From positions 1 to 64,000 of the forward strand of contig NZ_PZJQ01000004.1 in NCBI RefSeq assembly GCF_003206065.1: 64,000 nt of DNA, in the 5' to 3' direction. Each line of letters opens with the position of its first letter. Position 1 is the stretch's first letter. Positions 1-64,000 of this stretch are shown piece after piece. Source of the DNA: Salinicola halimionae. GTDB taxonomy: Bacteria; Pseudomonadota; Gammaproteobacteria; Pseudomonadales; Halomonadaceae. The position numbers were made by a program, and so were the translations under genes. Below the pieces are notes generated by a model. It did no database searches. It saw only the letters and a list, made by a program, of their open reading frames with translations, and was not told the origin of the DNA.

Positions 1-204
1 TTATGCCGGAAAGAATTGCCAGATAATATCGGCCATTGAGTATGGAGTAATGTTCATATAATTGCTCATTTGAGCGATTCGCCATTTTTAAAGCAGACTG
101 TTCACGTTTAGCAAAAAATGAGGAAAGAGGGCAGATCGGTGGATGATTTGCTCGGCTCAAGCTATCTTGTTAGGGAATTCATGGAAGAGTAAAGGAGCTA
201 CACG
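1..204. other. Left-edge intergenic DNA
   Basis: This stretch is more AT-rich than the coding DNA around it and carries no gene I can support. It must hold the promoter of the lipoprotein gene that begins at 205. A good ribosome binding site (AAAGGAG) lies just before that start. No confident -35/-10 pair was found. Confidence 0.4.
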
Positions 205-525
205 ATGCAATCTGAACTGTTGAAAAAGTTGGCTATGGCCGCACTGGTAGGCACCATGGCGCTAGGCGTTGCCGCCTGTGACAGCGATGATGGGGCTGCC
301 GAAGAAGCTGGTGAGTCCATTGACAATGCAGCGGATAACGCCGCAGAGTCTACCGACAATGCTGTAGACTCCGCCGAAGACAAGATGGACGACGCTGGCG
401 ACACCATGGGCGACAAGATGGACGACGCTGGCGACGCCACCGAAGATACGATGGATGATGCCGGTGATTCTATGGAAGACGCTGGTAAAGACATGCAGGA
501 CGAAGCCAAAGAGAATCAAAACTGA
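205..525 (+). CDS. Small acidic repeat lipoprotein
   Basis: A 106-residue protein with a short basic N-terminus, a hydrophobic stretch and a lipobox-like VAAC at about residues 22-25, so it is probably lipid-modified at Cys25 and held in the cell envelope. The mature part is almost wholly Asp, Glu, Ala, Met and Ser, with an 11-residue repeat containing KMDDAGD. At DNA level the unit starting at 379 recurs at 412, a 33-base period. The leader resembles entericidin-type lipoproteins, but the tail looks more like a disordered or amphipathic LEA-type segment, as expected for a halophile surface protein. The start is set by AAAGGAG upstream and a hairpin terminator follows. Its function is unknown. 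The alternative is a spurious low-complexity ORF, which the leader, lipobox and terminator argue against. Confidence 0.8.
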   Translation: MQSELLKKLAMAALVGTMALGVAACDSDDGAAEEAGESIDNAADNAAESTDNAVDSAEDKMDDAGDTMGDKMDDAGDATEDTMDDAGDSMEDAGKDMQDEAKENQN

Positions 526-614
526 TATTTTTGGCTGTACGAAGATAGGAAGTCGTAAGCCCAGCTTGGGTGGATTCATTTCCTGAAGGAGACGGTTCAT
601 CCCGGTTGGTATTC

Positions 615-654
615 AAGGCCCGAGCCTCATGCATTGCATGAACTCGGGCCTTTT
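615..654 (+). terminator. Rho-independent terminator after lipoprotein gene
   Basis: A 10-bp perfect stem (615-624 with 643-652, AAGGCCCGAG) is followed by a T run to 654. It lies about 90 bases after the lipoprotein stop and closes that transcript before the convergent slmA. Confidence 0.8.
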
Positions 655-755
655 AGTATCCGCCTGAAATGTCGATGAGCGCATGCTTCACGCCTGATGT
701 TCGCATTCTTTCCACGCAAGAGGGCGAGTCAGTGCGCTAGGCTGGCGTCGGAGCG

Positions 756-1373
756 TCAAGCCGGTGTCGACTGTGTCGTCGCGAACAGCAAACCGCCGCC
801 CAGCAGACGCCATTGATCTTCCCAGTGCGTGGTGGGCAGGTGACGGAAGTCACTGCGCACGTACTGGCTGATTCTGCCTTCCACGAAAGCCGACAACAGA
901 TTGGCGGCCGCCGACACCGGCAACTGTGGCCGCAACCCCTCGCGGAGCTCCGCTTCGCGCAGTACCTGCTTGAGTTGCGTTTCCAGACGCTCGAACAGTT
1001 GGGACATGCGGGTCCGTAGACGTGCCGTCTCACCAGTCAGTACGTCGCCGTCCATCAACCGGCTGAGACCAGGGTTCTTTTCGGCAAACGTCAGCGCGAG
1101 CTGAACGATGGTTTCGCAGCGGGCGAGTGCCGAAGGCTCGTCATCGAGGATGCGGCGAATACGTTCGAACAGACTCGCTTCGATGAATTCGATCAGCCCC
1201 TCGAACATGCGAGCCTTGCTCGGAAAATGGCGGTAGAGAGCGGCTTCGCTGACGCCGACCTGTCGAGCCAGCGCGGCCGTGGTGATGCGTTTGCCGCTAT
1301 CCTCCTCGAGCATCAGGGCCAGGGCCTGGAGAATCTGTTCGCGACGGGAGAGTGGGGGAGTTGCCTGCGTCAT
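756..1373 (-). CDS. slmA: Nucleoid occlusion factor SlmA
   Basis: A 205-residue TetR-family protein. The N-terminal helix-turn-helix spans about residues 30-50 (from [10 protein letters not shown] to ALYRHF), and the C-terminal part matches SlmA, including the MDGDVLTGE and [14 protein letters not shown] segments. In E. coli, SlmA binds DNA sites spread over the chromosome and blocks FtsZ ring assembly over the nucleoid. The gene lies downstream of argB in the same direction, and dut and coaBC are nearby, as around slmA in other gammaproteobacteria. Length is close to the usual 198-200. The window also carries minCDE, the other division-site system. The call is firm from whole-length similarity and context. 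Confidence 0.93.
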
Positions 1374-1452
1374 GACGGTTCTTATCGGTCGTTTTATTGG
1401 AGCTCCTTCCTGGAGCGGCCCGGACTGATTGTCTTGTTGCTTGGCAGCCGGG

Positions 1453-1471
1453 GCGGGCCTTCCGGGCCCGC
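1453..1471. repeat. GC-rich hairpin between argB and slmA
   Basis: A 7-bp stem (GCGGGCC with GGCCCGC) encloses a 4-base loop in the 161-base gap between argB and slmA. There is no T run on either strand, so it is at best a weak terminator or pause site. Confidence 0.35.
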
Positions 1472-1534
1472 GATGATCTGAATGCCTGTCTACGACGTTG
1501 TCAGCGTCGATCGCCAGTCACGTTCGATGGTCAG

Positions 1535-2446
<912 letters not shown>

Positions 2447-2535
2447 TTAAGTCTCCACTATCTGCGCGCCATTCGGACTTTCAGCACCGGTGGCGCATTC
2501 CCTGTTATCGAGCGTATGTGTCGTATTCTGCATGT

Positions 2536-3948
2536 TCAGAACGGCAGTTCCACGCCCGGCGCCACCGCCAGCAGCGCGGCGCCGAACTGTCGCTGGATGC
2601 GCGTCAGTGCCGTCTGATCCTTGCCTTCAAAGCGCAAAACCAGTGCCGGCGTGGTATTGGAGGCGCGACACAGCCCCCAGCCATCGGGGTAGTCGACGCG
2701 AATGCCATCGAGCGTCGTCTTGATGCCATCCTGACCGAAGTCGCCGGTCTCGGCCAGTCGCTCGATGATCGCGAACTTCTCCTCGTCGGTGACCGCCGCG
2801 TTCAGCTCCGGCGTACAGATATCCTGCGGGAAAGCGCTGAAAAAATGATCGGCGTCATGCGGTTGGCGCGATAGAATTTCCAGCAGCCGGGCGGCAGCAT
2901 AGAGCCCGTCATCGAAGCCGTACCAGCGTTCGGCAAAAAAGATGTGACCACTCATCTCGCCACCAAGCTGGGCGCCGGTCTCCTTCATGCGTGCCTTGAT
3001 CAGCGAGTGGCCGGTGCGCCACATCTCGGGCTCGCCTCCCGCGCACTCGATGATCTGGGCCAGATTGCCGGTGCACTTGATATCGAAGACGATGCGCGCG
3101 CCCGGATCACGCTGGAGCAGATCCGTGGCGAAGGCCATCAGCAGTCGGTCCGGGTAGATCATCTCTCCCTCGGGCGTGACCACACCGAGACGGTCCCCGT
3201 CGCCATCGAAAGCCACCCCGATATCGGCGCCGGTTTCCTTGACCTTGGCCATCAGGTCGACCAGATTTTCCGGCTTGCCGGGATCGGGGTGGTGATTGGG
3301 GAAATCACCGTCGATTTCGGCGAAAAGCGGAATCGTCTCCACGCCCAGCGCCTCGATCAGCCTCGGCCCCAGTTCCCCGGCGACACCGTTGCCGCAGTCG
3401 ACGACTGCCTTGAGCGGGCGCCCGCGTTGATCTTGATCGAGCGAGACATCGCCCAGGATGCGTTGGAGATAGGCCTCGCTGACATCGAGCGGTGTCAGGG
3501 TACCGTTGCCTTTGCTGAGGTCGCCGCTGCGGATGCGCTCGAACAGGCCGGTAATCGCGTCGCCCGAAATCGCGACACCGTCGAGCACGATCTTGAAGCC
3601 GTTGTAATCCGGCGGGTTGTGGCTGCCGGTTACCATCACGCCGCTGCGACTCTCATCGAGGGTGGCAGTCGCGAAGTAGAGCACCGGCGTGGGTACGCGA
3701 CCGATATCGATTACGTCGCGGCCGGAGGCCCTCAGGCCGCGGACCAATGCCGCCTGCAGGCGAGGGCCGGAGCGGCGGCCATCGCGAGCGACGATCACGC
3801 ACTGCTGGCCGCGGGCAGCAGCTTCGCTGCCCACTGCGCGGCCGATCCACTCTACCGTCTCTTCGGTCAACGCCTCATCGACGATGCCGCGAATATCGTA
3901 GGCCCGGAAGATCGAGGCGGGCACGTTGGCCTCGGACGAGTCATTCAT
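2536..3948 (-). CDS. algC: Phosphomannomutase/phosphoglucomutase
   Basis: A 470-residue alpha-D-phosphohexomutase that interconverts the 1- and 6-phosphates of mannose and glucose, feeding exopolysaccharide and lipopolysaccharide precursors. The phosphoserine loop VMVTGSHNP puts the active serine at 109. The metal loop DGDGDR is at 248-253, the sugar-binding GEMSGH at about 330-335, and the C-terminal phosphate-binding segment (RASNTTPALVLRFEG) is present. Length matches Pseudomonas AlgC (463). In Pseudomonas the same gene sits beside argB. Substrate preference cannot be read from sequence alone, but the dual-specificity AlgC group is the best fit. Confidence 0.93.
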   Translation of the reverse strand: MNDSSEANVPASIFRAYDIRGIVDEALTEETVEWIGRAVGSEAAARGQQCVIVARDGRRSGPRLQAALVRGLRASGRDVIDIGRVPTPVLYFATATLDESRSGVMVTGSHNPPDYNGFKIVLDGVAISGDAITGLFERIRSGDLSKGNGTLTPLDVSEAYLQRILGDVSLDQDQRGRPLKAVVDCGNGVAGELGPRLIEALGVETIPLFAEIDGDFPNHHPDPGKPENLVDLMAKVKETGADIGVAFDGDGDRLGVVTPEGEMIYPDRLLMAFATDLLQRDPGARIVFDIKCTGNLAQIIECAGGEPEMWRTGHSLIKARMKETGAQLGGEMSGHIFFAERWYGFDDGLYAAARLLEILSRQPHDADHFFSAFPQDICTPELNAAVTDEEKFAIIERLAETGDFGQDGIKTTLDGIRVDYPDGWGLCRASNTTPALVLRFEGKDQTALTRIQRQFGAALLAVAPGVELPF

Positions 3949-4002
3949 CGTCGTTTCCTTGCATCGTCATTGTCCGGCGTCATCGCGCGCCGGCGTCGGC
4001 GG

Positions 4003-4554
4003 TCACGTCCAGCGCTCGAGCTCGAGGTCCACCGAGGTCTGTCCGTCGGTAATCAACCACTGACCTTCCATCAGGGTGGCACCCAGGCTCAGGTTGCGGT
4101 CGACGAGGGCGGTCAGCGCCGCCAGCGGTTCAGTCGGTAGGTTCCAGACCTCGACCCGCGGTAGCGCCCGGATATCGTTCTCCAGTTTTTTCCACCACTG
4201 CGCCGCACTGCGGGGCGCATAGGGATAGACCAGTACGCGTTCGGCTCGGGAAAGCCCCTGCTTGATACGCTTCAGCGACGGTTCACCCAATTCTATCCAC
4301 AGCAGGATGCGGCCATCCGGCGCCTTGAGCCACAGATCCGGCTCGTCGTCGCTGCTCAGCCCGCGGGTCATGGCGAGTTCATCGTCGCCGCTGGTGAGGT
4401 GCGCGTTGGCGATGAACGCCAGCAGACGCACCATCAACCGGGTCGACGTCTCGGAAGGGTGGCAGGCCACGGTCAGCGCGTGATCGCCATAGTAATGACG
4501 ATCCAGATCGCTGACGTTGAGTTTCGCTTTATAGATGGTTGCGCTTAGCGCCAC
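4003..4554 (-). CDS. yaeQ: YaeQ family protein
   Basis: A 183-residue protein matching YaeQ along its length: N-terminal MALSATIYKAKLNVSDLDRH, central ELGEPSLKRIKQGLSRA, and the PD-(D/E)XK-like core. E. coli YaeQ (181 residues) has a restriction-endonuclease-like fold. It was reported to rescue rfaH-related haemolysin defects, but no molecular role is settled. The gene lies between algC and dut in a leftward run, an insertion compared with Pseudomonas, where those two are close. The start at 4554 gives the standard N-terminus. Confidence 0.88.
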   Translation of the reverse strand: MALSATIYKAKLNVSDLDRHYYGDHALTVACHPSETSTRLMVRLLAFIANAHLTSGDDELAMTRGLSSDDEPDLWLKAPDGRILLWIELGEPSLKRIKQGLSRAERVLVYPYAPRSAAQWWKKLENDIRALPRVEVWNLPTEPLAALTALVDRNLSLGATLMEGQWLITDGQTSVDLELERWT

Positions 4555-4649
4555 GCGACATTTCCTTGCAGAGAGATCGCCCGTGACAGGCGAGAGGCGT
4601 CCGGCGATTATCGTCGAACCGTCATGGTCTATCCGTCACTGTCGCCCGC

Positions 4650-5150
4650 TCATTGTCGACCAGAGTGGCCGAAACCACCGGCGGCGCGGTCGGTGGCGAC
4701 AAAATCCTCGACGATCTCGAGTTCGGCCTGGACCACCGGCACCAGCACGTATTGTGCCAGGCGTTCGCCGGGTTCGAGCATGAACGTCTCGCGGCCCCGG
4801 TTCCACACCGAGATCATCAGCTCCCCCTGGTAGTCGGAATCGATCAGGCCGACCAGGTTGCCCAGCACGATACCGTGCTTGTGACCGAGACCGGAGCGCG
4901 GCAGCACCACGCCGGCCAGGCCCGGATCACCGATATGAATGGCGAGGCCGGTGCGCACCAGGGCGCTGTCACCGGGAGCCAGCGTCAACGCTTCATCGAG
5001 CAGCGCGCGTAGGTCCATGCCGGCACTGCCGACGGTGGCGTAGTGCGGCAGCGGGTAGTCGTGGACACGCTCATCGAGAATCTTGACCGAAAGCTTGGGT
5101 TTGACCGCCGATGGAGAAGATGACGCGACGGACGGGTTACTGAATGACAT
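4650..5150 (-). CDS. dut: dUTP diphosphatase
   Basis: A homotrimeric dUTPase of 166 residues that cleaves dUTP to dUMP and pyrophosphate, keeping uracil out of DNA and supplying thymidylate synthesis. All five family motifs are present: GSAGMDLRA (41-49), [10 protein letters not shown] (84-93), [10 protein letters not shown] (101-110), RLAQ (130-133) and the C-terminal AGGFGHSG flap. I chose the ATG at 5150 because a weak CAGGA lies about 11 bases upstream and the in-frame ATG at 5189 has none; that longer form would add 13 residues. The first 17 residues are a Ser/Pro-rich tail absent from E. coli Dut (151 residues). It sits beside coaBC, as in E. coli. Confidence 0.94.
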
Positions 5151-5233
5151 GGAAAAATATTCCTGAAAGCGAATGACATTGAAAGGCAAGCAAGCGATCT
5201 AGCTTAGCACTGCGTGGCATGGGTCGGGCGCGA

Positions 5234-6493
5234 CTAGGGCAGGCGGTCGACGATGTGATCGACGATGACGGCAGCCAGTGTCGCTTTGGCTTGAACCGGA
5301 AGTTCGCGACGTGTCGTCTGATCGTGCTGTTTCCACAGTAGCGTGACGGCGTTGTCGTCACTGCCGAAACCGACACCTTCACGGGAGACATCGTTGGCGA
5401 CGATCAGGTCCAGGCGCTTGCGTTCGAGCTTGCTGCCGGCATGCGTCTCGAGATCCTGCGTCTCGGCGGCAAAGCCGACCGTGAACGGGCGGTCCGGACG
5501 CGCCGCGACCGTGGCAACGATATCCGGATTGCGCACCAGCTCGAGCGTCAGGCCGGCGTCGTCATCCGTTTTCTTCATTTTGTGCTCGCCAACCGATGCG
5601 GCACGGTAGTCCGCCACGGCAGCACAGCCGATGAACAGATCGCAAGGCAATTGGGATTCGACGGCGGCCAGCATTTCCGAGGCCGACGTCACATCGATTC
5701 GATTGACGCCGGGCGGCGTCGATAGCGTGACGGGGCCGCTCACCAAGCTGACGCTGGCACCGCGCTGGGCGCAGGCCGCGGCCAAGGCGTAGCCCATCTT
5801 GCCGGAGCTGTGATTGGAGAGATAGCGTACCGGGTCCAGCGCTTCGCGGGTCGGTCCGGCGGTAATGACCACGCGCTTGCCGTCCAGATCCTGATGCACG
5901 GGCATCATTTCGGATGACTCGCCGCGGGGGCGTTCGCGCTCGGCCAGCAGTTGGGTGAGAATCGTCTCCGGCTCGAGCATGCGGCCTAGACCGACGTCGC
6001 CACAGGCTTGATCGCCGGCGTCGGGACCCAACAGTGCCCAGCCCAGCTCACGCAGCCGATCGGCGTTGGCCAGCGTCGCCGGGTGGCGCCACATTGCCTG
6101 GTTCATCGCCGGTGCCATCAGACAGTGCGCCTCGGTGGCGAGACACAGCGTAGTCAACAGATCGTCGGCGTGGCCGTGGGCCAGTCGTGCCATCAGATCG
6201 GCGGTGGCCGGCGCGATCAGGATAATATCCGACCACTTGGCCAGCTCGATATGGCCCATGCCGGCCTCGGCCTCGGGATCCAGCAGCGAGGTGCGCACCG
6301 GCTCGCCGGTCAGCGCCTGCAGGGTCAGCGGGGTAATGAACGCCTGGGCGCCCTCGGTCATGACGACGCGCACCTCGGCACCCGTCTTTTTCAGCAGACG
6401 AGCGAGATGCGCGCTCTTGTAGGCGGCGATGCCGGCGCTGATGCCGAGCAGAATTCGGGTTCCGGCCAGCCCCGGGGCAAGCGGTAGCGACAT
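5234..6493 (-). CDS. coaBC: Phosphopantothenoylcysteine decarboxylase/synthetase
   Basis: A 419-residue bifunctional enzyme of coenzyme A synthesis. The N-terminal CoaC flavin domain (about 1-190) carries PAMNQAMW at 128-135 and the ACGDVG segment with the active cysteine near 164; it decarboxylates 4'-phosphopantothenoylcysteine. The C-terminal CoaB domain from about 205 (TAGPTREALDPVRYLSNHSS) joins cysteine to phosphopantothenate using CTP. I set the start at the ATG at 6493, which has AGGA upstream and gives the family N-terminus; the open frame runs further upstream but is not protein-like. In E. coli and Pseudomonas the divergent neighbour is radC; here an eight-gene operon intervenes. 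Confidence 0.95.
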   Translation of the reverse strand: MSLPLAPGLAGTRILLGISAGIAAYKSAHLARLLKKTGAEVRVVMTEGAQAFITPLTLQALTGEPVRTSLLDPEAEAGMGHIELAKWSDIILIAPATADLMARLAHGHADDLLTTLCLATEAHCLMAPAMNQAMWRHPATLANADRLRELGWALLGPDAGDQACGDVGLGRMLEPETILTQLLAERERPRGESSEMMPVHQDLDGKRVVITAGPTREALDPVRYLSNHSSGKMGYALAAACAQRGASVSLVSGPVTLSTPPGVNRIDVTSASEMLAAVESQLPCDLFIGCAAVADYRAASVGEHKMKKTDDDAGLTLELVRNPDIVATVAARPDRPFTVGFAAETQDLETHAGSKLERKRLDLIVANDVSREGVGFGSDDNAVTLLWKQHDQTTRRELPVQAKATLAAVIVDHIVDRLP

Positions 6494-6584
6494 GGTAGGC
6501 GTCCTGGAAATGCAGACGCTCACCTTACCACCGGCGCCGGGGATTTGCGTAGCGTGGCAGTGCGCCGAAAAGCCGGGCTGGAAT

Positions 6585-7772
6585 CTAATCCCGCGGCAGC
6601 AGACGCTGGACGGCGAGCTCGACGCCACGCAGCTCGGCGAGCCCCTTGAGTCGACCGATCAACGGGTACCCGGGGCGGCTGTCGCGAGTCAGGTCGTCGA
6701 GCAGATGATGACCGTGATCCGGGCGCATCGGCAGTCGGTTGCCGTCTTCACGCTGGCGTCGGCGCTGTTCCTGAACCAGAGCGCCAATCACCCCGACCAT
6801 ATCGACGTCGCCATCCAGATGGTCGGCCTCGTGGAAACTGAGCGGGTTGGACTCACGCTGGGTGGCGCGCAGATGCACAAAATGAATATGCGGCGCGAAG
6901 CGCTTGGCCATGGCGACCAGGTCGTTGTCCTCGCGTACGCCGTAGGAGCCGGTGCAGAAGGTCAGGCCGTTGGCTGGGCTGGGTGCGCTATCGAGTACGT
7001 ACTGGGCATCTTCGGCGGTCGAGACCACGCGCGGCAGCCCCAGCAGTTCCCGGGGCGGGTCGTCCGGGTGAATCGCCAGGCGCACGCCCGCTTCCTCCGC
7101 CGTGGGCACGATGGCGCGCAGGAACGTGGTCAGATTGGCGCGCAGCCGTTCGGCATCGATCTCGCGGTAGGCGTCGAGCGCCTGGCGGAAATCTTCCAGC
7201 GTGTAGTGCTCTTCGGTGCCGGGCAGCCCGGCGATGACGGTGTCGACTAGCTGCGTTCGTGCCGCCGCGTCGAGTGTCTCCAGATAAGCGCTGGCCGCTT
7301 CCCGCTCGGTCTCGCTGTAATCGGTTGCTGCCCCTTCGCGCTCGAGCAGAAACAGATCGAAGGCGGCGAAGGCGGTCTGGTCGAAGCGCAGCGCGGTGCC
7401 GCCGTTGGGTAGCGGCCAGGCCAGATCGGTGCGAGTCCAGTCGAGGATCGGCATGAAGTTGTAGCAGACCACATCGATACCGCACTGGCCCAGATTGGCG
7501 AGCGTCTGGCGGTAGTTGTCGATGTAGCCCTGGGCTTCAGGCAGGCCCTGTTTGATCGCCTCGTGAATCGGCACGCTTTCGACCACCGACCAGGTCAGAC
7601 CGGCGGATTCGATCAGGCGTTTGCGCTCGGCGATCGCCTCGACCGGCCAGATGTCACCGTTGGGAATCTCGTGCAGGGCAGTGACGATGCCGGTGGCGCC
7701 GGCTTGGCGGATGTCATCGAGGGTGATGGGATCGGCCGGACCGAACCAGCGCCAGGTGTGTTCCATGATCAA
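6585..7772 (-). CDS. uxuA: D-mannonate dehydratase (UxuA)
   Basis: A 395-residue TIM-barrel enzyme that dehydrates D-mannonate to 2-keto-3-deoxy-D-gluconate. The N-terminus ([15 protein letters not shown]), the [14 protein letters not shown] segment and [15 protein letters not shown], which carries metal-binding residues, are characteristic. Length equals E. coli UxuA (394). The start overlaps the uxuB stop by four bases (ATGA), so the two are translationally coupled; an internal ATG two codons in is an equally normal start. It is the last gene of the operon. An unrelated enolase-superfamily ManD is encoded at the other end (13371-14582), so mannonate dehydration may be encoded twice. Confidence 0.94.
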
Positions 7773-9268
7773 GCATCCCGATCAGAAAAGTTGAGTGTCA
7801 GAGCGGTGGTAATTGTGGCTTCCACGCCATCGCGTTCCAGTCGCGTCAGCGCGTCGACGACTTGTTGGGCGAACTGCCGATCATCGCGTAGTGCCGCGGG
7901 AAAAACGGCATCAAGCCCGAGAAAGGCGTCGACCAGTGCGGGGCGGTCGCAGGCATGGCGACGATGCAGCGTGGCAAACGTCTCGGCCATGGGATCGTCG
8001 ACCGGGTGCAGTCGGCCGGACAGATTGCTACCCGCGGTATAGCGAATCCAGCCGGCCACGCCCAAGGCAGTGACGCTGACCTCGTCGCCGGCGGTCATCC
8101 GTTCGACACCGCCTGCCAGCCAGCGCTGGGGCAGCTTCTGCGAGCCGTCCATGGCGATCTGCTGCAGTCGGTGCTGGAGGCTATCGTTGCCGAAGCGCGC
8201 CAGCAGGCTCCCGGTGTAGACGTCGGCATCGGTGCCATCCGGCAGCGAAAGCGTAGGGATCGCTTCCCGCTGCCAGTAGTGCTGAAGAAGCTGGCGAAAA
8301 GCGGGGCGAGCGACGGCGGCATCGACCGTGTCGATACCGGCCAGGGCGCCGAGATAGGCCAGCAGCGAGTGGGCGCCGTTGAGCAGACGCAGCTTCATGG
8401 TTTCGAACGGCGCGACGTCGGCGACCATCTCGACGCCGTCGGCTTCCCAATCCGGCCGGCCCAGCGGGAAACGATCCTCGACCACCCACTGGCTGAAAGT
8501 TTCACAGACCACCGCGGCCGGGTCTTCCACACCCAGCGCCGCCAGGCGTTGGCGGTCGGCATCGGTCATGGCCGGCACGATGCGATCGACCATGCTCGAG
8601 GGGAAGGCAACCTCCGCCTCTATCCACTCGGCCAGCTCGGTATCGCGGTGACGCGCCAGCGAAATGACGGCGCGACGCGTGCGCTGACCGTTATGGGGCA
8701 TATTGTCGCAACAGAGCACGGTGAATGGCGCGATGCCTGCCGAGCGGCGTCGCGCCAGTGCTTCCACCAGTATGCCCGGCGCGGTGTCCGGTAATTCCGG
8801 ATGAGCGATATCGTGGGCGATCGGTGCAGCGTCGTGCAGCAGTTCACCGCTGCCAGGGTTCAGGAAATAACCTTTTTCGGTCACGGTGAGGGTGACGATG
8901 CGGACGCCGGGATCGCTCATGCGGGCCAGAAGCGCCTCGCGATCCGGCCCGTCCGACCCGGCATAGAGGGCTTCGCGAATGGCGCTGATCTCGCGCAGGG
9001 TGACGTGTTCGCTGTCACTGAACTCGACGACGTGATAGCGCAGATCCTGCTTGCGCAGTTGATCGACCAGCATGTGATTGGAGCGAATGTTGGCGCTGCA
9101 GATGCCCCATTCGTTCCCCTGCCCGGTGCGAGTGCGATTGATGCCTCGCTGCACGTAGACCGCCTGGTGGGCACGATGAAAGGCGCCGAGCCCGAGGTGG
9201 ACGATGCCGTTTTTGACCGGCGTGGTCTGGCTGGGTTCACGCTCGATATGGATGTCGTTTGGAGCCAT
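7769..9268 (-). CDS. uxuB: Fructuronate reductase (UxuB-like mannitol dehydrogenase family)
   Basis: A 499-residue member of the long-chain mannitol dehydrogenase family. The N-terminal dinucleotide site [10 protein letters not shown] lies at about 26-35, and the family signature [15 protein letters not shown] is in the middle. In this context the reaction is NADH-dependent reduction of D-fructuronate to D-mannonate, feeding UxuA just downstream. Length is near E. coli UxuB (486). The start lies four bases after the TRAP large-subunit stop. Mannitol or arabinitol dehydrogenase activity cannot be ruled out from sequence, but the operon partners favour mannonate. Confidence 0.9.
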
Positions 9269-9272
9269 TGCG

Positions 9273-10553
9273 CTATTTCCCCATCAGCAGGTTGGGCAGC
9301 CACAGCGACAGTGCCGGCACGAAGGACACCAACATCAGCACGATCAGGTTGCAGATCAGGAACGGGATGATGGCTTTGGCGACCCGAAGCATGGGTAGCT
9401 TGCCGATACTCGAGACCACGAACAGGCAGACACCCACCGGCGGTGTGGTCAGGCCAATCATCAGGTTGAGTACCGCCATCACGCCGAAGTGGATCGGATC
9501 CATGCCGATGCCGGTGGCCACGCCCAGCAGCGCCGGGAACAGGATGATCAACGCAGCGATCGTCTCCATGAAAGCGCCGACGAACAGCAGGATCAGATTG
9601 AGGATCAGAATGACCACGATCGGATTGGTGCTGATGCCGAGAATCGCATCGGCCAGCATCTGCGGAATCTGCTGGCTGGTCAGGATCCAGCCGAACAGGT
9701 TGGCCAGCCCGACCAATAGCATCAGCGATGCCGAGGTGATGACGGTATCGGACAGGATGCCACCCAGGTTTCGCCAGTTGATCCCCTTGTAGATGAAGGT
9801 GCCGACCAGCAAGGCGTAGAGACTGGCGACGATAGAAGCCTCGGTCGGCGTGAACAGGCCGCCGATGATGCCGTAGAGAATGATGAAGGTCATCAGCAGC
9901 GCCCAGAATGCGCTACGGCCTTCCTTGATCAGCTCTCTGAGCGTAGCGCGCTTCTCCTTCGGATAGCCTCGCCGCACGGCCAGCCAGTAGGCGGTTATCA
10001 TCATTGCCACGCCCAGCAGCAGGCCGGGCAGAGCGCCGGCCAGAAACATTCGACCCACGGAAATGCCCGAAAGCGAGCCGACGATGATCATCGGGACGCT
10101 GGGTGGAATGATCGGGCCTATGGTCGAGGAGGCAGCGGTCACGGCGGCGGCAAACGGCTTGTCGTAGCCGGCTTTTGCCATCCCGGGGATCATCACCGAG
10201 CCGATGCTGGCGGCGTCCGCCACGGCGGTGCCGGAGATACCGCTGAATATCATCGAGCCGCCGACGTTGGCCAGCCCCAGCCCGCCGCGGATATGCCCGA
10301 CCAGGGCATTGGAGAAGCGCACGATGTGCTGGGTGATGTTGCCCACGTTCATCAGATTGCCGGCCATCACGAAGCCGGGAATGCACAGCAGCACGAAGGA
10401 GTCGATGCCGGAGAACATTCGCTGCGGCACGATGGTCAACGAGATTCCGCCGAGCATCAGATAGGCCAGTGACGACACGCCGAGACAGAAGGCGATCGGC
10501 AGGCCGATCAACAGCAGTACCAGAAAGGTGACGAAGAGAACGGCGATTTCCAT
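9273..10553 (-). CDS. TRAP transporter large permease (DctM type)
   Basis: A 426-residue integral membrane protein with about 12 hydrophobic segments, the large subunit of a tripartite ATP-independent periplasmic transporter. Typical segments are GLPIAFCLGV near the start and IGPIIPPSVPMIIVG and LTTPPVGVCLFV in the permease core. It moves the ligand delivered by the binding protein across the inner membrane, driven by a sodium gradient, a natural choice for a halophile. Its ATG overlaps the small-subunit stop by one base. The genes on either side suggest an aldonate or hexuronate ligand; the permease itself does not reveal the substrate. Confidence 0.94.
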   Translation of the reverse strand: MEIAVLFVTFLVLLLIGLPIAFCLGVSSLAYLMLGGISLTIVPQRMFSGIDSFVLLCIPGFVMAGNLMNVGNITQHIVRFSNALVGHIRGGLGLANVGGSMIFSGISGTAVADAASIGSVMIPGMAKAGYDKPFAAAVTAASSTIGPIIPPSVPMIIVGSLSGISVGRMFLAGALPGLLLGVAMMITAYWLAVRRGYPKEKRATLRELIKEGRSAFWALLMTFIILYGIIGGLFTPTEASIVASLYALLVGTFIYKGINWRNLGGILSDTVITSASLMLLVGLANLFGWILTSQQIPQMLADAILGISTNPIVVILILNLILLFVGAFMETIAALIILFPALLGVATGIGMDPIHFGVMAVLNLMIGLTTPPVGVCLFVVSSIGKLPMLRVAKAIIPFLICNLIVLMLVSFVPALSLWLPNLLMGK

Positions 10554-11146
10554 CAGAGCGCCTCCTGGCGGGTGGTGTCGGCGCGCTCGCCACGAATCAT
10601 GGCGATGATCCCCTCGGCCAGCCCGATCAGGCTGTACAGCAACAGCGACCCGAACAGCACCACCGAAGAGAGGAAGATGTAGAGCATGGGAATGCGCAGC
10701 GTCGGCGATGTCTGGAACGCGCCGATCTGGGCGAATTGCCAGGCGTTAGGCAGCACCAGGATCGTGAAAATGAAGGTGATCGCCGAGATCAGTACCAGAT
10801 AGCCCGCTCGACCACGGAAACCGAGCCAACCATGAAACAGCTCGACGTTGACGTGCCGGTTACGGTGCTGCACCACGCCAGCGCCTAGCGCCACCATGTA
10901 AATGAAGAGATAGCGTGTGAGCTCTTCGGTCCACGAGAGCGTGATGGGCAGAAACAATCGCGAGGCGACCTGCAGCAGCACGGTCAGTGACAGCCCTATC
11001 AGGGCGATCACGGCCAACCACAGCAGAATGCGATCCAGCCCGTCAGCCAGGCGGCCGATGGGGCCGCCCAGGCGCGGAACACGGTTCAGGATCTCCAGGC
11101 TTTCCTGGATATCCTGCTGTTGAGTGTCCGTTTCTTGTTCCGACAT
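10553..11146 (-). CDS. TRAP transporter small permease (DctQ type)
   Basis: A 197-residue membrane protein with four hydrophobic segments and the DctQ signature WTEELTRYLFIYMVALGAG at about 77-95. It pairs with the large permease (one-base overlap downstream). Both termini are extended, hydrophilic and rich in Gln and Glu. The N-terminal region before the first membrane segment is longer than in many DctQ proteins, about 38 residues. The start at 11146 gives a sensible leader region; the binding-protein gene ends 59 bases upstream. Confidence 0.92.
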   Translation of the reverse strand: MSEQETDTQQQDIQESLEILNRVPRLGGPIGRLADGLDRILLWLAVIALIGLSLTVLLQVASRLFLPITLSWTEELTRYLFIYMVALGAGVVQHRNRHVNVELFHGWLGFRGRAGYLVLISAITFIFTILVLPNAWQFAQIGAFQTSPTLRIPMLYIFLSSVVLFGSLLLYSLIGLAEGIIAMIRGERADTTRQEAL

Positions 11147-11205
11147 GGCGATCTCCGAACGGGAAATGAGAAAGCCGGAAGCGTCTTGCCCCCGGCGTAC
11201 GGCGG

Positions 11206-12189
11206 TCAGAGACCCTGAATCTCGTCGTAGAGCTTGCGCTGATCATCGTCGAGCGAGTCGAGAACTGCCGGACGCGCTTTCTTGGCGAACGCTTCCTGAT
11301 CGACGTCGACGAACTGCATGCCCTTGTCCTTGAGTGCCTGTTCGAGACGCTTCTGGTCATCGACGAACAGACCTTCCTCGTAGGACTGCATCTCGCTGGC
11401 CGCGTCGCGCACCACGCTCTGCAGATCGTCCGGCATCGATTCTAGTTTCTGCTTACCGATTACCACGTAGATCCAGCTGCGCACGTGATCGGTCATGTCC
11501 ACGTACTGCTGGACTTCATTGAAGCTGGCGCTCTCGATCAGGCTGAGCGGATTTTCCTGAGCTTCGATGGTGTTCTGCTGCAGCGAGGTAAACACTTCGC
11601 TGAAAGCCATCGGGGTCGGGCGGGCGCCCAGCGCTTCCCAGGTATCGACGAACAGCGGCACGTTGGGCACGCGAATGCGCAGACCATCGAGATCGTCCGG
11701 CGTCTTGATCGGACGATTGGAGGTCAGCTCTCGCGGGCCACGCTCGAACCAGGCGATCGGCACCAGGCCGGTGCGCTCGGTGATCTGCTGTTCGATCTGC
11801 TCGCCGACGTCGCCTTCCACGGCCTTGCGCATGTGGTCCGCGTCACGGAACAGATAGGGCACTGCCATCATCGCGGCATTGGGTGCCCAGTTCTGCAGGC
11901 TCTCGCCGGTGATGGTCATGTCGGCGGTCCCCAACTGGATGCTGTTGATCACATCCATCTCGCTGCCGAGCTGCTCGTTGGGAAAGACCTGGACCTCGAT
12001 TTGGCCATCGGAGTTGGCTTCCACCAGCTCCTTGAACTTCAGCGCGGCCTTGTTCCATATGTTCTGCTCATTGGCCAGATGGCCGAATTTCAGGGTGTAG
12101 TCCGCGGCCATTACTGCCTGGCTTCCCAGCAGCGTGGCCCCTAGGGCGGCGCCGGCGAGCATGTGTTTGAGTGTGGTGGTCGTCAACAT
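11206..12189 (-). CDS. TRAP transporter solute-binding protein (DctP type)
   Basis: A 327-residue periplasmic binding protein. The signal peptide runs to about residue 28 (cleavage near AVMA), and the mature start DYTLKFGHLANEQN is typical. The ligand-anchoring arginine lies in the GLRIRVPN segment, where the family salt bridge to the substrate carboxylate is made. I chose the ATG at 12189 because AGGAG precedes it at the right distance and it yields the signal peptide. It captures an organic acid for the two permease genes just downstream. Operon context suggests an aldonate or uronate such as gulonate, mannonate or glucuronate. Family members with sugar-acid ligands are known in Chromohalobacter. 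Confidence 0.93.
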   Translation of the reverse strand: MLTTTTLKHMLAGAALGATLLGSQAVMAADYTLKFGHLANEQNIWNKAALKFKELVEANSDGQIEVQVFPNEQLGSEMDVINSIQLGTADMTITGESLQNWAPNAAMMAVPYLFRDADHMRKAVEGDVGEQIEQQITERTGLVPIAWFERGPRELTSNRPIKTPDDLDGLRIRVPNVPLFVDTWEALGARPTPMAFSEVFTSLQQNTIEAQENPLSLIESASFNEVQQYVDMTDHVRSWIYVVIGKQKLESMPDDLQSVVRDAASEMQSYEEGLFVDDQKRLEQALKDKGMQFVDVDQEAFAKKARPAVLDSLDDDQRKLYDEIQGL

Positions 12190-12289
12190 GGCGTGAGTCT
12201 CCTGTCGCGTGGGATACGCGTCGGTTTTGTTGTCCAAGTCAGTCCCGCTTCCGGTTTTTCCAGAATCAGGGACGGGCTTCACGGGGCGT

Positions 12290-13312
12290 TCAAGATGAAA
12301 TCTTTACCAGCACCTTGCGCGCCTGTTCCGGGTGGTTCTCGAGCAGATCGATGGCGCCGGGCATTTCGGCCAGAGCGATGCGATGGCTGATCAGCGCCTT
12401 GGGATCGAGACGACCGGCGGCGATGTGTTCGATCACCTCCGGGAATTTGCGATTGTTCAGACGCGAGCCGACCAGCGTCAGCTCCTTCTTGATCACTTCC
12501 AGTTGAATCAGATCGCTGGGGGTGGGGCTGAAACCGAGTAGTCCGATGCGCCCGGCGGGGCAGGCCATCCGCAGCATGGCTGGCAGCATCGCCGGTATGC
12601 AGGCGGCATCGGCGATCAGCGGGATGCCTTCACCATCGGTTGCGTTCAGCACGGCCTGCTCGAGATCCTCGCTGCGGCCATTGATGGTGTGGCCGGCGCC
12701 CAGTTCGCGGGCCGAGGCCAGACGTTCATCGAGGATATCAGTGACGGTGATCTCTTCGAGACCGATGGCGCGCGCCATCTGCAGCAAGGTCAGGCCGATG
12801 ACGCCGGCGCCGATGATCAGCAGACGATCGCCGGGCTGAGGTCCCATCCGCGACAGCACGTTGGCGGCGATGGAGTAGGGCTCGACCAGCGCGGCGGCAT
12901 CGAGATCGAGATCGTCGGGAAGTCGATGTGCGTTGCTCGCCGGCACGTTGACCTGCTCGGCGAAACCGCCGTTGCGGTGTACGCCGATCACCTGCATTGC
13001 GCTGCAGACGTTGGGACGACCGATGCGGCACGGGTAGCACCGGCCGCAGCTGACGACCGGGTCGATACACACGCGCTCGCCGACGCGAGCGGGGTCGACA
13101 CCGTCGCTCACGGCGCTGATCACGCCGGCGAACTCGTGACCGGTGATGCGCGGAAACCGGACGAAGGCATTGTCGCCGTGGATGATGTGCATGTCCGAGC
13201 CGCAAATGCCGGCGTAGGCCACATCGATCACGACTTCACCCGGCGCCGCCTGAGGCTCGGGCTGGTCGCCGACGGCGAACGCATGAGGGGCGCTGACTTC
13301 AAAGGCTTGCAT
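12290..13312 (-). CDS. Zinc-dependent dehydrogenase, RspB/L-gulonate 5-dehydrogenase-like
   Basis: A 340-residue medium-chain dehydrogenase. Catalytic zinc ligands are Cys37 (GICGSD) with His59-Glu60 (ITGHEF), and the structural zinc site has four cysteines at 89, 92, 95 and 103. The Rossmann motif GAGVIG lies near 166, and an aspartate at the end of the second strand (TVTD) points to NAD rather than NADP. It resembles RspB and LgoD (L-galactonate oxidoreductase). As I recall, RspB-like enzymes were shown to oxidise L-gulonate at C5 to D-fructuronate in Chromohalobacter. With uxuB and uxuA downstream, that reaction fits best: the NADH made here is spent by UxuB. L-galactonate or L-idonate remain possible substrates. 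Confidence 0.88.
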   Translation of the reverse strand: MQAFEVSAPHAFAVGDQPEPQAAPGEVVIDVAYAGICGSDMHIIHGDNAFVRFPRITGHEFAGVISAVSDGVDPARVGERVCIDPVVSCGRCYPCRIGRPNVCSAMQVIGVHRNGGFAEQVNVPASNAHRLPDDLDLDAAALVEPYSIAANVLSRMGPQPGDRLLIIGAGVIGLTLLQMARAIGLEEITVTDILDERLASARELGAGHTINGRSEDLEQAVLNATDGEGIPLIADAACIPAMLPAMLRMACPAGRIGLLGFSPTPSDLIQLEVIKKELTLVGSRLNNRKFPEVIEHIAAGRLDPKALISHRIALAEMPGAIDLLENHPEQARKVLVKISS

Positions 13313-13370
13313 CGATGACTCTCCCGAAATTATCGCAATCGCCGTATGGCTGGATCACCAGTGCGGTCGT

Positions 13371-14582
13371 CTACCAATGCCACAGCGTGCCGTCATCGAG
13401 CCGGTTGACCGGCAGGCTGGCGCGCTTGAACGGATAGCGAGCGGCGGCTTCCTCATCGATATCGACGCCGTGTCCCGGCGATTCGCCAACCAGGAAATGG
13501 CCATCCTCGAAGCGATAGTCATGGGGGAAGACGCTGTCGGTCAGCTCATCGTGCGGCATGTGCTCCTGAATGCCGAAGTTGGGCACCCACGTATCGAAGT
13601 GGATTGCGGCGCCAAGACATACCGGCGACAGGTCGGTGGGGCCATGGAAGCCGGTGCGCACGTGATAGAGCGAGGCCAGATCGGCGATCCGACGCAGTTG
13701 TGTGATGCCGCCGCCGTGGGTCAGCGGCGTACGGATGTAGTCGATCCACTGGTTCTGGATCATCTCGCGGCAGTCGTGGATCGAGTTGAACACTTCGCCG
13801 ATGGCGAGCGGCGTGGTGGTGTGCTCGCGAATCAGACGCAGGCTTTCCTGGTTCTCGGCGGGGACGCAGTCCTCCAGCCAGAACAGGTGGTAAGGCTCCA
13901 CCGCCTTGCCCAGACGCGCCGCTTCGATCGGTGTCAGACGGTGGTGGACGTCGTGCAGCAGGTGCAGATCGTGACCGAAGCGCTCGCGCACCGCGGCGAA
14001 CAGCTGCGGCGCGTGGTTGAGGTACTTTTCCGTGCTCCAGACGTGCTCGGCGGGAAGCTCGGAGTCCGCCGGCTCATAGCGCTCGCCTTCACGTTTGGCG
14101 ACGCCGTAGATCGTTTTGATACCCGGGACGCCAGCCTGCACGCGAACCGCCTTGTAGCCGAGTTCGACGTGCCGGGCGACTTCCTCCAGACAGCTGTCGA
14201 TATCCTTGCCGGTGCAGTGGGCGTAGGTCATCACACGCTCACGGCTCTTGCCGCCCAAAAGCTGATAGAGCGGCATGTTGGCGGCCTTGGCCTTGATGTC
14301 CCACAGGGCCATGTCGACGGCGCCGATCGCACTCATGGTGACCGGGCCGCGACGCCAGTAAGCGCCGCGATAGAGATACTGCCAGGTGTCCTCGATGCGG
14401 CTGGCATCGCGACCGATCAGCGCCGGCGCGACATGCTCTTCAAGATAGGCGGCCACGGCCATTTCGCGGCCATTGAGCGTGGCGTCGCCGATGCCGTAGG
14501 TACCGGATTCGGTGATCAGTTTGAGCGTGACGAAGTTGCGTCCGGGGCTTGTGACGATGACGCGGGCGTCGATGATTTTCAT
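13371..14582 (-). CDS. manD: ManD-type mannonate/gluconate dehydratase (enolase superfamily)
   Basis: A 403-residue enolase-superfamily protein matching the ManD (RspA) subgroup end to end, from [18 protein letters not shown] to the closing tryptophan of LWHW. Metal and catalytic segments are visible: [29 protein letters not shown] and [11 protein letters not shown]. The efficient members dehydrate D-mannonate to 2-keto-3-deoxygluconate; others act weakly on D-mannonate or D-gluconate and are thought to have another or an accessory role. It is unrelated in fold subclass and sequence to UxuA at the far end of the operon. Gene order gntR-manD-rspB-like recalls the rspAB pair of E. coli. Confidence 0.9.
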
Positions 14583-14611
14583 GGACTCTCCGGCTTGAGG
14601 AAAAGGCGGTT

Positions 14612-15316
14612 TCAGTGGTTGTCGAACAGATCGGGAAAACGTTCGATCAGTCGCGGCAGCGAAATGAGCAGCTCGCGCAGATGCGTCTGCACGGCATGTT
14701 CGGCAGCGCTCGGATCGCGATTCTTGATGGCTTCGACGATGCGGGCGTGCTGCTCGACCAGGGTTTCCAGCGGGGTGCCATCGGGTACGCTGATGTAACG
14801 CACGCGATCGAAATGCGCCTTGACCTCTTCAGTAAATCGCCAGGCCGATTCATGACCGGCTTCTCGGGACAGCGTCTGGTGGAACTCCTCGTCGAGGACA
14901 TAGAAGCGGTCGTAATCCCCCCCGCCGATCGTCCTGCGCTGGCGCTCGACCAGTTCGAAGAGATCGTCGAGCCCGCGTGACGACAGACCTTCTTCCGCTG
15001 CGGACTTGGCTACCGCCACCTCGATCGCCTCGCGCACGAAGCGCGCGCTGTAGACCGCCTGGGGTGAAATCTTGACCACGAAGGTGCCGCGCTGAGGGCG
15101 GACTTCGACCAGCCCTGCCTCAGAAAGTCGGATGAAAGCCTCGCGGACGGGCTGACGACTCACATCGAAGGTGTCGGCGATCTCTTTCTCCGACAGGGCC
15201 TGCCCCGGGGCCAGCACCAGCCGAATGATGGCGTGGCGCAGCACGTCATAGAGACGCTGGCGCACATGGCCGGCATCCGAGGTGGTCCAGAGGCTTTGTA
15301 GGGTGGTCGTGGTCAC
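14612..15316 (-). CDS. GntR-family regulator with FCD domain
   Basis: A 234-residue FadR-subfamily regulator. The winged helix-turn-helix at about 42-62 ([20 protein letters not shown]) is followed by an all-helical FCD ligand domain whose metal-site residues are visible (LDEEFH, and histidines in EQHARIV and QTHLREL). These regulators usually repress a catabolic operon until a sugar acid binds. The start is GTG at 15316 with CTGGAG upstream. It is the first gene of the leftward sugar-acid operon, 29 bases before manD. Two identical TCTTGTCTGAC sites upstream are probable binding sites, so it likely controls itself and the operon. Confidence 0.92.
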
Positions 15317-15330
15317 TAGGGCTCCAGAAT

Positions 15331-15367
15331 TCTTGTCTGACCGGCTCGCTTTATGGTCTTGTCTGAC
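15331..15367 (-). promoter_or_regulatory. Paired GntR-type operator candidate before the sugar-acid operon
   Basis: The 11-base sequence TCTTGTCTGAC occurs at 15331-15341 and again at 15357-15367, a 26-base spacing. Read leftward it is GTCAGACAAGA. The TTGTC/GACAA half-site is typical of FCD-type GntR regulators. Both copies lie between the gntR start and radC, with a TA-rich TACTAG element between the distal copy and radC, so a repressor bound here would block the leftward operon. This is inference from motif form and position. Confidence 0.55.
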
Positions 15368-15512
15368 TAGTATGGTAGTGATTTGCCGGAAATTGGCGAT
15401 TCAACTTTGGGGGTAGATGCGTGCCATCCCCGAAAACCGTTCACAGGTTTTGAGAGACGCGGCCGATGTCCTGAGTCAGGGGTTCAAGACACGACGGGTG
15501 AACGGGAGGGGC

Positions 15513-16187
15513 ATGGGAATACGCGATTGGCCGGAGGGAGAGCGGCCGCGGGAAAAGCTGATGACGCTGGGGTCCTCGGCGCTGTCGGATGCCGAGCTGC
15601 TGGCGATCTTTCTGCGCGTCGGCGTCAAGGGGCGCTCGGCAGTGGATCTGGCGCGGGACCTGCTGAGCGCTTTCGGCGGACTGCGCCCGCTGCTGGAGGC
15701 AGATCGGCGACGATTCTGCGCCGAGCACGGACTGGGGGAGGCGACCTACGTTCAGCTGCAGGCGACGCTCGAGCTATCGCGCCGCCATCTGGGCAGCCTG
15801 CTCGAGCGTGACGCGGCGCTGACGTCGCCTGCGTTGGTGCGGCAGTTCTTGAGCGCTCAGATGCGTCACCTCGATCACGAAGCGTTCGCGGCCCTGTTTC
15901 TGGACACTCAGCATCGCGTGATCCGATTCGAGATCCTGTCCGAAGGCACGTTGGACAGCGCTTCCGTCTACCCGCGCGAGGTCGCTCGGAGAGCATTGGC
16001 GCGCAATGCCGGCGCCGTCATCTTCGCGCACAATCACCCCTCCGGCGTCGCCGAGCCGAGCGATGCCGACCGACGAATCACCGAACGCCTGCGCGAGGCG
16101 CTGGCCCTGTTCGACATCCGCGTGCTCGATCATTTCGTGATCGGTGACGGCGAAGTGATCTCTTTCGCCGAACGCGGGTGGTTGTAG
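15513..16187 (+). CDS. radC: RadC-family JAB/MPN protein
   Basis: A 224-residue RadC protein: an N-terminal helix-hairpin-helix-like region ([14 protein letters not shown]) and a C-terminal JAB1/MPN metalloprotease-like domain with HNHPSG at 173-178 and the following Asp185. Its role is uncertain. It was first linked to repair after radiation, but that phenotype was later attributed to recG. The start at 15513 follows a GGGAGG and gives the standard [16 protein letters not shown] beginning; the frame continues upstream without protein-like sequence. Normally it is divergent from coaBC directly. It is followed by rpmB as in E. coli. Confidence 0.92.
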
Positions 16188-16619
16188 AGCGTTGGTCGTG
16201 GAGCTCTGGTCTTGTAGAGCGGTTCTCGAACGTTGGCTGTACACGGTGGTTACAGGGCGTTGGCTGCATCATATAGAGAGGCAGGAGAACCATTTCGAGA
16301 TGGGGATGGGAACGCGTGTCGGTTTCGGGTAACATACCGCGCCATGTTCTCGGGTGGTTTCTCGAGGGGGCTATCGGTAACGATTGCCCCGCGTCTTGCT
16401 CGCACGGCACGGATGATTGCTTCAGTGCCTTGTGGCTCGACTTGTTGCGAAAATCAGGGCGCTCTGGTATAAAGTACGCCCTTTGAATCAGGGCATACGG
16501 CGAGAGCTCGTCATTTCGTGCGTCTTCCGAGGTGGCTGGGGTAGTCCCGAAAGGGGTATTCCGAAACAGATGCCCGAGATAAACCGAACAACCCAACCCG
16601 CCAGTGGTCGGAGGCTTCC
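16188..16619. other. radC-rpmB intergenic region
   Basis: The 432 bases hold no supported gene. Just after radC the sequence TTGTAGAGCG is repeated 30 bases apart (16182-16191, overlapping the radC end, and 16212-16221). The rpmBG promoter lies at 16445-16473. A small hairpin (GCCCT with AGGGC, around 16479-16495) lies in the leader just downstream of that promoter. The leader is long for ribosomal protein genes, about 140 bases. Confidence 0.5.
16445..16473 (+). promoter_or_regulatory. Sigma-70 promoter of rpmB-rpmG
   Basis: A -35 TTGCGA (16445-16450) and -10 TATAAA (16468-16473) are separated by exactly 17 bases, with TGG directly before the -10. This is the best-looking promoter in the window and would give a leader of about 140 bases before rpmB. 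Confidence 0.75.
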
Positions 16620-16856
16620 ATGTCCCAAGTTTGTCAGGTTACCGGTAAGCGTCCGGTGACTGGTAATAACGTCTCGCACTCACAGCGCAAGACACGTCGT
16701 CGTTTCGTCCCGAACCTGCACACGCATCGTTTCTGGGTCGAATCCGAGAAGCGTTTCGTCAAGCTGCGTCTGTCTTCCAAAGGCATGCGCATTATTGACA
16801 AGAAGGGCATCGAAGCGGTGCTCGTCGATATCCGCAAGCGTGCCGCTAGCCTTTAA
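16620..16856 (+). CDS. rpmB: Ribosomal protein L28 (bL28)
   Basis: A 78-residue basic protein of the large ribosomal subunit, full length (E. coli L28 is 78). The start [20 protein letters not shown] is the family signature. It is cotranscribed with rpmG 11 bases downstream, the order seen across gammaproteobacteria, from the promoter near 16445. Confidence 0.98.
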
Positions 16857-16867
16857 GGAGTCGAGAC

Positions 16868-17023
16868 ATGCGTGACAAGATCAAGTTGGTGTCCAGTGCC
16901 GGTACCGGCCACTTCTACACCACGGCAAAGAACAAGCGTAACACCCCGGACAAGCTCGAATTCAAGAAGTACGATCCGGTCGTTCGCAAGCACGTCATGT
17001 ACAAGGAAGCCAAGATCAAGTGA
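16868..17023 (+). CDS. rpmG: Ribosomal protein L33 (bL33)
   Basis: A 51-residue protein, [19 protein letters not shown] to the basic end KEAKIK, matching bL33 over its whole length. It lacks the CxxC pairs of the zinc-binding L33 form, so it belongs to the zinc-free type. It starts 11 bases after rpmB behind AAGGAG and is followed by a strong terminator. Confidence 0.97.
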
Positions 17024-17069
17024 TCTAGCTTTCCGACAGCGCTGAGTCGGCGCTGGAATGACAGTACGG

Positions 17070-17096
17070 AAAACCCGGTCCTCGACCGGGTTTTCT
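17070..17096 (+). terminator. Terminator of rpmBG
   Basis: An 11-bp perfect stem (17070-17080 with 17084-17094, AAAACCCGGTC) with a 3-base loop, its 3' arm ending in TTTT and followed by C-rich then T-rich sequence. It separates rpmBG from mutM. Confidence 0.85.
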
Positions 17097-17129
17097 CGTT
17101 TGTGATGGCTGAAACGCGAGAATTCGAGC

Positions 17130-17945
17130 ATGCCCGAGCTTCCCGAAGTCGAAACAACTCGTCGCGGTATTGCGCCCTACGTCGAGGGTCGGGAGATCGT
17201 CGAGGTCATCGTGCGCCATCGCAGCTTGCGCACACCGGTGCCGAGCGATCTGGAATCGGCGCTGATCGGCGGGCAGTTCGGCGAGCTGGAACGCCGCGCC
17301 AAGTATCTGCTACTGCCGTTGGCCGAGCGCACCTTGCTGTGGCATCTGGGCATGTCCGGCAGCTTGCGGATCGCCCGCGTCGGCGATCCACCCAAGAAGC
17401 ACGATCATGTCGATCTCGTGTTCGAGGACGGGGCCATCCTGCGCTACCACGATCCGCGGCGTTTCGGGTTCGTCGATTGGCTGCGGGGCAGCGCCGACCT
17501 GGATACCCGGTTGTCGCGGCTGGGGCCGGAACCCCTGTCGCCCGGCTTCGACGGTCAGCGGCTCTATCGGCTCTCCCGGGGTCGGCGTGCCGCGGTAAAG
17601 ACCTTCATCATGGACAATGTCGTGGTGGTCGGCGTGGGCAATATCTACGCCACCGAAGCGCTGTTCATGGCAGGCATCGATCCGCGCCGGGCAGCAGGGC
17701 GTGTCTCGCTCGAGCGCTTCGATCGCCTCGCCGAGGCGATCAAGACCGTGCTGGCGGCGGCGATTACCCAAGGCGGAACCACGCTGCGGGACTTCGTCAG
17801 CGGTACCGGCGAGCCGGGATATTTTGCCCAGCGGCTCAACGTCTATGGCCGTGCCGGCGAGCCGTGCCGTCACTGCGGGCTGGAACTGCGCCATATCGTG
17901 CTGGGGCAGCGCGCCACGGTCTACTGCACCCTCTGTCAGACCTGA
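17130..17945 (+). CDS. mutM: Formamidopyrimidine-DNA glycosylase
   Basis: A 271-residue base-excision repair enzyme that removes 8-oxoguanine and opened purines and nicks the DNA. After removal of Met the catalytic Pro-Glu ([12 protein letters not shown]) is at the N-terminus, and a conserved lysine follows in the [10 protein letters not shown] segment. The helix-two-turn-helix region ([15 protein letters not shown]) and the C-terminal four-cysteine zinc finger (CRHCG and CTLCQ) are intact. Length matches E. coli MutM (269). It follows rpmBG as in E. coli, after a terminator, so it has its own promoter. Confidence 0.97.
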
Positions 17946-18155
17946 GCGGTGATTATCTGATCTTCTTGCTCGACGTCGTTCGTCGAATCGCGATCGGCTT
18001 GAGATGGGTTCGAAATTCATCCGATTTTGTCCTTGCGGGTTGGTGCCAGCTGCATGCGGGTTAGAATGCGCCAAGATTTCTATTCAAAGATGCCTGTTCG
18101 AAACGTTGCTTCCCTATTCTTTTCCTGATCTCTCTTGCCGATGGAGCCCCTGCAC

Positions 18156-19358
18156 ATGGAGTCAACCGTGACCCAGACCCTGCGCCTCAAGAAGAACGCC
18201 GATCGACGTCTGAAGGCGGGCCATCTATGGCTCTACTCCAACGAGATCGATATCCAGGCGACCCCGCTCAAGGATCTCGAGCCGGGCGCGCAGGTGATCA
18301 TCGAAGCCGCCAACGGCAAGGCGATGGGCGTTGCCTACGTTAATCCGAACTCGCTGATCTGCGCTCGTGTGGTCTCCCGCGATGCCGATGTCCGACTCGA
18401 CCGCTCGCTACTGGTGCATCGCTTCAATCAGGCACTGGCGCTGCGAGATCGCTTGTTCGCCAAGCCGTTCTATCGGCTGATCCATGGCGAGGGCGATCTG
18501 CTGCCGGGCCTGATCATCGATCGATTCGACGACGTGCTCGTGGTCCAGCTCAATACGCTCGGCATGGAAATGGTGCGCGACGAGGTGATCTCGGCGTTGG
18601 ACAAGGTGTTGTCGCCCCGCGCCATCGTGTTCAAGAACGATTCCAGCGGCCGTCGTCTGGAAAAGCTCGATTCCGAAGTGGCGGTGGTCCATGGCGAGCT
18701 GCCGGACGAGGTGCTGCTGGAAGAGAACGGCGTGCGTTTCGTGGCGCCGGTGCTGGATGGTCAGAAGACCGGCTGGTTCTATGACCACCGCGCCAACCGC
18801 GCCTGGCTCAACGGCCTGGTCGCCGGCAAGCGCGTGCTGGATCTGTTCAGCTATGTGGGTGGCTGGGGTGTGCAGGCCGCGGCACACGGTGCCAGTGAAG
18901 TGCTTTGCGTCGACGCCTCCGAGTCGGCACTGGATCGCGTCGCCGAGAACGCCGCGCTCAACGGTGTCCACGAGCAGGTCGCCGTGGGTCATGGCGATGT
19001 CTTCGAAGCCATGACCGCGTTGCGTGCCGAGGGTGAGCGTTTCGATGTGGTGGTACTCGATCCGCCGGCCTTCATCAAGAAGCGCAAGGACCTTACCAAC
19101 GGCGAGCGCGCCTACGCCCGACTCAATCGCGAAGCGATGCGCCTGCTGAGCCGCGATGGCCTGCTGATGTCGGCCTCCTGCTCCATGCATCTTTACGAAG
19201 AGCGGCTGGTCGAGTGCGTACGGGGTGCGGTTCGTCACCAAGATCGCCACGGCCAGATTCTCTATCGTGGCGGCCAGTCCGGCGATCACCCGATTCATCC
19301 GGCCATTCCGGAAACGGCCTATCTGAAAGCGCTCGGCGTGCGGGTCTTTCACAATTGA
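18156..19358 (+). CDS. rlmI: 23S rRNA (cytosine) methyltransferase, RlmI family
   Basis: A 400-residue protein with an N-terminal PUA RNA-binding domain (about 1-85) and a C-terminal SAM-dependent methyltransferase. The SAM loop is DLFSYVGGWG and the catalytic-site segment is VLDPPAF. RlmI makes 5-methylcytosine at position 1962 of 23S rRNA. I chose the ATG at 18156, which has GGAG nine bases upstream; an ATG at 18141 and a TTG at 18135 in frame are alternatives. Length is normal (E. coli 396). The family includes related enzymes, so the exact target is inferred. Confidence 0.9.
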   Translation: MESTVTQTLRLKKNADRRLKAGHLWLYSNEIDIQATPLKDLEPGAQVIIEAANGKAMGVAYVNPNSLICARVVSRDADVRLDRSLLVHRFNQALALRDRLFAKPFYRLIHGEGDLLPGLIIDRFDDVLVVQLNTLGMEMVRDEVISALDKVLSPRAIVFKNDSSGRRLEKLDSEVAVVHGELPDEVLLEENGVRFVAPVLDGQKTGWFYDHRANRAWLNGLVAGKRVLDLFSYVGGWGVQAAAHGASEVLCVDASESALDRVAENAALNGVHEQVAVGHGDVFEAMTALRAEGERFDVVVLDPPAFIKKRKDLTNGERAYARLNREAMRLLSRDGLLMSASCSMHLYEERLVECVRGAVRHQDRHGQILYRGGQSGDHPIHPAIPETAYLKALGVRVFHN

Positions 19359-19385
19359 TTGACGCCACTGACGGGGATCGCTGAC

Positions 19386-19721
19386 ATGTCTGCCGGCCAG
19401 GTTTGCGTGTTTCGTCATCCCAATGTCTTGTTGGTCAGTCATGTTCGTAACGTGATCGAGAATGCTGGCCTCTCGGCCACGTTGTGCAACATGACGCTGG
19501 CTGGTGGCGCGGGAGAGCTGCCACCCGATCAGTGCGAGGCGGAAGTCTGGGTGGCTGCGGAGGACCAAGCTCCGGCGAGCCAGCTGGTGCGGGATGCGCT
19601 CGACGGCCCTGCCGTGAGCGCGCCGGCATGGCGCTGCGCAGGCTGCGGCGAACGGCTGGACGGCGTGTTCGATCGCTGCTGGCAGTGCGGGCAGATGCGA
19701 CCGGAGGACGCTGGCGATTAA
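19386..19721 (+). CDS. DUF2007 protein with C-terminal zinc ribbon
   Basis: A 111-residue protein. The first 70 or so residues match the DUF2007 (putative signal-transducing, PII-like) fold. The end carries two cysteine pairs, CAGC and CWQC, forming a zinc ribbon of the rubredoxin-like type. It begins 27 bases after rlmI in the same direction, probably in one transcript. The ATG at 19386 is preferred; a TTG at 19359 directly after the rlmI stop is a less likely start. Function is unknown. The ribbon suggests protein or nucleic-acid contact. Confidence 0.8.
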   Translation: MSAGQVCVFRHPNVLLVSHVRNVIENAGLSATLCNMTLAGGAGELPPDQCEAEVWVAAEDQAPASQLVRDALDGPAVSAPAWRCAGCGERLDGVFDRCWQCGQMRPEDAGD

Positions 19722-19778
19722 GCCCGGGTCGTCGCGCTCAGGCGATCCCGATCCGCCCGATCCCCTCAGGAGGCTGTC

Positions 19779-20213
19779 ATGGACTGGGATCTACCTACCT
19801 CTTTCGTGATCGACATCCAGGTCGAGGCATCGAGCATCGATCATTACGCTCACGTCAACAACGCGGAATACCTACGCTGGGTCGAGCGTGCCAGCTGGGC
19901 CCACTCCCGCCATCTCGGGCTGAGCCTCGACGATTACCGAGCGCTCGATCGCGGCATGGTCGTCCATCGCCATGAACTGGATTACCTGGCGCCCGCTTTC
20001 GAAGGCGATCACCTCCAGCTTGCGACGTGGATCATCGCCTGTGACGGTCGCCTGACGCTGGAGCGCCGGTTCCAGCTATGCGACGTTGGAACTCGACGTA
20101 CTCTGCTTCGTGCACACACGCGTTTCGCCTGTATCGAACTCTCCAGCGGTCGGCCGAAACGAATGCCGTCTCGATTCATCGAGGTCTACGGCGATGCGGT
20201 GATTGCCGATTAG
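19779..20213 (+). CDS. Acyl-CoA thioesterase, 4-hydroxybenzoyl-CoA type
   Basis: A 144-residue single hotdog-fold protein. The active-site motif IDHYAHVNNAEYLRW, with its aspartate and histidine, is that of the YbgC/FadM group, which hydrolyse acyl-CoA thioesters in the cytoplasm. A perfect AGGAGG precedes the ATG at 19779. It follows the DUF2007 gene by 57 bases, possibly in one operon with rlmI. The true acyl substrate cannot be told from sequence. Confidence 0.87.
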   Translation: MDWDLPTSFVIDIQVEASSIDHYAHVNNAEYLRWVERASWAHSRHLGLSLDDYRALDRGMVVHRHELDYLAPAFEGDHLQLATWIIACDGRLTLERRFQLCDVGTRRTLLRAHTRFACIELSSGRPKRMPSRFIEVYGDAVIAD

Positions 20214-20373
20214 CGAATATTCCTGTCTTTTTCTTTAAATCCGGATATTCCTTTGAAGAGCGGGGTGCATTCGGGTGTTGTTCGTCTTTTGTTTGTGTCT
20301 ATCCCGTCTTTATTGCTGCTGTGCTGTAATTCTCTCGATCCTTCAATGACAACCAGCGATCGAGGAAATCATC

Positions 20374-21492
20374 ATGCATATCGGCGTGCCCAAGGAAATC
20401 AAGAACCATGAATACCGCGTCGCTCTGACACCGGGCGGCGTGCGCGAACTGGTGGCGCGAGGTCACCGCGTTTCGGTGCAGGTCGAGGCGGGCACCGGAT
20501 CCGGCTATGCGGACGATGTCTATCAGGAAGCGGGCGCCGAGATGATGAGCGACGTCGATGCGCTATGGGCAGTCACCGACCTGATTCTCAAGGTCAAGGA
20601 GCCTCAGGCGGAAGAAGTCGCCCGGCTGCGCCCGGAGCAGACACTGTTCACCTATCTTCATCTGGCCGCTGAAGAGCCGCTGACGCGAGGGCTGATCGAG
20701 AGTGGCGCGACTTGCATAGCCTACGAAACCATTACCGATGCGCTAGGCGGCTTGCCGCTGCTGGCGCCGATGAGTCGCGTCGCCGGGCGCATGGCCGTCC
20801 AGGCCGGGGCTCACAGTCTGGAAAAGGCGCAGGGTGGTGCCGGTATTCTGCTACCGGGCGTGCCCGGTGTGGCGCCGGCCAAGGTAACCGTCATTGGCGG
20901 TGGCGTGGTCGGCGAGAACGCTGCGCGCATGGCGCTGGGCCTAGGCGCCGAAGTGACGATCCTCGACAAGTCCTTGCCGCGTCTCGAGGTGCTTGATCAT
21001 CGCTACCAGGGCCAGATCCGTACGGTCTATTCGACCACCGAGACCCTGGAAACGGCCGTGCGCGAGTCGGACATGATCATCGGCGCGGTGCTGGTGCCCG
21101 GCGCGGCAGCCCCCAAGCTGATCAGCCGCGCCATGCTCGCCGACATGAAGCCGGGCAGCGTGCTGGTGGATGTGGCGATCGATCAGGGCGGCTGTTTCGA
21201 GACCAGCAAGCCGACCACCCATTCCGATCCCAGTTACGTGGTCGACGGTATCGTTCACTACTGCGTCGCCAATATGCCCGGCGCGGTGGCCCGCACCTCG
21301 ACCCAGGCTCTGACCAACGCGACGCTGCCGTTCGTGATCGCACTCGCCGACAAGGGCTGGAAGCAGGCGCTGGCCGACGACGCGCACTTCCTGGGTGGCC
21401 TCAACGTTCACGCCGGCCAGGTGACCTATGCCGCCGTGGGCGAGGCATTCGGGCTGGATGTGGTGTCTACCGAGCAGATTCTGAAAGCCTGA
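20374..21492 (+). CDS. ald: Alanine dehydrogenase
   Basis: A 372-residue NAD-dependent enzyme interconverting L-alanine and pyruvate plus ammonia. The start [20 protein letters not shown] is the family signature. The NAD site ([20 protein letters not shown]) is in the middle, and conserved [14 protein letters not shown] and [15 protein letters not shown] segments follow. Length matches Bacillus Ald (378). The upstream AT-rich gap (20214-20373) holds two copies of ATATTCCT 26 bases apart. No adjacent Lrp-type regulator is visible. Confidence 0.96.
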
Positions 21493-21528
21493 GGCCGAGC
21501 GTTCTACCAAAGTGAGGTGTTCGCTATA

Positions 21529-21573
21529 GGGAAGGTGGCACGGTAAACTGCCCTCACTGCCACTTTCCCCTTT
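21529..21573 (+). terminator. Stem-loop between ald and trpS
   Basis: A 12-bp stem with one G-T wobble (GGGAAGGTGGCA at 21529-21540 with 21558-21569) and a 17-base loop, followed by CCTTT. It could end ald transcription or act in the trpS leader. The T run is poor, so a classical terminator is uncertain. Confidence 0.45.
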
Positions 21574-21602
21574 GCCATTCCTCTGACAGATTCGAAGACT
21601 CC

Positions 21603-22616
21603 ATGAGCAAGCGACGCGTTCTAACCGGCATCACCACCACGGGTACGCCGCATCTGGGCAACTATGTCGGCGCGATCAAGCCGGCCATCGCCGAGAGCCA
21701 GAATCCCGATGTCCAGTCCTACTATTTTCTCGCCGACCTGCACGCGCTGATCAAGTCACAGGATCCGCAACGCATTCAGCAGTCGCGTCTCGAGATCGCT
21801 GCCACCTGGCTGGCGCTGGGTCTGGATACCGACAATGCCATCTTCTATCGCCAGTCCGATATTCACGAGATCCCCGAGCTGACTTGGTTGCTTTCCTGCG
21901 TCTGCGCCAAGGGGCTGATGAATCGGGCGCATGCCTACAAGGCGGCGGTAGCGGACAACGAGGCCGCGGGTCAGAGTGATGCCGATCGCGGCGTTACCAT
22001 GGGCCTGTTCGGTTATCCGGTGTTGATGGCGGCCGACATTCTGATGTTCAACGCTCACAAGGTGCCGGTGGGGCGGGACCAGATTCAGCATATCGAGATG
22101 GCGCGCGATATGGCGGGGCGCTTCAACCATATCTACAAGGGCGATTATTTCACCCTGCCCGAGGCGATCGTCGACGAGAAGGTCGAGGTGCTGCGGGGCC
22201 TGGACGGCCGCAAGATGTCGAAAAGCTACGACAACACCATTCCGCTGTTCGTCAGCGAGAAGAAGCTGCTCAAGCTGGTACGCAAGATCAAGACCAACTC
22301 GCTGGAACCGGGCGAGCCCAAGGATCCGGATACCTGCACGTTGTTCCAGATCTACTCGGCCTTTGCCACGGCGGAAGAGAGCGCGGCCATGCGCCAACGC
22401 TACCAGGAAGGTATCGGCTGGGGTGACGCCAAGAACGAGGTGTTCGAATACCTCAACGCTCACCTGCGCGAGCCGCGCGAGCGCTACGAGGCGTTAATGA
22501 ACGATCCAGCTCATATCGAGCAGGTGCTGTTGAACGGAGCCGAGCGCGCGCGAGACGAAGCTAATACGCTGATGGAAAAATTGCGTATCGCGGTAGGGTT
22601 GGGCCGCTTTCAGTAG
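21603..22616 (+). CDS. trpS: Tryptophanyl-tRNA synthetase
   Basis: A 337-residue class Ic synthetase that charges tRNA-Trp. The HIGH-equivalent TPHLGN is at 15-20 and KMSKS at about 204-208. The segment [25 protein letters not shown] is typical of TrpS. Length is that of the E. coli enzyme (334). A strong terminator follows. No tryptophan-dependent leader was recognised, though a stem-loop precedes the gene. Confidence 0.97.
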
Positions 22617-22633
22617 GCGTCCGTTCAAGCAGG

Positions 22634-22661
22634 AAAGCCGGCCATATGAGCCGGTTTTTTT
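22634..22661 (+). terminator. Terminator of trpS
   Basis: A 9-bp stem (AAAGCCGGC at 22634-22642 with 22650-22658, one G-T pair) runs into seven Ts (22655-22661). It lies 18 bases after the trpS stop. Confidence 0.85.
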
Positions 22662-22733
22662 GATAATGATTCATATATATAACTAAAGTGGCTAAATAAA
22701 GTCGTTTTTGTCGTTTTCGTATTCCCGACCAAA

Positions 22734-22765
22734 AGACTAAAGTATTGCCCATTCGATTTTAGTCT
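22734..22765 (+). promoter_or_regulatory. Inverted repeat operator candidate before the YeeE/YedE gene
   Basis: AGACTAAA (22734-22741) and TTTAGTCT (22758-22765) form a perfect 8-bp inverted repeat with a 16-base spacer, ending 16 bases before the start codon. A third ACTAAAG lies upstream at about 22682. The surrounding DNA is AT-rich. A dimeric regulator could bind here; its identity is unknown. Confidence 0.45.
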
Positions 22766-22781
22766 AAAGGGAGCTCTACTT

Positions 22782-23996
22782 ATGACGACTCTGACACGCA
22801 CGTCGCCACCGGGGATCGGTCGGCTGTCGCCGAAAGCCTGGATCGCGGCGATCTTGCTCGGGCTGGGATCACTGGGCGTCGGCCTGTCTTTTGGCGGCAA
22901 TCAGGGCTGGCTGATGCTGGTCGGTGGCGCGTTGGGTATCGTGCTCTATCATGCCTCGTTCGGGTTCACTTCTGCCTGGCGTGTGTTCATCACCGAGCGT
23001 CGCGGTCGCGGCTTGCGCGCGCAGATGGTGATGCTGGCGCTGGCGGTTGTGCTGTTCTTTCCGGCATTGGGGGCGGGGACATTGTTTGGCCACCCGGTGC
23101 AGGGTTTCGTTTCGCCGATCGGTGTTTCGGTGATCGTGGGCGCTTTTCTGTTTGGCGTGGGAATGCAATTGGGCGGCGGTTGCGCTTCGGGGACGCTGTT
23201 CACCGTGGGTGGCGGTAACGCCCGTATGCTGATCACGCTGCTGTTCTTCATCGTCGGTTCGGTAATCGGCACGGCGCATTTTGCCTGGTGGCAGAGCCTA
23301 CCGGCCTTCCAGCCGACCTCGATGATCGATCTGTTCGGCACCGGTGGCGGGATCGTCGCCAGCCTGGTGCTGTTCGCGGCGATCGCGGCATTGACCATCG
23401 CCATGGAGAAGCGTCGTCACGGTCAACTCGAGCAGACCTCATCGGTTTCGCCCGGCCCGGGACGCTGGCTCACGGGCCCCTGGCCGATACTTGCCGGTGC
23501 GGTCGGCCTGGCGCTGCTCAATTTCGTGACGCTGGCGCTGGCCGGTCGCCCGTGGGGGATTACCTCGGCGTTCGCGCTGTGGGGCGCCCAGGCATTTCAG
23601 GCCGTCGGCGGTGACGTTACCGGCTGGGGCTACTGGCAAAATCCGGGCCGCGCGGCCTCCCTCGACAGCAGCATCTTCAGTGACATCACCACCGTCATGA
23701 ATGTTGGCATCATTCTTGGTGCCGGGTTGGCGGCTTCACTGGCAGGGCGATTTGCGCCCAGCTTCCGAATTCCGCTGCGTTCTGTAGCGGCAGCGATAAT
23801 CGGCGGCCTGTTTCTGGGCTACGGCGCTCGTCTGGCCTTTGGCTGCAATATCGGGGCCTATTTCAGCGGCATCGCGTCCGGTAGTCTCCACGGCTGGCTA
23901 TGGCTGGTGGCGGCGTTCGCCGGCAACATGTTCGGCGTCAAACTGCGTCCGCTGTTCTTTCCTGGGCCAGCGAAACCGGTAGCGGCCAGCTGCTAA
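22782..23996 (+). CDS. YeeE/YedE family sulfur-compound transporter
   Basis: A 404-residue integral membrane protein with about ten hydrophobic segments in two similar halves. Each half carries a family cysteine motif: GGGCASGTLFT near the middle of the first and FGCNIGAYFSG near the end. In the characterised relative TsuA these cysteines relay thiosulfate across the inner membrane. There is no adjacent TusA-like gene or sulfur-cycle cluster, so the substrate here is inferred. The gene is flanked by terminators on both sides and stands alone, with its own AT-rich control region and an inverted repeat. A central hydrophilic loop (about residues 205-230) is rich in Arg, His and Ser. Confidence 0.88.
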   Translation: MTTLTRTSPPGIGRLSPKAWIAAILLGLGSLGVGLSFGGNQGWLMLVGGALGIVLYHASFGFTSAWRVFITERRGRGLRAQMVMLALAVVLFFPALGAGTLFGHPVQGFVSPIGVSVIVGAFLFGVGMQLGGGCASGTLFTVGGGNARMLITLLFFIVGSVIGTAHFAWWQSLPAFQPTSMIDLFGTGGGIVASLVLFAAIAALTIAMEKRRHGQLEQTSSVSPGPGRWLTGPWPILAGAVGLALLNFVTLALAGRPWGITSAFALWGAQAFQAVGGDVTGWGYWQNPGRAASLDSSIFSDITTVMNVGIILGAGLAASLAGRFAPSFRIPLRSVAAAIIGGLFLGYGARLAFGCNIGAYFSGIASGSLHGWLWLVAAFAGNMFGVKLRPLFFPGPAKPVAASC

Positions 23997-24017
23997 GAGC
24001 CGGCTGATATGGTGATG

Positions 24018-24041
24018 AAGCCCTGCTCAGGTGGGGCTTTC
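24018..24041 (+). terminator. Weak terminator after the YeeE/YedE gene
   Basis: A 6-bp stem (AAGCCC at 24018-24023 with GGGCTT at 24034-24039) is followed by a single T. It lies 22 bases after the stop. The short T run makes it a weak candidate. Confidence 0.4.
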
Positions 24042-24274
24042 GGTTGCCGGCTGAGTCTTTTGGCAAGGGTTCTCACGGCAGGCATGCCATTAACCGCCGC
24101 AGATGGCATACTGTTCGACCCTCGGCCAGCCATGGGTTGTCCGGGCGTCCGTTCGGTTGCGTGGCAACCGCGTGGGCGATAACGACAATGCGCCATCGGG
24201 CCTGCACCAACGACCGGTGAGCTCGCCCGGCCGACAGGCGCGTTTCATTCGTTGGTTACCGCGAGAGTCGATTC

Positions 24275-25957
24275 ATGTCCGATCACGCCAAGCGCCCGCT
24301 CTACATCCCTTACGCTGGACCGTCGCTGCTGGAAACACCGCTGCTCAACAAGGGCAGCGCCTTTACCAGTGAAGAACGTATCGAGTTCAACCTGGTGGGT
24401 CTGCTGCCGCAGAACGTCGAGAGCATCGAAGAGCAGCTCGAACGCGCCTATCACCAGTACACGCTGTGTCAGAACAATCTCGACAAGCACATCTATCTGC
24501 GGGCGATCCAGGACGATAACGAGACGCTGTTCTTCCGCCTGTTGGAAGAGCATCTCGAAGAGATGCTGCCGATCATCTATACCCCGACAGTGGGAGAGGC
24601 GTGCGAAGAGTTCTCCAATATCTATCGCAATCACCGTGGGCTGTTCATCTCGTATCCCGACCGTCACCGCATGGAAGACATCCTGCGCAGCGCCACCAAG
24701 GACAAGGTCCGGGTGATCGTGGTGACCGACGGTGAGCGTATCCTTGGCCTGGGCGATCAGGGCATTGGTGGCATGGGCATTCCCATCGGCAAGCTCTCGC
24801 TCTATACCGCCTGCGGCGGTATCAGCCCAGCCTACACGCTGCCGATCACGCTGGACGTGGGCACCAACAACCAGAAGTTGCTCGATGATCCGATGTACAT
24901 GGGGTGGCGTCACAAGCGCGTGTCGCCGGACGAGTACGCGGAGTTCATTACTCTGTTCATGGAGGCGCTGAAGGCTCGCTGGCCGAATGTGTTGCTGCAG
25001 TTCGAGGACTTCGCGCTGACCAACGCCATGCCGCTGCTGGAGCGCTATCGCGACGAGCTGTGCTGCTTCAACGACGATATCCAGGGCACGGCCTCGGTGG
25101 TAGTCGCCACGCTGCTGGCCTCGTGCAAGGCCAAGAACGTCAAGCTTAGCGAGCAGACGATCACCTTCGCGGGGGCCGGTTCCGCCGGTTGCGGCATCGC
25201 CGAGCAGATCGTGATCGCGATGACCCGTGAGGGACTTTCTGAAGCCGAAGCACGCCAGCGGATCTTCATGGTCGACAAGGACGGTCTGCTGACCACCGAC
25301 ATGGAAGGGCTGCACAGTTTCCAGCAGCGTCTCGCCCATGATCCCGCCGCGCTGGATTTCGATAGCGACGTTCGCCTGCTGATCGATGTGATTCGTAATG
25401 CCAAGCCGACGATTCTGATTGGTGTTTCCGGTCAGCGGGGGCTGTTCACCGAAGAGGTGATCAAGACCCTCAATGCCAACTGCAAGAATCCGTTGATCAT
25501 GCCGCTGTCGAACCCGACTTCCAAGGTCGAGGCAGTGCCGCAGGACGTGCTCGAGTGGACCAATGGTCAGGCGATGGTCGCCACCGGCAGTCCGTTTCCG
25601 CCGGTGGAGATCAACGGCCGCAAGATCCCCATCGCGCAGTGCAACAACTCCTATATCTTCCCGGGCATCGGGCTGGGCGTGATTGCCGCGAACGCGACGC
25701 GCGTCACCGACAACATGCTGATGGCGGCATCCAATGCGCTCGCCGACAGTGCGCCGATCGTCAAGACCGGGGAGGGCGCGCTGCTGCCCGCACTGGGCGA
25801 TATCCGCGAGATCAGTCAGGCGATTGCCTTCGCTGTCGGCAAGCAGGCCCAAACCGACAGTGTCGCGCTCTCGTCCAGCGATGAGGTGCTGTGGGACGCG
25901 ATCCACGGCCACTTCTGGTATCCGCGTTATCGGCAGTATCGTCGCCGCTCGATCTGA
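24275..25957 (+). CDS. maeA: NAD-dependent malic enzyme
   Basis: A 560-residue enzyme converting L-malate to pyruvate, CO2 and NADH. The malate-binding [10 protein letters not shown] is at 101-110, the metal-binding [13 protein letters not shown] and [10 protein letters not shown] segments are near the middle, and the NAD fold ([17 protein letters not shown]) begins at about 300. Length equals E. coli MaeA/SfcA (565), the short NAD type rather than the phosphotransacetylase-fused MaeB. It stands alone between terminators. The 278-base upstream gap shows no clear promoter. Confidence 0.95.
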
Positions 25958-25977
25958 TCGATCCTCAATGAGTCACG

Positions 25978-26006
25978 ACAAGCCCCGCCAAGTGCGGGGC
26001 TTGTTC
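25978..26006 (+). terminator. Terminator of maeA
   Basis: An 11-bp perfect stem (ACAAGCCCCGC at 25978-25988 with 25994-26004) with a 5-base loop, starting 21 bases after the maeA stop. The T run is short. Confidence 0.75.
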
Positions 26007-26110
26007 GTATTTGGCCCCCGCCGACTGATTTCAGCTCGATAGTATTTCTACCGAGTTTGAATCCCGCTGCATAACGACGCCTCCGGAATAGCACTGAACG
26101 CGGGTACGAT

Positions 26111-26182
26111 GAATCGGGTTTTGCGACATGGATGTCGCAAAAGGCGCGTTGGGCAGGATGCCCTTTTGCGCCGACCCGAATT
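26111..26182. repeat. Three-way-junction inverted-repeat element
   Basis: An outer stem (26111-26119 GAATCGGGT with 26174-26182, one extra T) encloses two hairpins. The first is a perfect 11-bp palindrome around TTTTGCGACAT (26119-26142, 2-base loop). The second has nested stems GGCGC/GCGCC (26143-26147, 26068-equivalent arm at 26168-26172) and GGGCA/TGCCC (26051-equivalent arm at 26151-26155, with 26159-26163). The fold resembles dispersed palindromic elements or an RNA multi-helix junction. No second copy was noticed in this window. Confidence 0.6.
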
Positions 26183-26236
26183 CGGCGTTACCGCTTTCAG
26201 GGTTTCGTTATTACGCGGCGTCAATAAGGGGAGTGT

Positions 26237-26252
26237 GAGGGGCTTGCCCCTC
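26237..26252. repeat. Short perfect hairpin
   Basis: GAGGGGC and GCCCCTC pair across a 2-base loop, 55 bases after the junction element. It may belong to the same inserted sequence. There is no T run, so it is not a terminator. Confidence 0.5.
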
Positions 26253-26299
26253 GCGCCCATGACCGGAAGGTAGGTTAATGCCTGCTCAGTGGTAAACGC

Positions 26300-26320
26300 G
26301 GCGGCATGAAATGAGCCGCC
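26300..26320. repeat. GGCGGC/GCCGCC hairpin
   Basis: A 6-bp stem with a 9-base loop in the maeA-acnA gap. It lacks a T run on either strand; role unknown. Confidence 0.4.
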
Positions 26321-26345
26321 CCATCAGGTTGGAACAGAAGCCACG

Positions 26346-26386
26346 AAAAAGCCCCACCGATCCGTGGGGCTTGATCGGTGGGGCTT
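26346..26386 (-). terminator. Terminator of acnA with nested alternative stems
   Basis: Read leftward, a stem GTGGGGCTT/AAGCCCCAC (26349-26357 with 26364-26372) ends in five Ts (26350-26346). An alternative, longer 14-bp perfect stem pairs 26349-26362 with 26373-26386. The two stems share an arm and so exclude each other. It lies about 45 bases past the acnA stop. Confidence 0.75.
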
Positions 26387-26428
26387 CGTTGGTGGCATTC
26401 AACGCCATTCAATCGACGCGATAGGCGT

Positions 26429-29191
26429 TTACAGCATGCTGCGCAGTACGTAGTGGAGGATGCCGCCGTGACGGTAGTACTCCAGCTCGTTGGCGGTATC
26501 GATGCGGCATAGCGCGTCGATCGTTTTCTCGCCCTTGTCGGAAGCGATGGTCACCTTGACCGTGCTGCCTGGTGCGAGATCCTTCAAGCCTTCGATAGAT
26601 ATCGTTTCATCACCGGTGAGGCCGAGCGTCTCGCGGCTCTCGCCCTCTGGGAACTGCAACGGCAGCACGCCCATGCCGATCAGGTTGGAGCGGTGGATGC
26701 GCTCGTAGGATTCGGTAACGACGGCGCGCACGCCGAGCAGACGAGTGCCCTTGGCTGCCCAGTCACGTGAGGAACCGGTGCCGTACTCCTTGCCAGCGAT
26801 GACCACCAGGGGAGTATCGTCCTCGGCGTACTTCATCGCCGCGTCATAGATCGACATCTGCTCGCCGCTGGGCACGTGACGCGTGTAGCCTCCTTCGACG
26901 TTTTCCAGCATCTCGTTGCGGATACGCACGTTGGCGAAGGTACCGCGCATCATCACTTCGTGATTGCCGCGACGCGAGCCGTAGGAGTTGAAATCTTTCA
27001 CCGCCACGCCATGCTCCTGCAGGTACTTGCCTGCGGGGCTGTCCGGCTTGATCGATCCGGCCGGCGAGATGTGGTCGGTGGTGACGGAATCGCCGAGCTT
27101 GGCAAGAACGCGTGCGTTCTTGACGTCCTCGACCGGCTTCGGCTCCTTCTCCATGCCCTCGAAGAACGGCGGGTGCTGGATATAGGTGGAGTCCTTGGAC
27201 CAGGCGTAGACTTCGCTTTCCGGAAACTCGATCGACTGCCAGATCTCGTCGCCGTCGAAGACTTCGGCGTACTCCTTGCGGTACATCTCGGTCTTGACCT
27301 TCTCGACCGCTTCGGCGATCTCGGCCTGGGAAGGCCAGATGTCCTTCAGGTATACGTCGTTACCCTGCTGATCCTTGCCCAGCGGCTCCTTGGTCAAGTC
27401 CCGACGGACGTTGCCGGCCAGGGCATAGGCGACGACCAGGGGCGGCGACGCCAGCCAGTTGGTTTTCACCAGCGGGTGCACGCGGCCTTCGAAGTTGCGG
27501 TTGCCGGAGAGCACCGAGGCAACGGTCAGATCGCCGCTGTTGACGGCCTTTTCGATCGGCTCCGGCAGCGGGCCGGAGTTGCCGATACAGGTCGTGCAGC
27601 CGTAACCCACCAGATTGAAGCCCAGCGCGTCGAGATCGTCCTGCACGCCACCGGCGGCCAGGTAATCGGTGACGACCTTGGAACCGGGCGCCAGCGAGGT
27701 CTTGACCCACGGCTTGGTCGTCAGCCCTTTTTCGTGTGCCTTGCGTGCCAGCAGACCAGCGGCCATCATCACGCTGGGGTTGGAGGTGTTGGTACAGGAC
27801 GTGATCGCGGCGATCACTACAGCACCATGATTGAGAGAGAACGTTTCGCCCTCGTACTCGACTTCCTGGCTATCGCCAGTGCGGTAATCGCTTCCTGACC
27901 GATAGTTTTCGCCGTCGGCGGGCGGGGCGCCAACGGCGGTATCGCCACCCTCAGACATCCACTTGCCTTGCTCTTCGGCCGAGGCATCCGGCTTGCTGCC
28001 GTTCATCAGTCCCTCGAAGGTGGACTTCAGATCGGTCAGGGCGACACGGTCCTGCGGGCGCTTGGGGCCGGCCAGAGACGCTTCGACTTCGCCCATGTCC
28101 AGGTGAAGGGCATCGGTGAAGGTTGGCTCGGCACCCGGCTGACGCCACAGGCCCTGCGCCTGGGTATAAGCCTTGACCAGCTCGATCTGATCTTCTTCGC
28201 GACCGGTCAGGCGCAGGTAGTTGAGCGTTTCTTCATCGACCGGGAAGAAGCCACAGGTGGCGCCGTATTCCGGTGCCATGTTGGCAATGGTCGCGCGATC
28301 GGCCAGCGGCAGGTCGTCGAGGCCGTCGCCGTAGAATTCGACGAACTTGCCTACTACACCCTGTTTACGCAGCATCTGGGTAACGGTCAGCACCAGGTCG
28401 GTCGCCGTGATGCCTTCCTTCAGCTTGCCGGTCAGCTTGAAGCCGACCACTTCCGGGATCAGCATCGAAACCGGCTGACCCAGCATCGCCGCTTCGGCTT
28501 CGATACCGCCCACGCCCCAGCCGAGAATGCCCAGGCCGTTGATCATGGTGGTGTGGGAATCGGTACCGACCAGCGTGTCCGGGAAGGCGTAGGTCTTGCC
28601 ATCGACTTCCTTGGTCCACACCGTCTTGCCGAGATATTCCAGATTGACCTGGTGGCAGATGCCGGTGCCCGGCGGTACGACGCGGAAATTATCGAACGCG
28701 TTCTGACCCCAGCGCAGAAACTCGTAGCGCTCGAGGTTGCGTTCCATCTCCATCGCGACGTTATCCTTGAACGCGGACGCATCACCGAAGTGATCGACCA
28801 TCACCGAGTGGTCGATGACCAGATCCACCGGTGAAAGCGGATTGATGCGCTCTGCCTTGGCGCCCAATTTCTTGACTGCGTCCCGCATCGCGGCCAGGTC
28901 GACGACGCCGGGAACGCCGGTGAAGTCCTGCATCAGGACGCGTGCCGGTCGATAGCCGATCTCACGGGTCGACTTGCCTTCCTTGAGCCAGTCGGCCAGC
29001 GCCTGAATGTCGTCTTCCGCCACGGTCGGATCGTCGGCGTAGCGCAGCTGGTTCTCCAGCAGCACCTTGAGTGTCATCGGCAGCTTGTCGATATTGCCGA
29101 GCGTCTCGGCAGCCTTGGGCAAACTGTAATAGTGAAAGGTCGTACCTTTGACGTCGAGCGTCGCTAGCGTATGACTCGGGGATGTAGACAT
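26429..29191 (-). CDS. acnA: Aconitate hydratase A
   Basis: A 920-residue [4Fe-4S] enzyme of the citric acid cycle isomerising citrate and isocitrate. Cluster cysteines are in [10 protein letters not shown] (about residue 460) and in [10 protein letters not shown] (about 530). Substrate segments such as [20 protein letters not shown] and the C-terminal swivel-domain [10 protein letters not shown] are intact. I chose the ATG at 29191, with GAGGAG nine bases upstream; the frame runs 61 codons further without protein-like sequence. It is longer than E. coli AcnA (891), mainly through an acidic insert of about 40 residues before [12 protein letters not shown] promoter and palindromic operator lie about 250 bases upstream. 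Confidence 0.96.
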
Positions 29192-29438
29192 TGCGGTGAT
29201 CCTCCTCATGGCGGCTGTTGGCCTCGATGCGTGATGCCAGCGAGCCTGTCCGGTTCCTTGGCGACGATTCGGCAGCGTTGCCGACCGTCTGTCGATGGGG
29301 TGTCTGTGCACCGCTCTTGTGTTGGGTGTCGGCCGATCTGCTTCGCCGTATCTCGCGACATCACTCGGTGCCAACCGGCGATCCGGCGACCATCATCGAA
29401 CATAGCCGTCATCGAGCACGACGGCAGGACGAAACAGG

Positions 29439-29448
29439 TTGTCGACAA
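29439..29448 (-). promoter_or_regulatory. TTGTCGACAA operator candidate for acnA
   Basis: A perfect 10-base palindrome sits three bases after the acnA -10 element, at the expected transcription start. Its half-sites TTGTC/GACAA are those of FCD-type GntR regulators, some of which control propionate/methylcitrate and aconitase genes. A repressor bound here would block initiation. The regulator is not in this window unless it is the GntR at 14612. Confidence 0.5.
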
Positions 29449-29450
29449 TA

Positions 29451-29479
29451 ATCATGGGTACAATAACACGCATTTTCAA
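29451..29479 (-). promoter_or_regulatory. Sigma-70 promoter of acnA
   Basis: Read leftward, -35 TTGAAA (29479-29474) and -10 CATGAT (29456-29451) are 17 bases apart. The spacing is ideal and each hexamer matches at four or more positions. It points at acnA and leaves a leader of about 245 bases. Confidence 0.6.
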
Positions 29480-29680
29480 TCGGATGCTTCGCGACTATCG
29501 TCCGGTGCGACCTTGAAAGCGCCTGCCATCGCCTCCAGTTTCAGCGTAGTTCGTGGCCGTGGATTTTGCCGAGCTGCTCTGCCGAAGGGCTCCGCCAATG
29601 GAGCTTGCCGAAACACGCTGTCAAAGTTCGGGCCGTAAAAGCTTGTTACCGGAAATTATCCGCATCGCGGGAGGCAACGC

Positions 29681-29887
29681 ATGCCGCATGAGTCGATCAT
29701 CGAATGGCCCGTCAACTGCCCCTATTGCGACGCGCCGTTTTCGTTGCTGCTGGATCTCAGCGCTGGCGGCTATGACACTTGGGAAGATTGTGTGGTCTGT
29801 TGCCAGCCGATTCACGTGGTGGTGAAAACCACGCTCTCCGGTGAATTGGAAAGCGTCACGCTGGCGGACGACGATGATGTGGTCTGA
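29681..29887 (+). CDS. CPxCG-type cysteine-rich zinc-ribbon protein
   Basis: A 68-residue acidic protein with two cysteine pairs, CPYC at about 13-16 and CVVC at about 38-41, in the pattern of the CPXCG-motif cysteine-rich family. The pairs should bind one zinc. A strongly acidic end (ADDDDVV) fits a halophile. Family function is unknown. A GGGAGG lies upstream. It stands alone between acnA and the peroxiredoxin. Confidence 0.83.
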   Translation: MPHESIIEWPVNCPYCDAPFSLLLDLSAGGYDTWEDCVVCCQPIHVVVKTTLSGELESVTLADDDDVV

Positions 29888-29919
29888 CCGGTCACTGATA
29901 GCGATGCTGCAAGGCCAAG

Positions 29920-29956
29920 ATAGTAAAAAACTATATGATCTATTGCGGCAATTAAA
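29920..29956 (+). promoter_or_regulatory. OxyR binding site before peroxiredoxin
   Basis: Four tetranucleotides at exact 7-base spacing: ATAG (29920-29923), CTAT (29931-29934), ATTG (29942-29945), TAAA (29953-29956). The OxyR consensus is ATAG-N7-CTAT-N7-ATAG-N7-CTAT. The first two match perfectly, the third at three of four positions, the fourth poorly. It lies 80-116 bases before the peroxiredoxin start, a proper place for activation. Confidence 0.65.
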
Positions 29957-30035
29957 TTGGAGTATGGGTGGTTAGCCATTAGTCTAATCGCTCAAGATTT
30001 GAACCCTTTCGATAACCCACTATCAGGAGATGCTC

Positions 30036-30638
30036 ATGAGCGTACTCGTAGGTCGCCAAGCCCCGGATTTCGAAACAGCAGCCGTCATGCCCGATGGCTC
30101 CATCAAGGACGATTATCGCCTGTCCGACAGCAACGGCAAGATGCGCGTGCTGTTCTTCTGGCCGCTGGACTTCACCTTCGTCTGCCCGTCCGAGATCATT
30201 GCGCACGACAACCGTCTGGCGAAGTTCAAGGAACTCGGCGTCGAAGTGATTGGTGCTTCCATCGATTCCCAGTATACCCACCACGCCTGGCGCAAGACCT
30301 CGCCGGACGCCGGTGGCATCGGCGAAGTCGGTTTTCCGATCGTCGCCGACGTCAAGCACGATATCTGTCAGGCATACGGGATCGAGCATCCGGAAGCCGG
30401 TGTCGCGCTGCGCGCCTCCTTCCTGATCGACGAAGACGGTGTCGTTCAGCATCAGACCGTCAACAATCTGCCTCTGGGTCGTAACGTCGACGAGATGCTG
30501 CGTATGGTCAAGGCACTCAAGTACCACCAGACGCACGGTGAAGTCTGCCCGGCTGGCTGGGAAGAAGGTCAGGAAGGTATGAAGGACACCGCCGAAGGCG
30601 TGGCCAAGTACCTCGGCACTTACGCCGGCAATCTGTAA
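30036..30638 (+). CDS. Typical 2-Cys peroxiredoxin (AhpC/Prx1 family)
   Basis: A 200-residue thiol peroxidase. The peroxidatic cysteine is Cys50 in FTFVCPSE and the resolving cysteine is Cys171 in GEVCPAGW, so the two-subunit disulfide mechanism is intact. It has the long C-terminal helix (TAEGVAKYLG) of Prx1-type enzymes. The ATG at 30036 has AGGAG at the right distance; an ATG two codons upstream is possible. A probable OxyR site precedes it, and trxB follows after a terminator. Thioredoxin rather than AhpF is therefore the likely reductant. Confidence 0.95.
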   Translation: MSVLVGRQAPDFETAAVMPDGSIKDDYRLSDSNGKMRVLFFWPLDFTFVCPSEIIAHDNRLAKFKELGVEVIGASIDSQYTHHAWRKTSPDAGGIGEVGFPIVADVKHDICQAYGIEHPEAGVALRASFLIDEDGVVQHQTVNNLPLGRNVDEMLRMVKALKYHQTHGEVCPAGWEEGQEGMKDTAEGVAKYLGTYAGNL

Positions 30639-30656
30639 GCCGTGCTGAGTTCCTGG

Positions 30657-30685
30657 GGCGACCGATACGGTCGCCTCATTCATTT
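30657..30685 (+). terminator. Terminator of the peroxiredoxin gene
   Basis: A 7-bp perfect stem (GGCGACC at 30657-30663 with 30669-30675) followed by TCATTCATTT, a broken T run, 19 bases after the stop. Confidence 0.55.
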
Positions 30686-30715
30686 CTGGTATCATCCCGG
30701 GGCATTTTTATAAGT

Positions 30716-30756
30716 GCCTTGCGGCATGCCTCGTATCGCGATGCATGCCACAAGGC
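30716..30756. repeat. Inverted repeat in the trxB leader
   Basis: A 14-bp stem with one mismatch (30716-30729 with 30743-30756) around a 13-base loop, ending 47 bases before the trxB start. It follows an AT-rich CATTTTTATAAG stretch. No T run follows, so it is more likely a regulatory or mRNA-stability structure than a terminator. Confidence 0.5.
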
Positions 30757-30791
30757 GTTTGGATCGACACGCCAATCGAATCGATATCTGA

Positions 30792-31757
<966 letters not shown>

Positions 31758-31781
31758 GGTAGACAAGGTTTTTGCGCTATG

Positions 31782-31808
31782 GAAGCCCAGCCTCGGCTGG
31801 GCTTCATT
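31782..31808 (+). terminator. Terminator of trxB
   Basis: An 11-bp perfect stem (GAAGCCCAGCC at 31782-31792 with 31795-31805) with a 2-base loop, followed by ATT. It closes trxB before the convergent slyX. Confidence 0.75.
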
Positions 31809-31930
31809 GTGTCTGGAGTGTCGAAAGCGGGTCGCGGTGCCAAGCCTTGGCGTCGAGCTCAGATGCGTTGGTCGGAGGGGTAACTGGAGCTCGGTCTCGA
31901 TGCACCGCCATGAGGCGTGAGCTGCCGATC

Positions 31931-32209
31931 TCAGTAGTGAGGCGGAAGTTCGTCCTCCGGCTGCGGCATCTCCCCGCCCAACTCGTCGATGGCCTGGCGT
32001 TGTTCGCTGAGTCTCGTGCGCATCAGCGTGTTGACGCGAGTCAATCGTTCCAGTTCGGCCGATTGTTCTCTCACCAGACGATCCAGTGTTTCCAGCCAGT
32101 CGTCCTGGAATGCCAGGCGGCTTTCCAGCGCGTCGATACGGTCTTCCATGGCCGTGCGCGAGGGCGTGTCTACCGTGTTAGACTTCTGCGGGTGTGTGTC
32201 ATCTTTCAT
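31931..32209 (-). CDS. slyX: SlyX family protein
   Basis: A 92-residue coiled-coil protein. The LESRLAFQDDWLETLD segment and the closing PPHY are SlyX signatures. The first 20 residues (Asp/Thr/Ser-rich) extend beyond the usual core of about 72; an internal ATG at residue 21 (MEDRIDALESRL) would give a standard-length form. Function is unknown; the gene lies near slyD in enterics. AAGGTG precedes the longer start. Confidence 0.85.
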   Translation of the reverse strand: MKDDTHPQKSNTVDTPSRTAMEDRIDALESRLAFQDDWLETLDRLVREQSAELERLTRVNTLMRTRLSEQRQAIDELGGEMPQPEDELPPHY

Positions 32210-32234
32210 TCACGGCACCTTCAGTAAAAAGTAG

Positions 32235-32276
32235 ATTAGTGATAGTCAGTTAGTGATAGTAGATTAGTGATAATGA
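32235..32276. repeat. Three 14-bp tandem repeats
   Basis: TTAGTGATA recurs at 32236, 32250 and 32264, an exact 14-base period with near-identical flanks, in the gap between slyX and the membrane cold-shock gene. The last copy ends in GATAAT, which could be a -10 element. At 14 bases the copies are not quite on one DNA face. Confidence 0.7.
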
Positions 32277-32350
32277 GTATGAAAACCGTTCCGGCCCGCC
32301 ACAGGATGGGGGCGTTTTCCGTGTCCCGACGTCTAGAGATATGAGAATCC

Positions 32351-32833
32351 ATGAATAGCAAGGTAATTCTGCGTTGTACGCTGATCAGTCTACTCCTTTC
32401 GATACCCTCGCCATTGCTGATTGGTCTTTTGATCACGCTGATCAGTAGCATGTTGGCGACCGACCTGACCTGGTTCCTGAATGTGGAAGGGGTCTCCGCC
32501 ATGTATGGTGCGACGGTGATTGCCGTGTTCATTGTGCTATGGCTGGGCACCCTGGCAATGGCGTTGCTGTCGCCGGCCACGCCCAAGGCTGTCACCGCCG
32601 CCATGCTCGCCGATGTCGAAAATGACGATCGCGAACTGGGCGAGGTCAAATGGTTCAACGTCAATAAAGGCTACGGGTTCATTACCCGAACCGATGGCGA
32701 GGACGTGTTCGTGCATTTTCGCGCGATTCGCGGCAAAGGGCATCGTACCCTCGCCGAGGGGCAGAAAGTGCGTTATCACGTGATCGAGAATGATCGGGGT
32801 CTGCAGGCGGATGACGTGACCGTCATCACCTGA
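32351..32833 (+). CDS. Membrane-anchored cold-shock-domain protein
   Basis: A 160-residue protein with two hydrophobic segments (about 7-34 and 52-75), an acidic linker, and a C-terminal cold-shock domain (about 96-160). RNA-binding motifs KGYGFI (106-111) and VFVHF (119-123) are intact, as is the opening GEVKWFN. The order, membrane part first, differs from the CSD-DUF1294 proteins, where the cold-shock domain leads. It would tether a single-strand RNA/DNA-binding domain to the inner membrane facing the cytoplasm. A repeat array lies upstream and a terminator follows. The role is unknown. Confidence 0.87.
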   Translation: MNSKVILRCTLISLLLSIPSPLLIGLLITLISSMLATDLTWFLNVEGVSAMYGATVIAVFIVLWLGTLAMALLSPATPKAVTAAMLADVENDDRELGEVKWFNVNKGYGFITRTDGEDVFVHFRAIRGKGHRTLAEGQKVRYHVIENDRGLQADDVTVIT

Positions 32834-32855
32834 TCCGACATCGAGAAGCGCTTCG

Positions 32856-32892
32856 ATGCCTCTGAGAGCTTGCGCTTTCGGGGGCATTTTTC
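32856..32892 (+). terminator. Terminator of the membrane cold-shock gene
   Basis: A long hairpin pairs ATGCCTC (32856-32862) with GGGGGCAT (32880-32887), with an inner GAGAGC/GCTTTC stem, and runs into five Ts (32887-32891). Confidence 0.75.
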
Positions 32893-33013
32893 GTTGGGTT
32901 ACCCGTCTAGTTAGGCTGGGCCTTGCCAAGTAGAGTCGAAAGCTACCGAAGCATTTGGGATCTGCCAGAGAAGACGGTTTCGACAGTGGATGAAATCACA
33001 AAAAATTCAGACC

Positions 33014-33044
33014 AAAAAAACCGGCGCCTGGGGAAGGCACCGGT
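33014..33044 (-). terminator. Terminator of tRNA-fMet
   Basis: Read leftward, ACCGGTGCC (33044-33036) pairs with GGCGCCGGT (33028-33020), one G-T wobble, followed by seven Ts (33020-33014). It lies ten bases past the tRNA 3' end. Confidence 0.85.
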
Positions 33045-33053
33045 CAAATAATT

Positions 33054-33130
<77 letters not shown>

Positions 33131-33158
33131 TCAACTTGTGGCGTATTATACGGATGGA

Positions 33159-35927
33159 TTAGACGATGTCAACAGTCTCACTGTCACGATGATGTCCTGA
33201 GCGTCCGAGGCGTCGCATGACGCTGTCGAAAGCCGGCTCGTAGCGCTCCCAGGTCTCCAGCGAGAGCGGGGCGATAGCCAGTAGGCGCAGCAGCGTTTGC
33301 TCCAGCTCTTCGGGCGGTGTGGGCGGACGACCCAGCCCATCGTTGAGTCTTGCCACCTGTACCTCGAGGCGCAGCGGCTCCAGTTCGGTGGGAATCGAAT
33401 CGCCGGCCAGTAGCGCGAGTTGAACCAGGCATCGTTGCAGACTCTCTTCGGCGTATTCCGGCGACTGTGACTGATGCTGGGCTTGACGGGTCTCGAAGGC
33501 GAGACGTACGTCGCCATCGAGTTGCGCGGTATCGAGTTCGCCGACGATCGCCTGGCGTAGAAATGCCCGGTAGTCGGGCCACTGCTTCGCTTCTTCTACC
33601 AGGGCGAGACGGTCCAGCGTTACTTCCCGCGCATGGACGATGCCTTGCCAGCGCTTTTCCATGCCGTCGCTACGTCGGCTGCGCGGGAGCGGGATCAGGC
33701 GCTGGGCCTCCGCCAGTGCTGCATCGAGGACATGACGTTCGCGGCCGGATTCGGGTTGCCAGGCATCGAGGCGATCGAGCAGGGCCTGCATATCGTCGAA
33801 ACGTTGTTGCTGACGCGCCTGCTGTTCGCCACGAACGGTGTCACGCGCAGCAAAGATGGTATCGCAGTGATTGCGGAACTGATGCCACAGCGTCTGTTCG
33901 ATCCCTTTGGGTGCGCGGCCCAAATCGCGCCACCGTTGCTGCAGCGCCTTGGCTTGTTCGGCACGTTGACTGGCGGGTGCGGCGTCATCGGCGAGTTGCC
34001 GGGCCTGTTCGACCAGCTCGCGCTTGCGATTGGCGACGTCGCCGGCGCGCTCGTCGATCAGCGTCTGCAACTGGCGGCGCAGGCGGGCATAATGCCGCCC
34101 GGTAGCCGCCGCCTGGCGTTTTGGAATCGGCCAATGATGGTCCCACTGTTCCTGAGCGGCATCGCGGACACGGCGCAGGCCATCAGGATCGGCCGCTTCG
34201 GAAGGGTTGGCCAGCAGTGCTTCCAGCTGTTCGCAGAGTGCCTTGCGGGAAGCCAGGTTGTCCTGCTCTCGCGAATCGAGTTCTGCTTCCCATTCCGCCA
34301 GCTGCGCATGCAGCGCATCGGATGCGGCGCGGAATCGCTGAGCCAGATCGCGAGTCGCCGCGGCGTCGCCGAGTTGTCGCCAATCGCGAATCAGCTGCTG
34401 ATGACGACGATGACGCTCGGCATCCGGTTGATCGCGGGTCTCGGCCAATGCTTCGATGTTTGCCAGCAGCGCCTCGCGTTTGGGTGCCGCGGCAAAGCCA
34501 CGCCAGTCCCTTAGTTCTGCCAGGCGGGCGGTTTGCTGTTTGTAGACCTGTTCGTGCGTCGAGGGCAGTGATTGCCCGCTGGACTCCAGATGCTGACGAA
34601 TCCGGCGGTGTAGCTGCGAGGCGGGGCGATAACGGCCCTGGTCGAGCTCCTGGGTCAGGGCTTCGAGGTGGCTGCCGATCTCCTCTTCCGACCAGTGGTC
34701 CTCGACCTTGGCAGCGTTCTGCGCGCTCGCGTAGCGCTGGTTGGCCGTCGCCTGACGTTGCGCATCGAGGACCAGCTCGGTCGGCGGCAACGCGTCGGGC
34801 CAGGCCAGACGATCGAGGGCTGGTTGCAGTGGCTCGTTCTGATCGAGGCCTTTGCGCAGAGCGGGCGCTTCCACCTGTAGCCGCTCCCAGGCCTGCCAGA
34901 TGGATTGTGCCTGCTGATCGAGTGCCAGATAGCGCTGCTGGAAAGACTCGCTGACGCCGTAGCGATCCGAGACGTCCTGCCAGCGCTCCTCCTGCAGCCG
35001 CCACTTACCCTGTAGCGCCTGCATGATCTCCGGCGTCAGGCGTTGGGCTTCGCCAACGATTCTCAAGGCCTGACTCAGCGCTTCGAGAATACCCTCGCGA
35101 GTCGCCTGCGCCTCGCTCTTCTCGCGCTTGATGCGTTCGATCTCTCTGGACTGATGCTCGTGCTCGGCCACGCGTTGGCGGCAGCGAGCCACGGCTGCGT
35201 CGAAACGTGCTCGCTGTTCCTTGTCGGCGCTACTGGTCAATGTTTCCCAGCTCTTGATCCAATGCTTCAGGCGCGCCTCGAAGGTGGGTTCCCAGGGGCG
35301 ATTGGCATGGGTTTCCAGCGTTTCCAGAAGGTGCTCGCGTTCATTCCCTTCTCGCGCTTGCTGTTCGGCGTCGGCGCGCAGGCGTGCCAGGCGCTCGCGG
35401 GCAAGTCGAGCAACCTGCTTGTCTCGCCGGGCCTGCTTGACCAGCAGTGTCAGCCCTTCGGGCGAGGTGACTCGCTCCGCGGCAGCGTGACGCACGGCAG
35501 TGATGCCGTTGTCACTGGCGTGGTGGATCAGACGATTCTCATCCTCGATGCGAGCAAGTGCCGCCAGGCGCAACGCCTGATTGTCACTATGACTGATCAG
35601 TGCGTCGACCAGGGCAAAGTCCTCGAGCTCCTCGACCTTTGCCAGACGCGTCTCGAGATCGGGGCTGGGCGATACACGACCGCCAAGGAGATCGACGAGG
35701 CGCTGGAACGATTCTTCGCTCGGTGACTGACGGTGCCACTGGAATAGCGGATCGAGTTCCTGCACTCGCGACAGTGCCGCCTGGCGCACCTGCGGTGAGT
35801 CATCCTGAGCAAGCTGGCGAAGCGTGTCGAGCTCATCCGAGCTCAAATGAGAGGCGGCTTGGGCGCGGACAGCGGGATCCTTGTGCCGCCAGCGGGGAGA
35901 AAACAGACGTTGAAAGAGTCCTGGCAT
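33159..35927 (-). CDS. Large DUF349 helical repeat protein
   Basis: A 922-residue, highly charged, mostly helical protein with several DUF349 repeats (segments of the form WRQLGDAA, QQRWRDLGRAP). The first part holds HEAT-like helices (DDSPQVRQAALSRV, DNGITAVRHAAAERV), and long coiled coils follow. Such proteins are large and conserved in Pseudomonas and Halomonas, but their role is not settled. I set the start at the ATG at 35927 (MPGLFQRLFSPRWRHKD); the frame extends 24 codons upstream. The ribosome site is weak. It is divergent from minC, and a tRNA lies just downstream. Confidence 0.87.
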   Translation of the reverse strand: MPGLFQRLFSPRWRHKDPAVRAQAASHLSSDELDTLRQLAQDDSPQVRQAALSRVQELDPLFQWHRQSPSEESFQRLVDLLGGRVSPSPDLETRLAKVEELEDFALVDALISHSDNQALRLAALARIEDENRLIHHASDNGITAVRHAAAERVTSPEGLTLLVKQARRDKQVARLARERLARLRADAEQQAREGNEREHLLETLETHANRPWEPTFEARLKHWIKSWETLTSSADKEQRARFDAAVARCRQRVAEHEHQSREIERIKREKSEAQATREGILEALSQALRIVGEAQRLTPEIMQALQGKWRLQEERWQDVSDRYGVSESFQQRYLALDQQAQSIWQAWERLQVEAPALRKGLDQNEPLQPALDRLAWPDALPPTELVLDAQRQATANQRYASAQNAAKVEDHWSEEEIGSHLEALTQELDQGRYRPASQLHRRIRQHLESSGQSLPSTHEQVYKQQTARLAELRDWRGFAAAPKREALLANIEALAETRDQPDAERHRRHQQLIRDWRQLGDAAATRDLAQRFRAASDALHAQLAEWEAELDSREQDNLASRKALCEQLEALLANPSEAADPDGLRRVRDAAQEQWDHHWPIPKRQAAATGRHYARLRRQLQTLIDERAGDVANRKRELVEQARQLADDAAPASQRAEQAKALQQRWRDLGRAPKGIEQTLWHQFRNHCDTIFAARDTVRGEQQARQQQRFDDMQALLDRLDAWQPESGRERHVLDAALAEAQRLIPLPRSRRSDGMEKRWQGIVHAREVTLDRLALVEEAKQWPDYRAFLRQAIVGELDTAQLDGDVRLAFETRQAQHQSQSPEYAEESLQRCLVQLALLAGDSIPTELEPLRLEVQVARLNDGLGRPPTPPEELEQTLLRLLAIAPLSLETWERYEPAFDSVMRRLGRSGHHRDSETVDIV

Positions 35928-36115
35928 GGCCGATGTGGCATCCTGAAAGCGACGGGGCTGGCAAAGGTCGGCCTCGCAAACTCGCGGTGCCGACGGCAAC
36001 TGTCTATCTAACCATTTGACGGCCGGCGGTAAAAGCCCGATTCACCGGTGGCATGAGTGCGGTTGGTCGGTGGTCTCGGTCCGATTCGAATGGTCGCGTC
36101 GGTCAGCGGCGACAC

Positions 36116-36144
36116 CTGACAAAAGGTCTGAGGGGCCTTATGAT
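36116..36144 (+). promoter_or_regulatory. Sigma-70 promoter of minCDE
   Basis: -35 CTGACA (36116-36121) and -10 TATGAT (36139-36144) are separated by exactly 17 bases, ending 62 bases before minC. Each hexamer matches consensus at five of six positions. Confidence 0.7.
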
Positions 36145-36206
36145 CGGTTGCAGCGACGTCCGCCCTCGCTTAGCTTAACCCCATTCCCCCTCCGCGGAGT
36201 TCGGTC

Positions 36207-36962
36207 ATGAGTCTCAACAGGGATCGGGCAGATACTGCCTTTACCTTCAAAGGTGGCATGCTGCCGATGACAGTCATGGAATTGGCCAGTGCAGACCCGG
36301 AGCGCATTCGTGCGCAATTGGCCGGTAAGGTCAGTCAGGCACCTGCCTTTTTCCAGCATACGCCGGTCGTGCTGAGCGTCGAACAGATCGACGAGCCGCA
36401 CCTTGCGCTCGAGCGCATCTGCGCGGTGTGTCGCGCGCACAAGCTGCTGCCGGTAGCCGTGCGCGGTGGGTCGGACCCGGTCAAGCAGTCGGCGTGGGCG
36501 TTGGGGCTGGGGTGGTTCCCGCCGCAGGAAAGCCGTCCGCGAGCAGTCGAGACTCGCCCCGTCGAATCCGGGCTCGTCGAGGCGTCGATTGAAGCCGATC
36601 TGCCGGTGCCGCCGACGGAAGTGGCGGTTCAGGCTGGAGGGCGTATTCATCGCGGCACGGTGCGTTCCGGGCAGCAGATCTCCGCCTCGGAAGGGGATCT
36701 GGTAGTGATCGGCGCGGTCAATCCCGGCGCCGAAGTGCTCGCCGCGGGTAGCGTCCATGTCTACGGACCGCTACGAGGACGGGCGCTGGCCGGTATCCAT
36801 GGCGATCGCGAGGCCGGCATCTTCTGCCACGATTTGAATGCCGAGCTGCTGTCCGTGGCAGGGACCTACAAGCGTCTCGAGGATATCGATCCCAAGATGC
36901 TGGGATGTTCTGTGCAGGTGGGGCTCAAAGAAGACCAGTTAAGGATCTCGGCGCTGACCTGA
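36207..36962 (+). CDS. minC: Septum site-determining protein MinC
   Basis: A 251-residue inhibitor of FtsZ assembly. The N-terminal FtsZ-binding domain (about 10-110) is followed by a Pro-rich linker and a C-terminal beta-helix (GGRIHRGTVRSGQQISA, GDLVVIGAVNPGAEVLAAG) that binds MinD. Length is close to E. coli MinC (231) with a slightly longer linker. It is the first gene of minCDE, with a good promoter at 36116 and CGGAG before the ATG. Confidence 0.96.
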   Translation: MSLNRDRADTAFTFKGGMLPMTVMELASADPERIRAQLAGKVSQAPAFFQHTPVVLSVEQIDEPHLALERICAVCRAHKLLPVAVRGGSDPVKQSAWALGLGWFPPQESRPRAVETRPVESGLVEASIEADLPVPPTEVAVQAGGRIHRGTVRSGQQISASEGDLVVIGAVNPGAEVLAAGSVHVYGPLRGRALAGIHGDREAGIFCHDLNAELLSVAGTYKRLEDIDPKMLGCSVQVGLKEDQLRISALT

Positions 36963-37008
36963 ATGGCGCGAGAGTGATCAACATTTATCGGGCAACAGGA
37001 AGTTCATC

Positions 37009-37830
37009 TTGGCCAAGATCATCGTTGTAACATCCGGTAAAGGTGGCGTCGGTAAAACGACCAGCGCAGCGGCCATAGCCACGGGCCTGGCCTTGCGCGG
37101 CAACAAGACCGTGGTCATCGACTTTGACGTGGGTCTGCGTAACCTGGATCTGATCATGGGTTGCGAGCGCCGTGTGGTGTATGACCTGGTCAACGTCATC
37201 CAGGGCGAGGCCGGGCTCAAGCAGGCCATGATTCGCGACAAGCGCTCGGAGAATCTGCACATCCTCCCGGCCTCGCAGACGCGCGACAAGGACGCACTGA
37301 CGCTGGAAGGCGTGGAGAAGGTGCTGATGGATCTCTCCGAGGAGTTCGATTACATCATCTGCGATTCTCCCGCCGGTATCGAGCGTGGTGCTCAACTGGC
37401 GCTCTATTTCGCCGATGAGGCCGTCGTCGTCACCAACCCGGAAGTGTCGTCGGTGCGCGACTCCGACCGTATTCTCGGGTTGCTGTCATCCAAATCGCGT
37501 CGCGCCGAGCAGAACCGCGACCCGATCAAGGAGCATTTGCTGGTGACCCGCTACAATCCGAATCGGGTCAACGACGGCGACATGCTCAATCTGGACGACA
37601 TTCGCGAGATTCTGGCGATCGATCTGGTCGGCCTGATTCCCGAATCGGAAGCCGTCCTGCGCGCTTCCAACCAGGGGGTGCCGGTCATCCATGACGACAA
37701 GAGCGACGCCGGTCAGGCGTACGCCGATACCGTGTCGCGTTTGATGGGTGAAGACGTGCCACTCCGTTTTCAGTCGGTGCAGAAACGTGGACTGATCGCA
37801 CGCATGTTCGGAGGAGGAGGCCGCCGGTGA
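37009..37830 (+). CDS. minD: Septum site-determining ATPase MinD
   Basis: A 273-residue membrane-cycling ATPase that carries MinC to the poles. The deviant Walker A GKGGVGKTT is at 10-18, and the C-terminal amphipathic membrane-targeting helix (KRGLIARMFGGG) is present. The start is TTG at 37009 behind CAGGAAG, giving MAKIIVVTSGKGG; no ATG fits. It lies 46 bases after minC and overlaps minE by four bases. Confidence 0.97.
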   Translation: MAKIIVVTSGKGGVGKTTSAAAIATGLALRGNKTVVIDFDVGLRNLDLIMGCERRVVYDLVNVIQGEAGLKQAMIRDKRSENLHILPASQTRDKDALTLEGVEKVLMDLSEEFDYIICDSPAGIERGAQLALYFADEAVVVTNPEVSSVRDSDRILGLLSSKSRRAEQNRDPIKEHLLVTRYNPNRVNDGDMLNLDDIREILAIDLVGLIPESEAVLRASNQGVPVIHDDKSDAGQAYADTVSRLMGEDVPLRFQSVQKRGLIARMFGGGGRR

Positions 37831-38096
37831 GGCTACTCGATTTTCTCAAGGGCGAACGCAAGAAATCGGCATCCGTTGCCAAGGAACGGTTGCAGATCAT
37901 CGTCGCTCATCAACGGGGGCACCGAGGTCAGCCCGACTACATGCCGATGCTGGAGCAGGAGTTGCTCGCGGTCATTCGGCGCTACGTCAAGGTTGATCAG
38001 GACGCCATCAATATCAGCCTCGACAGTGATAACGACTGCTCGGTGCTCGAACTCAATGTGACGCTGCCCAACGAAGGCGAAGCGGCCAAGAGCTGA
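37827..38096 (+). CDS. minE: Cell division topological specificity factor MinE
   Basis: An 89-residue protein that drives MinD off the membrane and sets the oscillation. The N-terminal amphipathic anti-MinCD helix (RLLDFLKGERKKSASVAKERLQIIV) and the C-terminal dimer domain are intact. The start is GTG overlapping the minD stop (GTGA), so the two are coupled. Length matches E. coli (88). Confidence 0.96.
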   Translation: MRLLDFLKGERKKSASVAKERLQIIVAHQRGHRGQPDYMPMLEQELLAVIRRYVKVDQDAINISLDSDNDCSVLELNVTLPNEGEAAKS

Positions 38097-38251
38097 ACTC
38101 TCGCGCCAACGATGGTCGTGTCGAGGAATCTTGGCACCCCAGCGTGGCGATGGTTCGTTGGCAGACGGGCGATGGTCTCTGCGGGTCGGCCACACATGAG
38201 TCGTGTGGTCGGCTATGCTAGGCTTGGGCTTTTGCGCAGGCGGAGAGCGGA

Positions 38252-39745
38252 ATGGCCGAGAGCGGAATGGTCCAAAGCAGAAAAGCCCGGTCCCAGGCAG
38301 AGCCCACATTTCTCTGGCATGACTATGAAACCTTCGGCGCCGATCCGCGTCGGCATCGGGCGTCGCAGTTCGCGGCGATTCGCACCGATGCCGAATTCAA
38401 CGAGATTGGCGAGCCGCTGACGCTTTACGCGCGGCCCGCAGATGACGACCTGCCTAACCCCCATGCCTGTCTTATCACCGGCATCACGCCACAGGCAGCG
38501 CTGCGGCGTGGCGTACCCGAGGTCGAGTTCGCGGCGCGTATCCAGGCAGAAATGAGCGTCCCTGGTACCTGTTCGCTGGGCTATAACAGTCTGCGCTTCG
38601 ATGACGAGGTCAGTCGCCACCTGTTCTATCGCAATCTCTTCGATCCCTATGCTCGGGAATGGCAAAATGGCAATTCCCGCTGGGACCTGATCGATGCGGT
38701 TCGTGCTTTCCACGCCGTGCGTCCCGATGGTATCGAATGGCCCAAGCGCGAAGATGGCGCACCGAGTTTCAAGCTCGAGCACTTGACCGCGGCTAATGGT
38801 ATCGCGCATGAAGGGGCTCACGATGCTCTCGCCGATGTGCGTGCCACCATCGGCCTGGCAAGGCTGCTACGGGCACGGAATGCCAAGTTTTTCGATTATC
38901 TGCTGTCGCTGCGCAGCAAGCGTCGCGTGGCTGGGTTGCTAGACGTCGATGCTCGCAAGCCGATGCTGCATATTTCCCGGCGATACCCCGCCAGTCGCGG
39001 TTGCAGTGCTCTGGTCGTACCGTTGGCGATGCATCCCTCCAATCCCAATGGCGTCATCGTCTACGATCTCGCCGTCGATCCGGCACCGCTGTTTTCACTG
39101 ACCCCCGAAGAGATTCGCGCCCGTATCTTCGTCAGCGACAACGAGCTGGCAGAGGGCGAGACGCGCATTCCGCTGAAAGTGGTTCATCTCAACCGGAGCC
39201 CTGTACTGTTGCCGATCGCCACGGCCGACGATGCCGTTGCCGCGCGTGTGGGGCTTGATCGGGCGCTGTGCGAGCAGCACTGGCAGGCGCTGGTGCAGAA
39301 TCCCGAGTCCTCCAGCAAGGCAGCGAGGGCGTTCGCCGAGTCGCCTCCGGACCCGCCCCATGACCCCGACCTGATGCTCTACTCCGGCGGTTTTTTCTCC
39401 CCGCACGATCGGCAGATCATGGAGCGCGTGCACGCCACGTCCCCCGATGATCTGGGGACGACCGCTTTCGCCTTTCAGGATCCCCGCCTCGAAGAGATGC
39501 TGTTCCGGCTGCGCGCGCGCAGCTATCCGGACACGCTCAGCAGCGAAGAGAAGTCCCAGTGGGACGCCTTCCGTTGGGCGCGGATGAACGACGCCAAAAG
39601 CGGTGGCGTGACGCTCAAGGATTTCGCCCGCGAGATCGAACGCCTGAATCAGGCGCCACTCGAGGATCGCGAACGTCAGGTGCTCGAGGAATTGGTGATG
39701 TACGTCGAGTCGATCATGCCGGAGCAGGCGTTCGATGCCTATTGA
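38252..39745 (+). CDS. sbcB: Exodeoxyribonuclease I
   Basis: A 497-residue 3'-5' exonuclease for single-stranded DNA, acting in recombination and repair. The DnaQ-type ExoI motif is WHDYETFG with Asp24 and Glu26; ExoII (CSLGYNSLRFDDE) and the HDALADVRATIGLA segment near 190 follow, then the SH3-like and helical domains typical of SbcB. Two ATGs lie in a duplicated GAGAGCGGAATGG (38252 and 38267); I list the first, but either may be used. Length is near E. coli (475). It is convergent with the M16 protease gene. Confidence 0.95.
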   Translation: MAESGMVQSRKARSQAEPTFLWHDYETFGADPRRHRASQFAAIRTDAEFNEIGEPLTLYARPADDDLPNPHACLITGITPQAALRRGVPEVEFAARIQAEMSVPGTCSLGYNSLRFDDEVSRHLFYRNLFDPYAREWQNGNSRWDLIDAVRAFHAVRPDGIEWPKREDGAPSFKLEHLTAANGIAHEGAHDALADVRATIGLARLLRARNAKFFDYLLSLRSKRRVAGLLDVDARKPMLHISRRYPASRGCSALVVPLAMHPSNPNGVIVYDLAVDPAPLFSLTPEEIRARIFVSDNELAEGETRIPLKVVHLNRSPVLLPIATADDAVAARVGLDRALCEQHWQALVQNPESSSKAARAFAESPPDPPHDPDLMLYSGGFFSPHDRQIMERVHATSPDDLGTTAFAFQDPRLEEMLFRLRARSYPDTLSSEEKSQWDAFRWARMNDAKSGGVTLKDFAREIERLNQAPLEDRERQVLEELVMYVESIMPEQAFDAY

Positions 39746-39811
39746 AAGGCATGGCGGGAATGGACGAACGTTCGGTGCCGGCGGCAGCCGCGCCGACCGG
39801 ATGTAGATGGG

Positions 39812-39841
39812 AAAAAACCCCAGCCAATTGGCTGGGGTTTT
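39812..39841. terminator. Bidirectional terminator between sbcB and the M16 protease
   Basis: A perfect 14-bp palindrome (39814-39827 with 39828-39841) begins with AAAA and ends with TTTT, so it can stop transcription from both sides. It lies between the convergent stops. Confidence 0.85.
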
Positions 39842-39859
39842 GCGTTTCGTGAGCTCCAG

Positions 39860-42760
39860 CTAGTACAGCGGCGCATAGCCGCGAGTCAGCGCATCGACAT
39901 CACTCGGTTGATCGTCCGGATCGGCGGTAATCTCGAGTGCCGGGCTCCGGCGTAGCGTCTTCCAGGCACCGCGGATATCCTCGATACCCAGCTTGTCGAC
40001 CTGCGCGGCCAGTCGCTGGCGGCGATCGAAATGCGCCTGTGGGTAGGCCAGCGTCTGCCACAGTCGATCGGCGCGCGCCGACAGCGACTGATCACGCTGC
40101 AGCAATTGCTGCCGCACGGCCTGGCGATAGGGCGCCAGATCATCATCGCTCAGCGCGTCGATGCGTTGATCGAAGGTCTTCAGGAAAGCATCTATGCGCT
40201 GGCCGATGGTATCGCTTGCGACGCTCGGCGACTGTACCAGCATCATCAGGCCCGGCGCGTTCATGAACGGCGCATAACCGGCGCTGACGATATACCCGAG
40301 CTGCTCGTCGGTGCGCAGTTTGGCAAAGAACGGGGGGCCGATCAGCTGGCCGATCACGGCCATACTGGCCTGGCTTTGCAGCGAGAGGTCGGGGCCCTGG
40401 AGGTAGCGCAGTACGGCGGCGTCGCTTCGCGTCGTCGCCGGATGCAGCGTCGGCGCGTCCGGCGGCACATCGAGCACGCTCAGCGGTGGAATATCGCCGG
40501 CATTCAGGGTGGGCGCCAGGGCGTTGGCAACCAGCAGGCCCTCGCGTCTGGCCAGGGTCGCATCGAGATTGCCCACGGCCATGGCCTGGACATAGAGGCG
40601 GCCCAGGAATTGCTGACGATAGTCGCGCACATCCTTCACGCCGAGGCCGTCGAGCGCGGCCAGCATATTGCGGGTGCTGATCTGGGGGCGCATCAGGGCT
40701 TCGCCGAGCGTTCGCTGTGTCTGTTGATAGAGCGCATCCTGCGGGGCATTCTCCCAGCTACGCTTCAAGCCCTGCTTGACCCGGGCAATGCTGTCGGCGG
40801 TGATTTCTCCCCGCTCGAGCTGCTCGACGACGGTCTGCATCAGGCGGTCCTGATGGTCGCGCCATCCGGAAAAGGCCAGCGTGATGCCGCGGCCGTGAGC
40901 ATAGGCGGCGAACTCCTGACCTGCCAATGACGCGGGATAGAAGCGTTCGTTGAGGCCGTCGTTCAACCACCCGGCGAGCAGGCGTGTCAGCGCGGCATGG
41001 CGGGCATCGCGGGTGGCGTCGGGGTTCTGCAGACTGAAGCGCCACTCGACCCGCGGCGCGCCGAATTCGCTGTCGGCCTGATGCCAGATCTCGACGCTGG
41101 GCGAATCGATGAGCCGGTCCGGTTCGGCGCTATCGAATGGCTGAACGCTCAGATCCCCGGCGATATACGGATTGGCGTCGGGAAGCCCGAGACCGGAAAG
41201 CGTAGCGCCTTGGGGCCAGTCGTCGCGACGCGTCAGCGTGTAGGGCGTCGCGAAGTACTGTGTGGTTTCGTCACCCGAGACATCCGGTCCGCTATAGACG
41301 CGCAGCAGATTGCCCGGTGTCAGCCGGTCGAGAATGTCGTCGATCGCGGCCTTGTCGAAACGATCCATGCGGTAGGGCGCGTACTGCACGTCCTCGAGCG
41401 AATAGTGCGCCAGGCTCATTGCCATGCCGCTGACGGTATCGATCGGCTCGCTGCGCTGCTGAAAACGGAAGCTCTGCTCGGTCAGCTTGGCTTGTTCGTC
41501 GTAGCGCCAGGCGTCAACGCCGTGATCGCGAATACGTCGGATTTGGTCGAACAGGCTCGCCTGGATGTCGTCGAGATGCTGCTCGCCCTGCGGTGTCAGG
41601 CTGACGGAAATATCGAACAGCGCATGCTCGCCGTCGCTCTGAGTCGTGCCGGCGGAAAGACCGTCGGCCCAGCCGGCCTTGCGCAGGGCGGCCAGCAGGC
41701 TGCCTTCACCTTCGTGACCCAGCAGGTTGGCGAGATAGTCGTCCGGCTTGTCGGCGTACTCGAGGATCGGGTCATCGATGGGGAACAGGAACTCGAGTTG
41801 GCGTCGTGCCTCGTTGGTCTTGATGCGCAGTGACGCCGGGAGATCGTCTTCCCTGGCCAGCGGTTGATCGATGACCGGCTTTTTCAGCTCGCGGTCGGGT
41901 ACCGCAGCGAAGCGCTGGCGAACCTGCTGCTCCATGGCATCCAGCGACTCCGGCGCCAGCACGGCCAGATGCATGACGTTGGCGTCGTAATGCTGGTGAT
42001 AGAAATCGAGCAGGGCCTGGCGCAGCGGGCGTTTGTCGCTATTGAGCGTTTCCAGGCTGCCGACCGAGAAATGATTGATCGGATGATCGGGATTGAGCGC
42101 CCTGCCCAACGCCTCGTTGATGCGCCGGGCATCATCGTCGCGCCGCGCCTGATACTCGGAGTTCACCGCGTGTCGCTCGCGATCGACGTAGTCCGGGTTG
42201 AACTGTGGGGACACGAAGAACTGCGAGAAACGATCGAGAGCCTCGGAAAAGGCATCTGGATCGACGTCGAAGTAGAAGTTGGTGTCCTGATCCGCGGTGA
42301 AGGCGTTGTGTGACCCGCCATTTTGGGTGATGAAGCGCTGATAACCATCTGGATCGGGGTAGCCTTCAGTGCCCAGAAACAGCATGTGTTCGAGAAAATG
42401 CGCGAGTCCTGGCATGTCGGTGGGGTCATTGTCGCTGCCGACCGAAACATCCATGGCTGCGGCCGCCTTGTCGGCATCGGGATCACTGACCAGCAGCACC
42501 TGCAAGCCGTTGTCGAGAGTGACGGCGCGGTATTGGCGGTCGTCATTCGGGCTTTGAATCAGCTGGCTTTGAATCGGCTGAACGGGATTCGCGGACTCGG
42601 AGCTGGCGACGGCTGTGCCTGACATGACCGTAAACGCCAGCGCCAAACTGATCGCGAGATAGCCGGCAGTCAACCAGGTACGGAAGCCAGCACGCTGTGC
42701 GGTAGAGTCGTCAGGGAAAAAATCGCGATGCGATGAACCTAGAGGATGGAATTCCTGCAT
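39860..42760 (-). CDS. Pitrilysin-like M16 zinc protease
   Basis: A 966-residue insulinase-family protease. The inverted zinc motif HFLEH is at 121-125, with the third ligand in VNSEYQ downstream. The following domains and overall length match pitrilysin (E. coli PtrA, 962). A hydrophobic segment at about 30-52 ending in VASSES looks like a signal peptide, so it acts in the periplasm. The signal has an unusually long charged N-region of nearly 28 residues. The ATG at 42760 has GAGAG nearby; the frame runs 15 codons further. Expected substrates are peptides below about 7 kDa. Confidence 0.92.
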   Translation of the reverse strand: MQEFHPLGSSHRDFFPDDSTAQRAGFRTWLTAGYLAISLALAFTVMSGTAVASSESANPVQPIQSQLIQSPNDDRQYRAVTLDNGLQVLLVSDPDADKAAAAMDVSVGSDNDPTDMPGLAHFLEHMLFLGTEGYPDPDGYQRFITQNGGSHNAFTADQDTNFYFDVDPDAFSEALDRFSQFFVSPQFNPDYVDRERHAVNSEYQARRDDDARRINEALGRALNPDHPINHFSVGSLETLNSDKRPLRQALLDFYHQHYDANVMHLAVLAPESLDAMEQQVRQRFAAVPDRELKKPVIDQPLAREDDLPASLRIKTNEARRQLEFLFPIDDPILEYADKPDDYLANLLGHEGEGSLLAALRKAGWADGLSAGTTQSDGEHALFDISVSLTPQGEQHLDDIQASLFDQIRRIRDHGVDAWRYDEQAKLTEQSFRFQQRSEPIDTVSGMAMSLAHYSLEDVQYAPYRMDRFDKAAIDDILDRLTPGNLLRVYSGPDVSGDETTQYFATPYTLTRRDDWPQGATLSGLGLPDANPYIAGDLSVQPFDSAEPDRLIDSPSVEIWHQADSEFGAPRVEWRFSLQNPDATRDARHAALTRLLAGWLNDGLNERFYPASLAGQEFAAYAHGRGITLAFSGWRDHQDRLMQTVVEQLERGEITADSIARVKQGLKRSWENAPQDALYQQTQRTLGEALMRPQISTRNMLAALDGLGVKDVRDYRQQFLGRLYVQAMAVGNLDATLARREGLLVANALAPTLNAGDIPPLSVLDVPPDAPTLHPATTRSDAAVLRYLQGPDLSLQSQASMAVIGQLIGPPFFAKLRTDEQLGYIVSAGYAPFMNAPGLMMLVQSPSVASDTIGQRIDAFLKTFDQRIDALSDDDLAPYRQAVRQQLLQRDQSLSARADRLWQTLAYPQAHFDRRQRLAAQVDKLGIEDIRGAWKTLRRSPALEITADPDDQPSDVDALTRGYAPLY

Positions 42761-42841
42761 ACAGACTCTCTCAATAATGGATCGACTAGATGATGAATGG
42801 AGCACGCTAGTGAACAGGGAGGTTGGTAATGGCGTGGGCGT

Positions 42842-43516
42842 TCAAGCGGTCCACACCCGCATCGGGCCGACCGGATAGGCGCAGGCCCACTCCTGATAGG
42901 CAGGATCGTTCACTCGTCTAGATACCGGAAACGCGCCCAGTAGTTCCCTGTCGGCCGCTCCAATGAGACCTCGTGCCGAGGCCAGCGGCGTTTTCGTCGA
43001 TAGCCACGTCTCTGCCAGGGAAGCATCGATGAGCGCCGGCAGGCGATCGCTCATGGGGGCGACGACCTCAGGGGAGGGAACTGTGATCAGCGCGAACGTG
43101 TCGCGTGATTCGCCCGTATCCGGTGCGTAGCGACTCCAGATGCCGGCCAGCAGCAGCGGCGAGCGATCGGTATGCGTGACCAGGAACGGCTGCTTGCCAC
43201 GCAGCCCGGTCTGCCAAACGTAAATGCCGGTAACGGGTACCAGGCAACGCCGATCGGCCAATGCCTCGCGGAACATAGGTCGCTCGTCGAGTGACTCGGC
43301 GCGGGCGCAGTGAGGCGCCTGATCCAGGACTTTCAGCCAAGTCGGCGTGAGCCCCCAGAAGGCGTCTCGTAGAACCGTCGTGTCCGCTTCCTGGCGCAGG
43401 ATCGACAACCAGCGGCGAGGCGCCAGGTTTGGGCTGAATACCGGCGGATCGATACCTCGAAAAGCGGGGCTCGTCGGATGTCGTGTCCAGTCGTCGACGT
43501 GCAGTCGACCGGCCAT
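42842..43516 (-). CDS. Degenerate SRAP-domain protein (YedK/HMCES family)
   Basis: A 224-residue SRAP-fold protein, recognisable by APRRWLSIL, WGLTPTW, ARAESLDERPMF and RRCLVPVTGIYVW. Canonical SRAP proteins start MCGR; Cys2 crosslinks to abasic sites in single-stranded DNA. Here the start is MAGR, so residue 2 is Ala. Comparing with E. coli YedK from memory, Asn75 becomes Cys70, Glu105 becomes Val100 and His160 becomes Ser156. All four catalytic positions are changed, while structural motifs are kept. The start is well fixed by GAGGAG seven bases upstream. It is probably a non-crosslinking DNA-binding relative or a pseudoenzyme. Confidence 0.85.
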   Translation of the reverse strand: MAGRLHVDDWTRHPTSPAFRGIDPPVFSPNLAPRRWLSILRQEADTTVLRDAFWGLTPTWLKVLDQAPHCARAESLDERPMFREALADRRCLVPVTGIYVWQTGLRGKQPFLVTHTDRSPLLLAGIWSRYAPDTGESRDTFALITVPSPEVVAPMSDRLPALIDASLAETWLSTKTPLASARGLIGAADRELLGAFPVSRRVNDPAYQEWACAYPVGPMRVWTA

Positions 43517-43661
43517 GGTCTCTCCTCGTGGATGATCGGTTAGCAGGGCTCACAGCCTATGCCACCGTGGGTTCGGGGCCAAGACGTTATTGCGCTGATC
43601 ATGACGGAAACAGAGCCATCCATCGATACCGGCGGTCGGCATAAAAGTCTCACGAAATCGT

Positions 43662-43709
43662 AGCGTTAATGCGCATGACGCTTGCGTTTATACGGTATGG
43701 CGATATGCT
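43662..43709 (+). promoter_or_regulatory. Promoter/operator candidate for the TetR-acyltransferase operon
   Basis: TTGCGT (43682-43687) and TATGCT (43704-43709) are spaced by 16 bases. Overlapping the -35 is an inverted repeat, AGCGT (43662-43666) with ACGCT (43678-43682), around a central ATGCGCAT. A TetR dimer could bind it. It lies 93 bases before the regulator start. Confidence 0.4.
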
Positions 43710-43801
43710 GGGAAACGCTGTTCGATTTTAAGTCGACAACAAGATTTCCCGGCTTTTGCAGCATCGGCAGCAATTCGACACTATTCCGAGCGAGGGATGT
43801 T

Positions 43802-44416
43802 ATGGCTCGACCGCGACAGCACGCCCCCGAGGCGCTCCATGCTCAGGTCATGGCGGCCTGCGATGCTTGGCTACGTGAAAACCCTGTGCATACGCTGTCG
43901 CTGCGCTCGCTGGCTCGCGATGTCGGTTGTGCACCGAGTACACTGCTCAAACTTTACGGCAGCTTCAGCAACCTGCTGCAGTACGTCAATATCGAAACGC
44001 TCGACCGCATGGGGGCCGCGGTCTCCTGGCTCGAGGACGCCGAACCGACGCCTCAGCTCAAGGCCCTGGCGATGGCCTATTGGCAGTTCGCTCAGCATGA
44101 ACCCCATCGCTGGCAGATGTTGTTCGAATATCCGCTTGCCAAGGACGGGGAGCTGGATGAGCGTCAGAGTCATATCATCGATGCTCTGTTCCTGCGCGTC
44201 GAGAGTGCGCTCAAGGCGCACCAACCCGCCCTCGACGACGTCACCGCAAGACGCATGGCGCGGACGCTGTGGGGAAGCGTGCATGGTCTGGTTCAGCTGG
44301 GGCTCAACGATCGTCTCGGCTACTGGCAGGGTCAGCCGATGGAAGCCGGCGATCTGCTCGATCAGTTGCTGACGATGACCTTGAATGGTCTGCACTATCA
44401 GCCAAACCCCTCGTGA
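43802..44416 (+). CDS. TetR-family regulator
   Basis: A 204-residue regulator. The N-terminal helix-turn-helix is at about 32-55 (LSLRSLARDVGCAPSTLLKLYGSF), and the C-terminal domain has the WGSVHGLVQLGLNDRLGYW segment of the TetR_C 'WHG' group. I chose the ATG at 43802, behind GAGGGATG; the upstream frame (40 codons) is not protein-like. Its stop overlaps the GTG of the following transporter-acyltransferase gene, so the two are coupled. It probably represses its own operon in response to an acyl or lipid ligand (inference). Confidence 0.88.
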   Translation: MARPRQHAPEALHAQVMAACDAWLRENPVHTLSLRSLARDVGCAPSTLLKLYGSFSNLLQYVNIETLDRMGAAVSWLEDAEPTPQLKALAMAYWQFAQHEPHRWQMLFEYPLAKDGELDERQSHIIDALFLRVESALKAHQPALDDVTARRMARTLWGSVHGLVQLGLNDRLGYWQGQPMEAGDLLDQLLTMTLNGLHYQPNPS

Positions 44417-46314
44417 TCCGGGGATTCCTGACCCAGCGTCGCTTCGCGCCGTTCTTCTGGACTCAGGCGCTGGGTGCCTTTAACGATAATCTATTCAAGA
44501 ACATTCTGCTGCTGTTGCTGACTTTCGTCGCCGTCCCCCGCTATGGCTGGGACACGGGACTGCTCAATAACTTGGCGGCGGGGTTGTTCATCTTGCCTTT
44601 CTTCCTGTTTTCCGCCTGGGGCGGCACGCTTGCCGATCATCTCGACAAGCAGCGACTCGTGCGTCGGCTCAAGTTGCTGGAACTCGTGACAATGGTCGCC
44701 GCTGCGGTGGCGGTCTGGTTCGAACTCTTTGGTCTGCTGCTGGCACTGCTGTTCATGATGGGAACGCAGTCCGCCCTGTTCGGTCCGGTAAAGTACGCCA
44801 TTCTGCCTCAACATCTCACCGCCACGGAGTTGGTCAGAGGCAACGCCTGGGTCAATCTGGGCACGTTCGTGTCGATCTTGCTAGGTACGCTGCTGGCGGG
44901 AGTGCTGACATCGCTGGAAGGCTCGCTGGAGCGGGCCGCAATTGCCGGGAGCCTGATACTCATCGCCGTCATTGGTGTCGCCGCCAGTCTCAAGATCCCC
45001 GCGGCGCCGCCTAGCGTCACGGGCCACGTTGCCTGGCGGCCCCTATCGGGGACCTGGCAGGTCATGCGAGACGGGCTCACCGAAAAAAGCGTGCGGCCGG
45101 CGCTGATCGGTATCAGTTTTTTCTGGTTCCTTGGGGCCTGCTACCTGACGCAGTTACCGGCCTGGGTGCGCGATGTCGTTCACGGCAGCGAAGGCGCAGT
45201 CAGCTTCCTGCTGGGCGCCTTCGCGGTGGGGGTCGGCCTCGGGGCGCTACTCTGCTCGCGGCTGTCGGCCGGCCGTCTGGAGCTGGGACTGGTGCCGGTC
45301 GGTGCGCTGGTGATCGGTGTTTCCGGTATCGAGCTGGCATCGCAGACGGACTTTGGCGGCGAGTCAATGGCGCTATCCGAGCTACTGACGTTGACCGAAT
45401 TCTGGCGTATGAGCACCCTGCTCGGGCTGGTGGGGCTCGGCGGTGGGCTCTACAGCGTACCGCTCTACACGCTGATGCAGTTAGCCAGTCGTGAAGAGCG
45501 TCGCGCCCGCATGATCGCCGCCAACAATATTCTCAACGCGCTGTTCATGATTCTATCCGCGGTCTTCGGGATCGTGATGCTGAGCGTTCTGGGGTTGCCG
45601 CTCACTGTGCTGTTCGCCTGTCTCGGGTGGCTGTCGCTGCTGGTGGGCGTGTCGCTGCTGATGCGCAATCCGCGACCCGCGCTGCGGCTGTTGATCTTCG
45701 CGTTGATTCAGGTGCTCTATCGGCTGCGCTGCCGTGGTCGACAACATGTTCCGGCGACTGGCCCGGCTTTGGTGGTGTGCAACCACGTCAGCTTCATGGA
45801 TGCGTTGGTACTGGGCGGCGCCTGTCCGCGCCCGCTGCGCTTCATGATGGATCGACCCATCTACGAAAACCCCTGGATTCACTGGTTTTTCCGGATTGCC
45901 GGAGCGATTCCCGTGGACTCCGATCGGCGTGACCCGGGTGGCGTCCGTCGTGCCCTCGAAGAGGTCAGTCGAGCGCTGCGTAACGGCGAGGTGGTAATGA
46001 TCTTCCCGGAGGGCCGGCTGACGCCGGATGGCGATGTGCATGCCTTTCGCCGGGGTCTGGATCTGATGCTGGCACGAGATCCAGTACCGGTGGTGCCCGC
46101 CGCGCTATCGGGATTGTGGGGATCGTGGACCTCAAACAAGGATGGCAAGGCGCTGACCAAATGGCCACGACGGCTTAGAGCTCGAGTTCTGTTGGTCTTT
46201 GGGGAGCCGATTCCGGCTGGCTACTCGCCGCGACGAACTCTGGAGCGCCGAGTTCGTGGGCTCAAGCGAGCGGCCGACTCGAGTCTATCCAAGCATCCGG
46301 GCGGCCCGATCTAG
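44413..46314 (+). CDS. LplT-like transporter fused to 1-acyl-glycerophosphate acyltransferase
   Basis: A 633-residue fusion. Residues 1 to about 410 form an MFS transporter of the LplT type (opening FFWTQALGAFNDNLFKNI), which flips lysophospholipids across the inner membrane. About 420-633 form a PlsC-type acyltransferase with NHVSFMD (His458, Asp463) and FPEGR (about 531). Many relatives continue into an acyl-ACP synthetase domain (as in Aas); here it is absent and the protein ends after the acyltransferase. The start is GTG at 44413, overlapping the TetR stop by four bases. It likely reacylates lysophospholipids at the membrane with acyl-ACP or acyl-CoA supplied elsewhere. Confidence 0.9.
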   Translation: MIRGFLTQRRFAPFFWTQALGAFNDNLFKNILLLLLTFVAVPRYGWDTGLLNNLAAGLFILPFFLFSAWGGTLADHLDKQRLVRRLKLLELVTMVAAAVAVWFELFGLLLALLFMMGTQSALFGPVKYAILPQHLTATELVRGNAWVNLGTFVSILLGTLLAGVLTSLEGSLERAAIAGSLILIAVIGVAASLKIPAAPPSVTGHVAWRPLSGTWQVMRDGLTEKSVRPALIGISFFWFLGACYLTQLPAWVRDVVHGSEGAVSFLLGAFAVGVGLGALLCSRLSAGRLELGLVPVGALVIGVSGIELASQTDFGGESMALSELLTLTEFWRMSTLLGLVGLGGGLYSVPLYTLMQLASREERRARMIAANNILNALFMILSAVFGIVMLSVLGLPLTVLFACLGWLSLLVGVSLLMRNPRPALRLLIFALIQVLYRLRCRGRQHVPATGPALVVCNHVSFMDALVLGGACPRPLRFMMDRPIYENPWIHWFFRIAGAIPVDSDRRDPGGVRRALEEVSRALRNGEVVMIFPEGRLTPDGDVHAFRRGLDLMLARDPVPVVPAALSGLWGSWTSNKDGKALTKWPRRLRARVLLVFGEPIPAGYSPRRTLERRVRGLKRAADSSLSKHPGGPI

Positions 46315-46320
46315 ATCGGC

Positions 46321-47604
46321 CTATTCGGTGCTGCGGCGGCGAACGCCTTGCTGCCAGCAGCGTACCGAGGTGATCAGGTTGTCCCCTATCTCGAGAATCT
46401 CGAGGCGCGTCGTACCGATCTGCAGGCAGGCCTGGGCGTCGGGAAAGGACTCGAGTTCTTCCAGAATCAGGCCATTGAGGGTCTTGGGGCCGTCGGTCGG
46501 CAGATCCCACCCCAGTGCCTTGTTGACTTCGCGAATGTTGGCTGTCCCTTCGATCACGTAGCCGCCGTCCGCCTGTGGGTGAATTTCGCGGTAAGTGCCG
46601 GCCACATCGGTGGTGAATTCGCCAACGATCTCTTCCAGAATATCTTCCAGTGTCGCCAGCCCCTGCACGTCACCGTATTCGTCGACCACGACGCCGATCC
46701 GGCGCTTCTGTCGCTGGAAGTTGAGCAGCTGCGTGTGCAACGGCGTCGATTCGGGTATGAAGTAAGGTTCCCGGGCTTCCTGCACGATTGCCGCCTTGTT
46801 CAGGTCCGGTTTGGAGAGAAAACGCGAAGCATTGCGCAGATGCAGAATGCCGATGATGTTGTTGACGTCGCCCTTGAAGATCGGCAACCGTGTGTGCTGA
46901 CTCTGACGCATCTGGGCAAGCAGTGTTTCCAGATCGTCATCGAGATCGAGCCCCACGATCTCGTGGCGCGGCACCATGATGTCATTGACGGTGACATTCT
47001 CCAGGTCGAGGATCGACAGCAGCATTGCCTGGTGACGGCTGGGGATCAGCGATCCCGCTTCATGCACCACGCTGCGTAGCTCGTCACGGGTCAGACTGTC
47101 GGCGCCGGCATCCAGGTGGCGTACACCCATCAGGCGCAGCAGTCCATTGGAGACGGCGTTCACCAGCCACACGACCGGGTAGAACAGTCGCAATAGCGGT
47201 GCCAGTACCAGCGATGCCGGCAGGGCAACGCGATCGGGTTTGATCGCTGCGTAGGTCTTGGGCGTTACCTCGCCAAAGATCAACACCACGATCGTCAGCG
47301 CCAGGGTGGCGATAGCCGGCCCCGAAACGTCGCCAAAGAAGTGAATGGCAACGATCGTGGCAATCGAGGCCGCGAGGTTGTTGACCAGATTGTTGCCGAT
47401 CAGGATGACGCCCAGCAGGCGATCGGGGCGCTTGAGCAGTTCGACGACGCGAGTGGCGGAGCGAGATCCGGCGTTGGCTTGATGGTTCAGTCGATAGCGA
47501 TTGATCGACATCATGCCGGTTTCGGAACTGGAGAAGAATGCTGACAGGCAAACCAGAATAAAGAGCAGGCCCAGCATGAGGCCCAAGGGTATGTCATCGC
47601 TCAA
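46321..47604 (-). CDS. CNNM/CBS/CorC transporter-associated protein
   Basis: A 427-residue protein with an N-terminal DUF21/CNNM membrane domain (about 1-190, four hydrophobic segments), two CBS domains in the middle, and a C-terminal CorC_HlyC domain (from about 345). The order matches E. coli YfjD and CorB, linked to Mg2+ or Co2+ efflux. As in E. coli, it lies beside ypjD and ffh. It converges with the acyltransferase gene with only six bases between the stops, so antisense overlap of transcripts is likely. Confidence 0.92.
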   Translation of the reverse strand: MSDDIPLGLMLGLLFILVCLSAFFSSSETGMMSINRYRLNHQANAGSRSATRVVELLKRPDRLLGVILIGNNLVNNLAASIATIVAIHFFGDVSGPAIATLALTIVVLIFGEVTPKTYAAIKPDRVALPASLVLAPLLRLFYPVVWLVNAVSNGLLRLMGVRHLDAGADSLTRDELRSVVHEAGSLIPSRHQAMLLSILDLENVTVNDIMVPRHEIVGLDLDDDLETLLAQMRQSQHTRLPIFKGDVNNIIGILHLRNASRFLSKPDLNKAAIVQEAREPYFIPESTPLHTQLLNFQRQKRRIGVVVDEYGDVQGLATLEDILEEIVGEFTTDVAGTYREIHPQADGGYVIEGTANIREVNKALGWDLPTDGPKTLNGLILEELESFPDAQACLQIGTTRLEILEIGDNLITSVRCWQQGVRRRSTE

Positions 47605-47711
47605 GGCGGGGGATTCCTCGTGGAGTTGTCAGATTGTTGTAGGGCGTTGACCGAACCCTGTCAACGTCGCCAATAGCCGCACAGGGATATGCCTGCCGGA
47701 AAGAGCGTCGA

Positions 47712-48515
47712 TCAGGCGTTGTAATGGAAGATGTATTCGAGCACGAACTTGGTGCCAAAGAATGCCAGCACCAGGACGGCGATCCCGGTCAGCGTCCAGC
47801 GCACCGCTTTCTGGCCGCGCCAGCCCAGGTAGTGATGCCCGGCTAGCAGCCCGGCAAAGATCAGCCATGCCAGCAGCGACAGGATGGTCTTATGAGCCAG
47901 ATGTTGGGCGAACAAATTGTCGAGGAAGACGAAGCCGCTGATGATGGCGACCGTCAACAGCAGCATGCCGCACCAGATCAGCTCGAACAGTAGCTGCTCC
48001 ATGCGGGTCAGCGGCGGCAGGACCTGAACGATGCCGCCGGTATGGCGACGTTTCAGAGCGTGGTGCTGAAAGCCCAGCAGCATCGCCTGAACGGCAGCGA
48101 TGGCGAGGAACGAAAACGCCGCGATCGAACTCAGGATATGGAAGTAGAGGCCGGGCGAGACGCCGGATTCGATCATTCGGCTCGGCATACCGACCACGCC
48201 GACGATGGTGATCGCCGCCAGCGGGAACACGCAGACGCCCGCATTGAGTACGGGTTTGACCAGGCTGGTCAGCAGCAGCAGAGCCACGACCAGCCAGCCG
48301 ACCAGCGCGGCGCTCTGGGTCAGCCCCAGGTGCAAGCCCTGGGGGCCGAGAATGGCCAGACCAACGATGAGGCTGTGGCAAGCCAGGGCGATCAGTCCGG
48401 CTCCGCGCACCCAGTTCGGACGTTCGGCGACGCGTCGGGCGAGACTCAGGCTTTGCCATGACCCGGCAGCGAGATAGCAGACAATGGCGACAAGGGCGAA
48501 AGGAAGCGCCGGCAT
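47712..48515 (-). CDS. ypjD: YpjD/CcsA-like inner membrane protein
   Basis: A 267-residue membrane protein with about eight hydrophobic segments, related to the CcsA/CcmC cytochrome c assembly family. Histidines in the SPGLYFHILSSIAAF and FAQHLAHKTILSL segments resemble haem-binding positions. E. coli ypjD occupies the same place, divergent from ffh. Cytochrome maturation is a family guess; the orthologue has no firm role. Confidence 0.9.
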   Translation of the reverse strand: MPALPFALVAIVCYLAAGSWQSLSLARRVAERPNWVRGAGLIALACHSLIVGLAILGPQGLHLGLTQSAALVGWLVVALLLLTSLVKPVLNAGVCVFPLAAITIVGVVGMPSRMIESGVSPGLYFHILSSIAAFSFLAIAAVQAMLLGFQHHALKRRHTGGIVQVLPPLTRMEQLLFELIWCGMLLLTVAIISGFVFLDNLFAQHLAHKTILSLLAWLIFAGLLAGHHYLGWRGQKAVRWTLTGIAVLVLAFFGTKFVLEYIFHYNA

Positions 48516-48829
48516 CGGTGTTTTAGCCTCGTGGGCGGTCTTCTAATGGCCGCCATGACGATGAAATGAGTTCAGGATGCAAATATGCTAGATGATAGGC
48601 AATCGCGTTTCGCCGCTACTATACCCAATCACCGCCACCTCGCCCAGCGATAGCCTCGTCCACGGCATCCTTGCACGGTCATATCCTTGCGCGGCGACTG
48701 GCTTGCACAAATTCGCCGCATGGAGCCGAGCGGCATCCATGCGTATAATATTCGCCACATTCCTTTTAGCGGCGCCACGAGCTTGTTTCGAGCATCGGTG
48801 GCGCCAGGCATCGTCGCCCGGAGCGTTCC
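48516..48829. other. Divergent ypjD-ffh control region
   Basis: The 314 bases hold no supported gene. A consensus -10 TATAAT at 48744-48749 faces ffh, but the -35 at ideal spacing (TGGAGC at 48721) is poor. No clear promoter was found for ypjD. Confidence 0.45.
48744..48749 (+). promoter_or_regulatory. -10 element of ffh
   Basis: A perfect TATAAT lies 81 bases before the ffh start. The -35 region is weak (TGGAGC, spacing 17), so this is a partial promoter match. Confidence 0.5.
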
Positions 48830-50263
48830 ATGTTCGAAAGTCTCTCCAATCGCCTCTCGCAGACGCTCAAGTCGATCACTGGCCAGGCGCGTCTGACCGA
48901 AGACAACATCAAGGACACCCTGCGCGAAGTGCGCCGGGCGCTACTGGAAGCGGATGTCGCGCTGCCGGTGGTCAAGGATTTCGTCGACCGTGTGCGCGAA
49001 CGTGCGGTCGGGCAGGAGGTTTCGAAAAGCCTCTCGCCAGGTCAGCAGTTCGTCAAAATCGTCCAGCAGGAGCTGGAGGCGATCATGGGGCAGGCCAACG
49101 AGGCGCTGACGCTTCGGGGTTCGCCTGCCGTGGTGCTGATGGCCGGTCTTCAGGGGGCGGGTAAGACGACCTCCGTCGCCAAGCTGGCCAAGTACCTGCG
49201 TGAGCGCGAGAACAAGAAAGTACTGGTGGTGTCTGCCGACGTCTACCGCCCCGCAGCCATCGATCAGCTCGAGACGCTAGCCAAAGAAGTCGAGGTCGAT
49301 TTCTTCCCGTCGACCAGCGCCCAGCAGCCGGTGGCGATCGCCGAGGCAGCCATCAAGCATGCCAAGATCCAGTTCCACGATGTGGTGATCGTCGATACCG
49401 CCGGCCGGTTGGCGGTGGACGAGGCGATGATGGCGGAAATCCAGGCGCTGAACCAGGCGCTTCAGCCGCAGGAGACGCTGTTCGTCGTCGACGCCATGAC
49501 CGGTCAGGATGCCGCCAATACGGCCAAGGCTTTCCACGACGCCCTGCCGCTGACCGGGGTCATCCTGACCAAGGCAGACGGTGATGCGCGCGGAGGCGCT
49601 GCGTTATCGGTTCGTCATATCACCGGCAAGCCGATCAAGTTCATGGGGGTGGGCGAGAAAGTCGATGCCCTCGAACCTTTCCACCCCGATCGCGTGGCCT
49701 CGCGGATTCTTGGTATGGGCGACATGCTGTCGCTGATCGAGGAAGCCGAGCGCAACGTCGACAAGAGCAAGGCCGAGCGCCTGGCCAAGAAGGTCAAGAA
49801 GGGCCAGGGGTTCGATCTCGAAGACTTCCGCGATCAGCTCCAGCAGCTCAAGAAGATGGGTGGCATGGGCGGGTTGATGTCCAAGATGCCGGGCATGGGG
49901 CAGATGGCGGACATGGCACAGAACAAGGGTGCCGAGCAGGAGTTCGGCAAGCTCGAGACGCTGATCAATTCGATGACGCCCCAGGAGCGCCGCAAGCCCG
50001 AGATTATCAATGGCTCGCGCAAGCGCCGCATCGCCACCGGCGCCGGTCTACAGGTGCCGGATCTCAACCGTCTGCTCAAGCAGCACAAGCAGATGCAGAA
50101 GATGATGAAGAAAGCCGGGCAGAAGGGCGGCATGCAGAAAATGATGCGCGGAATGTCCGGCATGATGGGCGGTGGTGGTCCCGGCGGCCCAGGTGGGCCC
50201 GGGGGCATGGGCGGCCCCGGCGGAATGGGGGGTATGGGAGGCGGTGGTTTCCCCCGCCGCTGA
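48830..50263 (+). CDS. ffh: Signal recognition particle protein Ffh
   Basis: A 477-residue GTPase that, with SRP RNA, targets nascent membrane proteins. The N domain is followed by the G domain (GLQGAGKTT at 106-114, DTAGR, TKADG) and a Met-rich M domain (QMQKMMKKAGQKGGMQKMM) for signal sequences. The C-terminus carries a 40-residue Gly/Met/Pro tail ending GGGGFPRR, longer and more repetitive than in E. coli (453). The operon rpsP-rimM-trmD-rplS follows as in E. coli. Confidence 0.97.
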   Translation: MFESLSNRLSQTLKSITGQARLTEDNIKDTLREVRRALLEADVALPVVKDFVDRVRERAVGQEVSKSLSPGQQFVKIVQQELEAIMGQANEALTLRGSPAVVLMAGLQGAGKTTSVAKLAKYLRERENKKVLVVSADVYRPAAIDQLETLAKEVEVDFFPSTSAQQPVAIAEAAIKHAKIQFHDVVIVDTAGRLAVDEAMMAEIQALNQALQPQETLFVVDAMTGQDAANTAKAFHDALPLTGVILTKADGDARGGAALSVRHITGKPIKFMGVGEKVDALEPFHPDRVASRILGMGDMLSLIEEAERNVDKSKAERLAKKVKKGQGFDLEDFRDQLQQLKKMGGMGGLMSKMPGMGQMADMAQNKGAEQEFGKLETLINSMTPQERRKPEIINGSRKRRIATGAGLQVPDLNRLLKQHKQMQKMMKKAGQKGGMQKMMRGMSGMMGGGGPGGPGGPGGMGGPGGMGGMGGGGFPRR

Positions 50264-50317
50264 GGCATGCGCTGGGATCGGGATCGACGCTTCCACCGAT
50301 CTCAACAAAAGGTTCCC

Positions 50318-50334
50318 AAGGCGCGGCCTTTTCC
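50318..50334 (+). terminator. Weak terminator after ffh
   Basis: AAGGC and GCCTT pair around a 3-base loop and run into TTTT (50329-50332). The 5-bp stem is short; a TAGAAT just beyond could be the rpsP -10. Confidence 0.35.
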
Positions 50335-50425
50335 GTAGAATGCTGCGTCTTCGTCTCGGGCTAGTGTTCGAGAAGACTTGATTTCGTGGCGTAACGATTA
50401 ACTTAACCGAAGGATTATCAACGCA

Positions 50426-50677
50426 ATGGTAACCATTCGTCTGGCACGTGGTGGCGCCAAGAAGCGTCCCTTCTATCACCTGACCGTTAGCGACTCTCGC
50501 GTCGCACGCGACGGCCGCTTCATCGAGCGCGTCGGCTTCTTCAACCCGGTCGCTCGCGGCCAGGAAGAGCGTCTGCGCGTCGATCTGGATCGCGTTACAC
50601 ACTGGCAGTCCCAGGGTGCGCAGGTCTCCGAGCGCGTCGCCGAGCTGGTAAAAGAAGCTCGCAAGGCTCAGGCCTGA
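50426..50677 (+). CDS. rpsP: Ribosomal protein S16 (bS16)
   Basis: An 83-residue small-subunit protein, full length, with [19 protein letters not shown] at the start and the typical GFFNP segment. GAAGGA precedes the ATG. It opens the rpsP-rimM-trmD-rplS operon. Confidence 0.98.
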
Positions 50678-50688
50678 GTTCGATCGTC

Positions 50689-51333
50689 ATGTCGCAAGCG
50701 TCTCGCGAGCCTGGTCAGGACAAATCCGGTCAAGACAGACCCAATCGGGACAACTCCACGCAGGACGAGTCCACGTCGGGTAATGCCAAGCAGGATGAGT
50801 CCAGGCAGGGTGGAGAGACGCAGCATGTGGTGCTGGGGCGTCTGACCAGTCCACACGGCGTGAAAGGTTGGCTCAAGGTCTATTCGTACTCCAGTCCGGC
50901 AGAGGGCATCTTCGACTACCCGACATGGGTTCTGTCGACGCACGGTAAGCGCCAGTCGCGGCGCCTGCTCGATGCGCGTCCTCAGGGCAAGGGGCTGGTG
51001 GTGCGGCTGGAAGGAATTGACACGCGAGAGCTGGCCGAGCAGTTGGCTGGCGCCGATGTGTTGATGGAAAAGACCGCGCTACCCGAACTGGATAGCGGCG
51101 AGTACTACTGGCATCAGTTGGAAGGTCTCGATGTCTCGACCCGTGACGGCGTCAAGCTGGGACGTGTCGATCATCTGTTCGAAACCGGTGCCAACGATGT
51201 CCTGGTGATCAGGCCCTCGGAAGGTAGTCTCGACGATCGTGAACGCCTCTTGCCGTTTTTACCCGACGACGTCATCGTCCAGGTAGATCTCGGCGCGCGG
51301 TCGATGATCGTGGAGTGGGATCCGTCCTTCTGA
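50689..51333 (+). CDS. rimM: Ribosome maturation factor RimM
   Basis: A 214-residue 30S assembly factor with an N-terminal domain ([20 protein letters not shown]) and a C-terminal PRC-barrel ([11 protein letters not shown]). The listed start adds about 45 polar residues rich in Gln, Ser, Asp and Gly before the conserved part; E. coli RimM (182) has about 10. The extension DNA contains a near-repeat of CAGGACGAGTCCA. An in-frame GTG at 50827 with TGGAGAG nine bases upstream could be the true start, which would remove the extension. It lies 11 bases after rpsP. Confidence 0.92.
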
Positions 51334-51380
51334 CCTCGGGCATCGAGATTTCAGCGGCCGGGGGCGAGGAGAAGCGTACC

Positions 51381-52160
51381 GTGTGGATTGGTGTCGTCTC
51401 CCTGTTTCCGGAGATGTTCGAGGCCATTACCCGGCATGGCGTTACCGGCCGCGCCGTGGAGCGCGGATTACTGGAAATGGCTTTCTGGAATCCCCGCGAC
51501 TACGCCACGGATCGACATCGCACCGTTGACGATCGCCCCTATGGCGGCGGCCCCGGCATGTTGATGAAAGTCGATACGTTGCGCGGTGCGTTGGCCGATG
51601 CGCGAGCTGGCGCCGAGGCGGCCGGCTACCGGCCTCGCGTGATCTATCTCTCGCCCCAGGGGCGCAAGCTGGATCAGGCCGGGGTTCGGGAACTGGCATC
51701 GCGTGATGGTCTGATCGTCGTGGCGGGGCGTTACGAAGGTATCGACGAGCGTGTGGTTGACGCCGATATCGATGAAGAGTGGTCGATCGGCGATTACGTG
51801 CTCAGCGGCGGCGAGCTGCCGGCTATGGTGATGATCGATGCGCTGGCTCGCGAAGTGCCGGGCGTGCTGGGACATGAGGCGTCGGCCAGCGAAGATTCGT
51901 TCGCCGATGGCCTGCTGGATTGCCCGCACTATACGCGGCCCGAAGTGATTGATGGTCACCGAGTGCCGGACGTTTTGCTCAGCGGCAATCACGAGTGGAT
52001 TCGCCGCTGGCGACTGAAGCAATCTCTCGGGCGCACCTGGCTCAGGCGCCCGGATCTGTTGGAAAGCCGAACGTTGGATCGCGAACAGCGTCAGCTGCTC
52101 GATGAATTCATCGATGAACACGTCGCGGAAAGCACTGCCTCCCGCGACGGCGGTGCATGA
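51381..52160 (+). CDS. trmD: tRNA (guanine37-N1)-methyltransferase
   Basis: A 259-residue SPOUT methyltransferase making m1G37 in tRNAs to prevent frameshifting. The trefoil-knot segments [20 protein letters not shown] and [11 protein letters not shown] bind SAM. The start is GTG at 51381 behind GAGGAGAAG, giving [16 protein letters not shown]. The upstream frame that overlaps rimM is not TrmD-like. Length matches E. coli (255). Confidence 0.97.
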
Positions 52161-52281
52161 GGCGCGATCGAATCGGCCTGTATGCGTCACCCACGAGTCC
52201 GATTCCGCCCCGACCCTCTTTTGGCGGGCGCCGGGATCACGAAACGTCCTTCAGGGATGTTTTTCAAACGAGGAGCAAGAC

Positions 52282-52638
52282 ATGAGTAGCAAGAGCAAGG
52301 TGATCCAGGCGCTCGAGAACGAGCAGATGAGCAAGGAAATCCCGGCGTTCGCGCCCGGCGATACCATCATCGTCCAGGTCAAGGTGGTGGAAGGGACTCG
52401 TGAGCGTCTGCAGGCTTTCGAAGGCGTCGTTATTGGCAAGCGTAACCGCGGCCTCAACTCCGCTTTCACCGTGCGCAAAATCTCCCACGGTGTCGGCGTC
52501 GAGCGTACGTTCCAGACTTACAGCCCGCTGGTGGCCGGTATCGAAGTCAAGCGTCGCGGTGACGTGCGTCAGGCCAAGCTTTACTATCTGCGTGAGCGTA
52601 GCGGCAAGTCTGCGCGGATCAAGGAAAAGCTGGGCTGA
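52282..52638 (+). CDS. rplS: Ribosomal protein L19 (bL19)
   Basis: A 118-residue large-subunit protein at the 30S-50S interface. The ATG at 52282 follows GAGGAG and gives [32 protein letters not shown] and [20 protein letters not shown] are typical. It is the last gene of the operon, 121 bases after trmD, and a strong hairpin follows. Confidence 0.98.
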
Positions 52639-52700
52639 TCAGCGCACGGCGCTGATCCACGCGCTCCTGCTTTTGACGGAGCGTGCCTGGCAGGACCAAC

Positions 52701-52736
52701 GGAAACCCCGCGAGCCACTCGGCTCGCGGGGTTTCC
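52701..52736 (+). terminator. Terminator of the rpsP-rplS operon
   Basis: A 16-bp perfect stem (52701-52716 with 52721-52736, GGAAACCCCGCGAGCC) with a 4-base loop. The following T run is poor, but the stem is the strongest in the window. Confidence 0.75.
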
Positions 52737-52805
52737 GCGTTATGATGGCACTCTTTTTTTATAGTCATCCTTCTTCTTGTTCAGTCACTTTCGTCCGGGA
52801 GCCGC

Positions 52806-53693
52806 ATGAACGATCACGACCGACGCGATGCCTTCCTTGATGCGCTGTGGTTGGAGCGCGGTGTCAGCGAGCATACGCTGAGTGCTTATCGCCATGATCT
52901 GACTGCATGGATCGCTTATCTCGACGAGCAAGACGAGCGGCTACTGGCACCGGGTGACACGACACTGAGCGACTTCGTCGAGGTCTGCCGCGAGCGCTAC
53001 CATGCACGCTCCATCGCCCGTCAGCTCTCCTGCCTGCGTCGTTTCTATCGCTGGGCGCTGGCCGAAAGTCTGATGGATTACGATCCATTGGCGGAAGTTC
53101 GGCCACCCCGAGTGCGCCCAGGGTTGCCGTCGACGCTCGAGGAGCACGACGTCGATCGGCTGCTGACCGCGCCGGACGTCGAGACTGCACTGGGCCTACG
53201 CGATCGCGCCATGCTGGAAGTGCTCTATGCCTGTGGGCTGCGGGTCACGGAGCTGGTGGAGCTGACCGTGGCGGCGGTCAATCTGCGCCAGGGCGTGGTA
53301 CTGGTGCGCGGCAAGGGCGACAAGGAGCGCCTGGTGCCTTTGGGTGAGGAGGCGCTGGCGTGGGTCGAGCGCTATCTGCGCCAGGGTCGTAACGAGCTGA
53401 TGCATGATATCCGTCAGCCACCGCTGTTTCCGGGGCGTCATGATGGTTTCATGACTCGACAGACTTTTTGGTACCGTCTCAAGCATTACGCCCAGCTCGC
53501 CGCTATCGACAAACCGCTTTCGCCACATACGCTGCGTCACGCTTTCGCGACACATTTATTGAATCATGGGGCCAATTTGCGTGTCGTACAGTTGCTGCTG
53601 GGTCACAGTGATCTATCGACCACGCAGATCTATACCCACGTGGCCCAGGCGCGCCTGGAAGCGCTGCACGCACAACATCATCCAAGAGGTTGA
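52806..53693 (+). CDS. xerD: Site-specific tyrosine recombinase XerD
   Basis: A 295-residue recombinase that, with XerC, resolves chromosome dimers at dif. The N-terminal core-binding domain (LERGVSEHTLSAYRHDLTAW) is followed by the catalytic domain with Arg (YACGLRVTELVEL), HxxR (SPHTLRHAFATHL), the second His (LLGHSDLSTTQIY) and the nucleophile Tyr at about 276. Placement before dsbC and hom is that of Pseudomonas xerD. No dif site is near. It is housekeeping, not a mobile-element integrase. Confidence 0.95.
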   Translation: MNDHDRRDAFLDALWLERGVSEHTLSAYRHDLTAWIAYLDEQDERLLAPGDTTLSDFVEVCRERYHARSIARQLSCLRRFYRWALAESLMDYDPLAEVRPPRVRPGLPSTLEEHDVDRLLTAPDVETALGLRDRAMLEVLYACGLRVTELVELTVAAVNLRQGVVLVRGKGDKERLVPLGEEALAWVERYLRQGRNELMHDIRQPPLFPGRHDGFMTRQTFWYRLKHYAQLAAIDKPLSPHTLRHAFATHLLNHGANLRVVQLLLGHSDLSTTQIYTHVAQARLEALHAQHHPRG

Positions 53694-53695
53694 AC

Positions 53696-54454
53696 ATGAG
53701 AAGTCGTTTACTGCCCGCATTCGCCCTGGTGGGGCTTTCCTTGGCATCCGCCCTGGCATCGAGCGCATTTGCCGAGCCGCCGGCCGATCTGGCCGACAAG
53801 CTCAACGCGCATAGCGGACAGCCGCTCCCGATCGAGGCCATCGACGATTCGCCGGTCCCGGGGCTGTATGAAGTACGTCTGCGCGGCGGCAATACGCTCT
53901 ATTCGGACGCAGAAGGGCAGTACATGATCGTCGGCGATCTTTATCAGAACGCCGACGATGGAATGATTAATCTCACCGAGCAGGCGGCCAACGAGCGCCG
54001 CCGGGCGCTGGTCGACGCCGTGCCCGAGGACGAGCGCGTGATCTACAAGCCTGCCGGAGAGGTCAAGGCCAGGCTCACCGTGTTCACCGATCCGACCTGT
54101 CCTTACTGCCACAAGCTGCACGCCGAGATGACCCAGCTCAACGACATGGGGATCGAGGTCGATTATCTGGCCTTTCCTCGCATGGGCCCCAACTCGGATG
54201 CGGCGAGACAGTTGGCCGAGGTCTGGTGCGCCGACAACCGCTCCGAGGCGATGAGCGCGGCGTTCCGCGGCGACAGCGTGGAGACCGCCGCTAGCTGCGA
54301 AGCACCGATTGCGTCCCAGTATCGGTTGGGGGTCGAATCGGGTATTCAGGGGACGCCTGCAATCATCTTTCCCGACGGCAAAATGGTGCCGGGCTACCTG
54401 CCGGCAAAACGTCTGGCGACGATGCTGGGCATCAACGCCGGTGGCGATAGCTGA
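53696..54454 (+). CDS. dsbC: Periplasmic disulfide isomerase DsbC
   Basis: A 252-residue DsbC/DsbG-type isomerase. The signal peptide ends near SSAFA (26), an N-terminal dimerisation domain follows, then a thioredoxin fold with CPYC at 135-138 and a second cysteine pair in CADNRSEAM and ETAASCEA. It reshuffles wrong disulfides and is kept reduced by DsbD. The ATG at 53696 lies just after the xerD stop with AGAGG upstream. The order xerD-dsbC-hom is as in Pseudomonas. Confidence 0.95.
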   Translation: MRSRLLPAFALVGLSLASALASSAFAEPPADLADKLNAHSGQPLPIEAIDDSPVPGLYEVRLRGGNTLYSDAEGQYMIVGDLYQNADDGMINLTEQAANERRRALVDAVPEDERVIYKPAGEVKARLTVFTDPTCPYCHKLHAEMTQLNDMGIEVDYLAFPRMGPNSDAARQLAEVWCADNRSEAMSAAFRGDSVETAASCEAPIASQYRLGVESGIQGTPAIIFPDGKMVPGYLPAKRLATMLGINAGGDS

Positions 54455-54464
54455 CGCTGGCGGT

Positions 54465-54505
54465 GAAACCCCCGGGGTCAGCTTGACAAGGGGGCCTGGG
54501 GTTTC
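54465..54505 (+). terminator. Stem-loop after dsbC
   Basis: GAAACCCC (54465-54472) pairs with GGGGTTTC (54498-54505) around a GC-rich loop. It may end dsbC or form part of the hom leader. The T run is short. Confidence 0.4.
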
Positions 54506-54511
54506 TACCGT
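54483..54511 (+). promoter_or_regulatory. Promoter candidate for hom
   Basis: A perfect -35 TTGACA (54483-54488) is followed after 17 bases by TACCGT (54506-54511), a weak -10 with the key first, second and last positions right. It lies about 120 bases before hom. Confidence 0.4.
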
Positions 54512-54633
54512 GACCGCCCTTCAGGGCACTTTGTGCATCAAGATCGAGACAGCAAAGAGTCTGGTGCCGTAACTGCGGTTACCGCTCCGGAGGGTGATGC
54601 GGCGAGCACATATCAGTAGGGGAGAGCGACATC

Positions 54634-55950
54634 TTGGATCCGGTGAGAGTGGGTATCTGCGGGCTTGGCACCGTGGGCAGTGGCACCTTTGACGTCCTGA
54701 CGCGCAACGCCGATGAAATTGCCCGGCGCGCGGGCAGGCCCATCGTCATCGAGCAGGTCGGCGCCCGTCGTGACAACCCCGACTGCGACACCTCCGGCGT
54801 CAATGTGACACGCGATATCTTCGAGGTCGCACGCAATCCCGATATCGATGTGCTGGTCGAACTGATCGGTGGCTACGACGTTGCCCGCGAACTGGTGATG
54901 ACCGCGATCGAGCATGGCAAGCACGTGGTCACCGCCAACAAGGCGCTGATCGCCGTCTACGGCAACGAGATTTTTCATGCCGCCCATAAAAAGGGTGTCA
55001 TCGTGGCCTTCGAGGCCGCCGTGGCGGGTGGCATTCCGGTGATCAAGTCACTGCGCGAAGGCCTCGGAGCTAATCGTATTCAATGGCTGGCCGGTATCAT
55101 CAACGGCACTGGCAACTACATCCTCACCCATATGCGCGACGAAGGGCGGGCTTTCGATGATGTGCTCGCCGAAGCTCAGGCGCTGGGCTACGCCGAGGCC
55201 GATCCGACCTTCGACGTCGAAGGGATCGATGCCGCGCACAAGCTGACGATCCTGGCGTCCATCGCCTACGGCGTGCCGCTGCAGTTCGATCGCGCCTATA
55301 CCGAGGGTATCGCGCGTATTACCGCCGATGATGTCGAACAGGCCGACAACCTCGGCTATACCATCAAGCATCTGGGTATCACGCGGCGTGGCGACAACGG
55401 CATCGAACTGCGCGTTCACCCGACGTTGATCCCCAAAGAGCGATTGCTGGCCAATGTGCATGGCGTCAAGAATGCCATCGCCGTGATGGGCGATGCCGTC
55501 GGGCCGACGCTCTATTATGGTGCCGGCGCCGGTGCCGAACCCACGGCGTCGGCGGTGGTCGCCGACCTGCTGGACGTAGCGCGCGATATCACCACGGCGC
55601 ATCGCTATCGCGTGCCGTATCTTGCCTTCAGCGGCGTCAACGACGAAGTCAACGCGCTGCCGATTCTGCCGATGGAAGAGATCGTCACGGCTTACTATCT
55701 GCGTCTGCTGGCGGTGGATCGTCCGGGCGTACTCGCGCGGGTCGCGACGATTCTCGCCGAGCAGGGCATCTCGATAGAGGCCATCATCCAGAAAGAGGCC
55801 ACCGAAGGTGAGCTGGTGCCGATTATCCTGCTGACCCATCGCACCCGCGAACAGCATATGAACGATGCGATCCGTCAGTTGGAATCGTTGGCCGATATCG
55901 CCGGTCCGGTGACGCGGATTAGGGTAGAGTCGCTGGACGAACAGGAATAA
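54634..55950 (+). CDS. hom: Homoserine dehydrogenase
   Basis: A 438-residue monofunctional enzyme reducing aspartate semialdehyde to homoserine with NAD(P)H, for threonine and methionine. The nucleotide site is GICGLGTVGSGTFDVL, the catalytic region NGTGNYILTHM, and the C-terminal ACT domain (LLAVDRPGVLARVATILAEQGI) gives feedback control by threonine. The start is TTG at 54634 behind GGGGAGAG; no better codon is in reach. It precedes thrC as in Pseudomonas. Confidence 0.96.
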   Translation: MDPVRVGICGLGTVGSGTFDVLTRNADEIARRAGRPIVIEQVGARRDNPDCDTSGVNVTRDIFEVARNPDIDVLVELIGGYDVARELVMTAIEHGKHVVTANKALIAVYGNEIFHAAHKKGVIVAFEAAVAGGIPVIKSLREGLGANRIQWLAGIINGTGNYILTHMRDEGRAFDDVLAEAQALGYAEADPTFDVEGIDAAHKLTILASIAYGVPLQFDRAYTEGIARITADDVEQADNLGYTIKHLGITRRGDNGIELRVHPTLIPKERLLANVHGVKNAIAVMGDAVGPTLYYGAGAGAEPTASAVVADLLDVARDITTAHRYRVPYLAFSGVNDEVNALPILPMEEIVTAYYLRLLAVDRPGVLARVATILAEQGISIEAIIQKEATEGELVPIILLTHRTREQHMNDAIRQLESLADIAGPVTRIRVESLDEQE

Positions 55951-55998
55951 GTCACCCCGAATCCGGGGCTGCGCTCGACCACGCGTCGTTGAAACGTG

Positions 55999-56062
55999 GC
56001 TTGGACTGCTCATTTACCTCGGTAAACTCCGCGTCCGCGCCGCGTTTCGCCTAGCCTGGCCA
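55999..56062. repeat. Possible dispersed intergenic element between hom and thrC
   Basis: The 180-base hom-thrC gap holds a palindrome TTTACCTCGGTAAA (56013-56026) inside a GC-rich context that is not part of either gene. I recall similar GCTCATTTACC...GGTAAACTCCGC sequences recurring in proteobacterial genomes, but cannot verify that here. No second copy was seen in the window. Confidence 0.4.
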
Positions 56063-56130
56063 TCGCTCGCCTCCGCCTTCGGCGCGACTTACAGTATGGG
56101 CTAGCAGCTCACGACCGAGTGGAAACCAAG

Positions 56131-57519
56131 ATGCGTTACGTCAGTACGCGCGGCCAGGCGCCGGCGCTCAATTTCGAGGAAGTGGTGTTGACCGGCATGG
56201 CGACCGACGGTGGCCTGTATGTGCCGGAAACGCTGCCGCAATTGTCGCACGACGAGCTGGCCTCGATGGCAGGGCTCTCCTACGCCGAGATCGCCTTCCG
56301 CGTCATGAAGCCGTTCGTCGGTGGCGAGATCGACGATGACACCTTCCGTGAGCTGATTCGCGACGCCTATGCGACCTTCAGCCACGATGCGATCGTGCCG
56401 CTCAATCAGCTCGACGCCAATCACTTCCTGCTCGAGCTGTTTCATGGTCCGACGCTGGCGTTCAAGGACGTCGCGCTGCAGCTGCTGGGGCGTATCCTCG
56501 ATCATTTTCTGGCCAAACGCGGCGAGCGTGCGGTGATCATGGGTGCCACCTCCGGCGATACCGGGTCGGCGGCGATCGAGGGTTGCCGTCACTGCGACCA
56601 TCTCGATATCTTCATCCTGCATCCGCATAACCGGGTTTCCGAGGTCCAGCGGCGGCAGATGACCACGGTGCTGGCGGACAATGTCTTCAATATCGCCATC
56701 GAGGGCAACTTCGATGACGCCCAGGCGATGGTCAAGGCGAGCTTCGCCAATCAGGGCTTCCTGAACGGCGAGCGGCTGGTGGCGGTCAACTCGATCAATT
56801 GGGCGCGCATCATGGCCCAGATCGTCTATTACGTTGCCGCTGGCGTGGCGCTGGGTGCACCGCATCGCGATGTCAGTTTCTGCGTGCCGTCGGCCAATTT
56901 CGGTAACCTCTTCGCCGGCTACATGGCCTATCAGATGGGGCTGCCGGTCAAGCAGTTCATCATCGCCACCAATGCCAACGATATCCTGCACCGCACGCTG
57001 GCCGACAACGACTTCTCCAAGCGCGATCTGGCAGCGACGCTGGCGCCGTCGATGGATATCGTGGTGTCGTCGAACTTCGAGCGGCTGCTGTTCGATGCCT
57101 ACGATCGCGACGGCGACGCGGTGCGTGAATTGCTCGAGCGTTTCCAGCAGGAGCCGGCAGTGCTGGCCGAGGCACCGCTGGCCAAGCTGCGCGAGAAGTT
57201 CTCGAGCTTCAGGGTCGACGACGACACGATTCTCGAGACCATCCGTGACGCGCGGCATCGCACCAAGGAACTGCTCGATCCCCACACCGCTACCGGTTAT
57301 CTGGCTGCGCAGCGCGTGCGCGCCGACGCCACGACGCCGATGATCACCCTGGCCACGGCGCATCCGGCCAAGTTCGCCGAGGCCGTGGTCAAGGCGGGCT
57401 TCTCCGGCGTGCCGCTGCCGCCGCACATGGCCGACCTGCTCGAGCGCGAGGAGCGCTACAGCGTGCTGCCGGCGGAGCTCGAGGCGGTACAAGCGTTCGT
57501 CGCCGACAATCGTCGGTGA
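56131..57519 (+). CDS. thrC: Threonine synthase
   Basis: A 462-residue PLP enzyme converting O-phosphohomoserine to threonine. The PLP lysine is about Lys112 in FHGPTLAFKDVALQ, and the phosphate-binding GATSGDTGSAAIEG follows. Length fits the long (fungal/proteobacterial) class. I prefer the ATG at 56131 (MRYVSTRGQAP); an in-frame GTG at 56119 would add four residues. It lies 180 bases after hom. Confidence 0.96.
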   Translation: MRYVSTRGQAPALNFEEVVLTGMATDGGLYVPETLPQLSHDELASMAGLSYAEIAFRVMKPFVGGEIDDDTFRELIRDAYATFSHDAIVPLNQLDANHFLLELFHGPTLAFKDVALQLLGRILDHFLAKRGERAVIMGATSGDTGSAAIEGCRHCDHLDIFILHPHNRVSEVQRRQMTTVLADNVFNIAIEGNFDDAQAMVKASFANQGFLNGERLVAVNSINWARIMAQIVYYVAAGVALGAPHRDVSFCVPSANFGNLFAGYMAYQMGLPVKQFIIATNANDILHRTLADNDFSKRDLAATLAPSMDIVVSSNFERLLFDAYDRDGDAVRELLERFQQEPAVLAEAPLAKLREKFSSFRVDDDTILETIRDARHRTKELLDPHTATGYLAAQRVRADATTPMITLATAHPAKFAEAVVKAGFSGVPLPPHMADLLEREERYSVLPAELEAVQAFVADNRR

Positions 57520-57559
57520 ACCTCGCCAGAAGCGCGTTGCGCCAATAACGGAGAAGACC

Positions 57560-58180
57560 ATGTTGAAAGTACTGGGACGCGACAACTCGAACAACGTGAA
57601 AAAGGTACTCTGGTGCGCGGCTGAATTGGAGCTCGAGTTCGAGCGCATCGATTACGGTGGTGCGCATGGTGGCCTGGATAGTGACGAGTATCGCAAGCTC
57701 AATCCCAATGGTCTGATTCCGTGTCTGATCGACGGCGAAAGCAGCGTATGGGAGTCCAACGCCATCGTTCGCTACCTGGTCGCTGCCTACGGCAATGGAG
57801 AGCTGCAGAGCCGCTCTCCCATCCAGCGAGCCATCTGCGATCAGTGGATGGACTGGGTACTGTCAATGCTGGCCGCGCCGTTCCGCGATCTGTTCTTCAA
57901 TCGCGTGCGTGCCACTCCCGCGCAATTCGACGGTGAAGCGATGGCGCGTGGTCAGGCGCTCGTGGCCGAACGATTGGCTATCGTCGACAGCGCGCTTGCG
58001 CGTCAGGAGTGGCTATCGGGAGACGCCTTCGGCATGGGTGACATTCCCATGGGATGTTTCGTTCATACCTGGTTCGCGATGGATATCGAACGGCCGACGT
58101 TGTTGAATCTGACCGACTGGCATGCGCGGCTCGAGACGCGTCCGGCGTTTCGCCAGCACGTGATGACCGCACTCACCTGA
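57560..58180 (+). CDS. Glutathione S-transferase family protein
   Basis: A 206-residue GST with an N-terminal thioredoxin-like domain (about 1-80) and a helical C-terminal domain. The glutathione-binding segment is VWESNAIVRYLVAAYG at about 64-79, and the possible active residue is a Ser or Asn in DNSNNVKKVLW near the start. GGAGAAG precedes the ATG. It lies between thrC and recJ, seven bases before recJ, an unusual place. Its substrate is unknown. Confidence 0.88.
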   Translation: MLKVLGRDNSNNVKKVLWCAAELELEFERIDYGGAHGGLDSDEYRKLNPNGLIPCLIDGESSVWESNAIVRYLVAAYGNGELQSRSPIQRAICDQWMDWVLSMLAAPFRDLFFNRVRATPAQFDGEAMARGQALVAERLAIVDSALARQEWLSGDAFGMGDIPMGCFVHTWFAMDIERPTLLNLTDWHARLETRPAFRQHVMTALT

Positions 58181-58187
58181 GCTCTGG

Positions 58188-60020
58188 ATGCCTACTTCTT
58201 CTCTTTCTCCTGCCGCCGAGGCTTCTCGGAACCACTCCCGCTGCCGAATTCAACCTCGTCCTCGCGACGAGGACGTCTATCGACGCGGATTGGCCGGTGG
58301 GCTGAGTGAACTCCAGGCGCGAATTCTCGCCGGCCGGCTGCCGGGCCACGAAGGCCCGCTGGAAGCGCTGACCGCTCCGGCGCTACGCTACCTCAGCCAT
58401 CCCGAGCAGCTTTGCGATGCCCGTCGCGGTGCCGAGCGCATCGCGCGAGCGGTCAGCGAAGGCGAGCACATCGGCATTCTCACCGACTACGATGTCGACG
58501 GCATCACCTCCCACGTGGTGATGCTGCGTGCGATGACCGAGCTGTTCGGCGTGCCCGCCACCCGCCTGCACAGTCTGATCGGCCACCGCATCAACGACGG
58601 CTACGGCATCAGCCTGCCGTTGGTCGAGCGCACCCTGGCGCTGAAGCCGCTCCCCAGCCTGGTGATCACCGCCGACTGTGGTTCCTCCGATGAGCCTCGC
58701 ATTGCGCGGCTGCGCGAGGCGGGGATCGACGTGGTCGTCACCGACCACCATGCGCTGCCGATCGAGGGGCCGCCAGTTTCGGCCTACGCCACGATCAACC
58801 CCACGCGCGAGGACTGCGCCTATCCGGACAAGACCATCGCTGGCTGCATGGTGGCGTGGCTGATGATGTCGCTGACTCGGTCGGTGCTGATCGAGCAGGG
58901 CGTGCTGGCGGCGTCGACACCCAAGCTCTCGCCATGGCTCTCCTATGTGGCATTGGGGACAGTGGCCGACTGCGTTTCGCTGGGGGCGAGTGCCGCCAAC
59001 CGCGCCGTAGTGACCTACGGGCTGAAGCTGATCAATCGAATGGAAGCTGCGTGCTGGCGGGTGATGGCAGAGCGTCTGGGCGCCGACAGTATGCCGTTCG
59101 ACGCCGAGACGCTGGCCTTTCAGATGGGGCCGCGTATCAACGCGCGCTCGCGTCTGGATGATCCCTACGCCGCGTTGCACTACATGCTGGCGGCGGACGA
59201 CGGCGTTGCGCGTCAGCATCTTCAGGTGCTCGACGACGACAACCAGGCGCGCAAGGCGCTCGAGGCCGACATGGTCGAGAGGGCGCGTAGCTTGGCCCAG
59301 CCACAGTTGGCCGACGATCTTCCGGCACTGGTGATTCATCTGCCGGAAGGGCACGCCGGCGTGCAGGGCATCGTTGCCTCCCGGCTGGTCCAGTCCTACG
59401 GTCGTCCCGCGCTGGTGCTGACACCGGCCACCACGCCGGACATGTTGACCGGTTCCGGGCGCTCGATCGAGGCGCTTCACCTGCGTGATGCGCTGCAGCG
59501 TGCTCATGACCTTTCGCCATCGAGTCTACCGCGTTTCGGTGGCCACCGAGGCGCTGCCGGTGTTGGCGTTCCCGCTGCCGAGCTGGAAGCGTTCCGCCGC
59601 ACCTTTCTGCAAGCGGTAAAAGAGCAGCTTGGTGAACGCGAGCTGTTTCCAGTGGTGTGGACCGACGGTGCGCTGGCGGCTTCGCAGCTGAGCCTGGCAA
59701 CGTTGGATGAGCTCGACACGCTGGCGCCCTACGGTCGCGAATTCGATGCCCCGCTGTTCGAAGCCGAATTTCTGGTCGAGCAGTTGCGGCCGGTGGGCGC
59801 CGAAGGCAACCACCTGATGCTCGAGCTCTCCTGCGATGCCGTGGTGAGTCGAGCGATCTGGTTCCGCGCGCTCAACCCGGGTGAAGCCGCGCCGATCTCG
59901 CTGGGCGACCGGGTACGCTGCGCATTCAAACTGTCTCGCAATCGCTGGAAGGGTCGCGAGTCGCTGCAGTTGATGGTCGAGCACGCCGAACGCCGAACGC
60001 CTGACGCCCTGAACCCTTGA
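58188..60020 (+). CDS. recJ: Single-stranded-DNA exonuclease RecJ
   Basis: A 610-residue 5'-3' exonuclease of recombination and mismatch repair. DHH-family motifs are intact: ILTDYDVDGITSH (Asp100, Asp102, Asp104), the TDHHALP segment, and a C-terminal DHHA1 region (RFGGHRGAAGVGV) and OB fold. It is slightly longer than E. coli RecJ (577), mainly from a polar N-terminus of about 30 residues. The ATG at 58188 is seven bases after the GST stop with only a weak site, so coupling is likely. Confidence 0.94.
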   Translation: MPTSSLSPAAEASRNHSRCRIQPRPRDEDVYRRGLAGGLSELQARILAGRLPGHEGPLEALTAPALRYLSHPEQLCDARRGAERIARAVSEGEHIGILTDYDVDGITSHVVMLRAMTELFGVPATRLHSLIGHRINDGYGISLPLVERTLALKPLPSLVITADCGSSDEPRIARLREAGIDVVVTDHHALPIEGPPVSAYATINPTREDCAYPDKTIAGCMVAWLMMSLTRSVLIEQGVLAASTPKLSPWLSYVALGTVADCVSLGASAANRAVVTYGLKLINRMEAACWRVMAERLGADSMPFDAETLAFQMGPRINARSRLDDPYAALHYMLAADDGVARQHLQVLDDDNQARKALEADMVERARSLAQPQLADDLPALVIHLPEGHAGVQGIVASRLVQSYGRPALVLTPATTPDMLTGSGRSIEALHLRDALQRAHDLSPSSLPRFGGHRGAAGVGVPAAELEAFRRTFLQAVKEQLGERELFPVVWTDGALAASQLSLATLDELDTLAPYGREFDAPLFEAEFLVEQLRPVGAEGNHLMLELSCDAVVSRAIWFRALNPGEAAPISLGDRVRCAFKLSRNRWKGRESLQLMVEHAERRTPDALNP

Positions 60021-60201
60021 GCCACTGGCTTGTCGCCCCAGTTCCTGCCCCGCATTCCTGCCGCGCCGATCTCATCGCTTCCCCGTGATGACGACGCTCT
60101 CTTATGGGTGGCGTTGACGATATAATTCGCCGCGGCGTCACAAGCGCCGCCTCTGAATTCGGCTGCCTATCCGGCAATGATACGACAACAAGGATTTCCC
60201 G

Positions 60202-60813
60202 ATGGAAGCGACACAACGCCACCGGTCCTATGAGGACGTACTGGCCATCTTACTGGGATCGTCCTGTGCTGCCCTTGGCCTGGCGCTTTATCACCATGCC
60301 GAGATCCTGATCGGCAGTACGGCCGGCATTGCGCTATTGGTGACCTATGTCACCGGCTGGAGTTTCGGGCCAGTCTTCTTCGTCATCAATCTACCGTTCT
60401 ACTGGCTCGCCTGGCGGCGCGTCGGCCATCACTTCACGTTCAAGACCTTCGGTGCGGTGGCATTGCTGTCGTGGATTTCCTGGATGCTCCCGAGCTGGCT
60501 GGAGATCGGCGAAGTCGATCCATTGTTTGCGGCGCTGGCGGGGGGCAGTCTGATCGGCCTGGGCGTGCTGTTTCTATTTCGTCATCGAGGCAGCCTCGGC
60601 GGCTTCAATATTCTCGTCGTCTATCTGCAGGATCGTTACGGCTGGCCGGCGGGGAAGGTCCAGATGGGGCTGGACGGGTTGATCATGCTGGCGGCGTTTT
60701 TCGTCCTGCCGGTAACCAACGTGGTCTATTCGATCATCGGCACCGTCGTGCTGGGCGCGATTCTCACCATCAATCACCGGCCGGGGCTCTACGCCGGCAT
60801 CAGTCAGAGCTGA
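60202..60813 (+). CDS. YitT family membrane protein
   Basis: A 203-residue membrane protein with about five hydrophobic segments, matching the YitT/DUF161 group (GSTAGIALLVTYVTGWSFGPVFFVINLPFY, GGFNILVVYLQDRYGW). The C-terminal DUF2179 domain of longer members is absent. Function is unknown; some relatives are placed near transport genes. AAGGA precedes the ATG. It stands alone, convergent with the VOC gene. Confidence 0.85.
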   Translation: MEATQRHRSYEDVLAILLGSSCAALGLALYHHAEILIGSTAGIALLVTYVTGWSFGPVFFVINLPFYWLAWRRVGHHFTFKTFGAVALLSWISWMLPSWLEIGEVDPLFAALAGGSLIGLGVLFLFRHRGSLGGFNILVVYLQDRYGWPAGKVQMGLDGLIMLAAFFVLPVTNVVYSIIGTVVLGAILTINHRPGLYAGISQS

Positions 60814-60852
60814 GAAGTCAGCTGTGAGAACACCGTTAGCCGGCGCCGCGGT

Positions 60853-61287
60853 TCAATAGCAGGGCCATAAACCCGGCGTGACCAGTTCGAGAAGATGGCC
60901 ATCCGGGTCGCGAAAGTAGAGGCTTACGCTGTCTTTCGGCCAGCGGGTCCGGCCCTCGATCTCGATGCCCTGACCGGCGAGATGCGCCTCCCAGGCTTCG
61001 AGACTACCGGCCGGAATCGCCAGCGCCAGGTGCTGGCGACCGGCGCCGTCATGGGGCGGGATCGTGCCCATGTCGTGGGGCAACTGCACCGTTTCGCCAG
61101 TCTGGCCCTGCTGAAATACCAGCAGCATGGTGTTGCCGGTAGGGTATGCCGTGAAACGTTCGTCTTCGAGATCGGCGGTCAGGCCCAGCACGCGAGCGAA
61201 AAACTCGCGAGCCCGGGCCATGTCCTGAGTATAGAGAACGCTTTCGATGATGCTGCCCAGTGGGGGCGCTTGGTGTGGTGATGCCAT
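60853..61287 (-). CDS. VOC/glyoxalase family protein
   Basis: A 144-residue vicinal-oxygen-chelate protein with two beta-alpha-beta modules. Metal-ligand positions include a His in GRQHLALAIP and Glu in HLLELVTPG; the first-module position (SIIESVLYTQD) has Glu where many have His. The final LYFRDPDGHLLELV is the family signature. It is the third gene of the leftward copper-ATPase run, 39 bases after the small peptide. The substrate is unknown. Confidence 0.87.
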   Translation of the reverse strand: MASPHQAPPLGSIIESVLYTQDMARAREFFARVLGLTADLEDERFTAYPTGNTMLLVFQQGQTGETVQLPHDMGTIPPHDGAGRQHLALAIPAGSLEAWEAHLAGQGIEIEGRTRWPKDSVSLYFRDPDGHLLELVTPGLWPCY

Positions 61288-61326
61288 CGTTTCTCCTTGC
61301 CGGTCTGACGCTCTCGTCCGTTTCGA

Positions 61327-61401
61327 TCAGCCGCGCAGCCAGAACCACCAGACGATGAACAAAATCACGGCGATGCCCAGGGTGTTGAGCAGGAGTGTCA
61401 T
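61327..61401 (-). CDS. 24-residue membrane peptide coupled to the copper ATPase
   Basis: A very small ORF ([20 protein letters not shown], then WLRG). Its ATG overlaps the ATPase stop in ATGA, so it is translationally coupled. It is a single hydrophobic span with a WWFW aromatic belt and a C-terminal Arg, as for a one-pass membrane peptide. Small subunits of this kind accompany other P-type ATPases (KdpF with KdpB, for example). No role for this one is known to me. A chance ORF is possible, but coupling and the clean transmembrane pattern argue for a gene. Confidence 0.6.
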
Positions 61402-64000
61402 GCCGGTGCTTCCTCTGTTTGACTCTCGGGTTTTGGATGTTGACTGCGGTCGGGCCGAAACAGGCGCAATCGGTTGGCATTGCTGACCACCGTGACCGAG
61501 GACAGCGACATCGCCAAGGCCGCGATCATCGGCGACAGCAGCATGCCAGTGAACGGGTAAAGTATCCCGGCGGCAATCGGGATACCCAGCGCGTTATAGC
61601 CAAAGGCTCCCCATAGATTCTGCTTGATATTGGAAAGCGTGGCACGGCTGATCGCGATGGCGTCACCGACCCCCTGCAGCGAGTTGCGCATCAGCGTCAT
61701 CCCGGCACTCTCGATAGCGATATCGGTGCCCTGACCGATAGCGAAGCCGACGTCAGCCTGGGCCAGCGCCGGCGCGTCGTTGATTCCGTCGCCAACCATG
61801 CCGACGCGTTCACCGCGTTGCTGCAGCTCGGCAATGGCCTGCTGCTTGTCACCGGGCATCAATTCGGCGCGGACGTCGTCGATGCCCGCTTCTCGCGCGA
61901 TGGCTTTGGCGGCGGCTAAATTGTCGCCGCTCAGCATCACGACTTTTAGGCCCTCGGCCTGCAGGCGCGAGATCGCCGCGCGACTGTCAGAGCGCAGCGC
62001 ATCGCGAACTCCGAATAGCGCCGCCAGTTTCCCCCCGATGGCGAAATAGATCACGCTGGTCGCCTGCGCTTGCCAATTTTCGGCATCGGATGCGGCGGGG
62101 GCAGTGTCGACGTCGTGCTCCCCCATCAGCGCGGCATTTCCCAGCAACACCTGACTGCCGTCATCCAGCGCCGCACTGACGCCACGACCGGTAAGGCTTT
62201 GGAAATCATGGATCGAAAGACGGTTCGTCGTCTCGCCGACATGCGCCATTAAGGCGTCGGCCAGCGGATGTTCCGACCCGCGTTCCAGGGCAGCCACCAT
62301 GGCATGGATACGCGCTTCCTGCTGCCAGTAGCGGCTGTCGGTAACGCGTGGTTTGCCTTCGGTCAACGTGCCGGTCTTGTCGACCACCAGAGTCGTCAAC
62401 TGGCTGGCGGTCTGCAGCGCTTCCCCGTCGCGAATCAGAATGCCGTACTCGGCGGCCTTGCCGATGCCGATCATGGTCGAAATCGGCGTTGCCAGACCCA
62501 GCGCACAGGGACAGGCGATGATCAGCACGGTGGTCGCCGCCACTAGCATGTGCACGAGCTGGGGCGCCGGCCCAACGTTGAACCAGATCAGCGCCGTGAC
62601 GACAGCGGCGATCATCACGCTAGGCACGAAGATCGCCGAGACCTTGTCCGCCAGTGCACCGATTGGTGGCCGCGACTCCTGAGCGCGGGAGACCTGGTCG
62701 ACGATACGGCCCAAACGCGTGTCGTCACCGACATGGCTCGTGCGGTAAATCAGGCTGCCCTTGCCATTGACGGTCCCGGCGCTGACCCGCTCTCCCGGGG
62801 CCTTGTGGATCGGTGCCGGCTCGCCGGTGAGCATCGACTCGTCGATGAAGCTTTCTCCTTCCTCGACGTCGCCGTCGACCGGTAGACGCTCGCCGGGCCG
62901 CACCCGGATCCGATCGTCCACCCGAACCTGCTCGATCTCGATATCGCGCTCTTGGCCGTCACGGATCACCCGGGCCGTCCTGCTCTGCAGATCGAGCAGT
63001 CGAGACAGCGCCTGACTGGTGCGGCCCCGCGCTCTGAGCTCGAGTGTCTGGCCGATGCCGATCAGACCGATGATCATCAGCGAGGCTTCGAAATAGAGGT
63101 GACGGGAGCCATCGGGAATGGCCGTGGGTACCAGCAGCACGGCCATCGAATAGAGCCAGGCGGCGGCGCTGCCCAAGGCGATCAGGGTATCCATATTGGC
63201 CTGATGATGGCGGAACGCCTTCCAGGCACCGTCGAAGAAGCGGCGACCTGCGGTGGCCAGCACGCCCAGCGTGGCGATCCCCAGGGCCAACCACAGCCAG
63301 CGTTCGCCACCCGCAATCTGCGGCGTATGGAAGAACATCGCCAGCATCATCGGTATGCCCAGCGCTAGGCTGATGGCCGATTCGATACCATGACGGCGGG
63401 CCTGTCGAACTGAGTTTTGCTGGCGCTTTTCGGCGGCCTCGCGTAGATCTTCGATCGGCGAGGCGCCATAGCCGGCGCTTTTGACCGCGGCGATCAGATC
63501 GGCGGTGCTCACGTTGCCACTGACCTGCGCTGTCTCGCTGGCGAAGTTGACCTGGGCATGCTGCACGCCAGATATTCTGGAAAGCGCCTTCTGCACCGCA
63601 TTGACGCAGCCGGCGCAGGTCATGCCGCTGATCGACAGGCGTTGCAGCTGGCCGTTATCCGAATCCATCTCGCGCCGTTCGTGCTCACTGATGTCGGAAT
63701 CGGAATCGGATGCGGTCTCGGTCGGAGTCGTGGTGGACGCTAACACCGCCGAACGCTTTTCTTCGCGCGACTTTCCATCATGCACTTTTCCTTCGCGCGC
63801 TTCGGCGGCGGGTGGATATCCCGCTTCGATCAGGAGTTGGGCGAGGCGAGCCGGCGGCAGCGAGCTGGCGACCTGCAGAAGATGCTTGTCCGGCTTGCCG
63901 TTGACCTCGGCCTGATCGTCTTCGGCCTGAATGGCGGTACGCATCCTTTTGACGCAGCCCTGGCAGTGCATCGCCGGTATGGTGAAGTCGTTGGTCCCGA
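61398..64000 (-). CDS. copA: Copper-translocating P-type ATPase (CopA), 5' end cut
   Basis: At least 867 residues; the frame continues in protein-like form past the window edge ([15 protein letters not shown]), so the true start is outside. Two N-terminal metal-binding domains are seen, MHCQGC and GMTCAGC, joined by an acidic Ser/Asp linker. The catalytic core has TGEPAPI, CPC ([11 protein letters not shown]), [13 protein letters not shown] and GDGINDAP. This is a P1B-1 Cu+ exporter of the inner membrane. The gene overlaps a 24-residue membrane peptide, with a VOC gene after it. The first HMA domain is separated from the second by about 90 residues, longer than usual. Confidence 0.95.

Follow-up and report, generated by a model that had tools for sequence, protein, structure and literature searches.

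An eight-gene operon of Salinicola halimionae, very probably for L-gulonate and D-mannonate use, encodes two unrelated mannonate dehydratases

We analyzed a 64,000-nucleotide stretch of the Salinicola halimionae genome (positions 1 to 64,000 of contig NZ_PZJQ01000004.1, hereafter the window) and found eight minus-strand genes at 6585-15316, gntR, manD, the rspB-like gulD, dctP, dctQ, dctM, uxuB, and uxuA, which very probably form a locally controlled operon for the use of L-gulonate and D-mannonate, of the kind described in Chromohalobacter salexigens and here in its Salinicola form. The gene content and order, the co-occurrence of the genes in relatives, a conserved operator-like site, and the absence of UxaC were all observed here.

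The first-pass annotation had placed these eight genes, in this order and at these coordinates, in a leftward run between coaBC and radC, and both the open reading frames and the profile matches bore this out. On one side lies coaBC (5234-6493, minus strand; ATG at 6493; Pfam Flavoprotein and DFP), and on the other radC (15513-16187, plus strand; Pfam RadC and UPF0758_N), with a likely start at the ATG at 15513 and an open reading frame called from 15417. The tiny gaps or overlaps described between the genes held for the 1-base overlap of dctM and dctQ and for gaps in the range of 4-59 bases (spacings of 4, 29, 58, and 59 bases), but not for the gulD/dctP junction, where the spacing is about 100 bases with the dctP ATG at 12189. 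In some of the homology queries, dctP began two codons early, and in part of these coaBC was one codon short at its start and radC began six codons early; no change in the matches is expected from these shifts. All eight genes were found together in 49 of the 79 other neighbourhoods, and therefore the grouping is more than chance. The coaBC-radC interval was surveyed in 121 genomes of the family, 14 of which gave no interval value, some perhaps through contig breaks. Among those with a value, ManD was carried by every interval of 8-40 kb (21/21), and 17 intervals measured 2.3-8 kb, one of them holding uxuA. A hotspot for many kinds of insert was thus unsupported, as all 21 of the 8-40 kb intervals carry ManD. 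Plasmid-borne transfer was also rejected: 74 plasmid records had a match, none covered 80% of the operon, and the best covered 13%.

By analogy with the L-gulonate pathway shown elsewhere, in relatives or in distant species, the TRAP transporter DctPQM (TRAP1) would import the sugar acid, GulD would oxidize L-gulonate at C5 to D-fructuronate, and UxuB would reduce this to D-mannonate, so that the redox cofactor would balance over the two steps. UxuA and, alongside it, ManD would then dehydrate D-mannonate to 2-keto-3-deoxygluconate (KDG), imported D-mannonate would join at this last step, and KDG would be finished by a kinase and an aldolase encoded elsewhere. The route from L-gulonate through D-fructuronate and D-mannonate to KDG, which the first-pass annotation had proposed, is supported by our data and had already been published.

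The transporter genes gave clear family matches. The solute-binding protein DctP (11206-12189, minus strand; ATG at 12189, open reading frame called from 12282) scored 249 bits with TIGR00787 (cut-off 175.05), the small permease DctQ (10553-11146, minus strand) 84.4 bits with Pfam DctQ (cut-off 28.3), and the large permease DctM (9273-10553, minus strand) 426.5 bits with TIGR00786 (cut-off 268.45). The solved chains closest to DctP were 4pc9 and 4pcd, with 166 of 294 positions identical, and presumably these are D-mannonate and L-galactonate complexes, 4pcd being the one with L-galactonate. The score was 369 bits with 4pc9 and 141.5 bits with 4pbq, which we take to be the Haemophilus influenzae binding protein.

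GulD (12290-13312, minus strand) is an rspB-like zinc dehydrogenase and a predicted L-gulonate 5-dehydrogenase, with 388 bits on PRK10083 (cut-off 376). Its closest solved chain was 4ilk, named RspB, and the three zinc-site patterns were found in this protein and in 47 of 52 sequences. The first-pass annotation had offered L-idonate and L-galactonate as alternative substrates, and apart from the ligand we presume for a distant binding protein, that of 4pcd, nothing was found in their favour. GulD shares its superfamily with L-idonate 5-dehydrogenase, as the PRK09880 match indicates, and the enzyme could on this ground oxidize L-idonate or L-galactonate instead of L-gulonate; this is, nevertheless, very unlikely, as the 136.5 bits for PRK09880 fall short of that model's cut-off, 469, while PRK10083 exceeded its own. 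Moreover, according to PMC5507952, the L-galactonate loci of Halomonas and C. salexigens are separate and contain other enzymes.

UxuB (7769-9268, minus strand) is a predicted fructuronate reductase (D-mannonate oxidoreductase). The fructuronate reductase model PRK15037 was the best of 13 models; its 442.4 bits do not reach the cut-off (603), and the UxuB-like function is therefore assigned by gene order and best match, not as formal membership of the model. Both Pfam mannitol-dehydrogenase domains were over cut-off, and the K.R.LN..H pattern was present in 68 of 68 sequences. UxuA (6585-7766, minus strand; ATG at 7766, open reading frame called from a TTG at 7772) is a UxuA-family D-mannonate dehydratase with 572.6 bits on TIGR00695 (cut-off 199.55), 4eac as its closest solved chain, and no second UxuA match in the genome. 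Its four metal-site patterns, whose His, Cys, His, and Asp we take to be the metal-site residues, occur together in 73 of 77 sequences, this one included, and each of the four exceptions missed one.

The distribution of gulD bears on which substrate comes first. Twelve related operons without gulD, in genomes without UxaC, keep TRAP1, manD, uxuB, and uxuA, and because of these relatives D-mannonate is probably also imported directly. The same observation favours a stronger reading, in which D-mannonate is the main natural substrate and GulD merely adds L-gulonate as a side entry. In agreement with it, the best gulD match at E <= 1e-40 in the 15 ManD genomes without gulD was only 36% identical, one gulD-less genome of the genus has a 332-base gap with gulD-like fragments, and the binding proteins closest to DctP presumably bind D-mannonate and L-galactonate. 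However, gulD was kept in 52 of 67 ManD loci, including 12 of 13 ManD carriers in the same genus, and its median dN/dS within the genus was 0.13, so we regard this reading as rather unlikely and retain L-gulonate and D-mannonate together as the predicted substrates.

D-glucuronate was considered next to these. No match to the uronate isomerase UxaC was found in the whole genome, and this operon contains no second TRAP system (TRAP2). In the family, UxaC occurred in 13 of 121 genomes. In 9 of these 13, the gene immediately upstream of manD is uxaC, which follows a gntR of the type seen here, and some relatives carry TRAP2 and uxaC between such a gntR and manD, which indicates that the operon is able to carry a glucuronate module. 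The first-pass annotation had named a uronate isomerase in the same regulon as a sign against its reading; this arrangement exists in those relatives and not in this genome. Its argument against glucuronate as the direct substrate stands here, given the genome without UxaC and the one operator site at up to one mismatch. That the present operon serves D-glucuronate is accordingly a far-fetched reading, and for the isomerase route it is close to refuted. The operon holds neither a KDG kinase nor a KDPG aldolase gene; the functions that would complete the predicted route from L-gulonate would lie outside it, and calling the operon complete, as had been done, was an overstatement. A KDPG aldolase gene lies at C6:295250. 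PfkB kinases gave seven matches in the genome, and among the three scanned, the best model for C4:855883 was KDG/KDGal kinase, below cut-off; this gene may, at a guess, encode the KDG kinase of the lower pathway.

The presence of two unrelated mannonate dehydratases in one operon, claimed by the first-pass annotation, was confirmed by both curated models, TIGR00695 for UxuA and NF043051 for the enolase-superfamily ManD (13371-14582, minus strand; 737.8 bits, cut-off 550). ManD is 89.1% identical to the solved chain 3ow1, presumably from C. salexigens. It was found in 68 of 121 genomes of the family, all 68 of which have UxuA and 55 of which lack UxaC. Eleven positions of the presumed active site, which we take to be catalytic or metal-binding, were invariant in 67 of 67 sequences, and among the ten genes compared within the genus ManD had the lowest median dN/dS (0.049; UxuA, 0.147). 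At the HG[A/P]xD position this ManD has Pro; Ala there is, we assume, a marker of the high-efficiency ManD of glucuronate pathways. In the 80 wider loci listed, a gulD-like gene was nearby for 40 of 46 Pro-type and 2 of 34 Ala-type ManDs; within the family, gulD accompanied 50 of 63 Pro-type and 2 of 4 Ala-type ManDs, and the marker gives no separation there. Such ManDs are said, in work by Wichelecki from 2014, to have low in vitro efficiency on D-mannonate.

That low efficiency, together with uxaC standing directly upstream of manD in most UxaC genomes, speaks for ManD being a relic without function next to UxuA, perhaps of a glucuronate module since lost, and its slow evolution could also be explained by the fold rather than by need. 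Nevertheless, the lowest dN/dS of the ten genes, the invariant active-site positions, and the frequency of ManD in the family, mostly in genomes without UxaC, make a relic unlikely. Alternatively, and with a likelihood somewhat below even, ManD may be no spare copy of UxuA but an enzyme selected for a separate function wherever such a uxuB-uxuA operon is in use, kept whether L-gulonate, glucuronate, or (probably) D-mannonate starts the operon. As examples, it could be a Mg enzyme sustaining the D-mannonate flow when the Fe/Mn UxuA is metal-starved or damaged by oxidants, it could remove a side product, or it could act on another sugar acid made in the pathway.

The first gene of the operon, gntR (14612-15316, minus strand; GTG start; Pfam GntR and FCD), encodes a FadR-type local regulator. 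Upstream of it lies a candidate operator at 15367-15379 on the minus strand, ACTACCATACTAG, with the outer dyad CTA..AT..TAG; a promoter scan saw no sigma-70-like promoter at the operon start. In a first set of 19 sequences, 18 carry the 12-base core without a mismatch ahead of gntR, and the remaining one differs from it by one base. Among 80 neighbourhoods, the pattern was found in all 57 that have gntR and in none of the other 23; the first set overlaps these neighbourhoods (at least 11 of 17 family loci are common to both), and so the counts are not additive. In 15 genomes of the genus the pattern gave 16 matches, 14 of them just upstream of gntR, and 14 of the 15 genomes had a match there; the genome without a match, G120, also lacked UxuA and a ManD over cut-off. 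A reversed-pattern control was commoner than the operator pattern, with 36 matches in the 15 genomes, 3 of them in this one, and therefore position and conservation, not the count, carry the case for an operator. Two sites with one mismatch, in G055 and G122, other genomes of the genus, had no gntR, manD, or radC match adjoining. In this genome, the site at the gntR-manD-uxuA operon was the single one at up to one mismatch. A wider GntR regulon with a uronate isomerase or KDG genes was thus unsupported as far as near-exact sites go. Most likely, GntR controls the gulonate operon, and this operon alone, through 15367-15379, and it would presumably be released by a pathway intermediate as its effector.

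As a sugar-acid operon it is ordinary, since the pathway is published and only its Salinicola form is added here, and the puzzle is why two unrelated enzymes are kept for seemingly the same step. The present data make this question testable, as an enzyme that is reportedly a poor D-mannonate dehydratase is encoded by the slowest-evolving gene of the operon and in the family is always accompanied by UxuA. Natural variants that lack gulD or carry the glucuronate module offer strains for comparison, and regulation can be approached through the conserved operator-like site. A literature search pairing Salinicola with mannonate found nothing, and among the matches listed, titles and abstract openings did not treat the two-dehydratase question.

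Related systems differ in how much of this arrangement they share. In most enterobacterial rspAB-type loci, manD/rspA is followed by an rspB-like gene, but that gene's product shares 42-47% identity with GulD, and the stretches examined gave no uxuA match. The L-gulonate pathway of H. influenzae, GulPQM-GulD-UxuB-UxuA-KdgK-KdgA, has the same steps, chemical route, and enzyme types as the Salinicola operon, and its genes are up on L-gulonate or D-mannonate; as described in PMC5788505, it differs in that the five enzymes named include no ManD and the kinase and aldolase genes are co-localized. The closest likeness is to C. salexigens, where such a locus was characterized as an L-gulonate pathway (Wichelecki et al. 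2014, as cited in PMC5507952), with catabolic enzymes, a TRAP transporter, and a GntR regulator in one locus, although the passages on it name neither the single enzymes nor a second dehydratase; the L-gulonate loci of Halomonas HL-48 and HL-93 are predicted in the same source to be conserved versions of it. Between the operon described here and the C. salexigens type, the one difference seen is in sequence (ManD here has 89.1% identity to 3ow1), and the same gene order at the same coaBC-radC site is present in G075, a genome whose ManD is 99.3% identical to 3ow1.

Gene calls bore out the eight leftward genes that the first-pass annotation had placed between coaBC and radC (6585..15316): gntR, manD, gulD (an rspB-like zinc dehydrogenase, the predicted L-gulonate 5-dehydrogenase), dctP-dctQ-dctM (TRAP1), uxuB and uxuA. 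Its gene names agreed with Pfam and NCBIfam, with a reservation for uxuB, whose best model, fructuronate reductase, scored 442.4 bits against a curated cut-off of 603. The two dehydratases were unrelated, as claimed, UxuA falling in Pfam UxuA and ManD in MR_MLE, and the interpretation then given to the operon was mostly right. The genome holding the window measures 3.99 Mb, and its genus is taken to be Salinicola, family Halomonadaceae; among the matches listed, the nearest named relatives by ManD identity were S. socius (98%), S. peritrichatus (96%) and S. avicenniae (95%).

UxuA, ManD, RadC, CoaBC and the glucuronate isomerase UxaC were each searched in the same 121 family genomes, where counts represent non-independent events. 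UxuA was found in 77, ManD over the cut-off in 68 and UxaC in 13; all 68 ManD genomes had UxuA, and all 13 UxaC genomes had ManD. ManD and UxuA lay within 20 kb on one strand in 65 of the 68. Both were missing from 24 genomes of nine UxuA-containing genera, and therefore the two genes come and go together; UxuA without ManD was seen in nine genomes, six from one genus.

ManD was closer to the window's copy than UxuA in all 63 loci with both, and than UxuB in 66/66; DctM was the only operon gene sometimes above it, with ManD higher in 50 of 63. Within the genus, median dN/dS (Nei-Gojobori, own script; pairs not independent) was lowest of ten genes for manD, at 0.049 (78 pairs, 13 sequences), followed by dctM (0.070), radC (0.074, 71 usable pairs), dctP (0.116), gntR (0.123), gulD (0.130, 12 sequences), uxuA (0.147), coaBC (0.155, 10 sequences), dctQ (0.224) and uxuB (0.225). 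The fold of ManD may be partly behind this slow evolution. Eleven positions, which we take to be catalytic or metal-binding, were invariant in 67/67 sequences. At the HG[P/A]xD position, where Ala presumably marks high and Pro low efficiency on D-mannonate, 63 of the 67 had Pro and four had Ala. Across 80 wider loci, a nearby gulD-like gene accompanied Pro in 40/46 and Ala in 2/34 (Fisher p 6e-14, kinship ignored), an association not repeated within the family (50/63 and 2/4). ManD might act on a different substrate, or, given that ManD uses Mg and UxuA Fe/Mn, it may serve as a metal backup. Whether the operon is of the gulonate, the glucuronate or the gulD-less type, ManD is retained next to UxuA, which points to a gene tied to the common uxuB-uxuA core and under strong selection.

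The coaBC-radC interval, taken as the distance between both Pfam domains and lacking a value in 14 of the 121 genomes, was below 2.3 kb in at least 66, 2.3-8 kb in at least 17, 8-40 kb in at least 21 and above 40 kb in at least three. A general insertion hotspot is disfavoured, as every 8-40 kb interval listed (21/21) contained ManD. Three further radC-linked loci from the neighbourhood table (G095, G112, G038) brought the total to at least 24 of 67. In the window's genus, 13 of 14 genomes surveyed had the operon, radC-adjacent in all 13; the fourteenth, G120, lacked both UxuA and ManD, and its coaBC and radC were separated by 1.8 kb. Linkage to radC took three changes on the ManD tree, which is poorly resolved (of 64 inner branches, 14 starred and 30 open), and the operon at this site looks like an insertion common to Salinicola, genus g2 and part of genus g19.

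UxaC had no match in the window's whole genome. In Billgrantia antri a second TRAP system (TRAP2) and the isomerase lay between gntR and manD, and uxaC was immediately upstream of manD in 9 of the 13 UxaC genomes; in S. peritrichatus that stretch held TRAP2 and no uxaC. The TRAP2/uxaC label required eight changes on the same poorly resolved tree, the pattern of what would be a cassette repeatedly gained and lost. Other arrangements were also observed. G091 (L111, L166) has a split operon, with gntR-TRAP2-uxaC-manD-uxuB about 220 kb from a second gntR with uxuA, the latter pair between radC and coaBC, and one operator-like site at each place. G102 (L113, L119) is rearranged: it has both TRAP1 and TRAP2 as well as two gntR-like genes, and some 14 kb separate its uxaC from manD. 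G035 and G060 (L131, L128) carry a third TRAP set between uxuB and uxuA, 36-53% identical to TRAP2.

gulD was present in 52 of 67 tabulated ManD loci (G102 was left out, its manD lying outside the tabulated stretch). In the 15 gulD-less genomes the best gulD match at E <= 1e-40 was only 36% identical; three had UxaC, and the other 12 retained TRAP1, manD, uxuB and uxuA. Same-genus G112 (L178) kept the other operon genes, with a 332-base manD-dctP gap holding only short gulD-like fragments. These 12 operons keep the transporter without a known D-fructuronate source, which suggests direct import of D-mannonate. Among solved structures, DctP was best matched by 4pc9/4pcd (166/294 positions identical), which we take to be D-mannonate and L-galactonate complexes. 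G015 and eight other g15 genomes are gulD-less, without the matching gntR or operator; the G015 locus (L181) has a different GntR divergent from manD (best model Uxu regulator, below cut-off) and, nearby, a kinase for 2-keto-3-deoxygluconate (KDG) over the curated cut-off.

Of 19 aligned sequences upstream of gntR, 18 carried the block CTACCATACTAG unchanged; the remaining one differed from it by one base. This gntR (>55% identity) occurred in 57 of 80 neighbourhoods, all 57 matching CT[AG]CCATACTAG; the other 23 had neither. Allowing one mismatch, the 13-base site gave 16 matches in 15 same-genus genomes, 14 of them (14 genomes) directly upstream of a gntR; the other two were one-mismatch sites elsewhere. 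G120 had no match at this threshold and the window's genome had one, at 15367-15379. The reversed pattern was commoner than the site itself (36 matches in the same genomes, three in the window's), and 19/100 shuffles of the window contained a match at two mismatches or fewer; therefore, the case for an operator lies in position and conservation, not rarity. We read 15367-15379 as a candidate GntR operator, and the predicted regulon is probably this operon alone. An 11-base direct repeat (15331-15341 and 15357-15367, 26 bases apart) lies just 5' of gntR, and in the alignment the window has at this point, adjoining the operator-like site, 26 bases that are missing from three named Salinicola loci (L002-L004).

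For the lower pathway, the genome encodes an Eda-type KDPG aldolase (C6:295250), a second aldolase match (C7:610594) and seven PfkB matches, three of which were scanned against models. The best models were bifunctional KDG/KDGal kinase for C4:855883 (166.1 bits, cut-off 400), fructokinase for C6:298804 and ribokinase for C6:1269347. Since all three scored below cut-off, C4:855883 as the KDG kinase of the pathway is only a guess.

The solved chain 3ow1, presumably ManD of Chromohalobacter salexigens, shared 89.1% identity with the ManD of the window and 99.3% with the one in G075 (genus g2), a genome which has the operon in the same gene order at the same coaBC-radC site; g2 is therefore probably Chromohalobacter. 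This kind of system is already known; what gives the analysis its value is the comparative evidence on ManD, together with the operator-like site and the variants that lack gulD. The L-gulonate locus of C. salexigens was characterised by Wichelecki et al., 2014, as reported in PMC5507952. In Haemophilus influenzae, according to PMC5788505, support for the route L-gulonate -> D-fructuronate -> D-mannonate -> KDG came from labelling, from assays of the enzymes and from knockouts of gulD and gulP; the pathway genes go up on L-gulonate or D-mannonate.
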